Position numbers and translations under genes: made by a program
The notes under the pieces: generated by a model
Told to the model about the DNA's origin: nothing
The model's input: the letters and a program-made list of their open reading frames with translations, nothing else
Databases searched by the model: none
Shown here: positions 1 through 64,000 of the stretch, one piece after another
Position numbering within the stretch: the first letter of the stretch is position 1
Layout of the letters: each line of letters opens with the position of its first letter
Assembly (NCBI RefSeq): GCF_019219095.1
Contig: NZ_JAHUWH010000001.1
Coordinates: forward strand, 806,001 to 870,000
DNA: 64,000 bases
Origin: Acidovorax sp. sic0104
GTDB taxonomy: Bacteria; Pseudomonadota; Gammaproteobacteria; Burkholderiales; Burkholderiaceae_C
Reading direction: 5' to 3'

Positions 1-126
1 CGGGCGAGAGGGGTACTTCTCGTCGGCCTGCGCGGCCAACGGAGCGAGGCCGGCCAGGGTTGCCAGGCCCAGCGCGAGGCTGGCGGCAAGAGCGCGGCGG
101 CGGGGGAATTGCGAGGCAAGAGTCAT
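1..126 (-). CDS. TctC/Bug-family periplasmic substrate-binding protein (N-terminal fragment)
   Basis: Only the first 42 codons are in the window; the gene continues past the left edge. The ATG at 124-126 is followed by a twin-arginine-like start (residues 9-11 are RRR), a hydrophobic Ala/Leu stretch and an AQA-type cleavage site, then DEKYPSRP. Mature receptors of the tripartite tricarboxylate transporter (Bug) family typically begin with a YPxRP motif like this, so an exported solute receptor is the best reading. It lies 84 bp downstream of the M20 peptidase on the same strand and is probably cotranscribed with it. Its substrate cannot be told from this fragment. Confidence 0.72.
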   Translation of the reverse strand, partial: MTLASQFPRRRALAASLALGLATLAGLAPLAAQADEKYPSRP

Positions 127-210
127 GGGTCTTCTTTCAGGAAACAAGGGACGGGGCGCCCGCACCGGCAGCGGACCGGCCGGACTTGGCGCGGTCAGGC
201 GCACTGAGGA

Positions 211-1380
211 TCAGGGGTGGTCGAGAACCGCCAGCGCCACGGCCTGGGCGCGGGGCACGAAGGTCGACAGCTCGCAGTACTCGCGCTCGGTGTGCGGATG
301 ACCTCCCACAGGGCCGGTGCCGCACAGCGTGGGCGCGCCCACCGATGCGGTCAGGCCGCTGTCGGCCGCTCCACCCGTGAACTCGCCCTGCACCGCGAAG
401 CCCAGAGTCTCTGCTCCGCGCTGGTACAGCGCCAGCAGCGCATCGGGCGTGGGCTTCATGGGCAGCGTGCGGCGCGATTCGGTGATGCGGCCCTGAGTGC
501 GCGGCACGGACTCCTCCTCGACGATGGCGCGCACCTTGGCCAGCAGCTCGTCAGGGTCGGTGTCGGACGTGAAGCGCAGATCCACCTCAGCCCGCGCATG
601 CGGGGCCACCATGTTGGGCACGATGCCGCCCTGCACCACGCCCACGTTGCAGGTGACGCCGGTGGCGGGGTCGGTCAGCGCATGCAGCGCCAGCGTCTTG
701 CGGGCCAGCGCCTCGATGGCGCTCGCACCGGCTGCGTGGTTGATGCCGGCGTGGGCAGCAACCCCCTCCACCTCGAACATCACCACCATCGAGCCCTTGC
801 GGCTCGTCACCAGATTGCCGCTCACGCGGCCCGGTTCGGCATTGAAAACTGCCTTCACGCCGCGCGCCTTGGCCATGATGCGCTCGCGCGTGACGGGCGA
901 GCCGATCTCCTCGTCGCACGAGAAGAACAGCTGCAGCGGCCCCTTCAGCCCGCCGCAGCGCGCAAAGGCCTCGGCCACGAAGACGTTCATCACCAGGCCC
1001 GACTTCATGTCGGCCACGCCGGGGCCGTAGGCACGACCGTCCGCCACGCGGAAGGGGCGGCGCGCCACGGTGCCGGCGGGGTAGACGGTGTCCATGTGGC
1101 CCATGAGTACGATGGGCGGGCCGTCGCTGGCGCCCGGCACATCGGCGTGCAGCAGCACACCATAGCCCGGCACGGGCTCGAAACGCACTGCAACGCCAGC
1201 GGCCTCCAGCCGCTCGCGCAAGGCAGCGGCCACCGCCGTGACACCGGCCTCGTCACGGCTGCCGCTGTCGATGTCCACCACTTTCTGCAACAGGTCTTGC
1301 ATGGCTTGGGACTGGCTGGCGAGCCAGTCCAGAATGCGCTGGCGCACCGCCAGGCCGTGGTTTTCAAGGGTATCCTGCAT
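211..1380 (-). CDS. M20-family zinc metallopeptidase (glutamate carboxypeptidase-like)
   Basis: 389 residues, a normal length for M20 di-zinc carboxypeptidases. The metal-site motifs are all present: HMDTVYP (His95, Asp97), GPGVADMKSG (Asp124), DEE (Glu157 and Glu158), AEP (Glu182) and a C-terminal HPHTE (His361/His363). The layout is that of CPG2-type enzymes, with a catalytic domain interrupted by a dimerisation lid at about 190-300. No signal peptide is seen, so it is probably cytoplasmic. The family hydrolyses C-terminal glutamate or N-acyl amino acids. A TctC-like receptor follows on the same strand, and an RpiR regulator is divergent across a 102-bp gap. The nearby GltIJKL importer would suit a glutamate-releasing role, but the exact substrate is inference. 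Confidence 0.88.
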   Translation of the reverse strand: MQDTLENHGLAVRQRILDWLASQSQAMQDLLQKVVDIDSGSRDEAGVTAVAAALRERLEAAGVAVRFEPVPGYGVLLHADVPGASDGPPIVLMGHMDTVYPAGTVARRPFRVADGRAYGPGVADMKSGLVMNVFVAEAFARCGGLKGPLQLFFSCDEEIGSPVTRERIMAKARGVKAVFNAEPGRVSGNLVTSRKGSMVVMFEVEGVAAHAGINHAAGASAIEALARKTLALHALTDPATGVTCNVGVVQGGIVPNMVAPHARAEVDLRFTSDTDPDELLAKVRAIVEEESVPRTQGRITESRRTLPMKPTPDALLALYQRGAETLGFAVQGEFTGGAADSGLTASVGAPTLCGTGPVGGHPHTEREYCELSTFVPRAQAVALAVLDHP

Positions 1381-1451
1381 TTGAATCCTCGGGTTGGACC
1401 CCGGAATCGGGGCGCGAATCTGGGTCGAAGTGTTGCACGCGACGCTCGTGT

Positions 1452-1500
1452 TTGCAATACGTATTTCACAAAATAGACATTAATGAAATCATCATTGCAA
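1452..1500. promoter_or_regulatory. 49-bp perfect-symmetry dyad, probable RpiR operator
   Basis: The pattern is TTGCAAT-N4-ATTTCA-N15-TGAAAT-N4-ATTGCAA, with both arm pairs exactly symmetrical about position 1476. It sits between the divergent M20 peptidase and RpiR genes and covers the RpiR start codon. Two nested inverted repeats at helical spacing suit a dimer or tetramer such as an RpiR-type repressor. Binding is inferred. Confidence 0.6.
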
Positions 1501-2406
1501 ACACCCCATGGCTTGCTGACCGAGCGTCTGGCGCGGCAGAGCGCGGAGCTGACCGCCAGCGAACGCGCCCTGGCCGAGGCCCTGGGGCGCGACTACCCGC
1601 ACGCACTGCTGGAGTCCGCCACGGCGCTGGCCGCGCGCAATGGCACCAGCGCGTCGACCGTGGTGCGGCTGTTCGCCAAGCTGGGCTACGCCAGCTATGC
1701 CGAGGCCCAGCGCGAGGCGCGCGGCGAGGTGACGGCCCTGCTGCAGACCGCCGGCCAGCGTGCGCCAGTGACCATCGGCACCGACCGCAGCCTGCAGCAA
1801 TGCGTGGACGATGCGTTGCTACACGACCAGCACAACATCACCGCCACGCGCGACGGCCTGGACATGCGGGCCTTCGAGGCCATCGCGCAGCGCATTGCCG
1901 ATGCACCGGGGCGCTTGTTCGTGCTGGCACAGATCAACAGCGCCCCGGTGGCAGCCTGGCTGGCCCTGCACCTGAACATGTGTCGCCCGGGCGTGCACGA
2001 GCTGGGCGCGGGGGCCGTGGCAGCCACCGACCAGTTGCTGTGGGTGCAGCCGGAAGACACGCTGCTGGCCTTCAGCATCCGCCGCTATGCCAGCGGGCCG
2101 GTGAAGGTGGCCCAGCGCTTTCGCGATGCGGGCGCGCAGGTGCTGGCCATCACGGACAGCCCGGCCGCCCCGCTGGCGGCGCTGGCCCGACACCTCGTGC
2201 AGGTGCGCACGTCCAACGCATCGCCCTTCGATTCGTATACCGCCGCTTTCTTCGTCTGCAATGCCCTGGTCTCTGCCGTCGCGCAGCTTCGGCACGCCCA
2301 GGTGTCCGAGGCGCTCAGGCGCCGCGATACGCTGTGGAAGGACGTGGAGGACCAGCAGCTCATCGCGGTGCAGACGGCTTCCCGCAGGTCCACACGCAAG
2401 CAGTAG
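1483..2406 (+). CDS. MurR/RpiR-family transcriptional regulator
   Basis: 307 residues: an N-terminal helix-turn-helix domain of the RpiR type (about 1-85, with GTSASTVVRLFAKLGY as recognition region) followed by a SIS sugar-isomerase-like domain (about 120-270). SIS domains bind phosphosugars in many members, but relatives next to peptidase or amino-acid genes often sense other metabolites. The ATG at 1483 has no clear ribosome-binding site and lies inside a 49-bp inverted repeat. The start could therefore be an in-frame TTG at 1495 or 1513, or the message may be leaderless. It is divergent from the M20 peptidase/TctC pair, which it probably controls along with itself. Confidence 0.88.
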   Translation: MKSSLQTPHGLLTERLARQSAELTASERALAEALGRDYPHALLESATALAARNGTSASTVVRLFAKLGYASYAEAQREARGEVTALLQTAGQRAPVTIGTDRSLQQCVDDALLHDQHNITATRDGLDMRAFEAIAQRIADAPGRLFVLAQINSAPVAAWLALHLNMCRPGVHELGAGAVAATDQLLWVQPEDTLLAFSIRRYASGPVKVAQRFRDAGAQVLAITDSPAAPLAALARHLVQVRTSNASPFDSYTAAFFVCNALVSAVAQLRHAQVSEALRRRDTLWKDVEDQQLIAVQTASRRSTRKQ

Positions 2407-2478
2407 CGCAGGCTCGAGCACACCCCGGCGTGGCGGCGGCCCGGACGCCTGCACGGCAAAGGGCCGCAGCGGGCACTC

Positions 2479-2507
2479 CAAAAAACAAGGCGCCCGAAGG
2501 CGCCTTG
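2479..2507 (-). terminator. Intrinsic terminator of the glt operon
   Basis: A 9-bp stem, CAAGGCGCC (2486-2494) with GGCGCCTTG (2499-2507) and a four-base loop, is followed on the minus strand by six Ts. It is 50 bp past the gltL stop codon and ends the leftward gltIJKL transcript. Confidence 0.85.
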
Positions 2508-2556
2508 CAAGACTGCACGTGTGGGCACACCAGGAACCCGGCCTGCCGCGCAGAGT

Positions 2557-3294
<738 letters not shown>

Positions 3295-3373
3295 TTCTTT
3301 CTCCAATCTCTTCTCTTGTCACTTTTTCGGGGCGCCGCGCAAATAGACCGATGCGGCCTCTTGCGGGGACGCC

Positions 3374-3444
3374 GTGGAACTGGCTCTGCCAGGCCACTGG
3401 CGTCCTCCCCTTCACGGGGGATGGCGCCGAAGGCGACTCAGGGG
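3374..3444. repeat. GC-rich interspersed repeat (gltK-gltL spacer)
   Basis: About 70 bp starting GTGGAAC and containing a CCCC...GGGG hairpin near its centre. It is roughly three-quarters identical to the sequence at 14093-14161, and both lie at the 3' end of a minus-strand gene. It probably folds as RNA within the glt transcript. The family appears to be an intergenic repeat of this lineage. Confidence 0.65.
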
Positions 3445-3446
3445 TG

Positions 3447-4115
3447 CTACCGAATAATTGCGATCTTCTGGTGCAGGCGCTTCACTGCCCACGACAGCGC
3501 ATAGCACATCACGAAGTACAGCACGGCAGCGGCCAGGTACGCCTCGATGGGGCGGCCGAAGTTCTTGCCCGCCACTTCGAAGCCCTTGAGCATGTCGTAC
3601 GCGCCAATGGCATACACCAGCGACGTGTCCTGGAACAGGATGATGGTCTGCGTGAGCAGAACCGGCAGCATGTTGCGAAACGCCTGCGGCAGCACCACGA
3701 GCTTCATGTTCTGTCCATACGTCATGCCCAGCGCCTGGCCGGCATACACCTGGCCGCGCGGGATGGACTGGATGCCGGCGCGCATGATCTCGCTGAAGTA
3801 CGCAGCCTCGAACGCGATGAAGGTGATGATGGCCGACACCTCGGCGCCGATGGGGCGGCCGATGATCGCGGGCACCAGCAGGAAGAACCACAGGATCACC
3901 ATCACCAGCGGAATGGAGCGCATGCCGTTGACGTAGATGGTGGCGGGCACATCCAGCCACTTCTTGCCCGACAGGCGCATCAGCGCCAGCAGGGTGCCGA
4001 AGAACACGCCGCCCAGGGTGGCGATGACCGTGAGCAGCAGGCTGAAGTACAGCCCCTTGAGCACGAAGTTGGAGATCAGGTCCCAGTTGTAGAAGGAAAA
4101 GTCAAGGTTCATCAT
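3447..4115 (-). CDS. gltK: Glutamate/aspartate ABC transporter permease
   Basis: 222 residues from the ATG at 4113-4115, one base after the gltJ stop. A second ATG follows immediately. It is a polar-amino-acid permease of the HisMQ type with five predicted membrane helices. The conserved EAA loop reads EIMRAGIQSIPRGQVYAG and precedes QAFRNMLP. The protein pairs with GltJ to form the inner-membrane channel. The longer open frame upstream overlaps gltJ and is not translated sequence. Confidence 0.92.
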   Translation of the reverse strand: MMNLDFSFYNWDLISNFVLKGLYFSLLLTVIATLGGVFFGTLLALMRLSGKKWLDVPATIYVNGMRSIPLVMVILWFFLLVPAIIGRPIGAEVSAIITFIAFEAAYFSEIMRAGIQSIPRGQVYAGQALGMTYGQNMKLVVLPQAFRNMLPVLLTQTIILFQDTSLVYAIGAYDMLKGFEVAGKNFGRPIEAYLAAAVLYFVMCYALSWAVKRLHQKIAIIR

Positions 4116-4116
4116 G

Positions 4117-4872
4117 TCAGTGCCCCCCGCCGCCGCTGGCAACGACCATGCCCGGAATGCGCACGCGCTTCTCGATGAACGCCATAATCCGGTTGATGGC
4201 AAATGCCGAGATGACATAGAGCCCCGTCACCGCCAGATAGACCTCGATACCGCGCGAGGTTTCTTCCTGCGCCTGCATGGCGAACATCGTGAGTTCGGCC
4301 ACCGACACGGCAAACGCCACCGACGAGTTCTTGAAGATGTTCATCGTCTCGCTAGTCAGCGGCGGGATGATGATGCGAAACGCCATGGGCAGCAGCACAT
4401 AGCGGTATGTCTGGAAGGTGGTGAAACCCACGGCCATGCCGGCATAGCGCTGGCCGCGCGGCAATGCCTGGATGCCCGAGCGCACCTGCTCTGCGATGCG
4501 CGCCGAAGTGAAGAAGCCCAGGGCCAGCACAACGAGCACGAAGCCGGGAACACCCTTCATCACGGGAAAGAGGCTGGGAATGACGTGGTACCAGAGGAAG
4601 ATCTGGACCAGCAACGGAATATTACGGAACAGCTCGACCCAGGCATTGCCCAGACGAACGATCATGGGCCGGTCCTGCAGCGTGCGCAGCGTGCCGATCA
4701 AAGAGCCCAACACAAGCGCCAGCACCAAGGCCAGCAACGAAACGGACACCGTCCAGCCCCAGGCCGACAGCATCCAGTCCAGGTACGTGATGTCGCCGCC
4801 CTTGCCGAAGCAGCTTTGCACGACTTCCCTGTCCATGGTGTCCTGGCAGAACACCTGCCAATCCCAACTCAT
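4117..4872 (-). CDS. gltJ: Glutamate/aspartate ABC transporter permease
   Basis: 251 residues. An N-terminal extension carrying DITYLDWMLSAWGWT precedes the first helix, as in GltJ. The EAA loop is EQVRSGIQALPRGQRYAG, followed by LPMAFRIIIPPL. It forms the membrane channel with GltK. It is translationally coupled to gltK (one-base gap) and lies 107 bp after gltI. An attenuator-type terminator lies in that gap, so it should be made at a lower level than the receptor. Confidence 0.93.
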   Translation of the reverse strand: MSWDWQVFCQDTMDREVVQSCFGKGGDITYLDWMLSAWGWTVSVSLLALVLALVLGSLIGTLRTLQDRPMIVRLGNAWVELFRNIPLLVQIFLWYHVIPSLFPVMKGVPGFVLVVLALGFFTSARIAEQVRSGIQALPRGQRYAGMAVGFTTFQTYRYVLLPMAFRIIIPPLTSETMNIFKNSSVAFAVSVAELTMFAMQAQEETSRGIEVYLAVTGLYVISAFAINRIMAFIEKRVRIPGMVVASGGGGH

Positions 4873-4930
4873 AGGAGCACCCCTTTATTTCTTGGTGAGA
4901 CGTTGGGCATGCCATGGGCACACCCAACAA

Positions 4931-4963
4931 AAAAGCCCCTTCAAACCGGTTGGCCGAAGGGGC
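4931..4963 (-). terminator. Intercistronic terminator between gltI and gltJ
   Basis: GCCCCTTC (4935-4942) pairs with GAAGGGGC (4956-4963), with six Ts on the minus strand after the stem. It follows the gltI stop by 16 bp. The usual role of such a hairpin is partial termination, giving more receptor than permease and ATPase. Confidence 0.75.
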
Positions 4964-4979
4964 ACAAGCGTCGCGAAGA

Positions 4980-5879
4980 TTACTTCTTGGCGTAGTCTTC
5001 CATTGGCTTGTCGTTAGGAGCTGCCCAGGCTGCCTTGGTGGCGTCGGAGATCGGCAGGCCGATCTTGGTGTTGGTCGGGGGCACGGGCTGCATGAACCAC
5101 TTGTCGTACAGCTTGGCCAGCGAACCATCGGAGATCTGGCGCTTGATGGAATCGTCCACTGCCTTCTTGAAGGCAGCGTCGTCCTTGCGCAGCATGCAGG
5201 CGATGGGTTCCACGTTCAGGACTTCGCCGACGATCTTGTAGTCGGCGGGGGCCTTGGACTTGGAGATGTTGGCAGCCAGGATGGAACCGTCCATCACGAA
5301 GGCGTCGGCACGGCCGGTTTCCAGCATCAGGAAGCTGTCGGCGTGGTCCTTGCCGAAGACTTCCTTGAAGTCGATGCCGCCAGCGCGCTCATGCTTGCGC
5401 AGGGTCTGCACCGAGGTGGTGCCCGTGGTGGTGGCCACGGTCTTGCCAGCCAGGTCCTTGATCGAGGTGATGCCCGAATTGGCCTTGGCAGCGATGCGCA
5501 CTTCTTCCACGTAGGTGGTCACGGCGAAAGCCACGTCCTTCTGGCGAGCGGCGTTGTTGGTGGTGGAGCCGCACTCCAGGTCCACGGTGCCGTTGGTCAC
5601 CAGGGGGATGCGGTTTTGCGAGGTGACGGGCTGGTACTTGATGTCCAGCTTGGCCAGGCCCAGCTGCTTCTGGATGTCGTGCAGGACGATTTCACCCATT
5701 TCGGTGTGGAAGCCCACGTACTTGCCGTTGCCCAGGGTATAGGAAAGACCCGAAGACTCGCGCACGCCGAGCGTCACACTGCCCGAGGCCTTGATCTTGG
5801 CCAGGGTATCCGTGGCTTGCGCGAAAGCGCTGCCTGCAGCGAGGGCGGTCACAGCAACCGCGAGCAAATGCTTCTTCAT
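4980..5879 (-). CDS. gltI: Glutamate/aspartate-binding periplasmic protein
   Basis: 299 residues with a clear signal peptide (MKKHLLAVAVTALAAGSAFAQ). The SBP family 3 fold is shown by ASGSVTLGVRESS at the mature N-terminus, DLECGSTTNNAARQKDVAF (ligand pocket) and RADAFVMDGSILAA. It delivers glutamate or aspartate to GltJK. AAGGAG lies 7 bp before the ATG. It is the first gene of the gltIJKL operon. Neighbouring DEBP paralogues are common, and one lies 118 bp upstream. Confidence 0.93.
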   Translation of the reverse strand: MKKHLLAVAVTALAAGSAFAQATDTLAKIKASGSVTLGVRESSGLSYTLGNGKYVGFHTEMGEIVLHDIQKQLGLAKLDIKYQPVTSQNRIPLVTNGTVDLECGSTTNNAARQKDVAFAVTTYVEEVRIAAKANSGITSIKDLAGKTVATTTGTTSVQTLRKHERAGGIDFKEVFGKDHADSFLMLETGRADAFVMDGSILAANISKSKAPADYKIVGEVLNVEPIACMLRKDDAAFKKAVDDSIKRQISDGSLAKLYDKWFMQPVPPTNTKIGLPISDATKAAWAAPNDKPMEDYAKK

Positions 5880-5997
5880 GAGAATCTCCTTGTATGTGAA
5901 GCGAAAGGACAGAGGGGAATTTTAGGGCTCGTCACCAGCCGGGGTCACCGGCGGGCCAAGCATCCCAAAAAGGGGGTACGCGACCAGGGATTGTTAG

Positions 5998-6897
5998 TCA
6001 GAACGGAACCTGGTCGGTAGGGTATTTCCAGAAGTCCCGCAGCAAATAGCTGACGGGGAGGTTCAGCACCGTGTTGGTGGGAGGGATGGGCTTGTTGAAC
6101 CACTTGTCATAGATGGGGTAGATGTCGCGGCTGGTGATGAGCCGCCGCATCTCCTCGTCCACCAGCTTCTTGAACTCGGGGTCGTTCTTGGGCAGCATGA
6201 TGGCCAGCGGCTCGGTGGTCATGAACCGGCCCACGACCTTGAGCGCCTTGGGGTCTGGACGCCCGGCCGCCAGGCCGTACAGCAGCACGTCGTCCATCAC
6301 GAAGGCATCGGCCTCGCCCTTTTCCACCATCTCGACCGCCTTGGCGTGGTCGGGCGCCTCCACGATGGTGATACCCATCAGGCGCTCGCGGTTGGCCTGG
6401 TCGGCGGCTTTGAGAGGCGTGGTGCCCTTGGTGGACACCAGCTTCTTGCCGTTGAGGTCTTCCACCTTGTCGATGGGGCTCGCGGACTTGACCAGCAAGC
6501 GCGCGCCGGTAATGAAATGGGGGATGGTGAAGGCGACCTTCTGGCGCCGCTCGGCGTTGTTGGTGGTGGAGCCGCACTCCATGTCCGCCTTGCCCTGCTC
6601 GATCATCGTGATCCGGTTGGCCGGCGTGACGGCCACGAACTCGATTTCCATGTCCTTCTTGCCGGTCTTCTTGCGCACCACATCGGCCAGGCGCAGGCAC
6701 AGGTCCACCGCATAGCCCACCGGCTTGCCAGACTGGGAATCCACGTACGAAAACGGCACGGACGACTCGCGGTGGGCAATCACCAGCTTGCCGCCGGCAC
6801 TGACACGCTCCAGCACGGTGGCGGCCTGCACGGGCATGGCCAGCGCAGCGCACAGGGCGGCAAGGCCTGCTGCGAATCCCGATGGCTGTACTTTCAT
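5998..6897 (-). CDS. Second GltI-like amino-acid-binding protein
   Basis: 299 residues from the ATG at 6895-6897, preceded by AGGA. The longer frame upstream lacks a signal peptide at its start. A signal peptide ends at MPVQAAT. The fold and motifs parallel GltI: RESSVPFSYV, DMECGSTTNNAERRQKVAF and EADAFVMDDVLLYGLAA. It is 118 bp upstream of gltI on the same strand and has no permease of its own. It may feed the same GltJKL channel with a related acidic amino acid, or be a regulated alternative receptor. Confidence 0.88.
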   Translation of the reverse strand: MKVQPSGFAAGLAALCAALAMPVQAATVLERVSAGGKLVIAHRESSVPFSYVDSQSGKPVGYAVDLCLRLADVVRKKTGKKDMEIEFVAVTPANRITMIEQGKADMECGSTTNNAERRQKVAFTIPHFITGARLLVKSASPIDKVEDLNGKKLVSTKGTTPLKAADQANRERLMGITIVEAPDHAKAVEMVEKGEADAFVMDDVLLYGLAAGRPDPKALKVVGRFMTTEPLAIMLPKNDPEFKKLVDEEMRRLITSRDIYPIYDKWFNKPIPPTNTVLNLPVSYLLRDFWKYPTDQVPF

Positions 6898-7072
6898 GCG
6901 ACGTCCTGTGGTGTGAATGAATCGGTTTTGCAATGTTCGTGCCAAGCACCCTGAGCAACCCACGCTGCAGCGGCCGATTCAGCGATGGCGCGAACTGTAC
7001 GTGTCGTTACCATGAAACTCCAATGCCGTTTGCGGGCGCAACTATGCAAAGTGTTTATATCCGTATTTACCC

Positions 7073-8005
7073 TTAGCATGACCCTGCCTGGGCCTGCAGG
7101 TAAGTCCACAGCGCCTGGGCCGTGCCCTTCGGGGCTTCCTTGCCGGCAGGCTTTTCGCGGTAGGCCCGCACATCCATCGTCATCTGCAGGCCATCGGCAT
7201 CGGGGGGTGCTGCGCTTACCAGGCGGCGCGAACGCAGTTCCTTCTTGACGGCGCTGTGCGGCAGAAAGGCCACGCCATGGCCTTCGAGCGCCATGGCCTT
7301 CAGGCCCTCGGCCATGTCGGTTTCATACACCCGCTCCAGGTGAATGGGAGTGCCCGACTCCTTGAGGATGAGCTCCGTCACGCGCCCCAGGTAGGCGCCA
7401 GGCGCGTAGCCCAGGTAAGGCAACGGCTGGCCCGTGCGCCCGGGCAGGCGGTGCAGCGGCTGGCCGTCCGCATCAGCCTTGCTATAGGGCGAGAGCACCT
7501 CCTGCCCCAGACTCACCATCTCGTAGCGGTCGGCATCGAGCTGGAATGGCTGCGAGGGGTGGTGATAGGCGATCAGCAGGTCGCAGCCGCCCTCGACCAG
7601 GCGCATCACCGCATCGTGCACATTGAGCGCGATGAGCCGGCTCTTGAAAGGGCCGAACTTGTCGTGCAGGCTGGACACCCAGGCCGGAAAGAAGGTGAAG
7701 GCCAGCGTGTGCGGCACCGCGAACTCGATCATGTCCTTGCCGGCGCTGGTGTGTGCGCGCAGCATGGCGCGCGTGTTCTGCAGCGACTGCAGCATCTCCA
7801 GGGCCTGGTCATACAGGGTCTTGCCGGCGGGCGTGAGGCGCGTGGGGTAGGAACTGCGGTCCACCAGATCGGTGCCCGCCCAGGCTTCCAGGGCCTGGAT
7901 GCGCCGCGAGAACGCGGGTTGGGTCACATGCCGCAACTGGGCGGACCGGCTGAAGCTGCGCGTTTCCGCAAGACTTACGAAATCTTCAAGCCACTTGGTT
8001 TCCAT
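7073..8005 (-). CDS. LysR-family transcriptional regulator
   Basis: 310 residues. The N-terminal winged helix-turn-helix (about 3-62) reads WLEDFVSLAETRSFSRSA then TQPAFSRRIQALE, the standard LysR pattern. A periplasmic-binding-like effector domain follows (about 90-300). It lies between the second GltI-like gene and the TRAP operon and is divergent from dctQMP across 236 bp, so it probably controls the TRAP transporter. A role for the receptor gene downstream of it is also possible. The effector is unknown. Confidence 0.88.
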   Translation of the reverse strand: METKWLEDFVSLAETRSFSRSAQLRHVTQPAFSRRIQALEAWAGTDLVDRSSYPTRLTPAGKTLYDQALEMLQSLQNTRAMLRAHTSAGKDMIEFAVPHTLAFTFFPAWVSSLHDKFGPFKSRLIALNVHDAVMRLVEGGCDLLIAYHHPSQPFQLDADRYEMVSLGQEVLSPYSKADADGQPLHRLPGRTGQPLPYLGYAPGAYLGRVTELILKESGTPIHLERVYETDMAEGLKAMALEGHGVAFLPHSAVKKELRSRRLVSAAPPDADGLQMTMDVRAYREKPAGKEAPKGTAQALWTYLQAQAGSC

Positions 8006-8241
8006 CGGTGCATTATCGGCGTGGGGCCCGGCGAGCGCCGGGCGGGGACATGAGGGTTTACACAGTGGTTACCAGCCGCACCAATGGTGTGCACACTTAG
8101 CAACATATTCCATAATACCCAGCAGCGCCCACCGCGCTTTTGCGCTCAGGGCATGTCCCTAGCCCCTGGTGCACAACACTGCCGGGCAGAGCATTCGACC
8201 AGCATTCGCATGCATGTTTGTTCTTCTCCATCCCTGCTCCC

Positions 8242-8805
8242 ATGTCCTCCTCTTCTCCCCCGGGGGCCCCGGCCTCCGACGCGGCGCCTGCTGCCGCGAG
8301 CCCTGAGTCCGAGCCGCGCTCACTGCGGCTTGAAGACTGGCTCACCGTCATCGTGATGGCGGCACTGGCGCTCATCACCTTCGCCAACGTGCTGGTGCGC
8401 TACTTCACCAACTCATCCTTCGCCTGGACGGAAGAAATCTCCGTCTTCCTGATGATCGTGCTGGCCCTGGTGGCAGGCTCCGCCGCCGTGGCGCGCGACC
8501 AGCACATCCGCATCGAATACTTCGCCGAGGGCGGCTCGGCCCTGCGCAGCAAGCGCCTGGCACAGCTGGGCGCGATCACCGTGGCCGTGCTGTTTGCGCT
8601 CATTGCCGTGCTGAGCGTGCGCGTGGTGTGGGACGACTACCGCTTCGGCGAGACCTCTCCGGGCATCGGCGTGCCGCAGTGGTGGTACTCCATCTGGCTG
8701 CCGGTGTTCTCCACGCTGATCGCGGCACGGGCAGTGGGCTTGCTGGTGCGACGCACACGCGTGGTACCCGAAGGCACCCCCACGGCCAAGGACGCTCAGC
8801 CATGA
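8242..8805 (+). CDS. TRAP transporter small permease (DctQ type)
   Basis: 187 residues from the ATG at 8242; an open frame further upstream has no membrane-protein character. After a Ser/Pro/Ala-rich N-terminus it has four hydrophobic helices. The typical small-subunit signature is visible: LVRYFTNSSFAWTEEISVFLM at about 53-73 and DQHIRIEYF near 96. It forms the membrane complex with DctM. Its stop overlaps the dctM start (ATGA). No convincing ribosome-binding site is seen, so the start has modest support. Confidence 0.88.
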   Translation: MSSSSPPGAPASDAAPAAASPESEPRSLRLEDWLTVIVMAALALITFANVLVRYFTNSSFAWTEEISVFLMIVLALVAGSAAVARDQHIRIEYFAEGGSALRSKRLAQLGAITVAVLFALIAVLSVRVVWDDYRFGETSPGIGVPQWWYSIWLPVFSTLIAARAVGLLVRRTRVVPEGTPTAKDAQP

Positions 8806-10100
8806 TCGCCACGTTGCTCTTCGTGGCCTTCCTGGGCCTCATGTTCGTGGGCGTGCCCATCGGCGCGGCACTCGGCCTGGCGGGCGCCGCAGCGATTGCG
8901 CTGGCGAATGCCGACAGCCAGTGGTTCGGCCTGCTGGCCGTGCCGCAGAACTTCTACGCGGGCCTGGGCAAGTACCCGCTGCTGGCCATCCCGATGTTCG
9001 TGCTGGTCGGCTCCATCTTCGACCGCTCGGGCGTGGCCCTGCGCCTCGTGAACTTCGCCGTGGCCATCGTCGGGCGCGGCCCGGGCATGCTGCCGCTGGT
9101 GGCCATTGCCGTGGCCATGTTTCTCGGCGGCATCTCGGGCTCGGGCCCGGCCAACGCCGCCGCCGTGGGCGGCGTGATGATCGCGGCCATGTCGCGCGCT
9201 GGCTACCCGCCCTCGTTCTCGGCCAGCGTGGTGGGCGCGGCAGCGGCCACTGACATCCTGATCCCGCCGTCCGTGGCGTTCATCATCTACTCCGTGCTGG
9301 TGCCGGGTGCCTCGGTGCCGGCGCTGTTCGCCGCTGGAATGATCCCTGGCGTGCTGGCAGGTATCGCGCTGATCGTGCCGGCCGTGTGGATGGCCCGCAA
9401 ACACAAGATGGGCGCGCTGGAGGCGGAGATGCCCCGCCCGCCGTTCTGGAAGAGCCTGCGCGAGGCCACCTGGGGCCTGGCCGCGCCTGTGCTGATCCTG
9501 GGCGGCATGCGCGCCGGCTGGTTCACGCCCACCGAGGCCGCCGTGGTGGCTGTGTTCTACGGCCTGTTCGTGGGCATGGTGATCCACCGCACGATCAAGG
9601 TGCGCGACCTGTTCCCCATCCTGCGCGAGTCGGGCGAGCTGTCGGCGGTGATCCTCATCGTGGTGTCGCTGGCAGGGATCTTTGCGTATTCGCTGTCCAC
9701 CCTGGGCGTGATCGACCCGGTGGCCAAGGCCATCGTGAACTCGGGCCTGGGCGAATACGGCGTGCTGGCCCTGCTCATCGTGCTGCTGATCACCGTGGGC
9801 ATGTTCCTCGACGGCATCTCGATCTTTTTGATCTTCGTGCCGCTGCTGCTGCCCATCATGCAGCACTACAACTGGGACCCCGTCTGGTTCGGCGTGATCC
9901 TGACCCTGAAGGTGGCCCTGGGCCAGTTCACCCCGCCGCTGGCCGTGAACCTCATGGTGTCGTGCCGCATCGCGGGCGTGCGCATGGAATCGACCGTGCG
10001 CTGGGTGGGCTGGATGCTCGTCGCCATGTTCCTCGTGATGGTGCTCGTGATCGCCTTCCCGCAGCTGGCGCTGTGGCTGCCTGCCAAGCTGGGCTACTGA
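8802..10100 (+). CDS. TRAP transporter large permease (DctM type)
   Basis: 432 residues with about 12 membrane helices. Family landmarks are present: GVPIGAALGLAG near the N-terminus, AMFLGGISGSGPANAAAVG, DILIPPSVAFIIY, TPTEAAVVA and FTPPLAVNL near the C-terminus. It is the sodium-coupled channel subunit. The start overlaps the dctQ stop by four bases. Cognate small permease and receptor genes flank it. Substrates of the family are C4-dicarboxylates, sugar acids and other carboxylates; this one is unassigned. Confidence 0.92.
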   Translation: MIATLLFVAFLGLMFVGVPIGAALGLAGAAAIALANADSQWFGLLAVPQNFYAGLGKYPLLAIPMFVLVGSIFDRSGVALRLVNFAVAIVGRGPGMLPLVAIAVAMFLGGISGSGPANAAAVGGVMIAAMSRAGYPPSFSASVVGAAAATDILIPPSVAFIIYSVLVPGASVPALFAAGMIPGVLAGIALIVPAVWMARKHKMGALEAEMPRPPFWKSLREATWGLAAPVLILGGMRAGWFTPTEAAVVAVFYGLFVGMVIHRTIKVRDLFPILRESGELSAVILIVVSLAGIFAYSLSTLGVIDPVAKAIVNSGLGEYGVLALLIVLLITVGMFLDGISIFLIFVPLLLPIMQHYNWDPVWFGVILTLKVALGQFTPPLAVNLMVSCRIAGVRMESTVRWVGWMLVAMFLVMVLVIAFPQLALWLPAKLGY

Positions 10101-10110
10101 TGGACGTACC

Positions 10111-10146
10111 GACGCATTGACCGACGCTTTGATTGACGCATTGACC
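10111..10146 (+). repeat. Three tandem 12-bp units between dctM and dctP
   Basis: GACGCATTGACC at 10111-10122 and 10135-10146 are identical. The middle unit, GACGCTTTGATT at 10123-10134, differs at three positions. The tract lies in the 74-bp spacer, just upstream of the dctP ribosome-binding site. Confidence 0.8.
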
Positions 10147-10174
10147 CACCGATTTCTACAAGGAGACTGAAAAC

Positions 10175-11209
10175 ATGAAACTGCGCACCTTCCTGACCTC
10201 CGCCTTGGCCGCCGCTGCGGCACTGGCCTTCACGGCCCCCGCCGCCATCGCGCAGACCGCGTACAAGAGCGAGTACCGCATGTCCCTGGTGCTGGGCACC
10301 GCCTTCCCCTGGGGCAAGGGCGGCGAGCTGTGGGCCAACAAGGTCCGCGAGCGCACCAACGGCCGCATCAACATCAAGCTGTACCCCGGCGTGTCGCTGA
10401 TCCAGGGCGACCAGACGCGCGAATTCAGTGCGCTGCGCCAGGGTGTGATCGACATGGCCGTGGGCTCCACCATCAACTGGTCGCCCCAGGTCAAGCAACT
10501 GAACCTGTTCTCGCTACCCTTCCTGTTCCCCGACTACGCGGCGGTGGACGCGGTGACGCAGGGCGACGTGGGCAAGCAGATCTTCGCGACGCTGGACAAG
10601 GCCGGCGTGGTGCCGCTCGCCTGGGGCGAGAACGGCTACCGCGAAATCTCCAACTCCAAGAAGGCCATCAAGACGCCCGAGGACTTGAAGGGCCTGAAGA
10701 TCCGCGTGGTGGGCTCGCCCCTGTTCCTGGACACCTTCACCGCGCTGGGCGCCAACCCCACGCAAATGAGCTGGGCCGACGCACAGCCCGCGTTCGCCAG
10801 CGGCGCCGTGGACGGCCAGGAGAACCCCATTGCCGTCTACATGGCCGCCAAGCTGCACACCGTGGCCCAGAAGCACGTGACGATGTGGGGCTACGTGAAC
10901 GACCCGCTGATCTTCGTGGTCAACAAGGACATCTGGGCGTCCTGGACGCCCGCCGACCGTGAGATCGTGAAGCAGGCCGCCATCGACGCCGGCAAGGAAG
11001 AGATCGCCATCGCACGCAAGGGCATGGTCGAGGCCGACAAGCCGCTGCTCAAGGACATCGCCGCCAACGGCGTGACCGTGACGCAGCTCTCCGCCGCCGA
11101 GCGCGCCGCCTTCGTGAAGGTCACGCGCCCGGTGTACGACAAGTGGAAGGGCCAGATCGGCGCCGACCTGGTGACGTCGGCCGAGAAGGCGATCGCGGCA
11201 CGCAAGTAA
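10175..11209 (+). CDS. TRAP transporter periplasmic receptor (DctP type)
   Basis: 344 residues with a signal peptide ending at AIAQTA. The DctP fold is shown by GRINIKLYPG, ALRQGVIDMAVGS, an LKGLKIRVVGSPLF segment with the substrate-clamping arginine, and FASGAVDGQENP. It binds a carboxylate for DctQM. AAGGAG precedes the ATG by 9 bp, stronger than the site for dctQ, as expected for an abundant receptor. It is the last gene of the operon and is followed by an intrinsic terminator. Confidence 0.92.
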   Translation: MKLRTFLTSALAAAAALAFTAPAAIAQTAYKSEYRMSLVLGTAFPWGKGGELWANKVRERTNGRINIKLYPGVSLIQGDQTREFSALRQGVIDMAVGSTINWSPQVKQLNLFSLPFLFPDYAAVDAVTQGDVGKQIFATLDKAGVVPLAWGENGYREISNSKKAIKTPEDLKGLKIRVVGSPLFLDTFTALGANPTQMSWADAQPAFASGAVDGQENPIAVYMAAKLHTVAQKHVTMWGYVNDPLIFVVNKDIWASWTPADREIVKQAAIDAGKEEIAIARKGMVEADKPLLKDIAANGVTVTQLSAAERAAFVKVTRPVYDKWKGQIGADLVTSAEKAIAARK

Positions 11210-11228
11210 TATTTGCTATCAAATGAGG

Positions 11229-11269
11229 AGCTTCCAGCGCTTGTACATCAATCGCTGGAAGCTTTTTTT
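11229..11269 (+). terminator. Intrinsic terminator of dctQMP, built from an interspersed repeat
   Basis: An 11-bp perfect stem, AGCTTCCAGCG (11229-11239) with CGCTGGAAGCT (11253-11263), is followed by seven Ts. The surrounding sequence (GCTATCAAA, AGCGCTTG) belongs to the short AT-containing repeat family also seen near 12972, 19030, 36396, 53915 and 58163. The 3' end of the convergent MazG-PIN gene is encoded inside it. Confidence 0.88.
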
Positions 11270-12951
11270 CCTTGTAGTTTGGGATAAATGAGACCGCTAC
11301 CGCCCAGCGAAGGCGCCACTTCTTTGCGAGCCTCCAACAATGTGCAGACCAACTGCGCCATGGCTTTGGGGTCGGCGGCCCTGGTTGCATGCGTCTCGAT
11401 GAACTTGAGCAGACCCGTTCTACGCGTGGGCCTGTTCTTAGGCATCTTCTTCAGGCTGGCGAGCACTGCCTGGGCAATCTGCGCTGCCTTGGGCTGGGGA
11501 GCCACCTTGTCAGGGGTTGTCTTTGTCGGCGTAGCCATCTTTTGGGCTGGGGCTACGTGCTTCTTTGGCGCTGCGGGACCGGCCGGGTAACTCACCCCAT
11601 TTCCTTTGAGCACGACGTGCTTGAGCGCCTGCAACTGCGCCAGAGCACCGGCAACCCGGGGCGATACCGCGCCTATTTCTCCTAGAAAGACCTGGAGCAA
11701 CGCCAACAAGGCGTCCTTGCGCACAGGCCGCTGCACCAATGGCATGGTTTGCAGCAATTCCGCAAGCCGTTGCACGTCTTGGCGAGTAGCTTTGGAACTC
11801 GAGGTGGAGCTGGAGTTTCTAGCTAGCGCGAGCCCCTTGGTGGTTGACTTGCTTCGCATCGGCGATGGTGGAGTAGCTTGCTCAACAGGCGCGGCCAGGG
11901 CGGCCTTCTTAGCCGTTGCAGCCACTTTAGGCAATGCTGGCTGAGGTGGAACGGGCAAGACGAACTGTTGCGCCAGCAGGTCGCCCCGATCAACGAGTAG
12001 CTTCCAGGCGCTCCGGGCAAGCCCGTCTTTGTCCTTAACGTCCTGCGCAATGAAAAGCCGGAAGTAAGCCAACACCGCATCCTGTTCCCGAGGACGCTTA
12101 GCGAGGGGAATGAAACGCAGATTCGAGCCTGCGTTTTCAGCGAGTTGTTGCACAAGGGCCGCCTCAATTGCACTGGATGCAGGCTGTACATCAGCAGGCA
12201 CCGGGTCTAGCGCCGGAATTTCGGGCGGCATCGCACTGGGTTTTGACTTGGCCACGCGCGGTAACTTGCGGACCTCGCATCGCCATGCATCAAAGCCCAA
12301 CTCGCGGGCATGCTCCAGCATGGGGTCGTAGCCTGTGTCGTTCGACACTACAACGAACCGTTCCTGCGGCTGGCGGGCAGAGATGTAGCCTATGTAATAG
12401 CTCAGTTGAAAATCCAGTGCGTTCTTTTTAGTCACGTCTGGTCGGGGAATCAGAGTGACCCTGCTGGGACCATATGCCTGCAAGTGGCTTGAGGCGTCTA
12501 CTTTCTGCCTGGGTCCGTGGAACAGCCAGACGTCGGTTCCCTGAGGCACCAGCTCTCTCAGCTCTTCCCCGGACGGTTGCACGTTTTCCCAGTCGATGAG
12601 CAGATGCCCCTTCGGTCCGGGCGCGGCCTTCTCTGGGTGTTTGGCCGGGTATTTTTCCGCGTTCTTGCGCATCTTCCGCTCCACCGCATCTTCCACATCC
12701 ACGCCCGTGCAATCGGCCAGTTGCAGCAGATACAACAGCACATCGGCGATCTCGTCGCCCACGCGTTCCTTGTCCGCCGCATTGCGCGTGAGCGTGTTCG
12801 ACTGCTCCGTGGTCAGCCACTGGAACAGCTCCAGCAATTCCGCCGCCTCCACCATCAGCGCCATTGCCAGGTTCTTGGGCGAGTGGAAAGATCGCCAATC
12901 TCGCGCGGCCGCGAAGTCTCGCAGGCGCGCTTGCAGGGCTTTCAAATCCAT
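11248..12951 (-). CDS. MazG-like / PIN-like nuclease / three-repeat fusion protein
   Basis: 567 residues with an unusual architecture. Residues 1-105 resemble a MazG-like NTP pyrophosphohydrolase, with metal-binding acids in EAAELLE (35-41) and ERVGDEIAD (62-70). Residues 115-230 look like a PIN/NYN ribonuclease: LLIDWENV (Asp120), NALDF (Asp180) and SNDTGYDP (Asp205, Asp209). The rest holds three divergent copies of a roughly 65-residue module (about 262-330, 390-457, 490-557). These have a shared pattern of a hydrophobic helix, P..xRPxR and a terminal YP, separated by Ala/Pro/Lys/Ser-rich linkers. The modules may be winged-helix-like nucleic-acid binders. The last six codons are made of the dctP terminator stem. 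The gene stands alone. Family matches come from motif recognition. Nucleotide-pool cleaning plus RNA cleavage, perhaps for defence, is inference. Confidence 0.75.
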   Translation of the reverse strand: MDLKALQARLRDFAAARDWRSFHSPKNLAMALMVEAAELLELFQWLTTEQSNTLTRNAADKERVGDEIADVLLYLLQLADCTGVDVEDAVERKMRKNAEKYPAKHPEKAAPGPKGHLLIDWENVQPSGEELRELVPQGTDVWLFHGPRQKVDASSHLQAYGPSRVTLIPRPDVTKKNALDFQLSYYIGYISARQPQERFVVVSNDTGYDPMLEHARELGFDAWRCEVRKLPRVAKSKPSAMPPEIPALDPVPADVQPASSAIEAALVQQLAENAGSNLRFIPLAKRPREQDAVLAYFRLFIAQDVKDKDGLARSAWKLLVDRGDLLAQQFVLPVPPQPALPKVAATAKKAALAAPVEQATPPSPMRSKSTTKGLALARNSSSTSSSKATRQDVQRLAELLQTMPLVQRPVRKDALLALLQVFLGEIGAVSPRVAGALAQLQALKHVVLKGNGVSYPAGPAAPKKHVAPAQKMATPTKTTPDKVAPQPKAAQIAQAVLASLKKMPKNRPTRRTGLLKFIETHATRAADPKAMAQLVCTLLEARKEVAPSLGGSGLIYPKLQGKKASSD

Positions 12952-12971
12952 GACTATCCCTTCATCACTCC

Positions 12972-13019
12972 GATTTTGATAGCTACTAGCACCTAGAAAG
13001 GAAACGTTAGAGGCTATTT
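12972..13019. repeat. Short AT-containing interspersed repeat
   Basis: GATTTTGATAGCTACTAGC, then AGAGGCTATTT after a short spacer. It matches the family whose other members lie at 11215, 19027, 36396, 53915 and 58163 (common core RATAGC-TRCYAGCGC). It fills the gap between the MazG-PIN and 2-hydroxyacid dehydrogenase genes. Confidence 0.6.
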
Positions 13020-13030
13020 AGATGCAAAAA

Positions 13031-13963
13031 TCAGATCGGCGACACCGGCACCTCGCCCGCGAGGTGTCGGCGCGCGTTCTCCAGGAAGCGGTCCACAGAC
13101 GCCTGCACCGCCTCGGGCGACCAGCCGGCCACGTGGGGGGTGAGCACCACGGTGTCCAGGTCGATCAGTTCAGCCGGCGGCGCAGGCTCGCTCTCGTACA
13201 CGTCCAGGCCCGCGCCCGCGATGGTGCCGTCGCGCAGGGCCTGGGCGAGCGCAGCGGTGTCGATCACGCTGCCGCGCGCGATGTTGACGACGTGGCCGCC
13301 AGGCCCCAGGGCCTGCAGCACCTGCGCGTTGACCAGGTGCTGCGTGCCGGCGCCTCCAGGCGTGGCCACGACCAGAAAGTCTGCCCATTCGGCCAGCGCC
13401 GCCACGTCGGCAAAGTAGCGGTAGGGCACATCGGCACGCGCACTGCGGTTGTGATAGCCCACCTCCATCTCGAAGCCCAGCGCCCGCTGCGCGATCTTCT
13501 TGCCGATGGTGCCCAGGCCGATGATGCCCAGGCGCTTGTGCGACACGTTGGGCGGCAGCGGCAGCGCCGTTCGCCACACGCCCTGGCGCGTGAGGCCGTC
13601 GAGCCTGGGAATGCCGCGCACCGTGGCGATCAGCAGGCCGAAGGCGTGGTCAGCCACGCAGTCGTCATTCGTGCCGGCACCATTGGCCACCACGATGCCG
13701 CGCGCCTTGGCATGCGCCACCGCGATGTTCTCGTAGCCCGCACCCAGCGCGCAGATGAGCGACAACGCGGGCAGGGCATCGATCTGCGCGGCGCTCAGTC
13801 CCGTGGCACCGATGGTCAACACCACGGTGACACGCGTCCCGTGCTCTGTCATGGCGGCAGCCGCCTGAGCCGCATCCGGCGCGTAGATCACCTCGAACGA
13901 CCGCGCCATCTGGGCGCGGTGCTCTTCGGACAGGAACATGAGGGCAAGCAGGACAGGTTTCAT
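13031..13963 (-). CDS. D-isomer-specific 2-hydroxyacid dehydrogenase
   Basis: 310 residues from the ATG at 13961-13963; the open frame further upstream is repeat-rich noncoding sequence. The Rossmann motif is GIIGLGTIGKKIA. Catalytic residues follow the family: Arg in NIARGSVID, Glu in DVYESEP and His in LTPHVAG. It should reduce 2-oxoacids with NAD(P)H, and the glyoxylate/hydroxypyruvate type is likely from its length. No obvious operon partner exists: a MazG-PIN gene lies downstream and an ABC exporter upstream on the same strand. Substrate is not assigned. Confidence 0.9.
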   Translation of the reverse strand: MKPVLLALMFLSEEHRAQMARSFEVIYAPDAAQAAAAMTEHGTRVTVVLTIGATGLSAAQIDALPALSLICALGAGYENIAVAHAKARGIVVANGAGTNDDCVADHAFGLLIATVRGIPRLDGLTRQGVWRTALPLPPNVSHKRLGIIGLGTIGKKIAQRALGFEMEVGYHNRSARADVPYRYFADVAALAEWADFLVVATPGGAGTQHLVNAQVLQALGPGGHVVNIARGSVIDTAALAQALRDGTIAGAGLDVYESEPAPPAELIDLDTVVLTPHVAGWSPEAVQASVDRFLENARRHLAGEVPVSPI

Positions 13964-14092
13964 GGGAGCAGATGGAACAGATGGAACCAAAAAACAAGAA
14001 TCAATGGCTTGAACAGAACAAGGGGCACGCAGCACCAGCATCGGCCAGCCCCCCACAGCGCATGCAACGAGCCCAGCCCCGCCAGCGCCACC

Positions 14093-14161
14093 GTGGAACC
14101 GGCTTTGCCGGGCCACCGGTGGCGCCCCCCTCAGGGGGATGGCGCGCAGCGCCTCAGGGGG
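14093..14161. repeat. GC-rich interspersed repeat, second copy
   Basis: About 70 bp starting GTGGAACC with a CCCCCC...GGGGG hairpin, clearly related to 3374-3444. It lies immediately downstream of (and slightly overlaps) the stop of the Atm1-type exporter gene. The 84-bp in-frame insertion at 36984-37067 carries related CCCCCCGAGGGGG and GGGGCGGCCC blocks. Confidence 0.65.
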
Positions 14162-15986
14162 AACTCTCATTCTGCAGCGCCCACATGCTCGCATACCGCC
14201 CGCGCTGCGCCAGCAGTTGTGCATGCGTGCCGCGCTCAAGGATGCGGCCCGCCTCCATCACCAGGATCTCGTGCGCATCGACCACCGTGGACAGGCGGTG
14301 CGCGATCACCAGCGTGGTCTTGTTCTGCGCCACGCCCTGCAGTTCGGCCTGGATGGCGCGCTCGTTGGCCGAGTCCAGCGCCGAGGTGGCCTCGTCGAAG
14401 ATGAGGATGGGCGGGTCTTTCAGCAGCGTGCGCGCGATGGCCACGCGCTGCTTCTCGCCGCCCGACAGCTTGAGCCCGCGCTCGCCCACCATGGTGGCGT
14501 AACCCAGCGGCGTGCTGGCGATGAAGTCGTGGATGCGCGCGGCGCGGGCCGCGGACTCGATCTCGGCCTGGCTGGCGCCCGGCCGGCCATAGGCGATGTT
14601 GTAGGCGACCGTGTCGTTGAAGAGCACCGTGTCCTGGGGCACGATGCCAATCGCCTGGCGCACGCTGGCTTGCGTCACGCTGCGGATCTCCTGGCCCGCG
14701 ATGGTGATGCGGCCCTGCTGGATGTCGTAGAAGCGAAACAGCAGGCGCGCCAGCGTGGACTTGCCCGAGCCCGAGGGCCCCACCACCGCCACGGTCTTGC
14801 CGGCCGGGATCTCGAAGCTCACGCCATGCAGGATGGTGCGGCCAGCCTGGGGGTCGTAGGCGAACTGCACATCCTCGAAGCGCACGGTGGGCTCTGCAAG
14901 CCCCGCCAGTGGCAGGGCCCCCGGCGCGTCGGCCACTTCGCGCTCGCGGTCTAGCAGTCGGAACATCTTGTCCAGGTCGGTCAGGTTCTGCTTGATCTCG
15001 CGGTAGATCACCCCCAGGAAGTTGAGCGGGATGTACAGCTGGATCATGTAGGCATTGACCATGACGAGGTCGCCCAGCGTCATGCTGCCCGCCGCCACGC
15101 CCTGCGTGGCGCGCCACAGCATCGCGACCAGGGCCGTGGCGATGATGAGCTGCTGCCCGGTGTTGAGCAGCGACAGCGTGAACTGCGCCTTGATGCGCGA
15201 CTGGCGATAGCGGTCCAGGCTGTCGTCGTAGCGCCGGGCCTCGAAAGCCTCGTTGTTGAAGTACTTGACCGTCTCGTAGTTCAGCAGCGAATCCACGGCC
15301 TTGGTGTGCGCGGCCGAATCGAGCTCGTTGGCCTCGCGCCGGTATTTGGTACGCCATTCGGTGACGGTGACGGTGAAGACGATGTAGCAGGCCAGCGCCA
15401 GCACCGTGATCCAGGCGAACCACGCATCGAACTTCACGGCCAGGATGGTGAGCACCAGCGCCACCTCGATCAGCGTGGGCACGATGCTGTAGAGCGAGTA
15501 CGAGATCAGCGACTCGATGCCCTTCACGCCGCGCTCGATGTCGCGCGTCATGCCGCCGGTCTGTCGCTCCAGGTGAAAGCGCAGGCTCAGCGCGTGCAGA
15601 TGCTCGAACGTGGCCAGCGCGATGCTGCGCGTGGCGCCTTGCGTGGCGCGCGAGAACACCAGCTCGCGCAATTCGGTGAACAGCGACGTCGACAGGCGCA
15701 GCAGCCCGTACGCCACCAGCAGCCCCACGGGCACCACCAGCACCGCCGTGGGGTCGCCAGGCTTGATGCTCATCGCATCGACCAGGTTCTTGAGCAAGAG
15801 CGGCACGCTCACATTGGCAACCTTGGCCCCGACCATGAACAGCAGGGCCGCGAGCACGCGCCACTTGTACTGCCAAAGATAGGGAAACAGGCGCGAGAGC
15901 GTGGACCAGTCGGACTGCGCGGAAGCTGCTGCGGCGGTGCCTGGGTGAGTGGGAAGGGGGGAGGTGGCTTCGCCGGTGCGGCGCAT
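14154..15986 (-). CDS. ATM1-type ABC exporter (fused permease and ATPase)
   Basis: 610 residues from the ATG at 15984-15986; a TTG three codons upstream is possible. The six-helix transmembrane domain (about 30-320) contains RFHLERQTGG and NYETVKYFNNE, hallmarks of Atm1/ABCB7 exporters. The ATPase domain carries Walker [10 protein letters not shown], signature LSGGEKQRVAIAR and Walker B ILIFDEATSALD. Bacterial members export glutathione-metal or glutathione-persulfide conjugates and confer heavy-metal tolerance. It stands alone and divergent from the YciA-like gene, with a 44-bp gap. Confidence 0.9.
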   Translation of the reverse strand: MRRTGEATSPLPTHPGTAAAASAQSDWSTLSRLFPYLWQYKWRVLAALLFMVGAKVANVSVPLLLKNLVDAMSIKPGDPTAVLVVPVGLLVAYGLLRLSTSLFTELRELVFSRATQGATRSIALATFEHLHALSLRFHLERQTGGMTRDIERGVKGIESLISYSLYSIVPTLIEVALVLTILAVKFDAWFAWITVLALACYIVFTVTVTEWRTKYRREANELDSAAHTKAVDSLLNYETVKYFNNEAFEARRYDDSLDRYRQSRIKAQFTLSLLNTGQQLIIATALVAMLWRATQGVAAGSMTLGDLVMVNAYMIQLYIPLNFLGVIYREIKQNLTDLDKMFRLLDREREVADAPGALPLAGLAEPTVRFEDVQFAYDPQAGRTILHGVSFEIPAGKTVAVVGPSGSGKSTLARLLFRFYDIQQGRITIAGQEIRSVTQASVRQAIGIVPQDTVLFNDTVAYNIAYGRPGASQAEIESAARAARIHDFIASTPLGYATMVGERGLKLSGGEKQRVAIARTLLKDPPILIFDEATSALDSANERAIQAELQGVAQNKTTLVIAHRLSTVVDAHEILVMEAGRILERGTHAQLLAQRGRYASMWALQNESSP

Positions 15987-16030
15987 GGGGGACAATTCCG
16001 GTTGTTTTTTATCTACCCGGGATTTTGCCC

Positions 16031-16465
16031 ATGTCTGTCATCTTCAGCCCACCACCCGCCGCATTGCCCACAGACAAGGAACTGGTGCTCAAGGTCATCC
16101 CCATGCCCGCAGACTGCAACGCCAACGGTGACATCTTCGGCGGCTGGGTGATGGCGCAGGTGGACCTGGCCGGCTCCGTGCTGCCCGCGCGCTACGTGCA
16201 GGGCCGGATGGCCACGGTGGCTGTCAATGAATTCATCTTCAAGCAGCCCGTGCGGGTGGGCGACATCCTCTCGTTCTGCTCTGCGATCACGCGCGTGGGC
16301 AATACGTCGATCACGGTGGAGGTGGAGGTGTACGCCGAGCGCTTTGCCGACCAGGGGCGCTACGTGAAGGTGACGGAGGCGCGCCTGACGTACGTGGCCA
16401 TCGACGAGCAAGGACGCCCCCGGCCCGTGCCCAAGCTCGCGCAGCCGGCCGCCGACGCTGCCTAG
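16031..16465 (+). CDS. YciA-like acyl-CoA thioesterase
   Basis: 144 residues from the ATG at 16031. A single hotdog domain contains the YciA/BfiT signature PADCNANGDIFGGWVMAQVD, where the Asn-Asp pair is catalytic, and FIFKQPVRVGDIL. It should hydrolyse short- to medium-chain acyl-CoA. It is convergent with the amidohydrolase gene and divergent from the Atm1-type exporter. The ribosome-binding site is weak. Confidence 0.9.
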   Translation: MSVIFSPPPAALPTDKELVLKVIPMPADCNANGDIFGGWVMAQVDLAGSVLPARYVQGRMATVAVNEFIFKQPVRVGDILSFCSAITRVGNTSITVEVEVYAERFADQGRYVKVTEARLTYVAIDEQGRPRPVPKLAQPAADAA

Positions 16466-16523
16466 GGCCGGCTCGCCCCCTTTGTGCACCGGGCCGTCCC
16501 CAGCACCCGGCCCGCCCCATCGC

Positions 16524-17492
16524 TCAGGGGCTGATCCCCACCAGCTTGAACAACGTGCCCCGCGCCACCTGCTCGCGCGCGGACGGCGGCAACTGGGCCA
16601 GGAAACTCTGCACGCTCGCGTACTTCATGGCGTCGCTCGATGCCGAGCGGTGGCTGGCATCGGTGCCCACCAAGAAGCGGTCCGGCATGTCCTCGATGAG
16701 CTGCAGCCATTCAGGCCAGGCACGCGTCCCGTCGCGCAGGATGGTGTAGTCCGGCGAGCGGGGATGGTGCGGCCAGGTGCGCGCACTGAGTTCGTAATAG
16801 AGATTCGGGTGCTGCTCCAGCATGCGCCGCGCCAGGAACAACGGCGTGTACCCGCCGTGCGCCCAGATCACCGGCACATCCGCGAATCGCTGCAGCAACT
16901 GCGACAGCTCGGCCATGCGCGTGCTTTCCACGTGCACCATCACCGGCACCTTGTGTTTGCGGGCCAGCGTGAGGATGCCGGTCATCATCGGCCCGTTCAC
17001 CGCGAAGTCGGTTTCCGCGAACCCGCCGGACGGGAAATGCGCCACCGAGATTTCGCCGATGCCCTTGTAGAGGCCGGTGGCCAGCATCGCATCCAGCTGC
17101 TTCAGGAGTTCATCTCCGTGCGGCTGCTCCCACTGCGGGCGATAGGCCGTGCGCTCGGGCGATATCGACGCAAACGGGATCAGCACACCGGGGTGTTGGC
17201 GCGCGGCCTCGGCCACGGACTCGTTGCTGCTGCGGCCACCCCAGAACACCACGGCGTGGCTGGCGCCCCAGCGCTGCATCAGCTCCAGCTGCATCGGCAG
17301 GCTGTTGAGGTGCACGTGGGCGTCCACGAACGGGACCAGGGTGCTTGCCGCGGGCGGCACGGGCGCGATGGGCTGCGCGGCATCGCGCTGCACGGGCTGG
17401 CGCATGCGCCGAGGCGGCTCGGACGGCTCGGTCTGCGCCCACGCACTGGCACAAGCTAGCACCAGGCACGCGGCGAGAAGTGTTCGTGGCAT
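16524..17492 (-). CDS. Exported amidohydrolase-family protein (PF04909 type)
   Basis: 322 residues from the ATG at 17490-17492, chosen because it begins a signal peptide (MPRTLLAACLVLACASAWAQ). A Pro-rich linker precedes a TIM-barrel amidohydrolase. Metal-binding residues appear as FVDAHVHL (His-x-His), MVHVES, WAHGGY and LVGTDASHR. Related enzymes are decarboxylases or lactonases of the ACMSD group. Export to the periplasm is unusual for that group but common in this subfamily. The substrate is unknown. No ribosome-binding site is obvious. Confidence 0.82.
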   Translation of the reverse strand: MPRTLLAACLVLACASAWAQTEPSEPPRRMRQPVQRDAAQPIAPVPPAASTLVPFVDAHVHLNSLPMQLELMQRWGASHAVVFWGGRSSNESVAEAARQHPGVLIPFASISPERTAYRPQWEQPHGDELLKQLDAMLATGLYKGIGEISVAHFPSGGFAETDFAVNGPMMTGILTLARKHKVPVMVHVESTRMAELSQLLQRFADVPVIWAHGGYTPLFLARRMLEQHPNLYYELSARTWPHHPRSPDYTILRDGTRAWPEWLQLIEDMPDRFLVGTDASHRSASSDAMKYASVQSFLAQLPPSAREQVARGTLFKLVGISP

Positions 17493-17697
17493 GGAAAAAA
17501 GGGGCGCAGAACGCGCCGTGTAGAACGACGCAGAAATTCTACAAACCGATGCCCACCCACCACGGGCCGGCACACTGGCCACCGATGCCGGCCCGTGACG
17601 CAATTCACGGAACCGGCAGGACACGATGGCCGTGGGTCACAACCCGGCGAGCCGCCTGCCCCTCGAAGGTGAAGGCGGCGAATCTGCAGCAGGCCGA

Positions 17698-18267
17698 TCA
17701 GGCCGCCATGGCGGTGGGCTCGGCCCGCAGCGGTGCCGATGCAGAGCGCTGTGCGCTCGACGCGCCATTGGCAAACCCTGCTTCGATCTCGCCCGCCAAC
17801 TGGCCGCCCTCTTCCACCACGAGCTTGCCGTAGCGGATCTTGCCGTTGACCTTGCCCGAGCTGTAGATCACGAGCTTCTGGCGCACGGTGAGCGTGCCAT
17901 TGAACTCGCCGTGGATCTCGGCGATATCGATCTCTGCTGAGCCCCGGAAGGCGCCGTTCTCGGAGATCTGGATCACGCGGGAATCCATCGTCGCTTCGAC
18001 CGTGCCTTCAACCACCAGCGTGTCGCAATCGGTGATCTCGACACCCTTGAGCTTGATGTTGGGGCCGACAGTGAGCTTGCTGCCCGTGGTGTCGCTGGAG
18101 GACTTGGCCGCAGCGCCCGACAGGGACTGCGCATTGACTGCGCTGGAGGCTGCCGTGCCGGTCAGCCCGGCAGCGGTGGTCGGGTTGGGTGTGGAAGTGG
18201 TGGCGCTGTGGCGGGGTTGGAACGACTCGGGTTCACGCTTGCCAAAGAAGGGGTTTTGCACGGCCAT
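17698..18267 (-). CDS. Bactofilin-family protein
   Basis: 189 residues from the ATG at 18265-18267, which has AAGGAG 5 bp upstream; the frame extends eight codons further without support. After a Ser/Thr/Ala-rich tail of about 75 residues comes the bactofilin beta-helix: ITDCDTLVVEGTVEATMDS, then repeated GxxxGxI-type turns (SAEIDIAEIHGEFNGTL, GKVNGKIRYGKLVVEEGGQLAGEI). Bactofilins polymerise into membrane-associated filaments that organise cell-wall or envelope machinery. Here it stands alone, 205 bp from the amidohydrolase start. Confidence 0.9.
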   Translation of the reverse strand: MAVQNPFFGKREPESFQPRHSATTSTPNPTTAAGLTGTAASSAVNAQSLSGAAAKSSSDTTGSKLTVGPNIKLKGVEITDCDTLVVEGTVEATMDSRVIQISENGAFRGSAEIDIAEIHGEFNGTLTVRQKLVIYSSGKVNGKIRYGKLVVEEGGQLAGEIEAGFANGASSAQRSASAPLRAEPTAMAA

Positions 18268-18461
18268 CAGATCTCCTTGAAAAGAAGTCATCGTAGGGAC
18301 CGCGTGTAGGGAAAGATGCCTTCGTTACGCAAGAACCGTAACCAAACGGTTCTCTCGTTGCATGCACTTGCAAGCCTTGCGGGATCACACATCCGGACGC
18401 TGTGCAGGCCCGCAGCCGCGCACCGGTGCAAGCGGGGCGAGTTGCGCGCGCGCTCGCCCGC

Positions 18462-18968
18462 CTACGACACGATGTACGCCGCCGCTCCGGCCGACATGAT
18501 CTGCCCGTCCGGCCCCAGGAACTCCATGCGCGTGCTGGCCACGCGCGAGCCCAGGCGCAGCACGTTGGCGCGCAGCTCGAAATGGCTGCCGATGCCCGGG
18601 CGCAGGTAGTCGATGCGCAGGTCGATGGTGCCCAGCTTGGCGAAGCGGTGCAGGCGCTGGTCCGGCGGCTCGTCCAGGTGCTTGGCACCGATGGCCGCCA
18701 TCACGGCCAGGCCGCCCATGGCGTCAAGCCCCGCGCTGATCACGCCACCGTGAATGCGGTTGTATGCGTAGTGCCCCACCAGATCGGGCTTCATGTCGAT
18801 GCGGCCCGTCACGCCATCGGGCCGCAGGCTGGTGATCTTCAGGCCCAGCACCTGGTTGAACACGATCTTCTCTTCGAAGATGGCCTTGAGCCCGGCGATG
18901 AACTCGGGCTCGAATTCGCGCTGCTCATACGCAGGCGCGGCGGGACTGTGGGAAATGGACTTGCTCAT
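18462..18968 (-). CDS. PaaI-type hotdog thioesterase
   Basis: 168 residues. A hotdog fold is shown by HYAYNRIHGGVISAGLDAMG (helix with the catalytic Gly-Gly turn) and IDYLRPGIG. About 35 residues precede the domain. It probably hydrolyses acyl- or aryl-CoA esters in the cytoplasm. It is followed by the bactofilin gene and preceded by an enoyl-CoA hydratase on the same strand, with a short interspersed repeat between. Confidence 0.85.
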   Translation of the reverse strand: MSKSISHSPAAPAYEQREFEPEFIAGLKAIFEEKIVFNQVLGLKITSLRPDGVTGRIDMKPDLVGHYAYNRIHGGVISAGLDAMGGLAVMAAIGAKHLDEPPDQRLHRFAKLGTIDLRIDYLRPGIGSHFELRANVLRLGSRVASTRMEFLGPDGQIMSAGAAAYIVS

Positions 18969-19026
18969 GCGTCTCCTGGGCGGCTTTTGGTGTTGCGGGC
19001 TTTCAGCCTGCCAGGCTACCTGCGCC

Positions 19027-19086
19027 GAAATGCTACCAATTTTATAGCTGCCAGCGCTTTATCCGCAAGCGGTAGCAAGCATTTTT
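19027..19086. repeat. Short AT-containing interspersed repeat
   Basis: AATTTTATAGCTGCCAGCGC, a spacer, then GCGGTAGCAAGCATTTTTAT. It lies between a thioesterase gene and the stop codon of an enoyl-CoA hydratase gene. It belongs to the same family as 11215, 12972, 36396, 53915 and 58163. Confidence 0.65.
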
Positions 19087-19087
19087 A

Positions 19088-19885
19088 TCAAAACTTTCCG
19101 TGACGACCCTGCCCCTGGGTGAATCGGGCGGCGCCGCGCAGGGCCTCGGACAGGCATGTGCGCCCGCCAGCCCATTCACGCAGCAAGGCCTCCTGCAGCC
19201 CCAGGCCTTCGGCTGCCAGCGCACTCGATCGGTCTGCGCGCAGCGTGGCTTGCGGGAACGCGGCAATCTCGCGCGCCAGCGCCATGGCGGCCTGCAGCGC
19301 CTGGCCGCCGGGCACCACGCGGTTGCACAGCCCAATGCGCAGCGCTTCGGCGGCCTCTACCTTGCGCCCCGTGAGGATCAGGTCCAGCGCATGCGACAGG
19401 CCCACGAGGCGCGGCAGCCGCACCGTGCCTCCGTCGATCAGCGGCACGCCGAAGCGCCGGCAGAACACACCGAAGTACGCGTCTTCTTCCATCACCCGCA
19501 GATCGCACCACAGTGCCAGCTCCATGCCGCCGGCCACGGCCGCACCGCTGATGGCGGCGATCACCGGCTTGGACAGGAGCAGGCGGCTGGGGCCCATGGG
19601 CCCGGGCGGCTCCACGGCGGCGGCGGTGAAGTCAAGGGACTGCGCCAGCGCCTCGGGCGACACTCCATCGGCCAGCATGCGCGCACCTGACTGCAGGTCC
19701 CAACCTGCGCAGAAGTGCCCGCCCGCGCCGTTGAACACCGCCACGTCGGCCGCATCGTCATGCTCGAACGCGACGAAAGCCGCGTGCAGTGCCTGCGCGG
19801 TAGCGGCGTCCACGGCGTTGCGTACATCGGGGCGGTGCAATGTCACCAGCGTGACACGGTCTTGCGTCTGAACCTCTACGGACAT
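19088..19885 (-). CDS. Enoyl-CoA hydratase/isomerase-family protein
   Basis: 265 residues with the crotonase fold. The oxyanion-hole segments are GAGGHFCAGWDL and ISGAAVAGGMELALWCDLRV. The usual second catalytic Glu region reads FCRRFGVPLIDGGTVRLPRL, so the standard hydratase Glu pair is altered (Asp in LIDGG). It may be an isomerase, hydrolase or lyase rather than a classical hydratase. It is divergent from livH across 219 bp. Substrate unassigned. Confidence 0.85.
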   Translation of the reverse strand: MSVEVQTQDRVTLVTLHRPDVRNAVDAATAQALHAAFVAFEHDDAADVAVFNGAGGHFCAGWDLQSGARMLADGVSPEALAQSLDFTAAAVEPPGPMGPSRLLLSKPVIAAISGAAVAGGMELALWCDLRVMEEDAYFGVFCRRFGVPLIDGGTVRLPRLVGLSHALDLILTGRKVEAAEALRIGLCNRVVPGGQALQAAMALAREIAAFPQATLRADRSSALAAEGLGLQEALLREWAGGRTCLSEALRGAARFTQGQGRHGKF

Positions 19886-20056
19886 GCAGTTCTCCTGTGG
19901 CCCGGCGCTGCGGCACCCCGACGTTATTCCTATTGCGCAGGGTGCGGTGCTGCGTCAATATCCGCCGCGACCTGCAGCGCACTGGAGCCTGGCTCCTGCC
20001 AGCACCGCACCATCAGGGTTAGCCCCGAGTGCAGTGCGCCCCATGCGCAGGCAGCA

Positions 20057-20090
20057 TTATTTATGCAAAGCAATCGCTTTGTAAAAATAT
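20057..20090. promoter_or_regulatory. 34-bp operator-like dyad before livH
   Basis: The pattern is TTATTTATG-CAAAGCAATCGCTTTG-TAAAAATAT, with GCTTTG pairing against CAAAGC and AT-rich outer arms. It aligns without gaps to the dyad before the TetR gene (44417-44450) and sits 14 bp upstream of the livH GTG. It is probably a repressor site for the same regulator. Confidence 0.65.
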
Positions 20091-20104
20091 TCTGGAGACC
20101 CAGG

Positions 20105-20980
20105 GTGCAATTTGTCCAACTGTTGGTCAGCGGCGTTTCGCAGGGATGCATCTACGGGCTGATCGCGTTGGGCTTCGTGCTCATCTACAAGGCCACGGAG
20201 ACCGTGAGCTTCGCGCAGGGCGAACTCATGATGCTGGGCGCCTTCTGCGGCCTGGCGCTCATGACGGTGCTGGGCTTTCCCTTCTGGGTGGCGGTGCTGG
20301 CGAGCATCGCGGCCATGGGGCTGTTCGGCACGGTGCTCGAACGCGCGGTGATCCGCCCCATACTCGGCCAGCCTGCGTTCTCCATCGTCATGCTGACCAT
20401 CGGCATAGGCTACGTGCTGCGCGGCCTGGTGACCATGATCCCCAACATCGGCACCGAGACGCACACCCTGCCCGTTCCGTACAAGGACATGTCCTTTCGC
20501 CTGGGCGCGCTGGTGCTCAACGCCGAGCAGCTGGTGGTGATCGGCGCCACCGCCGTGCTGTGCGTGGTGCTGTTCGCGATGTTCCGCTACAGCAAGCTCG
20601 GTATCGCCATGCAGGCCTCGTCGCAGAACCAGCTGGCCGCCTACTACATGGGCATTCCGGTGCAGCGGCTCAACGGCCTGGCTTGGGGCCTGGCCGCCGC
20701 CGTGGCGGCGGTGGCAGGCCTGCTGCTGGCGCCCATTACCTTCGTGCATGCCAACATGGGGCTGATCGGCCTCAAGGCCTTCCCGGCCGCTGTGGTGGGC
20801 GGCTTTGGCAGCCTGCCCGGCGCCATCGTGGGGGGTCTGGTCATCGGCATCGTCGAGTCGCTATCGGGCTTCTATCTGCCCGACGGCTTCAAGGACACGG
20901 CGGCGTACATCGTGGTGCTGATCATGCTGATGGTCAAACCCAACGGTCTCTTTGGCGAAAAGCTGCGCAAGAAGGTGTGA
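20105..20980 (+). CDS. livH: Branched-chain amino-acid-type ABC permease LivH
   Basis: 291 residues from a GTG at 20105 with GGAG 8-11 bp upstream; a long open frame further upstream is not coding. The multi-helix membrane protein has LivH landmarks: GVSQGCIYGLIALGFVLIYK at the N-terminus and AAVVGGFGSLPGAIVGGLVIG near the end. It is the first gene of livH-livM-livG-livF-acyl-CoA ligase. A 34-bp operator-like dyad ends 14 bp before the start. Transport of an organic or aromatic acid rather than leucine is plausible given the ligase in the operon. Confidence 0.92.
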   Translation: MQFVQLLVSGVSQGCIYGLIALGFVLIYKATETVSFAQGELMMLGAFCGLALMTVLGFPFWVAVLASIAAMGLFGTVLERAVIRPILGQPAFSIVMLTIGIGYVLRGLVTMIPNIGTETHTLPVPYKDMSFRLGALVLNAEQLVVIGATAVLCVVLFAMFRYSKLGIAMQASSQNQLAAYYMGIPVQRLNGLAWGLAAAVAAVAGLLLAPITFVHANMGLIGLKAFPAAVVGGFGSLPGAIVGGLVIGIVESLSGFYLPDGFKDTAAYIVVLIMLMVKPNGLFGEKLRKKV

Positions 20981-20984
20981 CCGC

Positions 20985-22061
20985 ATGAGATTCATCTTCA
21001 AGACCAGCTACGAACAAGACCTGCGCCTGGCCAAACATGGCGGCCATGTGTTCTGGTACAGCCTGTTGTGCCTGGCGCTCATCGCAGCGCCCTGGGTCGC
21101 GCCCGAATACTGGCTGGCGCAGCTCACTTTCGTGCTGATCTACGCCATCGTGGGCCTGGGTCTCATGCTGCTGGCGGGCTTCACCGGGCTGTTCTCGTTG
21201 GGGCACGCGGCCTTTCTGGGGGTTGGGGCGTACACGCAGGCGGTGCTCACGGGCATGGGCTGGCCGTTTGCGCTGTCGCTGGCCTGCGCGGCGGGGCTGT
21301 CGGCCGCCGTGGGCGTGGTGGTGGGTCTGCCGGCGCTGCGCGTCAAGGGCATCTACCTGGGCATGGCCACGCTGTCGTTCGGATTCATCGTCGAGGAAGT
21401 GTTTGCACGCTGGGAGTCGGTGACGGGCGGCAACTCCGGCAAGCACCTGGTGCCGCCGCAGATGTTCGGGTACTCGTTCGAGTCCACCGAGTCGTTCTAC
21501 TTCCTGTGCTTGGGTGTTGCTGTGGTCAGCACGCTGGCCATCCTGAACCTGCTGCGCTCGCCCACGGGGCGGGCCTTCGTGGCGATCCGCGACTCGGAGA
21601 TATCGGCGCAGAGCATGGGCATTCACCTGGCGCGCTACAAGACCCTTTCGTTCTCGCTCTCGGCGGCGCTGGCCGGCGTGGGCGGCGCGCTGTATGCGCA
21701 CAAGCTGCAGTTCATCTCGCCGGACCAGTTCAACATCCTGCAGTCCATCGACCTGCTGCTCATGATCGTGATCGGCGGCCTGGGCTCGGTGCACGGCGCC
21801 TTCCTGGGCGCCATCTTCCTGATCTCCATGCCCCAGCTGATCTCGCTCTCCAAGGACTGGCTGCCCGCCGCCATCGGCCAGGCGCCGGGACTGCAGGCCG
21901 TGGTGTACGGCGCGGTGCTGATCGCCTTCGTGCTGTTCGAGCCCATGGGCCTCTACGGCCGTTGGCTCAAGGTGCGCACCTGGCTGCAGATGTTCCCGTT
22001 CTACCGCAAGGGGATGTTCAAGCGACAAAAAACGTTCCAGAAGTCGGACAGGCTGAAATGA
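20985..22061 (+). CDS. livM: Branched-chain amino-acid-type ABC permease LivM
   Basis: 358 residues from the ATG at 20985, four bases after the livH stop. It has about ten helices. LivM motifs are LMLLAGFTGLFSLGHAAFLGVGAY, LPALRVKGIYLGMATL and LLMIVIGGLGSVHGAFLGA. A short cytoplasmic C-terminal tail is Lys-rich. It pairs with LivH to form the inner-membrane channel. Confidence 0.93.
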   Translation: MRFIFKTSYEQDLRLAKHGGHVFWYSLLCLALIAAPWVAPEYWLAQLTFVLIYAIVGLGLMLLAGFTGLFSLGHAAFLGVGAYTQAVLTGMGWPFALSLACAAGLSAAVGVVVGLPALRVKGIYLGMATLSFGFIVEEVFARWESVTGGNSGKHLVPPQMFGYSFESTESFYFLCLGVAVVSTLAILNLLRSPTGRAFVAIRDSEISAQSMGIHLARYKTLSFSLSAALAGVGGALYAHKLQFISPDQFNILQSIDLLLMIVIGGLGSVHGAFLGAIFLISMPQLISLSKDWLPAAIGQAPGLQAVVYGAVLIAFVLFEPMGLYGRWLKVRTWLQMFPFYRKGMFKRQKTFQKSDRLK

Positions 22062-22088
22062 AACACCCCCTGAGTCGCTTCGCGCCTT

Positions 22089-22126
22089 CCCCCTCTCTCG
22101 CATTGCTGCGCAATGCGGGAGGGGGA
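22089..22126. repeat. Hairpin in the livM-livG spacer
   Basis: The 157-bp spacer contains CGCATTGC-TGC-GCAATGCG (22099-22117) flanked by C- and G-runs that extend the stem. Its GC-rich flanks (cccccggtgcgg, ggggcggccc) resemble the interspersed repeats at 3374 and 14093. With no T-run it is not a terminator. It may protect or process the livHM message. Confidence 0.6.
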
Positions 22127-22218
22127 CGCCCCCGGTGCGGCGGGGCGGCCCTTGCACGGAGGCACTGGCTTGGGCCGAGCGCGGTGAACGCCTGTGCATC
22201 AGTGAAATGGATGGCTGA

Positions 22219-23082
22219 ATGACCAACGCTGCTTTGCCCATGAACGGCAGGGACATTCTGCTCAGTGCCCAGAACCTCAGCGTGCGCTTCGGCGGCGTGC
22301 TGGCGGTCAACAACGTGAGCTTCGACGTACGGCGTGGCGAGGTGTTCACCCTCATCGGCCCCAACGGTGCGGGCAAGACCACGGTGTTCAACCTCATCAG
22401 CCGCATCTACACGCCCACCACCGGCACCATCGCCTACGCCGGCCCGGGGGGCGCCATGCTGCCGCTGACCGACCAGCCGCCCCACAAGGTGGCAGGCCTG
22501 GGGATAGCGCGCACCTTCCAGAACATCGAGCTCTTCGAGCACGCGAGCGTGCTGCACAACCTGCTGATCGGCCGCCACACGCAGCAGCACAGCAGCCTGT
22601 GGGCCGAGATGTTCTTCACCCGCAAGGTCCGCGAAGGCGAGATTCTGGCGCGCGAAAAGGCCGAGCAGGTCATCGACTTCCTGGACCTGCAGCACTACCG
22701 CGACACCATGGTGGCCGGCCTGCCGTACGGCGTGCGCAAGGTGGTCGAGCTGGCCCGCGCCCTGTGCACCGAGCCCCAGCTGCTGCTGCTCGACGAGCCT
22801 TCGTCGGGCCTGAACGTGGAAGAAACCGACGACATGGCCTTCTGGATCCAGGACATCCAGCACGAACTGGGCATCACGGTGCTGATGGTGGAGCACGACA
22901 TGTCGCTGGTCTCCAAGGTGTCCGACCGCGTGCTGGCCATGAACCAGGGCGAGGTGGTCGCCATGGGCACGCCGCGCGAGGTGCAGTCGCACCCCGGCGT
23001 CATCGAGGCCTACCTGGGCACCATCGACGATGTGAGCAACCTGCGCCGCCCGGCAGGGTCCAGCCAGGGAGTGCGGGCATGA
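22219..23082 (+). CDS. livG: ABC transporter ATP-binding protein LivG
   Basis: 287 residues. Walker A is GPNGAGKTT. The LivG Q-loop region reads GIARTFQNIELF. Because the signature is VRKVVELARAL rather than a canonical LSGGQ, it fits the degenerate LivG pattern. Walker B is LLLLDEPSSGLN and the H-loop LMVEHDM. It powers LivHM together with LivF. It is separated from livM by a 157-bp hairpin-bearing spacer and overlaps livF by four bases. Confidence 0.92.
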   Translation: MTNAALPMNGRDILLSAQNLSVRFGGVLAVNNVSFDVRRGEVFTLIGPNGAGKTTVFNLISRIYTPTTGTIAYAGPGGAMLPLTDQPPHKVAGLGIARTFQNIELFEHASVLHNLLIGRHTQQHSSLWAEMFFTRKVREGEILAREKAEQVIDFLDLQHYRDTMVAGLPYGVRKVVELARALCTEPQLLLLDEPSSGLNVEETDDMAFWIQDIQHELGITVLMVEHDMSLVSKVSDRVLAMNQGEVVAMGTPREVQSHPGVIEAYLGTIDDVSNLRRPAGSSQGVRA

Positions 23083-23894
23083 GCGCCGTGCTGACCGCCA
23101 CCGCCGCGCCTCCCGCAACGGCCGACCAGCCCCTGCTGCGCCTGCAGAACGTGGAAAGCGCCTACGGCCCCATCAAGGCCATCCGGGGCGTGAGCCTGCA
23201 GGTGCGGCGCGGCGAGATCGCGGCCGTGCTGGGCAGCAACGGCGCGGGCAAGACCACCATCCTCAAGACCATCAGCGGCATCATCGATCCGCGCAAGGGC
23301 TCCATCGAATTCCAGGGCCAGGACATCACCGCCCGCGACCCGGCCGCCATCGTGCGCAAGGGCCTGATGCACGTGCCCGAAGGGCGCGAGGTGTTCCCCC
23401 TGCTGTCGGTGCGCGACAACCTGCTGATGGGCGCCTACACCCGCGGCGATGGCGACGCGGTGGCGCGCGACATCGAGACGGTGTTCGGCTACTTCCCCAT
23501 CCTGCGCGAGCGCGCCGGCCAGGACGCTGGCCTGCTCTCGGGCGGCCAGCAGCAGATGCTGGCCATCTCACGCGCTCTCATGGCTGCACCGGAATTGATC
23601 CTGCTGGACGAGCCCAGCCTGGGCCTCTCCCCGAAGCTCACCAAGGAGATCTTCGAGATCGTGGTGCGCATCAACCGAGAGCGCGGCACCACCATCCTGC
23701 TGGTGGAGCAGAACGCCAACATGGCGCTCAACGCATCGGACTACGGCTACGTGCTGGAGAACGGCCGCATCGTGATGGAAGACAGCTGCGAGCGCCTGCG
23801 CGAGAAGGACGACATCAAGGAGTTCTATCTGGGCATGAAGGACGAAGGCGTGCGTGGTGAGCGGCGGTGGAAAAAGAAAAAGACCTGGAGATGA
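23079..23894 (+). CDS. livF: ABC transporter ATP-binding protein LivF
   Basis: 271 residues from an ATG overlapping the livG stop (ATGA). Walker A GSNGAGKTT, signature LSGGQQQMLAISRAL, Walker B LILLDEPSLGLSP and the H-loop equivalent LLVEQN match LivF. The C-terminus (DEGVRGERRWKKKKTWR) is a basic extension of about 15 residues beyond the family norm. It ends 6 bp before the acyl-CoA ligase start. Confidence 0.92.
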   Translation: MSAVLTATAAPPATADQPLLRLQNVESAYGPIKAIRGVSLQVRRGEIAAVLGSNGAGKTTILKTISGIIDPRKGSIEFQGQDITARDPAAIVRKGLMHVPEGREVFPLLSVRDNLLMGAYTRGDGDAVARDIETVFGYFPILRERAGQDAGLLSGGQQQMLAISRALMAAPELILLDEPSLGLSPKLTKEIFEIVVRINRERGTTILLVEQNANMALNASDYGYVLENGRIVMEDSCERLREKDDIKEFYLGMKDEGVRGERRWKKKKTWR

Positions 23895-23900
23895 GCTCAC

Positions 23901-25757
23901 ATGTCTAACCTCTGGGACCTCGATCACATCCAGCCCGCCGGCACCGACGTGCTGGCCGGCAGCACCATCTCCGCCATGTTCTGGAACGCCGTGGCTCTGC
24001 GCGGCTCCAACGTGTGGATGCGGCAAAAGGAGCTGGGCATCTGGAAGAGCTGGACCTGGGACCAGACCGCCGAGGCCGTGCGCGACATCGCGGGCGGACT
24101 CATGGCCCTGGGCTTTGCGCGCGGAGACTGCGCGTCCATCCTGTCCAGCACCAACATCGAATGGGTGCTGGCCGACCTGGCCGTGCTCAGCTGCGGCGGC
24201 GTGGCCAACGGCATCTACCCCACCGATGCGGCCGCGCAGGTGCACTACCTGAGCGAGGATTCCGCCACCACGGTGTTGTTCGTCGAGGACGACGAGCAGC
24301 TCGACAAGGCACTGGAGGTGCGCGCCAGCCTGCCGCTGCTGCGCAAGATCGTCGTGTTCGACATGGAAGGCCTGCGCGGTTTGCAGGACCCTGGCGTCAT
24401 CAGCCTGGCCGCACTGCGCGAGCTGGGCCGCGACTGGAACCAGCAGAACCCCGACGCACTCATGCGCCGCGTGCAGTCGTGCCAGCCCGAAGACGTGGCC
24501 ATCCTCGTCTACACCTCGGGCACCACCGGCAAGCCCAAGGGCGCCATGCACACGCACGCCGCGCTGACCTACACCGTGCGCGGCTACAACACGCTGATTT
24601 CGCGCACCGAGGACGACGAGGCCATGTGCTTCCTGCCCCTGTGCCACATTGCCGAGCGCATGGGCGGCGAGTACTTTTCGCTCTACACCGGCTCGCGCCT
24701 GAACTTCGTCGAGAACCCCGACACCGTGCCCGAGAATGTGCGCGAGATCGCGCCCACCGTGTTCACCGCCGTGCCGCGAGTGTGGGAGAAGTTCTACTCG
24801 GGCGTGATGATCGCGCTCAAGGAATCGACGCGGCTGCAGCAGGCGGCCTACGCCTGGTCCATCGGCGTGGGCACGCGCATTGCCGACAAGGTGCTGGCGG
24901 GCGAGGACGTGGGCAGTGGGCTCAAGCTGCAGTTTCACATCGCCCGCCTCCTCGCACTCAACAACGTGCGCAAGCTCATCGGCATCCACCGCGCGCGTTT
25001 TCTCGTCACGGGCGCTGCGCCCATATCGCCCGAGCTGGTGAAGTGGTACCTGGCGCTGGGCGTGCCGATGCTGGAGGTCTGGGGCATGACCGAGACCTGC
25101 GGCGCCGCCACCGGCGTGCCGGCCAGCCGGATCAAGCCCGGCTCCATCGGCCCTGCGGCCGCCTACAACGAAGTGCGCATCGACCCCGCCACCGGCGAGA
25201 TCCTGGTGCGCGGCCCCAACGTCTTCAAGGGCTACCTCAACCTGCCAGAGAAGACGGCGGAGACCATCGACGCCGATGGCTGGCTGCACACGGGCGACGT
25301 GGGCAACATCGATGCCGACGGCTACCTGCGCATCACCGACCGCATGAAGGACATCATCATCACGGCCGGCGGCAAGAACATCACGCCCAGCGAGCTGGAG
25401 AACGAGCTCAAGTTCAGCCCCTACGTGACGGACGCGGTCGTCATCGGCGACAAGCTGCCGTATCTGACGGTGATCATCATGATCGACCAGGAGAACGTCG
25501 AGAAGTTCGCGCAGGACAACGACGTGCCGTTTTCCAACTACGCCAGCCTGACACGCGCGCGCGAGGTGCAGGACCTGATCCAGGCCGAGATCGACCGCGT
25601 GAACACACAGTTCGCCCGCGTGGAGCAGATCAAGAGGTTCTTTCTGCTTGACACCCAGCTCACGGCGGAAGACGAAGAACTCACGCCGACCATGAAGCTC
25701 AAGCGCAAGCTGGTGCAGCAGAAGTACGCGGCGCAGATCGAGGCGATGTACCGGTAG
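23901..25757 (+). CDS. AMP-forming acyl-CoA ligase (FadD15-like long type)
   Basis: 618 residues of the ANL superfamily. The ATP-binding P-loop is YTSGTTGKPKG (204-214). Later motifs are WGMTETCGA, GWLHTGDVG, DRMKDIIITAGGKNI and TPTMKLKRK with the C-terminal catalytic lysine. The architecture matches eukaryotic-type long-chain acyl-CoA synthetases. It is 6 bp after livF and clearly in the liv operon, so the imported compound is probably a carboxylic acid activated on entry. The exact substrate (fatty, aromatic or isoprenoid acid) is unknown. Confidence 0.9.
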   Translation: MSNLWDLDHIQPAGTDVLAGSTISAMFWNAVALRGSNVWMRQKELGIWKSWTWDQTAEAVRDIAGGLMALGFARGDCASILSSTNIEWVLADLAVLSCGGVANGIYPTDAAAQVHYLSEDSATTVLFVEDDEQLDKALEVRASLPLLRKIVVFDMEGLRGLQDPGVISLAALRELGRDWNQQNPDALMRRVQSCQPEDVAILVYTSGTTGKPKGAMHTHAALTYTVRGYNTLISRTEDDEAMCFLPLCHIAERMGGEYFSLYTGSRLNFVENPDTVPENVREIAPTVFTAVPRVWEKFYSGVMIALKESTRLQQAAYAWSIGVGTRIADKVLAGEDVGSGLKLQFHIARLLALNNVRKLIGIHRARFLVTGAAPISPELVKWYLALGVPMLEVWGMTETCGAATGVPASRIKPGSIGPAAAYNEVRIDPATGEILVRGPNVFKGYLNLPEKTAETIDADGWLHTGDVGNIDADGYLRITDRMKDIIITAGGKNITPSELENELKFSPYVTDAVVIGDKLPYLTVIIMIDQENVEKFAQDNDVPFSNYASLTRAREVQDLIQAEIDRVNTQFARVEQIKRFFLLDTQLTAEDEELTPTMKLKRKLVQQKYAAQIEAMYR

Positions 25758-25762
25758 GGGCG

Positions 25763-26004
25763 GCCTTCGACAGGCTCAGGCTGAAAGGGTGGGGGTTGCG
25801 GGTTGGTGCATTGAGCCCGAAGACCGTGCAATCCCCCCACCGTTCGGGCTGAGCTTGTCGAAGCCTGGGCCCATTGCGCAGCGGGCCCCCGGCCTCCGGG
25901 CCTTCGACAAGCTCAGGCGGAACGGGACATGTGGGAGGCATCGGGAATGCGGCGGTGCGCTTGCGAGCACACCCCCGACCGTTCGGGCTGAGCCTGTCGA
26001 AGCC
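25763..26004. repeat. Cluster of four interspersed 26-bp repeats
   Basis: The 358-bp gap between the ligase and the LivK-like gene holds four copies of the repeat with core GGGCTGAGCTTGTCGAAG: at 25763-25788 (minus), 25840-25865 (plus), 25900-25925 (minus) and 25979-26004 (plus). The alternating orientation means successive pairs can form hairpins. No gene was seen here. Confidence 0.85.
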
Positions 26005-26115
26005 AGGGCGCATCGCCACCCAGGCCCGCTCCAGATAGGGAAAGTGCTGGTGCCCCACCCCGGGCATCGTTCTATAACGAGCGATCGTGTTCGATCCAAC
26101 CGAAGGAGACGTGCC

Positions 26116-27282
26116 ATGAGACTTCATTCCATCGCAGCCCTCGCTGCCATGGCCCTGGCCACCGGCGGCGCGCATGCGCAGGCCAGTCAGGGCGTGAGCA
26201 AGGACACCATCACGCTGGGCTCCATCCAGGACCTGTCCGGCCCGCTGGCGGGCTTCGGCAAACAGGTGCGCCTGGGGATGATGCTGCGCGTGGACGAAGC
26301 CAACGAACAGGGCGGCGTGAACGGACGAAAGCTCGACCTCAAGGTCGAAGACTCCGGCTACGACCCCAAGAAGGCCGTGCTGGCAGCGCAGAAGCTCGTG
26401 AACCAGGACAAGATCTTCATGATGATCGCGCACATCGGCACGGCGCAGAACCTGGCGGCCATGCCCGTGCAGTTCAGCAAGAACGTGATCAACTTCTTCC
26501 CAGTGACGGCCGCGCGCGAGATGTACGAGCCCTTCCACAAGCTCAAGTACTCCTTCGCCGCCACCTACTACGACCAGATCCGCCTGGCCGCGCCCAAGCT
26601 CATCAAGGAAAAGGGCGCCAAGAAGGTCTGCACCATCTACCAGGACGATGAGTTCGGGCTGGAGGTGATGCGCGGCGGTGAGGCGGCGCTCAAGTCCATC
26701 GGCATGGAGTTCGCCGAGAAGACCTCGTACAAGCGCGGCGCCACCGACTTCTCCTCGCAGGTCGCCAAGATGAAGTCGTCGGAATGCGACTTCGTGATCC
26801 TGGGCACCATCATCCGCGAGACCATCGGCACCATCGGCGAGGCGCGCAAGACCGGCTTCAACCCGACCTTCCTGGGCTCGAGCGCCGCGTACACCGACCT
26901 CATCCACAAGCTGGGCGGCAAGCCCATGGACGGCCTGTACGCCACCATGACGGTGCAGCACCCCTACCTCGACGAAGCCAGCCAGCCCATCCGCTTCTGG
27001 GCCAACAAGTACAAGACCAAGTTCAACGAGGACCCGACGGTGTTCTCGGTCTACGGCTACGGCGCGGTGGACGCCTTCATCAAGGCCGCGCAAAAGGCCG
27101 GAACCAACCTGAGCACCGACAGCTTCATCAAGGCCATGGACACCATGGTGATCCCGCCCGACATGTTCGGCAGCGCCGAGGCATCGTACGGCCCGCAAAA
27201 GCGCCTGGGCAGCGACCTCTCGCGCCTGTCGCAGATCACCGACGGCAAGTGGAAGGTGGTGTCGGACTATGTGAAGCCCTGA
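26116..27282 (+). CDS. LivK-type ABC substrate-binding protein
   Basis: 388 residues from the ATG at 26116, with AAGGAG 8 bp upstream. A signal peptide ends at GAHAQA. It is a type I periplasmic binding protein: ITLGSIQDLSGPLAG at the mature start, GGVNGRKLDLKVEDSGYDP, and FAATYYDQIRLAAPKLI in the second lobe. It should deliver ligand to LivHMGF, although 358 bp of repeats separate it from that operon. Length and motifs fit receptors for branched-chain amino acids or aromatic and aliphatic acids. A terminator follows at 27473. Confidence 0.92.
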   Translation: MRLHSIAALAAMALATGGAHAQASQGVSKDTITLGSIQDLSGPLAGFGKQVRLGMMLRVDEANEQGGVNGRKLDLKVEDSGYDPKKAVLAAQKLVNQDKIFMMIAHIGTAQNLAAMPVQFSKNVINFFPVTAAREMYEPFHKLKYSFAATYYDQIRLAAPKLIKEKGAKKVCTIYQDDEFGLEVMRGGEAALKSIGMEFAEKTSYKRGATDFSSQVAKMKSSECDFVILGTIIRETIGTIGEARKTGFNPTFLGSSAAYTDLIHKLGGKPMDGLYATMTVQHPYLDEASQPIRFWANKYKTKFNEDPTVFSVYGYGAVDAFIKAAQKAGTNLSTDSFIKAMDTMVIPPDMFGSAEASYGPQKRLGSDLSRLSQITDGKWKVVSDYVKP

Positions 27283-27328
27283 GCCGCCAGGACCTGCAAA
27301 CTTCCATTCACAGCTGCTCCACCCCCAT

Positions 27329-27451
27329 CCGTTCGGGCTGAGCTTGTCGAAGCCAAGGCACTCCCGCTAACGCCAAGCCACAACCCGTTCACGCTGAGCC
27401 TGTCGAAGCGCCGAGCAAGGCTTCGACAAGCTCAGCCCGAACGGGTTGTGG
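27329..27451. repeat. 26-bp repeat plus a long inverted pair
   Basis: One plus-strand copy at 27329-27354 is followed by an inverted pair. The 32-base arm at 27378-27409 pairs with 27420-27451 (three mismatches, 10-base loop) to form a very stable hairpin. It lies in the 310-bp gap after the LivK-like gene. Confidence 0.88.
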
Positions 27452-27472
27452 TCAAGCCGAGCACGACTCGCA

Positions 27473-27493
27473 AGCCGCCTCCGGGCGGCTTTT
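27473..27493 (+). terminator. Intrinsic terminator downstream of the LivK-like gene
   Basis: AGCCGCC (27473-27479) pairs with GGCGGCT (27484-27490) around a four-base loop and runs into TTTT. It is about 190 bp past the stop, behind the repeats. Confidence 0.75.
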
Positions 27494-27545
27494 GCATTGG
27501 TGAACGCACCGGGGGGGATGCGCTCCGGCCCGGTCGGTGGCAGAA

Positions 27546-27579
27546 TTAATTTAACCAAGCAGTAACTTTGCATAAATAG
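27546..27579. promoter_or_regulatory. Weaker copy of the 34-bp operator
   Basis: TTAATTTAA-CCAAGCAGTAACTTTG-CATAAATAG matches the inner CAAGCA...CTTTG blocks and the AT-rich arms of the dyads at 20057 and 44417. It ends 13 bp before the acyl-CoA dehydrogenase start. The symmetry is weaker than at the other two sites. Confidence 0.45.
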
Positions 27580-27592
27580 GATCATCGCCACC

Positions 27593-28756
27593 ATGATCGA
27601 ACGCACCCTCTTCCAGCCCGACCACCAGGCGTTTGCCGACAGCTTCCGCCGCTTCATCGACAAGGAGGTCCTTCCCCACCATGCCGAATGGGAAGACCAG
27701 GGCTACGTGGCCCGCGAGGTGTGGAGCCAGGCGGGCGCCAACGGTTTCCTGTGCATGAGCCTGCCGGAGGAATACGGCGGTGCCGGAGCCGACAAGCTCT
27801 ACTCCGTGGCGCAGATGGAAGAGCTGGCGCGCGCGGGCACAACGGGCATCGGCTTTGGCCTGCACAGCGAGATCGTGGCACCGTACATCCTGCACTACGG
27901 CACCGAAGAGCAAAAGCGCCGTTACCTGCCGCAGATGGCCAGTGGCGCGATGGTGGGCGCCATCGCCATGAGCGAGCCCGCCGCCGGCAGCGACCTGCAG
28001 GGCATCAAGACCACCGCCATCCGGAGCGCCGACGGATCGCACTATGTGCTCAACGGCAGCAAGACCTTCATCACCAACGGCTGGCACGCCGACCTGGTGA
28101 TCGTTGTCGCCAAGACCGACCCCGCCGCTGGAGCCAAAGGCACCAGCCTGTTCCTGGTGGAACGCGGCATGCCCGGCTTTGAGAAGGGCCAGCGCCTCAA
28201 GAAAATGGGCATGAAGGCGCAAGACACCTCCGAGCTGTTCTTCACGGACGTGAAGGTGCCGGCGGCCAACCTGCTGGGCGGCCCCGCCATGGAAGGGCGC
28301 GGCTTCATCTGCCTGATGGAGCAGCTGCCCTGGGAGCGCCTGCAAATCGCCATCACCGCCGTGGCGTCCGCCCAGGCTGCCATCGACTGGACGGTGGACT
28401 ACGTGAAAGAGCGCAAGGTTTTCGGCCAGAGCGTGGCCTCTTTCCAGAACACGCGCCACACTCTGGCCGAATTGCAGACCCAGGTGCAGGTGGCCCGCGT
28501 GTTCGTCGACAAATGCTGCGAGCTGATCGCGCGTGACGAGCTCGACACCCAGACCGCCAGCATGGCCAAATACTGGACCACCGACCTGCAGTGCAAGGTG
28601 ATGGACGAATGCGTACAGCTCTTTGGCGGCTACGGCTACATGTGGGAATACCCCATCACCCGGGCCTATGCCGATGCACGCGTGCAGCGGATCTACGGCG
28701 GCACCAACGAGATCATGAAGGAAGTGATCGCGCGCGGCATGGGCCTGGGCAAATGA
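27593..28756 (+). CDS. Acyl-CoA dehydrogenase (IVD/LCAD-like catalytic arrangement)
   Basis: 387 residues, normal for a single-domain FAD acyl-CoA dehydrogenase. FAD-binding motifs are AMSEPAAGSDL and TFITNGWHADL. The helix-K position reads YGGTNEI and lacks the Glu of short- and medium-chain enzymes. Instead Glu248 in LPWERLQIA is placed like the catalytic base of isovaleryl-CoA and long-chain dehydrogenases. It stands alone, followed by a small gene and then thiolase and FadJ-type genes. A candidate operator related to that of the 43.7-kb TetR lies upstream. Confidence 0.9.
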   Translation: MIERTLFQPDHQAFADSFRRFIDKEVLPHHAEWEDQGYVAREVWSQAGANGFLCMSLPEEYGGAGADKLYSVAQMEELARAGTTGIGFGLHSEIVAPYILHYGTEEQKRRYLPQMASGAMVGAIAMSEPAAGSDLQGIKTTAIRSADGSHYVLNGSKTFITNGWHADLVIVVAKTDPAAGAKGTSLFLVERGMPGFEKGQRLKKMGMKAQDTSELFFTDVKVPAANLLGGPAMEGRGFICLMEQLPWERLQIAITAVASAQAAIDWTVDYVKERKVFGQSVASFQNTRHTLAELQTQVQVARVFVDKCCELIARDELDTQTASMAKYWTTDLQCKVMDECVQLFGGYGYMWEYPITRAYADARVQRIYGGTNEIMKEVIARGMGLGK

Positions 28757-28832
28757 CACAACACGCAAGACAAACGTGAACCAGCCCCGCCCAAACCGTG
28801 GCTCCCCCGGCCTCGTATTCAGTCATCCCCTA

Positions 28833-28890
28833 CCGTTCAGGCTGAGCTTGTCGAAGCCCCGCGCGGCGCTTCAACAGGCTCAGCGTGATC
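28833..28890. repeat. Inverted pair of 26-bp repeats
   Basis: A plus-strand copy at 28833-28857 and a degenerate minus-strand copy at 28868-28890 lie between the acyl-CoA dehydrogenase stop and a small convergent gene. They can pair across a 10-base loop. Confidence 0.75.
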
Positions 28891-28939
28891 GGCTTTTTTG
28901 GTTCGAAGCCAGATGGGGATCCGTGCGCATCGAACGCCC

Positions 28940-29242
28940 TCACAGATACCAGGCGGCGCGGGCTTCCTCGGGGCTCAGCGGCGCACCGGGGCGGCGGTCG
29001 GTGACGCTCAACCAGGAACGCACGCCCTGGCTGCCACTGAGCGCGCGCATCAGCAGCAGCCCCGCCCCGATGCCCCGGATGGCCGCCGCGCTGCGCGACG
29101 GCGCCATGAATGCTGCCACCGCCAGCGCGCTGGAGGCGGCCAGCACCACATGGTGTTCCAGTGCGAACCCGTCGCGCGTGTCGTCGTACTCGATGGCGCC
29201 GCGAACCAAACGCTGCACGGCAGAGGATGTATTTGTCTTCAT
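28940..29242 (-). CDS. Small uncharacterised membrane-associated protein
   Basis: 100 residues, not recognised. A charged N-terminus (about 1-28) is followed by one or two hydrophobic segments (VVLAASSALAVAAFMA, IRGIGAGLLLMRALSG) and a polar tail ending SPEEARAAWYL. It is convergent with the acyl-CoA dehydrogenase and divergent from the thiolase gene. The ATG has no good ribosome-binding site. Coding is supported by composition only, so treat it as hypothetical. Confidence 0.5.
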   Translation of the reverse strand: MKTNTSSAVQRLVRGAIEYDDTRDGFALEHHVVLAASSALAVAAFMAPSRSAAAIRGIGAGLLLMRALSGSQGVRSWLSVTDRRPGAPLSPEEARAAWYL

Positions 29243-29397
29243 AGCCAGAAATTTAGATAGCGACTGCAGAAAGATAGTGCAAAAACGAGTGCGCCCACGT
29301 CAGAAAGTGTGCCGTCGTGGCGCGAGCCACCTGTGCCAACACCAGGGTCCCAGCACCGGCCCTGCCTTGTTTTGAAGACCACCGGAGACCCATCATC

Positions 29398-30603
<1,206 letters not shown>

Positions 30604-30626
30604 TTGACTGGGAAGGAGACAACGAC

Positions 30627-32798
30627 ATGCAAACCATCCGCTACGAACTCATCCCCGCCCAGGGCACCGAAGGCCAGGTCGCCGTCATCACGTTTGACGA
30701 AGCCAACTCCCCCGTCAACACCATGTGCCGCCAGTGGCAGCAAGAGCTGGGCGAGGTCACCGCCCAGGTGGTGGCAGACCGGGAGCGCCTGGGCGCCGCG
30801 CTCAAAGGCATCGTGCTCGCATCCGCCAAGACCAGCTTCTTTGCGGGCGCCGACCTCAAGGCCACCATGCGCCTCACGCCCGCCGATGCGCCCAGCGCGT
30901 TTGGTGAGATCGAGCGCATGAAAGCGCACTTCCGCACGCTCGAAACCCTGGGCATCCCCGTGGTGGCCTGTCTGAATGGCGCCGCACTGGGCGGCGGCTG
31001 GGAAGTCGCCCTGGTGGCCCACTACCGCATCGCCGTGGCCGACCCCAAGATCCAGTTCGGCTTGCCCGAAGTCACCCTGGGCCTGATGCCCGGCGCCACC
31101 GGCGTGACCAAGATGACGCGCCTGCTGGGCCTGATGGGCGCACAGCCCTACGTGCTGGAAGGCAAGCTCTTCAACCCCGCCGAGGCGCTGGATCTGCAGC
31201 TGGTGCACGAGCTGGTCGCCACGCGCGAACAGTTGCTGCCCGCAGCCCTCTCCCACATCGCCACCCACCCGCACGCCGTGCAGCCGTGGGACGACAAGAA
31301 CTACAAAATGCCCGGCGGCACACCCGCCAACCCCAAGATTGCTGGCGCCCTCACCGTGGCGCCCGCCATGCTCAAGAAGACCACGCGTGGCCGCTACCCC
31401 GCGCCCGAGGCCGCGCTGGCCGCCATGGTCGAAGGGGCGATGGTGGACTACGACACCGCCCTGCGCATCGAAAGCCGCTACCTCGCCCGCCTGATGACCG
31501 GCCCCGTGGCGCGCAACATGATCAACACGTTCTTCTTCGACATGAACGCGATCAAGAGCGGTAAGTCGCGCCCCGGCTCGGCCCCACGCTACAAGCCACA
31601 AAAGGTCGGCATCCTGGGCGCCGGCATGATGGGCGCGGGTATCGCCTGGGCCCAAGCCAGCAAAGGCATCGCCACCGTGCTCAAGGACGTGAGCGCGGAA
31701 AAGGCCGAGTCCGGCAAGGCCTACAGCACCAAGCTCACCCAGGCCCGCGTGGACAAGGGCCGCATGACGCCCGAGGCGCAGCAGGCGCTGCTCTCTCGCA
31801 TCACGCCCACCGCCAGCGCGGCCGACCTGGCGGGCTGCGACCTCATCATCGAAGCCGTGTTCGAAAGCCGCGACCTCAAGGCCCAGGTCACGCAGGAGGC
31901 CGAGCCGCAACTGGCACCTGGCGGTTTCTTTGCCAGCAACACCTCCACCCTGCCCATCAGTGGCCTGGCCACGGCCAGCAGCCGGCCCGAGAAGTTTGTC
32001 GGCATCCACTTCTTCAGCCCCGTGGACAAGATGAAGCTGGTGGAGATCATCCGGGGCAAGCAGACCGATGACGAAACCGTGGCACGCGCGTTCGACTACG
32101 TGCAGGCCCTGGGCAAGGTGCCCATCGTGGTCAACGACGCGCGCGGCTTCTACACCAGCCGCACCTTCGGCACCTTTGTGATGGAAGGCGCCGCCATGCT
32201 GGGCGAAGGCATCCCCGCCGCTGCGATTGAAAACGCCGCCATGCAGGCCGGCCTGCCCGTGGGCCCGCTGGCCGTGCTGGATGAAACCGCGCTGACCCTG
32301 AGCGTGCACGTGCTGGACCAGACCCGCGCCGACTACGCGGCCGAAGGCAAAACCTACACCGCCACACCCGGCGAGCTGCTGGTGGAGCGTATGGTCAAGG
32401 AACTGAAGCGCCCCGGTCGCGCCGGTGGCGGCGGCTTTTACGACTACCCCGCAGGCGCCAAGAAGCACCTGTGGCCGGAGCTGAAAACGCTGTTCGAAAA
32501 GCCTGGCGTGGAATGGAGCGTGCAGGAGATCCAGGACCGTTTGCTCTACCGCCAGGCCGTCGAGACCGCGCGCTGCCTGGCCGAGGGCGTGTTGACCAGT
32601 GTGCATGACGCGAACATCGGGTCGATTTTTGGGATTGGGTTTCCGGCGTGGACGGGGGGGGCGATGCAGTTTATTTATGGGATGGGTGTTGAGGCGTTCT
32701 TGCAGCAGGCGGATGAACTACTGGCGAAACATGGGGAGGGATTCAAAGTCAACTCGCCCATGCTTGAAGTACTGCGTCAGCATCAACCAAACTACTAG
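30627..32798 (+). CDS. FadJ/FadB-type enoyl-CoA hydratase / 3-hydroxyacyl-CoA dehydrogenase
   Basis: 723 residues, with AAGGAG 8 bp before the ATG. The N-terminal crotonase domain (about 1-220) has the oxyanion-hole segments FFAGADLK and LNGAALGGGWEVALVAHYRIAV. The C-terminal NAD-dependent dehydrogenase (about 325-720) begins GILGAGMMGAGIAWAQ and contains NTSTLPIS and GIHFFSPVDKM. It hydrates and then oxidises acyl-CoA. It is paired with the thiolase gene. The last roughly 55 codons switch from GGC/GCC/ATC to GGG/GCG/ATT and include a run of eight Gs. This shift occurs at the edge of the low-GC islet and suggests a recombination joint. Confidence 0.92.
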   Translation: MQTIRYELIPAQGTEGQVAVITFDEANSPVNTMCRQWQQELGEVTAQVVADRERLGAALKGIVLASAKTSFFAGADLKATMRLTPADAPSAFGEIERMKAHFRTLETLGIPVVACLNGAALGGGWEVALVAHYRIAVADPKIQFGLPEVTLGLMPGATGVTKMTRLLGLMGAQPYVLEGKLFNPAEALDLQLVHELVATREQLLPAALSHIATHPHAVQPWDDKNYKMPGGTPANPKIAGALTVAPAMLKKTTRGRYPAPEAALAAMVEGAMVDYDTALRIESRYLARLMTGPVARNMINTFFFDMNAIKSGKSRPGSAPRYKPQKVGILGAGMMGAGIAWAQASKGIATVLKDVSAEKAESGKAYSTKLTQARVDKGRMTPEAQQALLSRITPTASAADLAGCDLIIEAVFESRDLKAQVTQEAEPQLAPGGFFASNTSTLPISGLATASSRPEKFVGIHFFSPVDKMKLVEIIRGKQTDDETVARAFDYVQALGKVPIVVNDARGFYTSRTFGTFVMEGAAMLGEGIPAAAIENAAMQAGLPVGPLAVLDETALTLSVHVLDQTRADYAAEGKTYTATPGELLVERMVKELKRPGRAGGGGFYDYPAGAKKHLWPELKTLFEKPGVEWSVQEIQDRLLYRQAVETARCLAEGVLTSVHDANIGSIFGIGFPAWTGGAMQFIYGMGVEAFLQQADELLAKHGEGFKVNSPMLEVLRQHQPNY

Positions 32799-32895
32799 CA
32801 ACTGTCGGCATGGGCAGGCGAGAAGAAATAGACAGCGAACATGGCCGCAAAAGCGCTTACAACTGCAGCTGTTCAAACTGAATCATCAAACCGAT

Positions 32896-33648
32896 ATGCG
32901 AAGACCTGCAGGAAGAGAAACGTGGCATCGATTGCTCGAATGGGATCGTGGGCAAACCGACTCCGAACGGCTAGTCGCGCGAATTTTGGCCACAGAAGGA
33001 TATGAAGCAATCGATCCATCGCACCCACTTGGAGGACGTGATGGTGGAAAAGACATCATTTGCAAACGCGACGGCGAATCTTGGGTCGTTGGGATCTACT
33101 TCCCGAGGGGCAAGAAGGACTTCTCGGAAATCTATGAGAAGTTTAAAAGTGACTTCGCAAAAACTGAGGCATCCGGTTCTGCTGGGTTCGCGTTCTTCAC
33201 CAATCAGGAACTGACACTATCTGAACGAGCAAAGCTGGAGGATAAAGCGGCGAATCGTTGGGTGGACATTTACCACCTTGAACGGATTGCCTCCTGCCTG
33301 GATTCGCCGAATGGCTATGGCTTGAGACTCGAATTCCTTCAGATTGAGATGACAAGGGAAGAGCAAGTTAGCTTCATAAATAGTCGTGATCAGTTACTCA
33401 GCGAGATTCATGCTGCAGTCCTCCGAAAACCTGAGGCAAAGACCGGAACGAGCATCAAGACCGTCCACGTGCAGCAAACCGATTTTCTGGGCGCGCTGTC
33501 GTCAATCAGCGGGACAAAGCTTGTCGAATGCAAAAAATGCGAAGAAATTTTTCGCGCGACAAGGAATCTCTTTGCAGGGTTCGCGGACCCAGACTCCCTT
33601 GCTGTTGTGACTTGTCCAAGTTGTGGCCACACACAACGTTTCAAATGA
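32896..33648 (+). CDS. PD-(D/E)XK-like nuclease with C-terminal zinc ribbon (putative defence protein)
   Basis: 250 residues from the ATG at 32896; the upstream open frame runs out of phase with the FadJ gene. It is markedly AT-richer (about half GC) than every neighbour. Residues 20-80 resemble a restriction-endonuclease-like domain (SERLVARILATEGY, PLGGRDGGKD, VVGIYFPRGK), with Asp49/Asp53 and Lys73 as possible active-site residues. The usual Gln/Glu-x-Lys is replaced, so the catalytic match is imperfect. Cys212, Cys215, Cys240 and Cys243 form a CxxC...CxxC zinc ribbon at the C-terminus. Related N-terminal domains occur in phage-defence effectors. No partner gene is visible. Horizontal acquisition is likely. 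Confidence 0.6.
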   Translation: MRRPAGRETWHRLLEWDRGQTDSERLVARILATEGYEAIDPSHPLGGRDGGKDIICKRDGESWVVGIYFPRGKKDFSEIYEKFKSDFAKTEASGSAGFAFFTNQELTLSERAKLEDKAANRWVDIYHLERIASCLDSPNGYGLRLEFLQIEMTREEQVSFINSRDQLLSEIHAAVLRKPEAKTGTSIKTVHVQQTDFLGALSSISGTKLVECKKCEEIFRATRNLFAGFADPDSLAVVTCPSCGHTQRFK

Positions 33649-33732
33649 TGCGAGATAAGGCCATTTACCGACCCGGTTCGTACACGACGAGGAGATTCAA
33701 ACCACCAGGATGACGAGCGCACTGTTTTATCT

Positions 33733-33767
33733 CTTGCAAATTGATCATCGGGCGATCAATTTGCAAG
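33733..33767. repeat. Perfect 14-bp inverted repeat at the edge of the low-GC islet
   Basis: CTTGCAAATTGATC (33733-33746) and GATCAATTTGCAAG (33754-33767) are exact reverse complements around the loop ATCGGGC. It lies 85 bp past the nuclease gene and 35 bp before the BKACE stop. With no T-run, it could be a bidirectional terminator or an end of the inserted segment. Confidence 0.85.
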
Positions 33768-33801
33768 GATGGAGATTCAGTGACCGAGCGTCCCGCATTA
33801 G

Positions 33802-34698
33802 TTACGCCACGTCAGCAGCCTTCAACCCCAACATCCCCCGCGCCTCCTGCGGCGACGCCACCTCCCGCCCCGCATTCCTTGCATACCGTGTCAACTGCTC
33901 AATCAACGGCCCGTTCGAATCCGCCTTGGTCCCATCCGGCAGATAGAACGTGTCCTCCAGCCCCGTGCGCAGGTGCCCACCCAGCTCGGCCACGCGCTGG
34001 TGCACGGGCCAGATCTCGCTGCGGCCGATGACGGTGGCTTGCCAGGGGGCGTCCTTGATCTTGAGCTTGAGCAAAATGGGCAGCAGGTCCGGGTCCGCAG
34101 GCATGCCGGACTCAACGCCCATCACAAAGTTGTATTCGGGCAGGCGCTCGGTGTACATGCCGGTCTGCACATACATCTCCACGCAGCGCACGATGCCCAC
34201 GTCAAAGCATTCAAACTCGGGCAGCGTGCCGGTCTCCAGCATCACGTCGATAAAGTCCTTGACCTTGGCGGGCTGGTTGTCGAACAGCATGGGCGGCCAG
34301 GCCCAGGTGCCGTTGCTGCGCACCTTCAGGTAGTTGAGCGAGCCGGCGTTGCATGCGGCCATCTCGGGGCGGGTGGCGCGCAGGCAGTCGAGCGGGCCTT
34401 GGTAATTGGGGCCGACCACGCCGGTGGTCTGGTTGATGATCAAACCCGGGCAGGCCTCGCGCATGGCTTGCACGCAGTCGCGCGCCACCTGCGGGTCCCA
34501 GCTGGGCAGGTGGCCTTTGCCGGGCTCCTGGTTGCGAAAGTGCACGTGGACCACGGCGGCGCCTGCGTCGTAGGCGCGGCGGGCTTCTTTGGCCAGTTGC
34601 TCGGGCGTGACGGGCACGTGGTGCTGGCCGGGGTCCGTCAGCACGCCGGTGATGGAGCAGGTGATGATGGCTTTGTTGCTGTGGTCGGTGCTGTGCAT
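33802..34698 (-). CDS. BKACE-family beta-keto acid cleavage enzyme (DUF849)
   Basis: 298 residues from the ATG at 34696-34698, which has AAGGAG 9 bp upstream; an ATG six codons earlier is less likely. Motifs of the family are ITCSITG at the N-terminus, AAVVHVHFRN (zinc His-x-His) and GLEDTFYLPDG near residue 254. BKACE enzymes use acetyl-CoA and a beta-keto acid to give acetoacetate and a new acyl-CoA; the founding member cleaves 3-keto-5-aminohexanoate. It is the last gene of the nine-gene carboxylase operon, next to an acyl-CoA dehydrogenase. The natural substrate is unknown. Confidence 0.88.
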   Translation of the reverse strand: MHSTDHSNKAIITCSITGVLTDPGQHHVPVTPEQLAKEARRAYDAGAAVVHVHFRNQEPGKGHLPSWDPQVARDCVQAMREACPGLIINQTTGVVGPNYQGPLDCLRATRPEMAACNAGSLNYLKVRSNGTWAWPPMLFDNQPAKVKDFIDVMLETGTLPEFECFDVGIVRCVEMYVQTGMYTERLPEYNFVMGVESGMPADPDLLPILLKLKIKDAPWQATVIGRSEIWPVHQRVAELGGHLRTGLEDTFYLPDGTKADSNGPLIEQLTRYARNAGREVASPQEARGMLGLKAADVA

Positions 34699-34716
34699 GG
34701 GGCCTGTCTCCTTCAT

Positions 34717-35889
34717 TCAAATGCCGAGCTGTTTCGCAGCAAGGTCTTTCATGATTTCTTCCGCACCGCCGCCGATCATCATGACCTTGACCTCGCGGTA
34801 GATGCGCTCGCTGACGGCGCCGCGCATGAAGCCCATGCCGCCCAGGATCTGCACGGCCTGGTCGGCACAGAACTGCATGGTTTGGGTGGCGTGGTTCTTC
34901 AACATGCACACCTGCGCGACCCAATCGGGGCCGGTGCGCCCCGCGTCGGCCTGCGCGGCCACGGACTCGCACCACGCGGCGGTGGACTGGATGCGCATCT
35001 GCATGTCCACCAGCTTGTGGCGGATGACCTGGTGCTCCACCAGCGCGGCGCCAAAGGTCTTGCGCTGGCGGGCCCAGGCCAGGGCCTCGTCGTAGCAGGC
35101 CTCGGCAAAGCCCAGGGCCGATGCGGCCAGGCCAAAGCGCTCACCGTTGAAGTTGGCCATGATGATGCGAAAGCCCGCGCCCTCTTCGCCAAGCAGGTAG
35201 CGGGCGGGCACGCGCACGTTGTCAAAGCGCAGATGGGCGGTGTCGGAGCACAGCCAGCCCATCTTGTCGAGCTTGCTGCGCGACAGGCCTGCACTGTGGC
35301 CGGGGATGAGCAGCATGGAGATGCCGCCAGAGCCCTTGCTGCCGGCATCACCGGTGCGGACGGCCACGGTAATCCAGTCCGCGCGCATGCCGGAAGTGAT
35401 GAACACCTTTTCGCCGTTGACGATGTAGTCATCACCCTCGCGCCGCGCTGTGGTCTTGAGTTGGGCCACGTCGGACCCGCCACCGGGTTCGGTGATCGCC
35501 AGTGCGGCAATCTGCTCGCCCGCCAGCACCGGTGGAATGACCTCGGCACGCACAGCATCGCTGCCATGCGCCAGCACGGGCGGCAAACCGATGTTGTGCG
35601 ACAGCAGGCTGGCCAGCACACCGCCGCTGGCACCGTGGCGACTGAGCGCGCGCCACAGCGGCAGGCGCAAGGCGTAGCTGGCAGGCGTGCCGCCGTACTG
35701 CTCTGGGTAGCCCAGGCCCAGCAGGCCCAGGTCGGCCGCGCGGCGGTACAGGCTGCGGGGGAATTCACCGGCAGCGTCCCACGCGTCCACATGCGGGGCG
35801 ATCTCGGTGCGGGCAAAGCGGGTGACGGTGTCGGTGAGGGCGGTGCGGTCTTCGTCGCTCACAGGGGCGGCATCGGATGAGGCGGTCAT
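34717..35889 (-). CDS. Acyl-CoA dehydrogenase (IVD-like catalytic arrangement)
   Basis: 390 residues from the ATG at 35887-35889, overlapping the biotin carboxylase stop (ATGA). FAD-binding motifs are ALAITEPGGGSDVAQ and KVFITSGMRADW. The C-terminal helix reads MIGGGAEEIM without the short-chain Glu. The Glu in FNGERFGLAASALG is the candidate base, as in isovaleryl-CoA dehydrogenase. It is the eighth gene of the operon beginning with TetR. The second dehydrogenase of the same operon (38718-39896) is only moderately similar, so two different chain lengths or branching positions are probably handled. Confidence 0.9.
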   Translation of the reverse strand: MTASSDAAPVSDEDRTALTDTVTRFARTEIAPHVDAWDAAGEFPRSLYRRAADLGLLGLGYPEQYGGTPASYALRLPLWRALSRHGASGGVLASLLSHNIGLPPVLAHGSDAVRAEVIPPVLAGEQIAALAITEPGGGSDVAQLKTTARREGDDYIVNGEKVFITSGMRADWITVAVRTGDAGSKGSGGISMLLIPGHSAGLSRSKLDKMGWLCSDTAHLRFDNVRVPARYLLGEEGAGFRIIMANFNGERFGLAASALGFAEACYDEALAWARQRKTFGAALVEHQVIRHKLVDMQMRIQSTAAWCESVAAQADAGRTGPDWVAQVCMLKNHATQTMQFCADQAVQILGGMGFMRGAVSERIYREVKVMMIGGGAEEIMKDLAAKQLGI

Positions 35890-37910
35890 GCGGGCGCTCC
35901 TTGCGTGGCAGGTGCAAAGCGGGCCAGCACCTGGCCGGGCGACACCTGCTGGCCGGGGGCCACCAGCAGCTCGGCCACGGTGGCGGCTGCGGGGCTGGAC
36001 AGGCTGTGTTCGAGCTTCATGGATTCGATGACTACCACCGTGTCGCCCGCCGCCAGCGCCTCGCCTACAGCCACGGGCAGCGCGACGACCTTGCCGTTGA
36101 AGGGCGCGCGCAGCTCGGTGGCGCCACCAGCGGCGCCCGCGCGGGCTGCCGGCTCCCACGATGCGTCCTCCACCCAGCCATCCACACCGCCCGACTGCCA
36201 GTGCCAGCGCAACGGTCCCACAGCCGCGTAATGCACGCCATGCTGGGACAGTTGCAGCGTGAAGTCGGTGGGCTCAGCCCCGCTCTGCTCTACCTGCAGC
36301 CGCCCACCGCCCAGCTCGCGCACGGCTACGGCATGTACCTGGCCCTGGTGGCGCAGGCGCATCGGGCGGGCGAGCGCACAGGGCAATTCAGACGACATTT
36401 TTGAAGCAAAAATGGCCTCTACCGCGCAGTGAATAAGCGCTTTCAGCTCCTTTTTTAATAGTGAATCCTGCACATCTGCGGCGTGTTCAGCCAAGAACGG
36501 CACCAGCGCCTGCCCACTGGCAAACACCGGGTGCTGCAAGCAGGCAGCCAAAAACGCGCGGTTGGTCGGCAGGCCCAGCACGCGGGTGCCGTGCAGCGCA
36601 CGCACCAGCACGGCAATGGCCTCGGCCCGGGTAGGCGCGTGCACGATGAGCTTGCCCAGCATGGCGTCGTAGTGAGGCGTGACCTCTGCCCCCTCTTCCA
36701 GCGCGTGGTCAAAGCGCAGTGCCCCCGGCGCGGCCCGCTCAAAGGCGGTAGCCGGTGGCGCGCTGAACTGCAGCACACGGCCGGTGTGGGGGCGAAAGTG
36801 TGCGTCTTCGGCACACAAGCGCACCTCGATGGCGTGGCCTTGCAGTTGCACCTGGTCTTGCGCGAGCGGCAGCGGCTCGCCCCGCGCCATGCGGATTTGC
36901 CACTCCACCAGGTCCAGCCCCGTGAGCGCTTCGGTCACCGGGTGCTCCACCTGCAGGCGGGTGTTCATCTCCATCAAGAAGAATTGGGCCCCCACGCTCC
37001 CCGCTTCGCGTGGTTCGCTGCCCCCCGAGGGGGCCTTCGCGCCTTGGGGCGGCCCGGCGGCGCTCAAGTCACTGCCGTCGAGCAAGAACTCCACGGTTCC
37101 GGCACCCACATAGCCAGCGGCCTGGGCCAGCGCCACGGCGCAGGCGCCCATGCGTTCGCGCAGTGCGGCGTCCACGGCGGGGCTGGGGGATTCTTCGATG
37201 ATCTTCTGGTGGCGGCGCTGCACCGAGCAATCACGCTCGCCCAGGTGGATGCATGCGCCGTGCGCGTCGGCAAAGATCTGCACCTCCACATGGCGCGGCT
37301 GCAGCAGTGCGCGTTCGATGAGCAGGTCGCCACAGCCAAAACCCGCCAGCGCCTCCGATCGCGCACTGGCCAGGGCAGCAGGCAACTGCGCCAGGTCGGT
37401 GACCAGGCGCATGCCGCGCCCTCCCCCACCCGCCACGGCCTTGACCATGAGGGGCGTGCCGATGCGGGCTACCTCCGCGGCAAAACGTTCGTCGCTCTGG
37501 TCGTCGCCCGAATAACCGGGCAGGCAGGGCACGCCATGCGCCTGGGCCAGCGCCTTGGCCCCAGCCTTGCTGCCCAGCGCGCGGATGGCAGCGGGCGGGG
37601 GGCCGATCCAGGTCAGGCCCGCATCGACCACGGCCTGGGCGAAGTCGGCGTTCTCGCTGAGGAAGCCATAGCCGGGGTGCACGGCATCTGCGCCGGTGGC
37701 ACGGGCGGCGGCCAGCAGTTTGTCGGTGCGCAGGTAGGTGTCGGCGCTGGAGGCACCGCCCAAGGCCACGGCCTGAGTGGCTTCGCGTACGTGCAGAGCG
37801 TTGGCATCGGGGTCGGAATAGACCGCGACCGTTTCGATGCCCATGCGGCGGGCGGTGTGGATGATGCGGCGGGCGATCTCTGATCGGTTCGCTACAAGGA
37901 TCTTTTTCAT
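35886..37910 (-). CDS. Biotin-dependent acyl-CoA carboxylase alpha subunit (biotin carboxylase + BCCP)
   Basis: 674 residues from the ATG at 37908-37910. It has an ATP-grasp biotin carboxylase domain (about 1-445: KKILVANRSEIARRI, KAVAGGGGRGMR, MEMNTRLQVEHPVTE), a linker and a C-terminal biotinyl domain with IESMKLEHS (Lys632). It carboxylates a branched unsaturated acyl-CoA with the beta subunit at 41106-42719. Two in-frame insertions are made of interspersed repeats: residues about 282-309 (DNA 36984-37067) and about 483-505 (DNA 36396-36464). The first splits the conserved EFLLD...FFLMEMN strand pair. It overlaps both neighbours by four bases. 3-Methylcrotonyl- and geranyl-CoA carboxylases are the likely relatives. 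Confidence 0.9.
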   Translation of the reverse strand: MKKILVANRSEIARRIIHTARRMGIETVAVYSDPDANALHVREATQAVALGGASSADTYLRTDKLLAAARATGADAVHPGYGFLSENADFAQAVVDAGLTWIGPPPAAIRALGSKAGAKALAQAHGVPCLPGYSGDDQSDERFAAEVARIGTPLMVKAVAGGGGRGMRLVTDLAQLPAALASARSEALAGFGCGDLLIERALLQPRHVEVQIFADAHGACIHLGERDCSVQRRHQKIIEESPSPAVDAALRERMGACAVALAQAAGYVGAGTVEFLLDGSDLSAAGPPQGAKAPSGGSEPREAGSVGAQFFLMEMNTRLQVEHPVTEALTGLDLVEWQIRMARGEPLPLAQDQVQLQGHAIEVRLCAEDAHFRPHTGRVLQFSAPPATAFERAAPGALRFDHALEEGAEVTPHYDAMLGKLIVHAPTRAEAIAVLVRALHGTRVLGLPTNRAFLAACLQHPVFASGQALVPFLAEHAADVQDSLLKKELKALIHCAVEAIFASKMSSELPCALARPMRLRHQGQVHAVAVRELGGGRLQVEQSGAEPTDFTLQLSQHGVHYAAVGPLRWHWQSGGVDGWVEDASWEPAARAGAAGGATELRAPFNGKVVALPVAVGEALAAGDTVVVIESMKLEHSLSSPAAATVAELLVAPGQQVSPGQVLARFAPATQGAPA
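36396..36464. repeat. AT-containing interspersed repeat inside the carboxylase gene
   Basis: CATTTTTGAAGCAAAAATGG, then AATAAGCGCT and CTTTTTTAATAGTG, resembles the intergenic family (12972, 19027, 58163). It encodes about 23 Lys/Ala-rich residues between the carboxylase and biotinyl domains without breaking the frame. Confidence 0.6.
36984..37067. repeat. GC-rich repeat inserted in frame in the biotin carboxylase domain
   Basis: The 84-bp segment (CCCCCCGAGGGGG and GGGGCGGCCC blocks) encodes about 28 Gly/Pro/Ala-rich residues, with no counterpart in ordinary biotin carboxylases, just before MEMNTRLQVEHP. Its base pattern is that of the intergenic GC-rich repeats of this chromosome. The length is divisible by three. 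Confidence 0.7.
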
Positions 37911-38716
37911 AGCTTCGCGCTCCACGGCGGTGCCTTGCGCGCGGCAAATGCCGCCAGCCCTTGCGGCGCCTCAGGCCCACGCAGCGCTTGCGCAAAAGCC
38001 AGGGCCGCGTCGTCCAGCAGCGCGGGCAACGGCGTTTCGGGCTGAGCCAGCAACAAACGTTTGGTGGCTGCCACAGCCTGCGGCGCTGCGGCAGCGTGGC
38101 GTGCAATGGCTGCCTGCAAAGCGGCATTCATGTCACCCTCCACCAGGTCATCGACCAGGCCCAAGTGCTGGGCGGTAGCGGCATCCCAGCGCACGCCTGT
38201 CAACAAACACCCCCGCGCTGCCGCTGGGCCCAGGCGCCGCACCACAAACGGTGCAATCTGCGCAGGCACGATGCCCAGCGTGACCTCAGGCGTGGCGAAT
38301 TGCGCGCTGGTGTGGGCCAGCACGTGGTCGGCACAGCACACCAGACCAAAGCCACCGCCCATCGCGGCGCCCTCCACCGCCACGATGAACCACTGCGGCA
38401 GCGCACACAGGGCCTGCAGCAGCGTGCCAAAGCGGCGGTTCAGCGGCACCAACGGGTCAACCTCGCCCGCAGACAGGGGTTGGCCGATGGTCTTGGCAAA
38501 GCCGCCCAGGCTGCCGCCCGCGCAGAAGTGCCCGCCCGCACCGCGCAGCACCACGCCGCGCAGGCTGGCATCGGCCGCAGCGCGCTCGCACGCGGCCAGC
38601 AACCCGTCCACCATCGCTTCCGACAGCGCATTGCGGCTGGCAGGGTCGTTGAGCGTCCAGGTTTCCACGCTGCCGCTGGCCAGCGGCGCGCGTTCGATCA
38701 GCAGCGAATCCGCCAT
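37907..38716 (-). CDS. Enoyl-CoA hydratase-family protein of the carboxylase operon
   Basis: 269 residues from the ATG at 38714-38716, one base after the upstream dehydrogenase stop. Crotonase motifs are RGAGGHFCAGGSLGGF and VEGAAMGGGFGLVCCADHVL, with PEVTLGIVPAQIAPFV carrying the catalytic Glu. Position in the operon and family resemblance suggest hydration of the carboxylated, glutaconyl-type CoA, as LiuC or AtuE do. It overlaps the carboxylase gene by four bases. A standard long-chain hydratase role is less likely given the context. Confidence 0.88.
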   Translation of the reverse strand: MADSLLIERAPLASGSVETWTLNDPASRNALSEAMVDGLLAACERAAADASLRGVVLRGAGGHFCAGGSLGGFAKTIGQPLSAGEVDPLVPLNRRFGTLLQALCALPQWFIVAVEGAAMGGGFGLVCCADHVLAHTSAQFATPEVTLGIVPAQIAPFVVRRLGPAAARGCLLTGVRWDAATAQHLGLVDDLVEGDMNAALQAAIARHAAAAPQAVAATKRLLLAQPETPLPALLDDAALAFAQALRGPEAPQGLAAFAARKAPPWSAKL

Positions 38717-38717
38717 G

Positions 38718-39896
38718 TCAGTGCACGGGCCGCTTGGCAATGCCCATGAGCTTGGCGAGGATGCCCAGCATCACTTCGTCCGCACCGCCGCCGATGGACG
38801 CCAGCCGCCCGTCGCGGTACATGCGCGAGACCTTGTTCTCCAGCGTGAAGCCCATGCCGCCCCAGAACTGCAGGCAGGTGTCGGGCACCTCGCGGTTCAG
38901 GCGGCCGGCCTTCAGCTTGGCCATGCTGGCCAGCTCCAGCACGTCCTGCCCGTTCACATACAGGTCGCAAGCGCGGTAGGTGAGTGCGCGCAGCGCTTCC
39001 ACCTCGGTCTTGAGCTCGGCCAGCTTGAACTGCACCCACTGCTGGTCGGCCAGCGTGCTGCCAAACAGTTTGCGCTCCTGCGCATAGTCGATGGTCCACT
39101 GGATGCAGTGGTTCAGCGATTCGAGCGTGCTGGCGGCGCACCACAGGCGCTCTTCCTGGAACTGCTGCATCTGGTAGATGAAGCCCTGGCCTTCGGCACC
39201 GATGCGGTAACGCTGCGGCACGCGCACCTCGTCAAAATAGATCAGGCCCGTGTCGCTGCTGTGCATGCCGATCTTGCGGATCTTTCGCGCCACCTCGACG
39301 CCCTTCGTCAGCTTCCCGCCCGGGCCATCGCGCAGGGGCACCATCACCAGGCTTTTGTTCTTGTGCACGGGGCCTTCGCCCGTGTTCACCAGCATGCACA
39401 TCCAGTCGGCCTGCAGGCTGTTGGTGATCCACATCTTCTGGCCGGTGATCACGTAGTCGTCACCATCCTTGCGCGCCACGCTTTTGATGCCCGACACATC
39501 GCTGCCCGCCGCTGGCTCGCTCACGCCGATGCAGCCCACCATGTCGCCCGCGATGGCCGGCGCCAGAAACTGGCGCTTGAGTTCTTCGCTGCCATAGCGC
39601 GCCAGGGCCGGGGTGCACATGTCGGTCTGCACGCCGATGGCCATGGGCACGCCGCCGCAGTGGATGTGGCCCAACGTTTCAGCCATGGCCAGGCTGTACG
39701 AGTAGTCCAGCCCCGCGCCGCCGTATTCCTCGGGCTTGCACAGGCCCAGCAGACCCAGGTTGCCCATCTTCTTGAAGACCTCGTGCGCGGGAAAGATCTC
39801 GGCCGCCTCCCACTCGTCCACATGGGGGTTGATCTCTTCGTCGATGAAGCGCTTCAAGGTCTTCTGGATCTCGCGGTGTTCGTGCGTGAACTGCAT
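38718..39896 (-). CDS. Acyl-CoA dehydrogenase resembling citronellyl-CoA dehydrogenase (AtuD)
   Basis: 392 residues from the ATG at 39894-39896, preceded by AGGAGA. The N-terminus (MQFTHEHREIQ, NPHVDEWEAAEIFP) and the segment GVPMAIGVQTDMCTPALA recall AtuD-type enzymes. FAD motifs are GVSEPAAGSDV and KMWITNSLQADW. Candidate base: Glu in FQEERLW; the C-terminal IGGGADEVM lacks the short-chain Glu. It introduces a double bond into a 3-methyl-branched acyl-CoA before carboxylation, if the Atu parallel holds. The resemblance is from memory of motifs, not a search. Confidence 0.82.
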   Translation of the reverse strand: MQFTHEHREIQKTLKRFIDEEINPHVDEWEAAEIFPAHEVFKKMGNLGLLGLCKPEEYGGAGLDYSYSLAMAETLGHIHCGGVPMAIGVQTDMCTPALARYGSEELKRQFLAPAIAGDMVGCIGVSEPAAGSDVSGIKSVARKDGDDYVITGQKMWITNSLQADWMCMLVNTGEGPVHKNKSLVMVPLRDGPGGKLTKGVEVARKIRKIGMHSSDTGLIYFDEVRVPQRYRIGAEGQGFIYQMQQFQEERLWCAASTLESLNHCIQWTIDYAQERKLFGSTLADQQWVQFKLAELKTEVEALRALTYRACDLYVNGQDVLELASMAKLKAGRLNREVPDTCLQFWGGMGFTLENKVSRMYRDGRLASIGGGADEVMLGILAKLMGIAKRPVH

Positions 39897-39942
39897 GGTG
39901 TCTGTCTCCTGCCGTTGTGTTTGTGTCGCCTGCAAACCTCGA

Positions 39943-41073
39943 TCACGAAAGCTGAAAGTGCCCGAGCGGCTGCGGGCGCCCGTTGAGCACCAGCTCTACC
40001 TGGTGCGCGCCGGGGTAGTGGGTGCGCGTGGTCATCTGCTGCAGCGACAGCGTCTTGCCCACCGCTACGGTGGCGCCGGGCGGTATGTCCAGCGTCTGCA
40101 GCTTGAACACCTTGGGCGCCGCGCCGCCATGGGCCTTGACGTAGTGCACCTTGAGGTCGGCCAGCACGCGCTGGGGCTGGGGTGTGGGGTTGTGCAGTTC
40201 GACCTCGATGCGCACCTTGTCGCCGATGCGGGCGCGGGCTGGCAGCACGCGGGCGGCCCGCACGTCCAGCGCCACGGCATGGCCCACGCCCAGGGCGTCG
40301 AGTGCGCCAGCGTCGCCACGTTTGATGAGAAAGCGCAGGCCATGGCGCACCAGGGCTTCGCGCGGGGCGGGTGCGCCCTGCAGCCAGGTGCGGGCAGTGA
40401 CCACGGCCAGGTCGGGGTGGTCCTTGGCGATGTCGCCCAGGTGGTTGGCCACCGAGCGGCGCACGTAGGACGACGGATCATCCTTGAGCGCATCGAGCAG
40501 TGGCAGGGCCAGCTGCGGGTCATTCTGGAACGCGGGCAGGCGCGGCGCCCAGGGCAGGCGGGGCCGCGTGCCTTCGCTCACCAGGCGGCGCACGTGCGCG
40601 TTGCCGTCTTGCGCCCAGTCGCGCAGCCGCGCGAGCGTCGCCTGCTGGTGGTGCAGCAGATAGGGGCGGATGCAGAACTCGGAGGTAAAGCGCTGCGTGA
40701 GTGCGTGCTGCGCGGCCATGGCCGCGTCGAAATGCGGCAGGCCGTGTGTGCCGATGTAGATGCTGTGCGGCAGGTACAAAAAGGCGCTGTAAGGGCGGTC
40801 ACCCGCATCGGGCTCACCGGCGGCATCGATGCCCATCGGCGGGTCCATCGAATCGACCAGCACGCCCAGAGCGCGCGGCACTTCCTGCGGCAGGTGTGCC
40901 TGCAGGGCCTGGGCAATGCGCTGGCCGCGTGCCATCAGCTCCAGCGATTCGTAGCCGGGCTCTACCTGCTGCAGAAACGCGGTGGTGTCGAACTTGCGCC
41001 ACGCACGGCGCACCATGGCCGCGATGCGCGGTGGTACGGTGTCGTTGAGCAGGTATTTGAGAGGTTCGGCCAT
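39943..41073 (-). CDS. AlkC-like DNA alkylation repair protein
   Basis: 376 residues from the ATG at 41071-41073; the upstream frame overlaps the next gene. HEAT-like repeats fill about 1-270, with the family stretch PRLPAF...LKDDPSSYVRRSVANHLGDIAKDHP. A C-terminal Ig-like beta domain (about 275-376) matches the AlkC branch of the AlkC/AlkD glycosylases. These excise 3-methyladenine-type lesions without base flipping. It sits inside a catabolic operon, 46 bp before a dehydrogenase and 32 bp after the carboxylase beta subunit. This is an odd home for a repair gene. Confidence 0.85.
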   Translation of the reverse strand: MAEPLKYLLNDTVPPRIAAMVRRAWRKFDTTAFLQQVEPGYESLELMARGQRIAQALQAHLPQEVPRALGVLVDSMDPPMGIDAAGEPDAGDRPYSAFLYLPHSIYIGTHGLPHFDAAMAAQHALTQRFTSEFCIRPYLLHHQQATLARLRDWAQDGNAHVRRLVSEGTRPRLPWAPRLPAFQNDPQLALPLLDALKDDPSSYVRRSVANHLGDIAKDHPDLAVVTARTWLQGAPAPREALVRHGLRFLIKRGDAGALDALGVGHAVALDVRAARVLPARARIGDKVRIEVELHNPTPQPQRVLADLKVHYVKAHGGAAPKVFKLQTLDIPPGATVAVGKTLSLQQMTTRTHYPGAHQVELVLNGRPQPLGHFQLS

Positions 41074-41105
41074 GGTGTGTGTCTGTGTGCTTGCGCCCTC
41101 GTCGC

Positions 41106-42719
41106 CTACATCCGTGCCACGCCAAAGCTCAGGGGCCGCAGCGTGCGGGCCTGTGCCTCGGCGCAGGTATCCAGGCAAAAGGCCAGCACGGCGCGCGTGT
41201 CGCGCGGGTCGATCACGCCGTCGTCCAGCAACAGGCCGCTGGTGTAGAACGCATCGGCCTGGGCCTCGAACATGGCGACGATCTTGTCGAACTGGGCTTG
41301 CGATTCGGCGGGGTCGGGCGTGATGCCTTTGCGCGCCAGCGCCGCCTCGGTCACGATCTGCATCGTGCGCGCCGCCTGCTCACCGCCCATCACGGCCGTC
41401 TTGGCGCCCGGCCAGCTGAACAGGAAGCGCGGCGCATAGCCCCGCCCGCACATGCCGTAGTTGCCAGCGCCGAAGCTGGCGCCGCACTGGATGGTGATCT
41501 GCGGCACGGTGGCGTTGGTCACGGCCTGGATCATCTTGCTGCCGTGCTTGATCATGCCGCCCTGCTCGCTGTCCTTGCCGACCATGTAGCCCGTGGTGTT
41601 CTGCAGGTAGATGATGGGGTGGCCCAGTTGGCACATCCACTGGATGAAGTGCGTGGCCTTGTTGGCGCCCGCCACGTCGATGGGGCCGTTGTTGCTGATG
41701 AAGCCCACGGCATGGCCACCGATGCGGCCCTGCGCACAGAGCGTGGCCATGCCGTAGCGGGCCTTGAACTCGAGCAGCTCAGACCCATCCACCAGCCGCG
41801 CCATCACCTCGCGCATGTCCACGGGCTGTCGCAGGTCTGCGGACATCAGGGCCAGCAGGTCGTCAGCCGGCAGTGTAGGCGCAGGTGCAGGATCGCGCGG
41901 CACCGCGGCCCAGCCGGTCTGCGCGATCACGTCGCGTGCCATGCCGATGGCCTCGCGGTCGTCCAGCGCCAGGTATTCGCCCAGGCCCGAGACGGCGGTG
42001 TGCATCTCGGCGCCGCCCAGTTCTTCTTCGGTCGCGACCTCGCCCGTGGCGGCCTTGAGCAACGGCGGCCCGGCCAGAAAAGCACGCGAGCGTCCCTGCA
42101 CCATGATGACCACGTCCGACAGCCCGGGCATGTAGGCGCCGCCTGCCGTGCCCGAACCGTGCTGCACGGTGATGACCGGAATCCCTGCCGCCGACAGCCG
42201 CGCGAGGTTGCGGAACAAGGTGCCCCCGTGCACGAAGCCTTCGACCCGGTAGCGCATGAGGTTGGCGCCCGCACTCTCGACCAGGTGCACGAAGGGCAGG
42301 CGCTCGCGCAGGGCGATCTCCTGCACGCGGAGTATCTTTTCCAGCCCCATGGGCTGGATGGCCCCCGCCTCGATGCCGGAGTCGCTGGCCACCACCATGC
42401 AGCGCACACCGCTGACAAACCCGATACCGGCGATCATCCCGCCGCCGGGCACGGACTTATCGGGGTCCTTCACATCCTGCAGGTAGCCCGCCAGGGTGCA
42501 CAGCGGCAGCCAGGGCGCGCCCGCGTCCAGCAGCAGTGCGACGCGCTGGCGCGGCAGCAGCTGGCCGCGCTTGTCGAACTGGGGCAGCGAGCGGGCCGAT
42601 GCGGCCGCAGCGCGGTCTTCCAGAGCGCGCAGGGCATCTAGGCGCGCAGCCAGGGCAGCTCGGCGCTTTTGCGCATCGGGGGCGCCGGGGAGAAAGCGCG
42701 AAGCGAAGGCGGCGGTCAT
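41106..42719 (-). CDS. Biotin-dependent carboxylase beta (carboxyltransferase) subunit, geranyl-CoA carboxylase-like
   Basis: 537 residues from the ATG at 42717-42719, overlapping the SDR stop. The two crotonase-like carboxyltransferase halves are present: GIGFVSGVRCMVVASDS, HGSGTAGGAYMPGLSD and GPPLLKAATGEVATEEELGGAEMH, then FISNNGPI, NTTGYMVG and CGASFGAGNYGMCGR. The HLVESAGANL and AFLAGPPLLKAATGE forms look more like geranyl-CoA carboxylase (AtuC) than 3-methylcrotonyl-CoA carboxylase (LiuB), judging by remembered family patterns. It works with the alpha subunit at 35886-37910, unusually four genes away. The operon starts with TetR. Confidence 0.86.
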   Translation of the reverse strand: MTAAFASRFLPGAPDAQKRRAALAARLDALRALEDRAAAASARSLPQFDKRGQLLPRQRVALLLDAGAPWLPLCTLAGYLQDVKDPDKSVPGGGMIAGIGFVSGVRCMVVASDSGIEAGAIQPMGLEKILRVQEIALRERLPFVHLVESAGANLMRYRVEGFVHGGTLFRNLARLSAAGIPVITVQHGSGTAGGAYMPGLSDVVIMVQGRSRAFLAGPPLLKAATGEVATEEELGGAEMHTAVSGLGEYLALDDREAIGMARDVIAQTGWAAVPRDPAPAPTLPADDLLALMSADLRQPVDMREVMARLVDGSELLEFKARYGMATLCAQGRIGGHAVGFISNNGPIDVAGANKATHFIQWMCQLGHPIIYLQNTTGYMVGKDSEQGGMIKHGSKMIQAVTNATVPQITIQCGASFGAGNYGMCGRGYAPRFLFSWPGAKTAVMGGEQAARTMQIVTEAALARKGITPDPAESQAQFDKIVAMFEAQADAFYTSGLLLDDGVIDPRDTRAVLAFCLDTCAEAQARTLRPLSFGVARM

Positions 42720-43645
42720 TCCTCGGACTCCTTGGATGCACCTCTCTGCGGAGCTGCGGACGCGGCAAACACACGCGGCACCTGAGCGCGGTGAAAGCCC
42801 GCGTAGGGTTTCACCGCAGCGCGCTGCTGCGTGGCGGCATCGGGCACGCGCAGCGGCCAGCCCAGGCGCACCTGCGGCCGCGCGCCGTCCACGCGCAGCG
42901 TGCTGCCGCTGATGAAGCTGGCGGCTGGGCTGAGCAAGAAGACGATGGCCGCCGACACCTCGGCCTCGTTGCCGAAGCGGCCCAGCGGCACGGTCTGGGG
43001 CATGGCGCGCAGCGTGTGCGCGGCGGCGGGCGGGTAGTTGTCCATGCCGCTCGATGCGATGTATCCCGGCGCCACGGCGTTCACGCGCACACCGCTGCAG
43101 GCCCATTCGAGCGCGGCGGTTTCGGTGAAGCTGACCATGCCCGCACGGGCCGCGCCGCTGTGGCCCATGCCCGGCATGGAGCCCCACATGTCGGCCACGA
43201 TGTTGACTACTGAGCCGCCGTTCGACGCCATCCACTGCCGGTAGCACTCGCGCGCAACCAGGAAGCCGCCTGTGAGGTTGGTGTGCAGCACCGCCTCCCA
43301 GCCCTTGGCACTGATGGATTCGAGCGGCGACATGAACTGACCGCCTGCGTTGTTCACCAGGCCATCGATGCGCCCGTGCGCGGCCAGCACCTGCTGCACC
43401 AGCACCACCACCGCGTCTTCGGAGCGGATGTCGCAGGCGTGCCAGGACGCTGAGCCGCCATCCGCTGCGATCTCATCGGCAACGGCCTGCAGCTTCTCCT
43501 GCTTGCGGCCGACCAGCACTGCGTGCGCGCCCAGGCGCCCCAGCTCGTGCGCCGTACACCGGCCTATGCCCGAGCCGCCGCCCGTGACGATGACGACCTG
43601 GGCATCGAGCAGGCCAGGGGCAAAGATGGACTGATAGCGGTGCAT
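42716..43645 (-). CDS. SDR oxidoreductase of the trans-2-enoyl-CoA reductase (PECR) type
   Basis: 309 residues. The NADP-binding motif is TGGGSGIG (21-28) and NNAGG follows at 98-102. In place of YxxxK the active site reads HSGAARAG (162-169), giving Ser163-x3-Arg167. This and the following EWACSGVRVNAVAPG, plus SPAASFISG, match the PECR / 2,4-dienoyl-CoA reductase-like branch. A tail of about 50 residues past the fold is unusual. It is the second gene of the operon, 7 bp after TetR and overlapping the carboxyltransferase gene by four bases. A role in reducing unsaturated CoA esters, or in citronellol or citronellal oxidation, is inferred. Confidence 0.84.
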   Translation of the reverse strand: MHRYQSIFAPGLLDAQVVIVTGGGSGIGRCTAHELGRLGAHAVLVGRKQEKLQAVADEIAADGGSASWHACDIRSEDAVVVLVQQVLAAHGRIDGLVNNAGGQFMSPLESISAKGWEAVLHTNLTGGFLVARECYRQWMASNGGSVVNIVADMWGSMPGMGHSGAARAGMVSFTETAALEWACSGVRVNAVAPGYIASSGMDNYPPAAAHTLRAMPQTVPLGRFGNEAEVSAAIVFLLSPAASFISGSTLRVDGARPQVRLGWPLRVPDAATQQRAAVKPYAGFHRAQVPRVFAASAAPQRGASKESEE

Positions 43646-43652
43646 GGCGGCG

Positions 43653-44393
43653 TCAAACGTTCTTGGTGTGGATGAACAGTGCCAGAGCGTCGTCGGTCAA
43701 CGCGTTCAGCGACTTGCCTTTTTTGGGTGCGAACCACTGCACGGCCCAGTTGAGCGCTCCGAAGATGAAGAGCCGCGCGACGGCAGGGTCGGCCTGCAGC
43801 GCCTTCTGGGTTGCCAACGCCTGCAGCGTGGGCATCCAGGCAGCCTCGTAGGTGTCCTTCACGCGCGCGATGCTCTTGCGCTGCGAGGGCGTGAGCGAGC
43901 GCCACTCGTACAGCATCACCGGAATGAACCCGCTGCGCGGCCCGAGCAACACCTCGAAATGATGGCGGATGAGCACCCGCAAACATTCGTGCGCAGTGGC
44001 CGCCGGCCGGCTTTGCGCCAGCGTGTCCAGGGCCTGCTGCTGGCTTTGCACGGCGGCAGCCATGCCTTCGTTCATGACGGCAAAGAGCAGCGCGCTCTTG
44101 CTTTCGAAGTGGTAGAAGGGCGAGCCGCTGTGCATGCCCACGGCGGCAGCGATGTCGCGCGTGCTGGTGGCTGCAAAGCCTTGGGTCAGGAACAGTTTTG
44201 CGGCGGCGTCCATGAGCTTGCGACGGCGGTTGCCGTCGTCCAGCTCTTCAGCGGTCTTGCGGGGGCGGCCGCGGGGGCGGCGGGGTTGCTCGCCGGCGGC
44301 GAGGGGTGGCGAGGTTGCAGCCTTGCGCTGGCGGGCTGGCGGGGGGGCCAGAGAAGGAGCGGATGTGCGGGTACGCTGGGCGGGGGATTCCAT
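43653..44393 (-). CDS. TetR-family regulator of the carboxylase operon
   Basis: 246 residues from the ATG at 44391-44393; an open frame further upstream runs into the operator. A long Pro/Arg-rich tail with an AT-hook-like PRRPRGRPRK precedes the helix-turn-helix (about 60-105: LFLTQGFAATSTRDIAAAVGMHSGSPFYHF). A ligand-binding domain ends the protein. It is the first gene of the nine-gene minus-strand operon and lies 23 bp from a 34-bp dyad. Autoregulation is likely, and copies of the dyad before livH and the 27.6-kb dehydrogenase suggest a regulon. The ligand is probably an acyl-CoA. Confidence 0.88.
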   Translation of the reverse strand: MESPAQRTRTSAPSLAPPPARQRKAATSPPLAAGEQPRRPRGRPRKTAEELDDGNRRRKLMDAAAKLFLTQGFAATSTRDIAAAVGMHSGSPFYHFESKSALLFAVMNEGMAAAVQSQQQALDTLAQSRPAATAHECLRVLIRHHFEVLLGPRSGFIPVMLYEWRSLTPSQRKSIARVKDTYEAAWMPTLQALATQKALQADPAVARLFIFGALNWAVQWFAPKKGKSLNALTDDALALFIHTKNV

Positions 44394-44416
44394 GCCTGGC
44401 ACGATAGCAAAACGTC

Positions 44417-44450
44417 TTATTTTTAGCAAGCAAGTGCTTTGTAAAAATAA
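44417..44450. promoter_or_regulatory. 34-bp near-perfect dyad before the TetR gene
   Basis: The pattern is TTATTTTTA-gc-AAGCA-ag-TGCTT-tg-TAAAAATAA, with perfectly complementary outer 9-bp arms and inner 5-bp arms about one symmetry point. It lies 24 bp upstream of the TetR ATG, in the promoter position. The sequence at 20057-20090 aligns along its whole length. Confidence 0.72.
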
Positions 44451-44492
44451 TCTTTGATCGCGATGGGCAGCCTGGGTACGTGCTTCGCGCAT

Positions 44493-46200
44493 CCGTTCGC
44501 GTTGAGCTTGTCGAAACCGGGGCGCCTTACCCCCGCCCGTTCGGGCTGAGCTTGTCGAAACCGGGGCGCGCTCGCGGGCTCGCTGATGCGCAGCATGCCT
44601 GGTTCAAGGGCGGAGGCCGGGAGTCGCCCGGCGGCGAGTGTCTTTCTTTTGCTTCGCCAAAAGAAAGGCACCAAAGAAAAGGCGACCCTGCTGTCTGCGT
44701 CCCCTTCGCTGCGCTGCGGGGCGACCTGGGGTGCTCGGGCGCGGGGTGTGCCGCAGAACTCACTGCGCGCTGCGCGCTCCGTTCAGACAACTGCGGCAAG
44801 TCAGAGCACGAAGGCGTGTGTCCTGCGGCACACGCCCACCCCGCCCCCTGCGCGCCCCAGGCGCATCCAGAAGGGATGGGGGGCCAAACAGCCACACGGG
44901 CCATCGCGTTGCTCGGCCCCGCCCGCGCAGCGCGTGGCGCTTGCGCCCGCGAGATGGGGCCGAGCAACGCGATGGCCCGTAGGGCTGTTTGGATGTTCGG
45001 CTGTCCACCCCCTGCTGGCTGCGCCTGCGGCGGGGCGGTTGCGGGGTGAGCATGCGCGTCGGAGCGCGCATGCTTCGTGTACTGACTCGCCGCAGTTGTC
45101 TGAGCGGAGCGCCGCAGGCGCGCAGTGAGTTCTGCGGCGCACCCCGCAACCGCCCCGACGCAGGTTTGCCCCGTAGCGCAGCGAAGGGGTCGCAGGCTGG
45201 GGGTCGCCTTTCTTTTGGGTACTTTTCTTTGGCGAAGCAAAGAAGAAGTACCTCGCCCGCCGGGGCGAACTCCCGGCTCCCGCCCTTGAACCAGGCACAC
45301 CGCCAATCAGCGAGCCCGCGAGCAGCACCCAGGTTTCGACAAGCTCAACCCGACCGGGCGGGAGGCAAGACGCCTCAACTTCGACAGGCCCAGCACCGCC
45401 TGCGCAGCGCGCGGTGCAAAGCGCCCGCGTCTTGGGAGCCGAGCAACGCGATGGCCCGTGTGGCTGTTTGGATGTTCGGCTGTCCACCCCCTGCTGGCTG
45501 CGCCTGCGGCGGGGCGGTTGCGGGGTGAGCATGCGCGCTAGTGCGCGCATGCTTCGTGCACTGACTCGCCGCAGTTGTCTGAACGGAGCGCGGTAGCGCG
45601 CAGTGAGTTCTGCGGCGCACCCCGCAACCGCCCCGACGCAGGTTGCCCCGCAGCGCAGCGAAGGGGTCGCAGACTGGGGGTCGCCCTTTCTTTGGTGACT
45701 TTCTTTCGGCGACGCGAAAGAAAGTTACCGCGCCGCCGAGCGCGCACCCCGGCTCCCGCACTCCACACAAGCACACCACCCAATCAGCGAGCCCGCGAGC
45801 AGCACCCAGGTTTCGACAAGCTCAACCCAAACGGGCGGGAAGCAAGGCGCCTCAACTTCGACAGGCCCAGCACCGCCTGCGCAGCCCGTGGCGCAAAGCG
45901 CCCGCGAGATGGGGCCGAGCGCAGCAATGGCCCGTGCGGCTGTTCGGCTGTCCACCCCCTGTTGGCTGCGCCTGCGGCGGGGTCGCAGACTGGGGGTCGC
46001 CTTTCTTTTGGGTACTTTTCTTTGGCGAAGCAAAGAAGAAGTACCTCGCCCGCCGGGGCGAACTCCCGGCTCCCGCCCTCCACACAAGCACACCGCCAAT
46101 CAGCGAGCCCGCAAGCAGCGCCCCGGTTTCGACAAGCTCAACCCGAACGATTGGAGGTCACACACCCCAACTTCGACAGGTTCAGCCAAAACGGCAAGGC
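44493..46200. repeat. 479-bp tandem repeat array with a mirror-image partial copy
   Basis: The 1.9 kb between the TetR gene and the next hydratase has no gene. Three units of order B-C-A-tail run left to right from about 44951, 45437 and 45905. Matching points recur at 44962/45441/45917 (CGAGCAACGCGATGGCCCGT-type) and 45084/45563 (GACTCGCCGCAGTTGTCTGA), a period of 479 and then 476. The third unit has lost block C. An inverted, diverged partial unit occupies about 44600-44920. Block A is itself a hairpin (GTACTTTTCTTTG with CAAAGAAgAAGTAC). Copies of the 26-bp repeat sit in each tail. Open frames here are repeat artefacts. Confidence 0.85.
44898..44978. repeat. 23-bp perfect inverted repeat inside the array
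   Basis: The 23 bases at 44898-44920 (ending GTTGCTCGGCCCC) are the exact reverse complement of 44956-44978. Pairing extends outward through AAACAGCC...GGCTGTTT with two or three mismatches, giving a stem of nearly 40 bp and a 35-base loop. It marks the switch from the inverted to the direct repeat units. Confidence 0.9.
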
Positions 46201-46312
46201 GTTGCAATACGCAAAGGCTTCGACGATCTCAGCCACGGAAAGTCAAAAGCAAGCGGCCCTCAGGCCCCGACAGACTCCATCAAACAGAATGGCCGTTCCG
46301 AAAATCACCCCT

Positions 46313-47089
46313 TCAGACTGCACTGAAATCAGGCTTGCGCTTCTCCATGAATGCCGAGAAAGCCTCCCGCGCCGCCGGCTCACGCAACATGCGCCCAAAG
46401 CTCTCGCCCTCTTGCGCCATCACCTCCAACACCTTCTCCGTCTGTCCACCCTTCATCAATCGCTTCGTCTCGATCAACGAAGACAAGGGCTTGGCCGCCA
46501 GCTTGCGCGCCTGGGCCTGCGCCACGCCATTGCACTCGGTGGGCGGCACCACGCGGTTCACCAGCCCCACTTCCAACGCAGCCTCGGCCATGAAAGGCTC
46601 GCCCAGCAGCAGCGCTTCGGCCGCACGGTGATACCCCAGCATCTGCGGCACCAGCAGGCTCGATGCGGCCTCTGGGCACAGGCCCAGGTTGACGAACGGC
46701 ATGGAGAACGCCGCGTTGTCGCCCGCGTAGACCAGGTCGCAATGGAACAGCATGGTCGTGCCGATGCCCACGGCCGGGCCGCAGACCGAGGCGATCACGG
46801 GCTTGGGGAAGGTGGCAATGCCGCGCAGAAAACGGAACACAGGCGAGTCCTGCGTGGCCGGGGGCTGCTGCAGAAAGTCGCCGATGTCATTGCCCGCGCT
46901 GAAGATCGCCACGTCGCCCTGGAACACCACCACGCGCACGCTGGCGTCGGCCTTGGCGGCGTCCAGCGCGTCCGCCATGGCGGCGTACATGTCGCGCGTG
47001 ATGGAGTTCTTCTTGTCCACGCGGTTGAAGGTGATGGTGGTCACACCGGATTCGGTGTGGGCGAGGATGTCGGGGGTCGCTGTGCTCAT
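46313..47089 (-). CDS. Enoyl-CoA hydratase-family protein
   Basis: 258 residues from the ATG at 47087-47089, preceded by AAGGAA. Crotonase motifs: FSAGNDIGDFL and VCGPAVGIGTTMLFHCDLVYA. The NLGLCPEAASS segment replaces the Glu of classical hydratases, and the AAFSMPFVNLGL form is typical of delta-3,delta-2-enoyl-CoA isomerase-like members. It is 7 bp after the TesB-like thioesterase gene on the same strand, forming a small operon with the alpha/beta hydrolase. It ends against the repeat array. Confidence 0.88.
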   Translation of the reverse strand: MSTATPDILAHTESGVTTITFNRVDKKNSITRDMYAAMADALDAAKADASVRVVVFQGDVAIFSAGNDIGDFLQQPPATQDSPVFRFLRGIATFPKPVIASVCGPAVGIGTTMLFHCDLVYAGDNAAFSMPFVNLGLCPEAASSLLVPQMLGYHRAAEALLLGEPFMAEAALEVGLVNRVVPPTECNGVAQAQARKLAAKPLSSLIETKRLMKGGQTEKVLEVMAQEGESFGRMLREPAAREAFSAFMEKRKPDFSAV

Positions 47090-47096
47090 GGTGCTC

Positions 47097-47966
47097 TTAT
47101 TCCTTGTAGTAAACGATCTGGTGGCTGGTGGCCAGCATGGTGCCAGCCTCATTCCACAGCTGCACGGTCTGGTCGAAGAAACCGTTGCGAAACTCCTGCC
47201 CGCGCGCCTGGCCGAGCAGGAAGCCGGTGCCGGTGGCCTGCAGCTGTTCGGCCGTGGCATGAAAGTACACGGTGATGGACACAGTACCCGCAGGCACCTG
47301 GCGCGCACGGCGCAGCCATACGCGGGGGAAGAACACATCGGCCAGCGCGGCCAGTGCGCAGAAGTCGAGGGCACGCGGGGGCGCATCGCGCATCCACAAC
47401 TGGGTCAGGCTGTGGTCCCCACTGCCGTCCCAGGTGCGCGGGATGAAGCCAGCGATGGGGCGCATCTCATAGCGGTTGAGCCATTCGACCGCACCGGGGG
47501 GCGCCACGATGGCCTTGTGCTGCGCGGGCGGGGGCACCTCGGGCATGGGCACGTCGCCCACGCTCCAGGTTTCGCGGCGCACGGCAGTAACGGCCGTTGC
47601 CGTGGTGGTGACCACGGGGGCGCCATTGGCGCCGGCCTGCAGGATGGACAACGTCCAGTGCTGGGTGGATCGGTTGGTGCGCACGGGCGTGGCTTGCACG
47701 GTGAATGGCCCTTCGGCCAGCGCGCCCGCATAGTTCACGGTGAGCGACAGTGGGTCACCCAGGCGGTCGGGGTGCTGCATCACGGCCTGCAGCAGCGTGG
47801 CGGCCGTGATGCCACCGAACGGACCGACCATGTTCCAGTAGCCCGCGTGGGTGGTGCCTTCGTACTGCCCCACGCCAGCGGGCGCAGATGTGGAGGCAGC
47901 CGCAGGGGCCAGCGCCAGCGCTTCGTCCAGCGGATGGGAGGAAGAGGATGAAGAGGAGGTGGTCAT
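47097..47966 (-). CDS. TesB-like acyl-CoA thioesterase
   Basis: 289 residues with a Ser-rich start (MTTSSSSSSSH) and a double hotdog fold. YWNMVGPFGGITAATLLQAV is the helix of the first hotdog, and the second half contains DFCALAALADVFFPRVW. It fits the acyl-CoA thioesterase family of the TesB/ACOT8 superfamily. It probably hydrolyses acyl-CoA in the cytoplasm. It is 24 bp after the alpha/beta hydrolase gene and 7 bp before the hydratase. The low-complexity N-terminus makes the start uncertain by a few codons. Confidence 0.82.
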   Translation of the reverse strand: MTTSSSSSSSHPLDEALALAPAAASTSAPAGVGQYEGTTHAGYWNMVGPFGGITAATLLQAVMQHPDRLGDPLSLTVNYAGALAEGPFTVQATPVRTNRSTQHWTLSILQAGANGAPVVTTTATAVTAVRRETWSVGDVPMPEVPPPAQHKAIVAPPGAVEWLNRYEMRPIAGFIPRTWDGSGDHSLTQLWMRDAPPRALDFCALAALADVFFPRVWLRRARQVPAGTVSITVYFHATAEQLQATGTGFLLGQARGQEFRNGFFDQTVQLWNEAGTMLATSHQIVYYKE

Positions 47967-47990
47967 AGATTGGATGATGCGAGTGTGCCG

Positions 47991-48890
47991 TCAATGGGCG
48001 GCTCCGGCGGTCGTACCGGTGACTGCGGGCACAACGCCAGCACGTCCCAAGGCGGCCAGGGCCTCTGCGGCGCGCGGCCACAGGCTCTGGCGGAACTGGT
48101 CTCGAAAGAAACCGAAGTGCCCGATGCGCCGCACCTTCACATCGGCCGGCGTGATGCTCTCCACACGGCGTTCGGTGTTGGCGTACAGGTTGACAAGGTT
48201 GTGCGTGCCGCGAAGGGTCATCAGCTCGTCGTCGGCCATCGACAGCGCGAGCACCGGAAAGCGCACCGCACCGTAACTGCGCGCCACCGCTGGCCCCTCG
48301 GCACCGACGCTGTATGCGGGATGAAGGCACCAGCGCCGCCACTGCAGGATCACCCCTGCCGGCAGGTCACCCACCTTCTTGAGCGTGCGGCCTGGAAAGT
48401 ACCCGCACAGCCGCGTGGCCAATGGCACCAGCACCCACCAGAAATACGGAACGATGCGCTTGAGCTGCGGCGCGTTGTCGCGCCAGTAGCCACTGCCGGA
48501 CGCCACACTGAGCAGGCCCGCCACCTGCTCGGGCTTCTTGAGCAGCCCCGGCAGCTGCGCGCCCAGGCTGTGCCCCAGCAGGTACAGCGGCTGCGATGGC
48601 GATGCAGCCTTGGCGGCGGAGATCACGGCCTCGTAGTCCTCGGCCCAATCGAACAAATCCGCCTTCACATCGCGCATCGCGCCCTGCAACGAATCGCCGT
48701 GCCCCCGGTAGTCGAAGGTGGTCACCCGAAACCCCTGCTGCGACAACCACAGCGCAAAGCCTTCGTAGAACGACTGCCGCACCCCCATCGCCCCGCCGAT
48801 CACGACACTGGCGCGCTGAGTGCCCTCGGGTTCGTAGACTCGCAGCGCCAAAGACACTGCGGCGTTGACCTGCAAGGTTTGCTTGTTCAT
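47991..48890 (-). CDS. Alpha/beta hydrolase
   Basis: 299 residues. The nucleophile elbow is GHSLGAQ at about 129 (Ser), preceded by TFDYRGHGDS. An Asp in LSMADDELM and a His in RRIGHFGFF complete a plausible triad. No signal peptide is present. The fold resembles esterase/lysophospholipase-type hydrolases that occur near acyl-CoA genes. It is the first gene of a three-gene minus-strand set with a thioesterase and a hydratase. Substrate unknown. Confidence 0.85.
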   Translation of the reverse strand: MNKQTLQVNAAVSLALRVYEPEGTQRASVVIGGAMGVRQSFYEGFALWLSQQGFRVTTFDYRGHGDSLQGAMRDVKADLFDWAEDYEAVISAAKAASPSQPLYLLGHSLGAQLPGLLKKPEQVAGLLSVASGSGYWRDNAPQLKRIVPYFWWVLVPLATRLCGYFPGRTLKKVGDLPAGVILQWRRWCLHPAYSVGAEGPAVARSYGAVRFPVLALSMADDELMTLRGTHNLVNLYANTERRVESITPADVKVRRIGHFGFFRDQFRQSLWPRAAEALAALGRAGVVPAVTGTTAGAAH

Positions 48891-48963
48891 GTCTGTCTCC
48901 TTGTTTCGAAACCGATCTGCGCCGGCTTGAAGAGAAAGAAACTATCGCTGAGGGCTGGGCACT

Positions 48964-49031
48964 GGCTTCGACAAGCTCAGCCCGAACGGGGGGGACTCGT
49001 GGACTGGCTTCGACAGGCTCAGCCCGAACGG
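48964..49031 (-). repeat. Two direct copies of the 26-bp repeat
   Basis: Minus-orientation copies at 48964-48989 and 49006-49031 lie in the 360-bp gap between the alpha/beta hydrolase and thiolase genes. The rest of the gap is G/C-rich with no gene seen, apart from the nested palindrome at 49170. Confidence 0.85.
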
Positions 49032-49169
49032 GCGGGGGCGGGTCGGGGTCTCTGTCCGGGTCGGGGCCGGGATGAGACCATCCAAATCATCCTGCCCCGC
49101 TTCCCCCTGCCTTCCCCCCCACCCTCCAGGGCGTAGCGAGCGGGATCAGCTGCTAGGCGGACGGAGCAC

Positions 49170-49204
49170 AGGAACCGGAACGTACTTCCTGTACGTGAGG
49201 GTTC
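49170..49204. repeat. Nested palindrome downstream of the thiolase gene
   Basis: GGAACC-gga-ACGTAC-ttcct-GTACGT-gag-GGTTCC, two perfect 6-bp arm pairs around a five-base loop. It lies 46 bp past the thiolase stop. There is no T-run, so transcript-end stabilisation is more likely than intrinsic termination. Confidence 0.8.
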
Positions 49205-49250
49205 CGAGCACCGCCCAACGACGCAGATGATCCGCGCAGTAGCCAACCCA

Positions 49251-50450
49251 CTACAACGCCTCGATGATGCCGGCGGCGCCTTGTCCTGTCCCTACGCACA
49301 TGGTGACCATGCCGTACTTCAGCTTGTGCCGGCGCAGCGCATGCACCACCGTCGCCGCCCGGATCGCACCCGTGGCGCCCAGCGGGTGTCCCAGTGCGAT
49401 CGCGCCGCCCATCGGGTTCACCCGGCTCGGGTCCAGCCCCAGCGTATTGATCACGGCAAGCGACTGCGCGGCAAAGGCTTCGTTCAGCTCGAACCAGCCG
49501 ATGTCTTCGTGCTTCAGGCCTGCATATCGCAGGGCCGCAGGGATCGCCTCGATGGGGCCGATGCCCATGATCTCGGGCGGCACGCCGCGGGCTGCGTAGC
49601 TCACGAAGCGGGCCAGGGGCGTAAGACCGAACTGCTTGACCGCCTTTTCGCTGGCCACTATGAGGGCACCGGCGCCGTCGCTGGTTTGCGAGCTGTTGCC
49701 CGCCGTGACGCTGCCGCGCGCCGCAAACACGGGCTTGAGCTTGGCCAGGCCTTCGAGGGACGTATCGGGGCGCGGACCTTCATCCAGGCTCACGGTGCGG
49801 CGCTTTTCCACCACTTCGCCGGTGGCAAGGTTGGGCGTGCGTTCCACGACCTCGAAGGGCGTGATTTCGTCGGTGAACTCACCGGCCTTTTGCGCCTTGA
49901 TGGCGCGCAGGTGGGATTCGAGGGCGAACGCGTCCTGTGCCTCGCGGCTGACCTTCCACTGCTGGGCCACCTTCTCCGCCGTGAGGCCCATGCCGTAGGC
50001 AATGCCCACGTTCTCGTCCTTCGCAAAGATCTCGGCGTTGAACGACGGCTTGTTGCCGCCCATGGGCACGAGGCTCATGGACTCGGCGCCGCCGGCGATC
50101 AGCACGTCGGCCTCGCCCACACGGATGCGGTCGGCGGCCATCTGCAGCGCGGTGATGCCCGAGGCGCAGAAGCGGTTCACGGTCACGCCGCCCACGGGGT
50201 GGTCGAACGCCAGGCCCACGGCGATGCGGGCCATGTTCATGCCCTGCTCGCCTTCGGGGAAGGAGCAGCCGATGATGGCGTCTTCAATCGCCTTGGGGTC
50301 CAGCGTGGGGACCTGCAGCATGGCGCTCTTGATGGCGGCGACCAACAGGTCGTCGGGACGGGTGTTCTTGAAATAGCCGCGGCCCGAGCGCCCGATGGGC
50401 GTGCGCGTGGCAGCGACGATGTAGGCGTCCTGGACTTGTTTTTGAGCCAT
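49251..50450 (-). CDS. Acetyl-CoA C-acyltransferase (FadA-type thiolase)
   Basis: 399 residues. Nucleophile Cys95 in [24 protein letters not shown] with the catalytic His, and MCVGTGQGAAG with the second Cys. It is the last gene of a beta-oxidation operon (TetR, acyl-CoA dehydrogenase, DUF2147, FadN-type, DUF4442, thiolase). It releases acetyl-CoA from 3-ketoacyl-CoA. It differs clearly from the thiolase at 29398-30603, so the two probably serve different chain lengths or substrates. Confidence 0.93.
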   Translation of the reverse strand: MAQKQVQDAYIVAATRTPIGRSGRGYFKNTRPDDLLVAAIKSAMLQVPTLDPKAIEDAIIGCSFPEGEQGMNMARIAVGLAFDHPVGGVTVNRFCASGITALQMAADRIRVGEADVLIAGGAESMSLVPMGGNKPSFNAEIFAKDENVGIAYGMGLTAEKVAQQWKVSREAQDAFALESHLRAIKAQKAGEFTDEITPFEVVERTPNLATGEVVEKRRTVSLDEGPRPDTSLEGLAKLKPVFAARGSVTAGNSSQTSDGAGALIVASEKAVKQFGLTPLARFVSYAARGVPPEIMGIGPIEAIPAALRYAGLKHEDIGWFELNEAFAAQSLAVINTLGLDPSRVNPMGGAIALGHPLGATGAIRAATVVHALRRHKLKYGMVTMCVGTGQGAAGIIEAL

Positions 50451-50465
50451 GGTGTTGAAACTCCT

Positions 50466-50975
50466 TCAATGCTTGGCGGGGCGGCTGGAAGGAATCCAGG
50501 CCCACGTAAATACACATTCGACCGGCTCCACGCCGGCTTCGTCGGTCACGGTGACTTGCACCTGCACCTCGCCCTTGTCGCTGGCCTGCATGGCGGCACG
50601 CTGCTCGGCGGTCAGCGTGGCCACGGCCTTCAAGCCGCCGGTGGCGCGCTTTTTGAACGCCATGGACAGCTCCTTGGCCAGCGGGATGCAGTCGTCGCGC
50701 ACGTTCATGCCGACCACCATGCCGGTGGCCGTTTCGGCCAGCAGGTTCATGGCCGAGGCGTGCACGCCGCCGATGTGGTTGTGCACGCGGTGCTCATTGG
50801 GCAGGCGCACTTCCACACGCTCGGGCGTGAGCGACACGAACTTCACCCCGGCCGTGCCGGTGAAGGGCACGGCCCGGCGCAGGATGATGTTCTGCACGAA
50901 GCCGCGCATGAAGGCGGGTGCCTCGTCCAGGCGCATCAGCGAGCGCTGGAGTTTGTTGGGGGCGTGGTCCGTCAT
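50466..50975 (-). CDS. DUF4442 hotdog-fold protein, probable thioesterase
   Basis: 169 residues. The hotdog helix contains VHNHIGGVHASAMNLLAETATG, the DUF4442/YiiD-type pattern. No signal peptide. It lies 15 bp before the thiolase and 11 bp after the FadN-type gene, inside the beta-oxidation operon. A thioesterase role that recovers stalled acyl-CoA is the usual suggestion but is unproven for this family. Confidence 0.82.
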   Translation of the reverse strand: MTDHAPNKLQRSLMRLDEAPAFMRGFVQNIILRRAVPFTGTAGVKFVSLTPERVEVRLPNEHRVHNHIGGVHASAMNLLAETATGMVVGMNVRDDCIPLAKELSMAFKKRATGGLKAVATLTAEQRAAMQASDKGEVQVQVTVTDEAGVEPVECVFTWAWIPSSRPAKH

Positions 50976-50986
50976 GGTGATGGCGG

Positions 50987-53389
50987 TCAGTTGCGGACTG
51001 GCTTGCCTGTCGAGAGCATGCCCAGGATGCGTTCATGCGTCTTGGGCTGGGCGATCAGGTGGCAGAACACCTTGCGCTCCAGCGTGAGCAGGTATTCCTC
51101 GCTCACCATCGCACCCGCATCCACATCGCCGCCACAGACCACCTCGGCGATCATCGCTGCGATCTTGAAGTCATAGGCGCTGATGAAGCCGCCGTCGCGC
51201 ATGTTCACCAGCTGCGCCTTGATGGTGGCCAGACCGCTGCGGCCCGCCACGGGGAACAGGCGCTTGTGCGGCGCACGCCAGCCGCTGGCGGCCATGGACT
51301 TGGCTTCGTTGATGGCCACGAACAGCAACTCGTCCTTGTGCGGAACAATGACGTCGGACTCCAGCAGGTAGCCCAGCTTGCGCGATTCGAGCGCGCTGGT
51401 GCCCACCTTGGCCATGGCGGCGGCGGTGAAGCCTTCGGTGAGGAAGGGCAGTATGTCCTTGCCCGTGGATGCCGCCATGTTCTCGGCGGCGCGGCGCGCG
51501 ATGTAGGTCAGGCCGCCCGCGCCGGGCACCAGGCCCACGCCCACTTCGACCAGGCCGATGTAGCTTTCCATGTGCGCCACGCGCTTGGCGGAGTACACGG
51601 CCAGCTCGCAGCCACCGCCCAGCGCCATGCCGTGGATGGCAGCCACCACGGGCACCTGGGCGTAGCGGATGCGCATCATCAGGTTCTGCAGCTCCTGCTC
51701 GATGCTTTCCACCGCATCGGCGCCGCCAACCATGAAGGCGGGCATGGTGGCTTCCAGGTCGGCGCCCACGCTGAAAGGCGCGTCGCCAGACCAGATCACC
51801 ATGCCCTGGTACTCGGACTCGGCCAGTTCCAGCGCTTCCATCAGCGCTTCCATCACTTCGGGGCTGATGGCGTGCATCTTGTTCTTGATGCTGGCAATCA
51901 ATACCTGGCCGTCGAGCGTCCAGGTGCGCAGGGCCTTGGACTCGGCAATGGTGGTGCCGGCGGTGCGCCAGTCGGGCAGGCTGGTCTCGCCCAGCAGAGC
52001 CTCGGGGAAGATCTGGCGCTCGTACACGGGCAGTTGGCGGCGGGGCACGAATTGGCCTTGCGACGCACTCCAAGAACCTTGTGCCGTGTGCACGCCACCG
52101 GCTTCGGCCACCGGGCCCTTGAAGACCCACTCGGGCAGCGGTGCCTTGCACAGCGCCTTCCCGGCGTCGATGTCTTCCTGGATCATCTTCGCGACTTCGA
52201 GCCAACCGGCTTCCTGCCACAGCTCGAAGGGGCCCTGCTTCATGCCGAAGCCCCAGCGCATGGCCTGGTCCACGTCGCGGGCGTTGTCGGCGATGGTGCC
52301 CAGGTGCACGGCGGCGTAGTGGAAGCTATTGCGCAGGATGGCCCAGAGGAACTGGCCGGGCGCGCCTTCGGCGTTGCGCAGCAGCTTGAGGCGTTCGGCG
52401 GCGGGCTTCTTGAGCATGCGCGCGTACACCTCGTCGGCCTTCTGGCCGGCGGGCACGTACTCTTCGCTTTCCAGCTCAAAGCGCATCACATCGCGCCCGA
52501 CCTTCTTGAAGAAGCCTGCCTTGGTCTTCTGACCCAGGTTGCCCAGTTCCAGCAGCTTTTTCAGCACGGCGGGCGTGCCAAAGCTTTCGTAGAACGGGTC
52601 CGTCTCGATGCTCAGGTTGTCCTGCAGCGTCTTGATGACGTGGGCCATGGTGTCCAGGCCCACCACGTCGGCGGTGCGGAAGGTGCCGCTCGATGCGCGG
52701 CCGAGCTTCTTGCCCGTGAGGTCGTCCACCACATCGAACGTCAGGCCGAAGTTCTCGACCTCCTTCATCGTGGCCAGCATGCCGGCGATGCCGACACGGT
52801 TGGCCACGAAGTTGGGCGTGTCGTGCGCACGCACCACGCCCTTGCCCAGGCCGCTGGTGACGAAGGCTTCGAGCTGGTCGAGCACTTCAGGCTGGGTGGT
52901 GGGGGTGTTGATCAGCTCCACCAGCGTCATGTAGCGCGGAGGGTTGAAGAAGTGGATGCCGCAGAAACGCGGCTTGATGCTCTCGGGCAGCACTTCGGAC
53001 AGCTTGGTGATCGACAGGCCCGAGGTGTTGGACGCCAGGATGGCGTGCTTGGCCACGTGGGGCGCGATCTTGGTGTACAGGTCGAGCTTCCAGTCCATGC
53101 GCTCGGCAATGGCCTCGATCACGAGGTCGCATTCCTTGAGCAGGTGCATGTGCTCTTCGTAGTTGGCCTGCTGGATCAGCGCCGCGTCGTCGGCCACGCC
53201 CAGGGGCGAGGGCTTGAGCTTCTTGAGGCCTTCGACGGCCTTGGTGACGATGCCGTTCTTCGGACCTTCCTTCGCAGGCAGGTCGAACAGCACCACGGGC
53301 ACCTTCACGTTGACGAGGTGGGCAGCGATCTGCGCGCCCATCACGCCTGCGCCGAGCACGGCGACTTTCTTCACTTGGAATCTGGACAT
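50987..53389 (-). CDS. FadN-type 3-hydroxyacyl-CoA dehydrogenase / enoyl-CoA hydratase
   Basis: 800 residues from the ATG at 53387-53389; an ATG four codons earlier is possible, and the frame beyond is a translated 26-bp repeat. The NAD-binding dehydrogenase comes first (VAVLGAGVMGAQIAAHLV, SNTSGLSITKL, GIHFFNPPRYM). The crotonase domain is at the C-terminal half (SVGADLEATMP, IHGMALGGGCELAVY). This order is the reverse of FadB/FadJ and matches FadN/FadB-like proteins of Gram-positive and many beta-proteobacteria. It works with the dehydrogenase and thiolase of the same operon. Confidence 0.92.
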   Translation of the reverse strand: MSRFQVKKVAVLGAGVMGAQIAAHLVNVKVPVVLFDLPAKEGPKNGIVTKAVEGLKKLKPSPLGVADDAALIQQANYEEHMHLLKECDLVIEAIAERMDWKLDLYTKIAPHVAKHAILASNTSGLSITKLSEVLPESIKPRFCGIHFFNPPRYMTLVELINTPTTQPEVLDQLEAFVTSGLGKGVVRAHDTPNFVANRVGIAGMLATMKEVENFGLTFDVVDDLTGKKLGRASSGTFRTADVVGLDTMAHVIKTLQDNLSIETDPFYESFGTPAVLKKLLELGNLGQKTKAGFFKKVGRDVMRFELESEEYVPAGQKADEVYARMLKKPAAERLKLLRNAEGAPGQFLWAILRNSFHYAAVHLGTIADNARDVDQAMRWGFGMKQGPFELWQEAGWLEVAKMIQEDIDAGKALCKAPLPEWVFKGPVAEAGGVHTAQGSWSASQGQFVPRRQLPVYERQIFPEALLGETSLPDWRTAGTTIAESKALRTWTLDGQVLIASIKNKMHAISPEVMEALMEALELAESEYQGMVIWSGDAPFSVGADLEATMPAFMVGGADAVESIEQELQNLMMRIRYAQVPVVAAIHGMALGGGCELAVYSAKRVAHMESYIGLVEVGVGLVPGAGGLTYIARRAAENMAASTGKDILPFLTEGFTAAAMAKVGTSALESRKLGYLLESDVIVPHKDELLFVAINEAKSMAASGWRAPHKRLFPVAGRSGLATIKAQLVNMRDGGFISAYDFKIAAMIAEVVCGGDVDAGAMVSEEYLLTLERKVFCHLIAQPKTHERILGMLSTGKPVRN

Positions 53390-53408
53390 GGTTTGTGTCA
53401 TTTCAAAA

Positions 53409-53482
53409 CCGTTCGGGCTGAGCTTGTCGAAGCCATGGCGAGGAGTTTGCAACCAGCCCTTCGACAAGCTCAGGGCGAACGG
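53409..53482. repeat. Inverted pair of 26-bp repeats before the FadN-type gene
   Basis: Copies at 53409-53434 (plus) and 53457-53482 (minus) flank 22 bases and can form a hairpin between the DUF2147 stop and the FadN-type start. The left copy overlaps the region just upstream of the start codon. Confidence 0.85.
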
Positions 53483-53503
53483 AGTGTTGATAGGGAGTGG
53501 CGC

Positions 53504-53941
53504 TTACTGGACGCGCATCCAGGTTTGCGTGCGGCCGAACGGGCCGATCGAGCCGCGCACTTCGAGCTTCTTGCCCCCCTCGACGGGGGTCATGCGCAGG
53601 GTGTAGTTGCGGCCGTTCTCGGGATCGAGAATCTTTCCGCCCTCCCACACCTCTTTTCCGTCGGCCTTCTTGGCGCCGCGGATGATCTCCAGGCCCAGAA
53701 TGGGCTTGCCCTTGCGGTCGTCCGAGCATTCGTCGCAGACCTCATCGGGCTTGGCATCCTTGGACAGGCGCTTTTCCAGCGCTCCGTTCAGCACGCCGCC
53801 GCCAATGTCGCGGATACGGATTTCGGCCTTGGCCTCGCCGGTCTTGTCGTCGATGTTGCGCCACAGGCCTTCGGGCGTTGCCTGCGCCCACGCGGGCACC
53901 GCCGACGCTACAAAAACAATAGCTACTACCGCTTTATACAT
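53504..53941 (-). CDS. DUF2147-family exported protein
   Basis: 145 residues with a signal peptide (MYKAVVAIVFVASAVPAWAQA). The mature part begins PEGLWRNIDDKTGEAKAEIRI and contains a CDEC pair and ILGLEII, the DUF2147 beta-barrel pattern. Its function is unknown; it should be periplasmic. It is placed between the dehydrogenase and the FadN-type gene of a cytoplasmic beta-oxidation operon. Its start region overlaps a short interspersed repeat (about 53915-53945), which may have supplied its first codons or leader. Confidence 0.85.
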   Translation of the reverse strand: MYKAVVAIVFVASAVPAWAQATPEGLWRNIDDKTGEAKAEIRIRDIGGGVLNGALEKRLSKDAKPDEVCDECSDDRKGKPILGLEIIRGAKKADGKEVWEGGKILDPENGRNYTLRMTPVEGGKKLEVRGSIGPFGRTQTWMRVQ

Positions 53942-53956
53942 AAGCGCTCCGTGCCA
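53915..53956. repeat. Short AT-containing interspersed repeat at the DUF2147 start
   Basis: ACAATAGCTACTACCGC, TTATACATAAGCGCTCC and AAAAAAGC match the family at 12972 and 19027. It covers the first codons and the upstream spacer of the DUF2147 gene. Confidence 0.5.
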
Positions 53957-53985
53957 AAAAAGCTTGAAATCCGCAGATCCACCGG

Positions 53986-55782
53986 TCAGGCCAGGGCCAG
54001 ATCCGTGTCCATCAGCACCTTGCTGCCCGCACGGGCCGTGCGCATCAGCGTGACGGTTTCGGGGAACAGCTTGGCGAAGTAGAAACGCGCGGTCTGCAGC
54101 TTGGCGCCGTAGAACGGGTCGGTGTTGCCGGCAGCGATCTCACGCAGCGCAACCTGGGCCATGCGGGCGAACAGGTAGCCGAACACCAGGTGGCCGGCGA
54201 CGCGCAGGTAGTCCACGGCGGCAGCGCCCACTTCGTCGGGGTTCTGCATGCCCTTGAAGCCGATCTCGGTGGTGAACTTGGTCATCTGGTCGCCCAGCAT
54301 CGCGATCGGGTTGATGAACTCGGCCATCTTCTCGTTCACGCCTTCTTCTTCCACCAGCTTGCCGATCAGCTTGCCCAGCTTCTTGAGCGTGGCACCGTTG
54401 TTGCCCAGGATCTTGCGGCCCAGCAGGTCCAGCGACTGCACGGTGTTCGTGCCCTCGTAGATCATGTTGATGCGGTTGTCGCGCACGTACTGCTCCATGC
54501 CCCATTCCTTGATGAAGCCGTGGCCGCCGAAGACCTGCATGCAGGCGTTGGTGGCAATGTGGCCGTTGTCGGTGATGAAGGCCTTCACGATGGGGGTGAG
54601 CAAGGCCACCATCTCTTCGGATTCGGCACGCACCTTTTCGTCGGGGTGGCTGTGCACCTTGTCCAGCAGCAGCGTGCAGAAGATCTGCAGCGCGCGGCCG
54701 CCTTCGGCGTACGCCTTGGCGGTGAGCAGCATCTTGCGCACGTCAGGGTGCACGATGATGGGGTCGGCGTCCTTGTCCTTGGCCTTCACGCCCGAGAGGC
54801 TGCGCATCTGGATGCGGTCCTTGGCGTAGGCCAGCGCGTTCTGGTAGGCCACTTCGGTCAGGCCCAGCGACTGGTTGCCCACGCCCAGGCGGGCGGCGTT
54901 CATCATCACGAACATGGCGGCCAGGCCCTTGTTGGGCTGGCCCACCATGGTGCCGATGGCGCCGTCGATGGCGATCTGCGCCGTGGCGTTGCCGTGGATG
55001 CCCATCTTGTGCTCCAGGCCCGTGCAGTAGATGGGATTGCGCTCGCCCAGCGAGCCGTCGGCCTTCACGTTGAACTTGGGCACGACGAACAGGCTGATGC
55101 CCTTGCTGCCCTTGGGCGCATCGGGCAGGCGGGCCAGCACCAGGTGCACGATGTTGGCGGTCATGTCGTGCTCGCCGGCGCTGATGAAGATCTTGTTGCC
55201 GGTGATCCTGTAGGTGCCGTCGACCTGCGGTTCGGCCTTGGTGCGCAAGAGGCCCAGGTCCGTGCCGCAATGGGGTTCGGTCAGGCACATGGTGCCGGTC
55301 CACTCGCCGCTGGTGAGCTTGGGCAGGTAGATCTTCTTTTGCTCTTCGGTGCCGTGGGCGTGCAGGGCTTCGTACGCGCCGTGCGACAGGCCGGGGTACA
55401 TGGTCCAGGCCTGATTGGCCGAGTTCATCATTTCGTACAGGCACTGGTTCAGCACGAAAGGCAGGCCCTGGCCGCCGTAGGCGGGGTCGCACGACAGTGC
55501 CGCCCAGCCGCCTTCGACGTACTTGGCGTAGGCGTCCTTGAAGCCCGATGGTGGCTTGACCTCGTGCGTGGCCTTGTCGAGCACGCAGCCTTCGGTGTCG
55601 CCGCTGATGTTCAGGGGGAAGGTCACTTCGGCAGCGAACTTGCCGGCTTCTTCGAGCACGGCATTGATGGTGTCCACATCCACCTCGGCGTGGGGCGGCA
55701 TCGCCTTGAATTCATCGCTGACCTTGAGCACTTCGTGCATGACGAATTGCATGTCGCGCAGGGGCGGCGTGTAGGTAGGCAT
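53986..55782 (-). CDS. Acyl-CoA dehydrogenase with C-terminal extension (long-chain type)
   Basis: 598 residues from the ATG at 55780-55782, with AAGGAG 8 bp upstream; the frame beyond overlaps TetR. It is a standard acyl-CoA dehydrogenase core plus a 100-residue C-terminal domain, like DmdC and FadE-type enzymes. Motifs: TGTMCLTEPHCGTDLGLL, KIFISAGEHDMTANI and IYEGTNTVQ, where the Glu is the catalytic base. It carries out the first beta-oxidation step. It is 5 bp after the TetR gene and is the first enzyme of its operon. Confidence 0.92.
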   Translation of the reverse strand: MPTYTPPLRDMQFVMHEVLKVSDEFKAMPPHAEVDVDTINAVLEEAGKFAAEVTFPLNISGDTEGCVLDKATHEVKPPSGFKDAYAKYVEGGWAALSCDPAYGGQGLPFVLNQCLYEMMNSANQAWTMYPGLSHGAYEALHAHGTEEQKKIYLPKLTSGEWTGTMCLTEPHCGTDLGLLRTKAEPQVDGTYRITGNKIFISAGEHDMTANIVHLVLARLPDAPKGSKGISLFVVPKFNVKADGSLGERNPIYCTGLEHKMGIHGNATAQIAIDGAIGTMVGQPNKGLAAMFVMMNAARLGVGNQSLGLTEVAYQNALAYAKDRIQMRSLSGVKAKDKDADPIIVHPDVRKMLLTAKAYAEGGRALQIFCTLLLDKVHSHPDEKVRAESEEMVALLTPIVKAFITDNGHIATNACMQVFGGHGFIKEWGMEQYVRDNRINMIYEGTNTVQSLDLLGRKILGNNGATLKKLGKLIGKLVEEEGVNEKMAEFINPIAMLGDQMTKFTTEIGFKGMQNPDEVGAAAVDYLRVAGHLVFGYLFARMAQVALREIAAGNTDPFYGAKLQTARFYFAKLFPETVTLMRTARAGSKVLMDTDLALA

Positions 55783-55787
55783 GGGGT

Positions 55788-56537
55788 TTACTCCTTGGAG
55801 GTGGTGGTTTGGTTGGAAACTTTGCGGCGCTTGGCGACGGCAGGGGTGGCTGCGGGCGCGGCGGCCGGGGGACTGGTTTGTGCGCTGCTGTAGCGCGCCA
55901 GGATGTTCTGAAAGCCCTGCACGGCCCGGCCCATGGAGCCTGGTGTCTGCAGGAATCGCGCCTCGTAGTGCAGCGCGAGGATGAGGCCGTGGATCTCGAA
56001 AAGCATCTGCTCGGCATCGGTGTCCACTCGCAATTCGCCCAGGCCCTTGCACTGCTCGATGGCACGGCGCATGGCGGCGTGCCAGGTCAGCACCGAGCTG
56101 GCCAGCGCGTCGCGCACGGGGCCAGTGCGGTCGTCGAATTCAACGGCGCCACTGATGTAGATGCAACCCGAGTCGATTTCGATGGAAGTGCGCTTCATCC
56201 AGTTGTCGAACAGGGCCGACAGGCGCGCCACGCCACGCTCGGCGGACATGGCGGGGTAGAAGACTTCCTGCTCGAAGCGGGTGTGGTACTCGCGGATGAC
56301 GGATATCTGCAACTCTTCGCGCGAGCCAAAATGGGCGAAAACGCCCGACTTGCTCATGCCGGTGACGTCAGCCAGCGCCCCGATGGACAGGCCTTCCAGC
56401 CCGATGTGCGTGGCCAGGCCCAGCGCCGCCTCGACGATGGCCGCCTTGGTTTGCTGGCCCTTTTGCAGGGCACGGCCGGTGCTGCTGCGGGCGCGTGGGG
56501 CGCGGCTGGCCTGGCTGGATTCAGAGGTGGCTGGCAT
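55788..56537 (-). CDS. TetR-family regulator of the beta-oxidation operon
   Basis: 249 residues. Helix-turn-helix at about 30-75 (AALGLATHIGLEGLSIGALADVTGMSKSGVFAHF), followed by a TetR_C ligand domain containing WHAAMRRAIEQCK. A Pro/Ala-rich tail ends the protein. It is 5 bp before the dehydrogenase and about 14 bp from a perfect 14-bp palindrome, the expected operator. It is probably an autorepressor that senses an acyl-CoA. It is not closely similar to the TetR at 43653-44393. Confidence 0.9.
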   Translation of the reverse strand: MPATSESSQASRAPRARSSTGRALQKGQQTKAAIVEAALGLATHIGLEGLSIGALADVTGMSKSGVFAHFGSREELQISVIREYHTRFEQEVFYPAMSAERGVARLSALFDNWMKRTSIEIDSGCIYISGAVEFDDRTGPVRDALASSVLTWHAAMRRAIEQCKGLGELRVDTDAEQMLFEIHGLILALHYEARFLQTPGSMGRAVQGFQNILARYSSAQTSPPAAAPAATPAVAKRRKVSNQTTTSKE

Positions 56538-56550
56538 GCTGGCAAATAAA

Positions 56551-56564
56551 AACGAACGTTCGTT
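56551..56564. promoter_or_regulatory. Perfect palindrome AACGAACGTTCGTT upstream of the TetR gene
   Basis: A 14-bp self-complementary site 14 bp before the TetR ATG, in an AT-rich promoter-like stretch (AAATAAAAACG). It is the likely operator for the TetR-led beta-oxidation operon. No second copy was noticed in the window. Confidence 0.7.
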
Positions 56565-56710
56565 CTATTCTGCAGCAATTTCAGGGCACCACCAAAACCC
56601 CTGAAAAAAATAGGGAGGGGCGTCCAAACAGGCGTTGCGATGGCGCCACCCCCGGGCGGGGCCGCCTCGCCCTCGGGGGCTGCTGCCGCAGCCCGCGTGA
56701 CGGGAGACTG

Positions 56711-57373
56711 CTACAGCATCAGCGCGAGGCTGGCCTCGAGGTGTTCGGACGGCAGCCGCTTGAAACCCGAGCGGGCATAGCGCTGCAGGCGCCCCACCGC
56801 AAAGGCGGTGAGCACGCTGGCCGCCACCTGCGCATCCACCGTGGGCGTGGCCGACGCGGCCGTGGCGGGCCGCAGGCACTGGCGCAAGGTGGATTCGATG
56901 CGGTCGAAGAACTGGTTCATGCGCTGCTGCAGGCGTTCGTGCTCGAACACCAGGGCGTCGCCCACCATCACCCGCACCATGCCGGGATTGCGCTCGCCGA
57001 ACTGCAGCAGCAGGCCCACGATGCGCGCAGCCTGGCGTGCGCCGACCTCCGCAGGCTGGTCTGGGTCGGGCACGTCGCGCCCCATGATCTGCGCCACCAG
57101 GGTGAAAACGGTCTGCTCGATGAAGTCGATGAGCCCCTCGAACATCTGGGCCTTGCTGGCGAAGTGGCGGTACAGCGCCGCCTCGCTCACCGACAGGCGG
57201 GCTGCCAGAGCGGCGGTGGTGATGCGCTCCGCGCCCGGCTGCTCCAGCATGGCGGCCAGGGCCTGCAGGATCTGCACGCGCCGCTCGCCCGGCTTGGGCC
57301 GCTTGCGCGCAGCGGGGGCGCCCTCCGCGTCGTCGGTGGAGACTGGCTCGGGCAGGGGCGAAAGTTCAGACAT
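56711..57373 (-). CDS. slmA: Nucleoid occlusion factor SlmA
   Basis: 220 residues from the ATG at 57371-57373. After a Pro/Ala-rich N-terminal tail, the TetR-type helix-turn-helix contains the SlmA sequence RITTAALAARLSVSEAALYR and then HFASKAQMFEGLIDFIEQTVF. SlmA binds chromosomal sites and blocks FtsZ ring assembly over the nucleoid. In this family it usually lies near argB and pyrE, and argB is 3.4 kb away here, with a two-component system between. No SlmA binding site was recognised in the window. Confidence 0.9.
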   Translation of the reverse strand: MSELSPLPEPVSTDDAEGAPAARKRPKPGERRVQILQALAAMLEQPGAERITTAALAARLSVSEAALYRHFASKAQMFEGLIDFIEQTVFTLVAQIMGRDVPDPDQPAEVGARQAARIVGLLLQFGERNPGMVRVMVGDALVFEHERLQQRMNQFFDRIESTLRQCLRPATAASATPTVDAQVAASVLTAFAVGRLQRYARSGFKRLPSEHLEASLALML

Positions 57374-57594
57374 GCAGGACAGGCGCTCAGGTAGGGCCCG
57401 GCCGTCCATCCGCACACGCCATCGGCATCTGCGGCTTTACAGCAGGGCAAGGATCAACACGGCTTGCGCATCGGTCGGGCAGTGATGCCGCCCTCTGTGG
57501 CCAACGACCAAGGCCGTTGCCCATGTTTGCACAAGTCAATCTTGTATGTAAATGATTCTCGCACAGGGCTTTGCCCCGGCCGCAGCGCTTGTCG

Positions 57595-59094
57595 CTACGG
57601 CGGAAACACCACCGTGACGATCAGCCCGTGGCCTTGCGCGCCCGTGCCTAGCGTGAGGGAGGCCCGGTGCACACGAGCGATTTCGTCCGCAATGGCCAGC
57701 CCCAGGCCCGTGCCCTCCCCCACTGTGCCTGGCACGCGGTAGAAGCGCTGCATCACGCGCGCTCGCTCCGCCTCCGGTACGCCGGGGCCGTCGTCTTCGA
57801 CCTCCAGGAACACGCGTGGCGGCCCCGTGCGCCCCTGGCGCATGCCGCAGCGGATGGTGACGATGCCGCCTGCGGGCGTGTACTTGATGGCGTTGTCCAC
57901 CAGGTTGGAGAGCAGCTCGCGCAGCAGCCAGCCGTGGCCCGTGACGTGCACAGGCTGCACCTCCTGGCCCAGGTCCAGTCCCTTGCCGGTGGCAGGGTCG
58001 AGAAAGGTTTCGAGCAGCGTCTCGCACAGGTCCTTCAAATCCACCCGCTGTGTCTGCTGCGCATCCAGGCTGCGCGCGTCCGCGCGCGACAGGGCGAGTA
58101 GCTGGTGCGCCAGCTGCGAGGTACGGCGCGTGGCATTGCGCAGCTTCTCGATCTGATCAACTCCTAAAACAATAGCACCTTGCGCCCGACCATCGGGGGC
58201 TAGCGCCTGTTTTCCATAAAAATCTGGCAAAGACACCCGGGGCGGTGCCGCCGCCTTGGCCATCATGGCCCAGGCTTCCACCTGGGCCTGCAGGCCGGCC
58301 AGCGGTGTGCGCAGCTGGTGTGCAGCGTCGGCCACGAAGCGGCGCTGCCCTTCCGCCTGCGCATTGACGAGGGCGAACAGCCGGTTGAGCGAGTGCACGA
58401 GCGGTCGCACCTCGGCCGGGGACGAGGCTTCGTCGATGGAGCTCAGGTCACGGGGGGACCGGTCTTCCACCGCTTCGGCCAGGTCCACCAGCGGTTTGAA
58501 GGCCCGCCCCACGGCCCAGTGGATGGCCAGCGCCGCCGCCGCCACCAGCACGAGGTTGGGCAGCAGCACGCGCAGCAACAGTTGCTGCGCCCATTGCTGG
58601 CGCGGGTCGGAGCCATCGGCCAGGGCCACCACCAGCTCGCCGGCCCCGGTGCGCCCGCGCTGCACGGCCACGCGGTAGGTCACACCGCCGAACTCCACGC
58701 TGTGGAACTCCGGCGCCTGCGTGGTGGGCACGGCGCTGTGCACCCAGTCGTCGCCCAGCAGCAGCTTGCCCGACGGGTCGCGCACGCTGTAGCCCGAGAA
58801 GCCGGCGTTCTGGCGCAGGAAGTCCTCCACGGGCGGGGCCAGCAGCAAGAGGGGAGGCTCGTTGTCGCGGATGGCCGGGGCCAGCACCGAGTCGGACAGC
58901 GCGGGCAGCAGGCGCAGCAGGCGCTGGTCGTGCCGGTTGGCGGCCTCGTCGGCCGAGCGGTAGTCCAGCCACACCCCGACCATCGCCAGCACGCACAGTG
59001 GCAGCACGAGCAGCACCAGCAGCCGGTTGCGCAGGTCGGAGGTCATCGCGCGCAGACCGGGCCGCTGAGAGGGGGTGGGCCGGGTTTGCGTCAT
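57595..59094 (-). CDS. Sensor histidine kinase (TctE-like) with an in-frame repeat insertion
   Basis: 499 residues. It has one transmembrane helix near 23-43, a periplasmic sensor domain (about 45-170), a second helix (about 172-193) and a HAMP-like linker. DAAHQLRTPLAGL carries the phosphorylatable His259. The ATPase boxes are ELLSNLVDNAIKYTP, DDGPGVP and GTGLGLAI. Residues about 288-310, just after the dimerisation helix begins, are encoded by a short interspersed repeat and interrupt the normal helix. It pairs with the regulator 78 bp upstream. TctE relatives sense tri- or dicarboxylates. Whether the insertion alters activity is unknown. Confidence 0.9.
   Translation of the reverse strand: MTQTRPTPSQRPGLRAMTSDLRNRLLVLLVLPLCVLAMVGVWLDYRSADEAANRHDQRLLRLLPALSDSVLAPAIRDNEPPLLLLAPPVEDFLRQNAGFSGYSVRDPSGKLLLGDDWVHSAVPTTQAPEFHSVEFGGVTYRVAVQRGRTGAGELVVALADGSDPRQQWAQQLLLRVLLPNLVLVAAAALAIHWAVGRAFKPLVDLAEAVEDRSPRDLSSIDEASSPAEVRPLVHSLNRLFALVNAQAEGQRRFVADAAHQLRTPLAGLQAQVEAWAMMAKAAAPPRVSLPDFYGKQALAPDGRAQGAIVLGVDQIEKLRNATRRTSQLAHQLLALSRADARSLDAQQTQRVDLKDLCETLLETFLDPATGKGLDLGQEVQPVHVTGHGWLLRELLSNLVDNAIKYTPAGGIVTIRCGMRQGRTGPPRVFLEVEDDGPGVPEAERARVMQRFYRVPGTVGEGTGLGLAIADEIARVHRASLTLGTGAQGHGLIVTVVFPP
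58163..58228. repeat. Interspersed repeat inside the histidine kinase gene
   Basis: AAAACAATAGCACCTTGCGC then GGGGGCTAGCGCCTG and TTTTCCATAAAAATC match the short AT-containing repeat family. The insertion keeps the reading frame and adds about 23 residues. Confidence 0.65.
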
Positions 59095-59172
59095 GGCGGT
59101 CAGGCAGACGGATAGAAGAAAAGAGAGGCAGGCAGGGCTGCGGGGGAAATGGATCGAAGACGCGGTGCCGGG

Positions 59173-59865
59173 TCAGGCCGCCTGGAGTTCAAGCCGGTAG
59201 CCGAACCCGCGGATCGAGCGCAGCGCCACCCCGTGGGGCTCGAGCTTGCCGCGAAGCCGGGAGACATAGACCTCGACCGCGTTGGGCGTGATCTCCTTGT
59301 CCCAGCCGGTGAGCGCCTGCAGCAGTTTGTCCTTGCTGGCGGGCTTGGGGGCGTTGATGAGCAGGTATTCGAGCACCGTCCACTCACGCGGGCCGAGCTC
59401 GATGACCTGCTCGCCCTCGCCTGCGCGCACCGTGGCACGGCGGCCTGCGGTATCGAGCTCCAGCGGGCCGAAGCTGAGCACCGCCGTGGTGGCAGCCTGC
59501 GAGCGGCGCAGCAGGGCGCGCAGCCGGGCCAGCAGCTCGGGCAATTCGAAGGGCTTGACCATGTAGTCGTCCGCCCCCAGGTCCAGGCCCTGCACGCGGT
59601 CGTGCAGCGCGTCCCGCGCGGTGAGGATCAGGACCGGCATGGACGGACTGGCCATGTCGGGGCGGCGCAGGCGGCGGGTGAGTTCGAGGCCGTCCATGGC
59701 GGGCAGGCCGATGTCGATGATGGCCGCATCGAACGATTCGGTGCGCAGCACTTCTTCGGCGCGCTCGCCGCTGCCCACCCAGTCCACCGCGTAGCCCGCG
59801 TCGGTAAGGCCCAGCTTGATGCCGCTGGCCACCATGACGTCATCTTCGACAAGCAGAAGTCTCAC
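59173..59865 (-). CDS. OmpR-family response regulator (TctD/QseB-like)
   Basis: 230 residues from a GTG at 59863-59865 with GGGGAG 7 bp upstream. The receiver domain has the acidic pair EDD near the start, the phosphoacceptor Asp in DAAIIDIGLP, Thr in LTARD and Lys in YMVKPF. A winged-helix DNA-binding domain follows (EWTVLEYLL, ITPNAVEVYVSRLRGKL, RGFGYRL). Adjacent to the sensor kinase, it probably regulates an uptake system; the TctC-like receptor at the left edge is about 59 kb away and need not be the target. Confidence 0.9.
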   Translation of the reverse strand: MRLLLVEDDVMVASGIKLGLTDAGYAVDWVGSGERAEEVLRTESFDAAIIDIGLPAMDGLELTRRLRRPDMASPSMPVLILTARDALHDRVQGLDLGADDYMVKPFELPELLARLRALLRRSQAATTAVLSFGPLELDTAGRRATVRAGEGEQVIELGPREWTVLEYLLINAPKPASKDKLLQALTGWDKEITPNAVEVYVSRLRGKLEPHGVALRSIRGFGYRLELQAA

Positions 59866-59922
59866 GCTTGCTCCCCCTGGTGGTCCACCGAAAGACGGCC
59901 CCCGCCCCGCATCATTGTGGCC

Positions 59923-60813
59923 TCAGTGGGAGCGGATCATGGTGCCGTAGGCCTGATCCGTCAGGATCTCCAGCAGCATGGCATGCGGCACCCGGCCGTC
60001 GATGATGTGCACGGCGTGCACGCCAGCCTTGGCGGCATCGAGCGCACCGGCGATCTTGGGCAGCATGCCGCCCGAGATGGTGCCGTCCGCGAACAGCGCG
60101 TCGATCTCGCGCGCGGTCAGGTCCGTGAGCAGGTTGCCCTGCTTGTCCAACACGCCGGGGGTGTTGGTCAGGAGCATGAGTTTTTCAGCCTGCAGCACAG
60201 TGGCGAGCTTGCTGGCCACCACGTCGGCGTTGATGTTGTAGCTCTCGTTGTTCTCGCCGAAGCCGATGGGGCTGATGACGGGGATGAAGGCGTCGTCCTG
60301 CAGCGCCTTCACCACACTCGGGTCGATGGAGACGATGTCCCCTACCTGGCCGACGTCGTGCTCGATGGCGGGGTTCTTGTTGTCCACCATCTTGAGCTTT
60401 TGCGCACGGATCATGCCGCCGTCGCGCCCGGTCAGGCCCACGGCCTTGCCGCCGGCCTGGTTGATCAGGCCTACGATGTCCTGCTGCACTTCGCCGGCCA
60501 GCACCCATTCGACCACTTCCATGGTTTCGGCGTCGGTCACGCGCATGCCCTGGATGAACTCGCCCTTCTTGCCCAGGCGGTTTAGGGCCGTCTCGATCTG
60601 CGGACCGCCGCCGTGCACGACCACGGGGTTCATGCCCACGAGCTTGAGCAGCACCACGTCTTCGGCGAAGTCGGCCTGCAGGGCAGGGTCGGTCATGGCG
60701 TTGCCGCCGTATTTGATGACCATGGTCTTGCCATGGAACTTGCGGATGTAGGGCAGCGCCTGGGCCAGAATTTCAGCCTTGTCGCGCGGTGCAATCGAAA
60801 GAAGGTCGGTCAT
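59923..60813 (-). CDS. argB: Acetylglutamate kinase
   Basis: 296 residues, typical of the arginine-sensitive beta-proteobacterial enzyme. The Gly-rich ATP/substrate loops are KYGGNAM and HGGGPQIE, and [17 protein letters not shown] and [17 protein letters not shown] cover the acetylglutamate site. It phosphorylates N-acetylglutamate in arginine synthesis. It is monocistronic or first in a short set, 57 bp from the response regulator and 103 bp from the WecA/MraY-like gene. Confidence 0.96.
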
Positions 60814-60916
60814 GGAGGCGTGCCACCCGGAAGAAGAAAACTGTGAAGCGCAAATTGTGCCGCATTCGGGTCATGAGCAGCCAACCAGGGCGCCGCGTGG
60901 GCTTTTTGAGGGCCGA

Positions 60917-62020
60917 TCAGTGCCGCAGCCAGTGCGGGACCTTGAATCGCACGATGGCGAGGTAGGCCATCACGTAGCTGATGACGAACAGGCCGCAGAA
61001 CGCCATGAGCAGCGGCGTGTTGTTCCAGAACAGGACGGCAGGCACCACGGTCAGCAGCGTGAAGCCCCACAGATAGGGCGAAGTGCGGTTGTTGCGCATC
61101 AGCACCCGGCGCGATTCATCGTCATGGAACACGCCGCGCACGATGCGGCGATAGATCAGCTGGTGGAAATGCAGTGCGTCCGCCACGCCGGGAGATACGC
61201 CACGCACCGCTTTGCGGTAGATGGAGAAGATGGTCTCCCACACGGGGTAGATCAGCAGCAGCATGGGAAACCACGGCGAGACATCGGCGTTGCGCTGCAC
61301 CAGCGAAATGCTGGCCAGGGCGATCACCACACCCCACACATACGCCCCACCATCTCCGGCAAAGAGCATCCCGCGGGGGTAGTTCCAGACCAGAAAGCCC
61401 CCGGTGGCGGCGGCCGTGGACACCAGAAGCGCCGCCAGGGCACGGTCGCCAACCTGCAGCGCCACATGGGCCAGCGCGAGACAGACGATCAGGGCCACCA
61501 TGCCGGCCAGACCGTTGTACCCGTCGATGATGTTGAAGGCATGCGGCAGGCCCGCCACCGCCAGTACCACGATGGCGACACCGATCCACGGGGCCGCCGC
61601 CAGTGCGGCATCCAGCCAGGGCCAGCCCATGCGCGGCAGTGTCAGGTCCAGCAGCATCACCGCAAGGACGCCAGAGGCTCCTGTGAGTATCAGGCGGTAG
61701 CGTACCGAGAGCCGCTGGGTCATGTCTTCGGCAATGCCGCCCAGCGCCGCCGGCAGCAGCACCACCAGCCAGCCACCCACCCAGATCCCCAGGCGCAAGG
61801 AGCCGGGATCTCCCCATTTCAGGGACTGCAGCATTCCCAGGCCCCATCCGCACCCAATGCCGACAAGCAAGGCCGCGCCGCCCAGCCGGGGTACGTCACC
61901 CAGGTGAAAGCGCTGAGGCATGCCGTTGCCATAGACCGCGGCATGGCTGCGCATCCACCGTACGATGTAGCCAGCAGCCAATGCTGCGACGATGAATGCG
62001 ACCACAGACAACCAGATCAT
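60917..62020 (-). CDS. Glycosyltransferase family 4 (WecA/MraY-like polyprenyl-phosphate sugar transferase)
   Basis: 367 residues from the ATG at 62018-62020; a GTG eleven codons upstream is possible. About ten membrane helices. Motifs of the family: VPRLGG, FNIIDGYNGLAGM (Asp-rich active site), FAGDGGAYVWG and FHQLIYRR, the last matching the C-terminal His motif. It transfers a sugar phosphate to an undecaprenyl carrier and starts a surface polysaccharide. The envelope genes that follow on the right fit this. Confidence 0.9.
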   Translation of the reverse strand: MIWLSVVAFIVAALAAGYIVRWMRSHAAVYGNGMPQRFHLGDVPRLGGAALLVGIGCGWGLGMLQSLKWGDPGSLRLGIWVGGWLVVLLPAALGGIAEDMTQRLSVRYRLILTGASGVLAVMLLDLTLPRMGWPWLDAALAAAPWIGVAIVVLAVAGLPHAFNIIDGYNGLAGMVALIVCLALAHVALQVGDRALAALLVSTAAATGGFLVWNYPRGMLFAGDGGAYVWGVVIALASISLVQRNADVSPWFPMLLLIYPVWETIFSIYRKAVRGVSPGVADALHFHQLIYRRIVRGVFHDDESRRVLMRNNRTSPYLWGFTLLTVVPAVLFWNNTPLLMAFCGLFVISYVMAYLAIVRFKVPHWLRH

Positions 62021-62240
62021 GAGCGGCCGATGGTAACTGCACTCGGTACACACGCCTGTAATAAAGCGCTAGAGCGGGCGTCCTTCCGCAGCGACAGCCA
62101 CCCTCCCAGGTGAAATGATGCCTTTTGCGGCGACTGGCCGGCAGATGCCGTGCGCCCAGGACGACAAGCCCGGGTTGCGCAGGGCCGATTCGACTCGCAA
62201 TACACCATCGAGAGGACGCCTGGCCTTGTGGAGCGGGGGG

Positions 62241-62891
62241 TCAGCGGACCAGCCCGCGGTAGAAACGCATGACCTTTTCCACGTACTGCTGCGTTTCCGG
62301 ATAGGGCGGTATCTTTCGGCCGTGCTTGATGACAGCGCCCTCGCCTGCGTTGTACGCCGCCAGCGCGAGTTCCTTGTCACCATCGAACATGCGCAGCAGA
62401 TCTGCGAGATAGCGGGTACCGATCTGCGCGTTGACCTTGGGCTCCATGGCTGCATGCTCGCCCTCGTGGGCCGGACGCGACGCCACCCCGTACCGCTCGG
62501 CGGTGGCGGGCATGACCTGCATCAGGCCGAGCGCGCCCTTGCGCGACACGGCCTTGACGTTGAACGCGGACTCCGCAGCCGCGACCGCGATCACGAGCGC
62601 GGGGTCCAGCGACTGCGCCTCGGCTGCGGCCTCCAGGTGTTGCTTCACATCGCCGTATCCCGCAAACTGCGACGCGGAGCTGCCGCGAGGCTCCTTGCCC
62701 TTGGCCGACGAGGCGGCTGGCACCCGGCTGAGCCACACCAGCCCCCGCGGCGCCGACGAAGGAGGCACATTGCCGATATGGGTCACGCCGTCCTTGTCCA
62801 CAAACTCCCAGACCTGGTCTGCGCGGGCGGCCGACACCCCTCCCCACAGAAGGAGCAGCAGGAGCGCGACACCCCACAGCCTGTGCGCCAT
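62241..62891 (-). CDS. Lytic transglycosylase with DUF4124 domain
   Basis: 216 residues from the ATG at 62889-62891, chosen because it opens a signal peptide (MAHRLWGVALLLLLLWGG, cleavage near ARA). A DUF4124-like segment (DQVWEFVDKDGVTHIGNV) precedes the SLT domain, with the catalytic Glu near 107 in AAAESAFN, GLMQVMP and AYNAGEGAV. It cleaves the peptidoglycan glycan strand in the periplasm. The 220-bp gap to the WecA/MraY-like gene holds no recognised element. Confidence 0.9.
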   Translation of the reverse strand: MAHRLWGVALLLLLLWGGVSAARADQVWEFVDKDGVTHIGNVPPSSAPRGLVWLSRVPAASSAKGKEPRGSSASQFAGYGDVKQHLEAAAEAQSLDPALVIAVAAAESAFNVKAVSRKGALGLMQVMPATAERYGVASRPAHEGEHAAMEPKVNAQIGTRYLADLLRMFDGDKELALAAYNAGEGAVIKHGRKIPPYPETQQYVEKVMRFYRGLVR

Positions 62892-62941
62892 GCCGTGCCT
62901 TGACTCGACCTCGTCAGAGCGCCTTGGCCAGATGCTTGCAT

Positions 62942-63598
62942 TCATTGGGAAACACGCCCCATCCCTAGTAAACCCTTGAGTCTTGACATCCACCGCTGAC
63001 GCAGGCCGGCCACCGGAGGCTGGCTCGCGCCGGCCCAGGCATCGCCCCGCCGGGCACGGATCAGGCGGGCAGGAACTCCCGCAGCCACCATGCCTGCGGG
63101 CACGTCTTGGCGCACCACGGACCCCGCAGCGACCACCGCCCCGCGGCCGATGGTCACGCCCTCCAGCACGATCGCGCCGGCACCGATCCAGGCGCCGTCT
63201 TCCACCACGATCTTTGCGCGCGTGATGCGGTTGCGCGCAATGATCACGTCAGCGCCCTCGTCGATGGCGTGGCCTGCGGACAGAATCTTGGCATGCGCAC
63301 CAATGAGGACGTCCTCACCGATGTCCAACCCGCCCTCGCCCGAGAGGTACGCGCCCACATTGACGATGGTGCGCGCGCCAATCCGCATGCCCACGCATTC
63401 GTCTGCAACCACATCACCCAGAACGAGCCGCGTATAGGAATAAAGGCTCACGCCGTCACCCAGCCGCAGCACGCCCTCCCGCTGGCTGAAGCGCATCACG
63501 GACACCGTAGGGTCCACCCGGCAATCCACACCCATCTCGTCAATACCGGGGTGGGACCGGGTGAAGTCCGGCACACCCAGCAACGTGGCCTGCGTCAT
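62942..63598 (-). CDS. Hexapeptide-repeat acyltransferase
   Basis: 218 residues with a left-handed beta-helix. Hexad repeats [LIV]GxxxxI appear throughout (RIGARTIVN, DIGEDVLIGAHAKIL, WIGAGAIVLEGVTIGRGAVVAAGSVV), with a closing DVPAGMVAAGVPARLI. Such O-acetyl- or N-acyltransferases modify surface sugars. The active-site His is probably in ILSAGHAID. It is between the transglycosylase and the unknown gene at the right edge, on the same strand. Confidence 0.88.
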   Translation of the reverse strand: MTQATLLGVPDFTRSHPGIDEMGVDCRVDPTVSVMRFSQREGVLRLGDGVSLYSYTRLVLGDVVADECVGMRIGARTIVNVGAYLSGEGGLDIGEDVLIGAHAKILSAGHAIDEGADVIIARNRITRAKIVVEDGAWIGAGAIVLEGVTIGRGAVVAAGSVVRQDVPAGMVAAGVPARLIRARRGDAWAGASQPPVAGLRQRWMSRLKGLLGMGRVSQ

Positions 63599-63613
63599 GG
63601 AGTATCCGCCCCC

Positions 63614-64000
63614 TCAGGCCTGGCCCTTGGAGCCCAACCAGCGCCGCATCCTGGATGCAGGGCGCGCAGCTGCCTCGGCCTGCGCCGCGAGCTTCTCCTG
63701 GCGCAGGGCCTCTGCCTCACGCTGGGCAGCCTGCAGGTCTGCCTGCATCTTCTCGATGATGGTCTTGGCTTCGGCAAACGCTTTCTGGTGCTCCAGCAGC
63801 GATGCATGTTCGCTGGCGTGCACCAGTGTCAATGCCTGCAGCTCGTCCCGCATTTTCTCGCTGGCAACCCGTGCCTCGCGCACGGCCCAGGCGGATGCGT
63901 CCACCAAGGGCGTGGCAACCACCATCCACTCATAGACATCAAAATCCACGCAACCCGAGGCAAGGCTTTGCCGCTGCGCTTCGGAGATGGCGTTCCAGCA
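63614..64000 (-). CDS. C-terminal part of an unidentified coiled-coil protein
   Basis: The frame is open from the right window edge to a stop at 63614, so 128 residues of the C-terminus are seen. It contains VYEWMVVATPLVDASAW, then a long charged, Ala/Glu-rich helix (about residues 45-115, heptad-like) and a basic end (RMRRWLGSKGQA). Its family is not recognised. It lies next to the hexapeptide acyltransferase on the same strand and is probably part of the same polysaccharide locus. The true start is outside the window. Confidence 0.6.
   Translation of the reverse strand, partial: CWNAISEAQRQSLASGCVDFDVYEWMVVATPLVDASAWAVREARVASEKMRDELQALTLVHASEHASLLEHQKAFAEAKTIIEKMQADLQAAQREAEALRQEKLAAQAEAAARPASRMRRWLGSKGQA

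Follow-up and report, generated by a model that had tools for sequence, protein, structure and literature searches.

The stretch of DNA analysed here (64,000 nucleotides from Acidovorax sp. sic0104, hereafter the window) contains a gene that had been picked out, in a reading of the sequence alone, as a MazG-like hydrolase fused to a PIN-like nuclease and three repeat modules. The open reading frame, which encodes 567 amino acids on the minus strand, is real, and the order proposed for its parts (MazG, then PIN, then three related modules) was borne out by Pfam, by fold and by profile comparison. The features of the gene and its two immediate neighbours are listed in Table 1.

Table 1. Features of the fusion gene and adjacent genes in the window
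Feature	Coordinates	Strand	Basis and remarks
MazG-PIN7-module fusion gene	11248..12951	minus	Open reading frame, 567 aa, ATG start; Pfam domains; aligned with 37 other fusions
dCTPase-type (RS21-C6-like) MazG domain	12634..12951	minus	Residues 1-106; putative ligands E35, E38, E67 and D70 intact
PIN7 nuclease domain (predicted)	12295..12600	minus	Residues 118-219; D120, E122, N123, N177, D180 and D205 invariant in 38/38
Module 1	11965..12180	minus	Residues 258-329; helical, divergent, without wing
Module 2	11578..11790	minus	Residues 388-458; winged-helix-like
Module 3	11281..11493	minus	Residues 487-557; winged-helix-like
2-hydroxyacid dehydrogenase (presumed)	13031..14239	minus	Open reading frame; locus conserved; neighbour, outside the fusion
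TRAP transporter DctP-type binding protein (presumed)	10175..11209	plus	Open reading frame; locus conserved; convergent neighbour

The fusion gene is flanked by a 2-hydroxyacid dehydrogenase/ABC transporter pair on one side and by a TRAP transporter on the other, the dehydrogenase and the DctP-type protein bearing names that we presume from their sequences. The ABC-transporter/MazG/TRAP locus holds the fusion in six genomes (that of the window, G000, together with G020, G011, G049, G297 and G280), with the variations that the dehydrogenase was unmatched in G049, G297 and G280 and that three open reading frames intervene in G011. When the 22 best-matching standalone MazG loci (L010-L031) were read with 1.5 kb flanks, the same ABC transporter was adjacent in all of them, and therefore this one site can be occupied either by the fusion or by an ordinary MazG gene. 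Fusion genomes also contain seven further MazG copies (L155-L161) away from this canonical locus, and fusions in other genera have neighbours that are mostly different from those in the window.

Third-position GC declines along the fusion gene, from 79% in the MazG part to 68% in the PIN part and 64% in the tail, with five neighbouring genes at 82-95%. Elsewhere in the window, at 4980-6963 on the minus strand, there are two adjacent, related substrate-binding-protein-like genes, which stand side by side in relatives too.

Domains of the fusion protein

Two Pfam families recognised the N-terminal part of the window protein, MazG-like at residues 33-105 (E 1.6e-15, 57.6 bits against a cut-off of 27) and MazG at residues 24-102 (E 1e-5, 26.1 bits against a cut-off of 22). 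By sequence the nearest solved structure was archaeal 4qgp (1.5e-22), with mouse and human DCTPP1/RS21-C6 matching at 2e-16 to 2e-18, and the model of the domain superposed on solved dCTPases with a TM of 0.73-0.80 by target and 37-44% identity (18 matches at E<=0.001; Foldseek E-values of 2.6e-5 to 9.8e-4 for 4qgp, DCTPP1 and RS21-C6 structures). A MazG fold is present, as had been proposed for this end of the protein, and the acidic stretches singled out earlier, at residues 35-41 and 62-70, include E35, E38, E67 and D70, which we take to be the metal ligands of the MazG/dCTPase motif. In an alignment of the 38 fusions this putative set of four is complete in the window protein.

The second domain matched the Pfam family PIN7 over the whole profile (residues 118-219 of the protein, 1-103 of the profile; E 2.3e-24, 86.5 bits against a cut-off of 34). 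Three aspartates that the sequence-only reading had put forward, Asp120, Asp180 and Asp205, were invariant in all 38 fusions, as were E122, N123 and N177 beside them, but a fourth, Asp209, was not conserved, being D in 7 of the 38. The same D/E/N/N/D/D set was invariant in 21 aligned PIN7 domains (10 fused, 11 standalone) drawn from both Pseudomonadota and Bacillota. These catalytic residues speak, in terms of sequence, for a working nuclease. The PIN7 profile had no match among PDB sequences up to an E-value of 5, so it is from membership of the family that nuclease activity is predicted, and PIN-like superfamilies also include inactive and DNA-acting members. The NYN profile reached 15.7 bits (E 0.022) in the window protein, under its cut-off of 24.2, which places the domain outside NYN/DUF88 by this measure.

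Homology of the C-terminal modules was tested with an iterative profile that takes in its own hits, using 2300 shuffled tails as the control. We found that the three modules of the window protein, each of about 60-70 residues, are homologous, with E-values of 6e-11, 2e-18 and 6e-22 (flattered, because the iteration incorporates its own hits) as against 0.0075 for the best shuffled tail; the three divergent but related modules described earlier are thereby confirmed. At least one module of the family was found with the profile in 43 of the 46 PIN7 tails examined. Modules 2 and 3 show in full the pattern P..xRPxR...YP by which the modules had originally been recognised, but module 1 has 'RPR' without the YP end.

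In an AlphaFold2 model of the full fusion, made with 19 sequences, the MazG domain is all-alpha, the PIN domain alternates alpha and beta elements, and three C-terminal units follow at about residues 258-329, 390-455 and 489-555, with low-confidence linkers between the units and a pTM of 0.32. It had been anticipated that residues 262-557 would form three similar folds; all three modules were indeed predicted as confident helical units, with blocks mostly above a pLDDT of 80, but the likeness does not extend to the wing: a short beta hairpin resembling one ends unit 2 and, with less clarity, unit 3, and is missing from unit 1. The last two units were also modelled separately, with the same outcome. 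When this second model was used in a fold search, many winged-helix chains were among the 50 listed PDB matches, none of them at E<=0.001, and these weak matches included SelB, cullin WHB, linker histone, AraR and GntR-type regulators. On the strength of the models, modules 2 and 3 are winged-helix-like and plausibly nucleic-acid-binding; if so, the earlier suggestion that the modules supply their own targeting would be a reasonable one.

No Pfam family was found for the winged-helix-like module, and its profile gave chance-like matches only against PDB sequences (best 0.052). An OST-HTH/LOTUS identity was considered for the modules and rejected: Pfam gave it no support, OST-HTH being absent from the 14 families weakly matched by C-terminal pieces of eight homologues, and none of the fold matches was significant.

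Distribution and history of the fusion

The set of fusions was assembled from searches of relatives, of genus and family samples and of named genomes, after which the loci were read, and it holds 38 fusions; these come from 37 genomes or records, two being in one genome. In the genus sample, taken as Acidovorax in a wide sense, the fusion was present in 7 of 47 genomes. For the family sample the figure is at least 27 of 398, a lower bound because 45 of the 63 matching places were read and the remaining 18, weak matches with frames of 127-310 aa, were left out. The MazG-PIN7-module combination is real and recurs in Acidovorax and its relatives. An artefact of assembly or frameshift that joined two adjacent genes, for which we found no supporting point and whose chance we regard as negligible, is ruled out by the occurrence of 38 fused open frames across these genomes or records and by dN/dS values well below 1 for both domains in the nine pairs tested.

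In 40 relatives that belong to the order but to other families, no match covered both the MazG and the PIN parts, and a class sample of 274 genomes, searched at E<=1e-30 (a threshold that could hide a divergent fusion), gave just two lone MazG genes besides the window. A search across the order with the module profile matched 16 of 250 genomes. PIN7 was also present at 10 of the 15 non-window loci, in 10 open reading frames that are without MazG and come from several other families; like the eight standalone tails that were examined, each of these has one module. Since PIN7 and module occur without MazG in other families of the order, the unit of PIN7 with one C-terminal module is probably older than the fusion.

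Some loci of the order search differed from this arrangement. At three (L194, L198 and L204) the module was present and PIN7 was not detected at E<=0.01, so that either PIN7 has diverged there or the module is combined with something else, and at two more (L206 and L207) the weak module matches look like chance. One protein of 383 aa from another family (L201) has PIN7 and a long tail whose middle looks module-like by eye, with the profile finding the last module alone; going by this tail, the number of modules may have grown on more than one occasion. PIN7 relatives also occur on plasmids, in 27 of 72,556 records, 25 of them typed as conjugative. On Proteus plasmid Rts1 (L171) and on a Variovorax plasmid (L172) the relative lies among hypothetical genes and transposases.

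In a tree of the PIN domain the fusion parts lay on one side of a branch and 16 standalone domains on the other (94/76, not starred). Fused and standalone copies intermingle in the MazG tree, where five changes are needed, three of them forced by well-supported forks. Each tree was built on about 105 columns, and the MazG tree excludes the truncated copies L002, L163 and L162. A single gain of the fusion followed by repeated loss of the tail would fit these sequence trees best, with repeated replacement at the locus as a possible alternative history.

Alteration of the putative MazG ligands

The four putative ligands were intact in 30 of the 38 fusions and altered in eight, which belong to four lineages: five sequences of one Acidovorax group, plus G477, G327 and Caenimonas. 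They were intact in all 42 standalone MazG rows, among which one locus is counted twice. The resulting difference, 8/38 against 0/42 (Fisher p 0.0017), thus includes a double count and rows that are not independent. Truncated copies L002, L163 and L162 are part of the count, L002 and L163 being the same gene.

We also compared fusion genomes with and without a possible backup, using 36 of the 37 (that of L082 was left out). A further MazG-like match was found in 13 of these and none in 23; the fusion was altered in 6 of the 13 but in only 1 of the 23 (Fisher p 0.005, kinship ignored). Counted by independent lineage, decay accompanies a further copy in three cases as against one without, and the sole altered fusion lacking a backup is that of G477, a genome that is 87% complete. 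The ligand reading of the extra copies leaves out the second copy of G954. In all four of G021, G033, G040 and G045 the canonical locus is occupied by an intact standalone MazG and the altered fusion lies elsewhere, next to a response-regulator-like gene. We conclude that the association of decay with a backup is suggestive only.

The window fusion is the only MazG of its kind found in its genome, a truncated paralogue apart. This second copy (L163, G000:C82:211481-211714) has a frame that departs from the family once some 80 residues of the domain have passed and, because it is truncated, is a backup on paper alone; a similarly short copy is found in G045 (L162).

For the MazG domain, dN/dS was 0.09-0.19 in the altered Acidovorax fusions (six pairs) and 0.06-0.07 in intact ones (three pairs), and for the PIN domain it was 0.04-0.16 in all nine pairs, some of which are very close or saturated. 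As the altered MazG values are about twice the intact ones, some relaxation is possible. In the single clade tested, the altered domains are nonetheless, by this estimate, still under purifying selection, and since they are constrained they seem to be kept for a non-catalytic role, most simply as an oligomer scaffold or in nucleotide binding.

Possible functions and known analogues

The window protein is, from its sequence, a predicted (d)NTP pyrophosphatase and probable RNase with nucleic-acid-binding modules. Because both active sites are kept and it is the sole full MazG of its kind in its genome, we read it as a bifunctional housekeeping protein, that is, a nucleotide-pool cleaning enzyme with a PIN7/winged-helix tail, whose MazG part can become a scaffold or sensor; we give this reading a probability of about 0.5. 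The sequence-only reading had set its proposed nuclease against a housekeeping factor without nuclease activity. The MazG half does look like a housekeeping enzyme, but the invariant catalytic residues of the PIN half do not fit the remainder of that description.

In the mechanism that we propose, the dCTPase-type MazG would hydrolyse surplus or modified (d)NTPs. dCTPP1 forms tetramers, and the MazG half would oligomerise like its relatives, so that the oligomer would display several flexible arms, each with PIN7 and one to three winged-helix-like modules; the modules would grip the substrate, most likely RNA, for PIN7 to cut. The PIN7-module unit would have joined MazG in the family of the window protein. 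In genomes where no other MazG was found, the fusion nearly always keeps its MazG active site, and where a second MazG-like gene is present the fused site may decay with the domain still under purifying selection, the decayed MazG then perhaps serving the nuclease as a scaffold or as a sensor of nucleotides.

Another relationship between the halves can be envisaged, in which they are functionally independent passengers of one open reading frame and MazG merely tethers PIN7, which processes RNA alone, as in the standalone PIN7 proteins. It would be consistent with the existence of PIN7 and module as a separate gene, with the tail-less MazG that the 22 relatives read have at this locus and with the flexible linkers of the model (pTM 0.32); however, MazG is retained and constrained even where its active site is altered, and the fusions' PIN tails form a group of their own. 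Both points suggest that being joined is of benefit, and we consider the passenger arrangement somewhat unlikely. A further reading is that of a nucleotide-gated ribonuclease of a new class, with the ligand-less MazG as a pure (d)NTP sensor that switches the oligomer state and hence PIN7. We judge it improbable; were it true, RNA decay would be tied directly to the nucleotide pool, and the Acidovorax series of intact and altered fusions would catch an enzyme in the course of becoming a receptor. Very doubtful, in our opinion, is the reading that the tail acts on DNA in place of RNA, on damaged or gapped molecules for instance, and would thereby link the cleaning of the pool with repair of DNA. 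DNA nucleases are found in the PIN/FEN-like superfamily, and DNA-binding winged-helix proteins were among the weak fold matches. The RNA-binding winged helices of SelB were also among those matches, however, and the closest architectural analogues, bacterial proteins that combine an LK-nuclease with OST-HTH, are predicted to act on RNA according to the part of the source available (PMC2848206).

An anti-phage role had been suggested at the outset; in the form considered here, MazG would sense or drain nucleotides in infected cells, PIN would cut RNA and growth would stop. Two PIN-nuclease systems have been shown to defend and the MazG domain is among the predicted ones, as stated in the accessible part of the report (PMC13092281); the fusion is patchily distributed in genus and family, as the counts above show, and some fusions outside Acidovorax adjoin Mrr-type, AbiEi, RmrA, LmuA-like, HNH/QatD-like or NERD-helicase genes. 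Against this, the window protein matched none of the PADLOC families at E<=1, the locus of its clade is conserved and metabolic, and the number of PADLOC families matched by fusion neighbours was close to that for control loci: 93 for 105 of the 108 neighbours of 31 of the 38 fusion loci (the window's neighbours left out), compared with 97 for 93 control proteins at 19 loci, these being numbers of families and not of proteins. The control was crude, consisting of arbitrarily picked loci in 19 genomes (18 with the fusion and G128 with a standalone PIN7), with up to five open reading frames taken around the middle as against two on each side at the test loci, and family content is known for the best 25 of the 93 and of the 97. 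Among the matches listed were AbiEi, Drt8, DrmD and helicase models for the control loci, and ZorD, DpdE and PD-T7-1, as models without assignment to a protein, for the fusion neighbours; eight of ten neighbour proteins examined singly had matches. As the control also holds AbiEi, Drt8, DrmD and helicases, the neighbourhoods with NERD helicase, Mrr, AbiEi and RmrA, suggestive when taken one by one, were not counted as evidence. Viral relatives of the PIN part are few, with one partial match in 50,697 phage records and four matching loci in a scan of viral contigs. We therefore give the proposed anti-phage effector a low chance and regard a defence role at the window locus as unlikely; PIN7 itself, which has relatives on plasmids and belongs to a kind of domain known from validated defence systems, may have defence roles. 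In Caenimonas (L087, 1427-10462) the altered fusion has in its vicinity a PDC-S41-type protein, a NERD-UvrD helicase and, by eye, an NYN-like protein, surroundings that differ from those in the window and form a candidate defence island.

Under the housekeeping reading, the fusion would unite in one polypeptide two activities that are usually studied apart, nucleotide-pool cleaning and the cutting of RNA (or DNA). Nature offers a series (tail absent, tail with intact site, tail with altered site) in which the benefit of fusion is directly testable, and work on it would give a function to PIN7 and to the winged-helix-like module.

The architecture was apparently undescribed before, in agreement with the earlier remark that no described system has this order: no description was found in the literature, mostly non-subscription, on MazG with PIN, NYN, defence or pyrophosphohydrolase fusions. 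Its N-terminal domain resembles dCTPP1/RS21-C6 in identity, fold and the four putative ligands, but those solved relatives are chains of 110-170 aa made up of the MazG domain, whereas here a nuclease tail follows and the ligands are altered in some of the fused copies. Standalone PIN7 (PF18475) proteins, including the type found on plasmid Rts1, share the PIN7 domain and its invariant residues; they are without MazG and have one module per tail in the eight tails examined, compared with three in the window protein. Predicted defence systems from DefensePredictor list MazG among uncharacterised domains, and the available part of that paper describes no MazG-PIN fusion (PMC13092281), the context of the fusion here being metabolic. 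The design most like that of the tail is the one of LK-nuclease (DUF88/NYN-like) proteins with OST-HTH, in which, as far as the available part of the source goes, a PIN-superfamily nuclease is followed by one or more winged-helix-type modules predicted to bind RNA (PMC2848206), and the same succession of nuclease and modules is seen, in the partial account available, in human MARF1 (NYN-like with LOTUS repeats). PIN7 is a different Pfam family from their nucleases, the fusion modules have no OST-HTH match and those proteins lack MazG. By analogy, we take the LK-nuclease/OST-HTH proteins to be the closest working model for the window protein, which itself lies outside their family.
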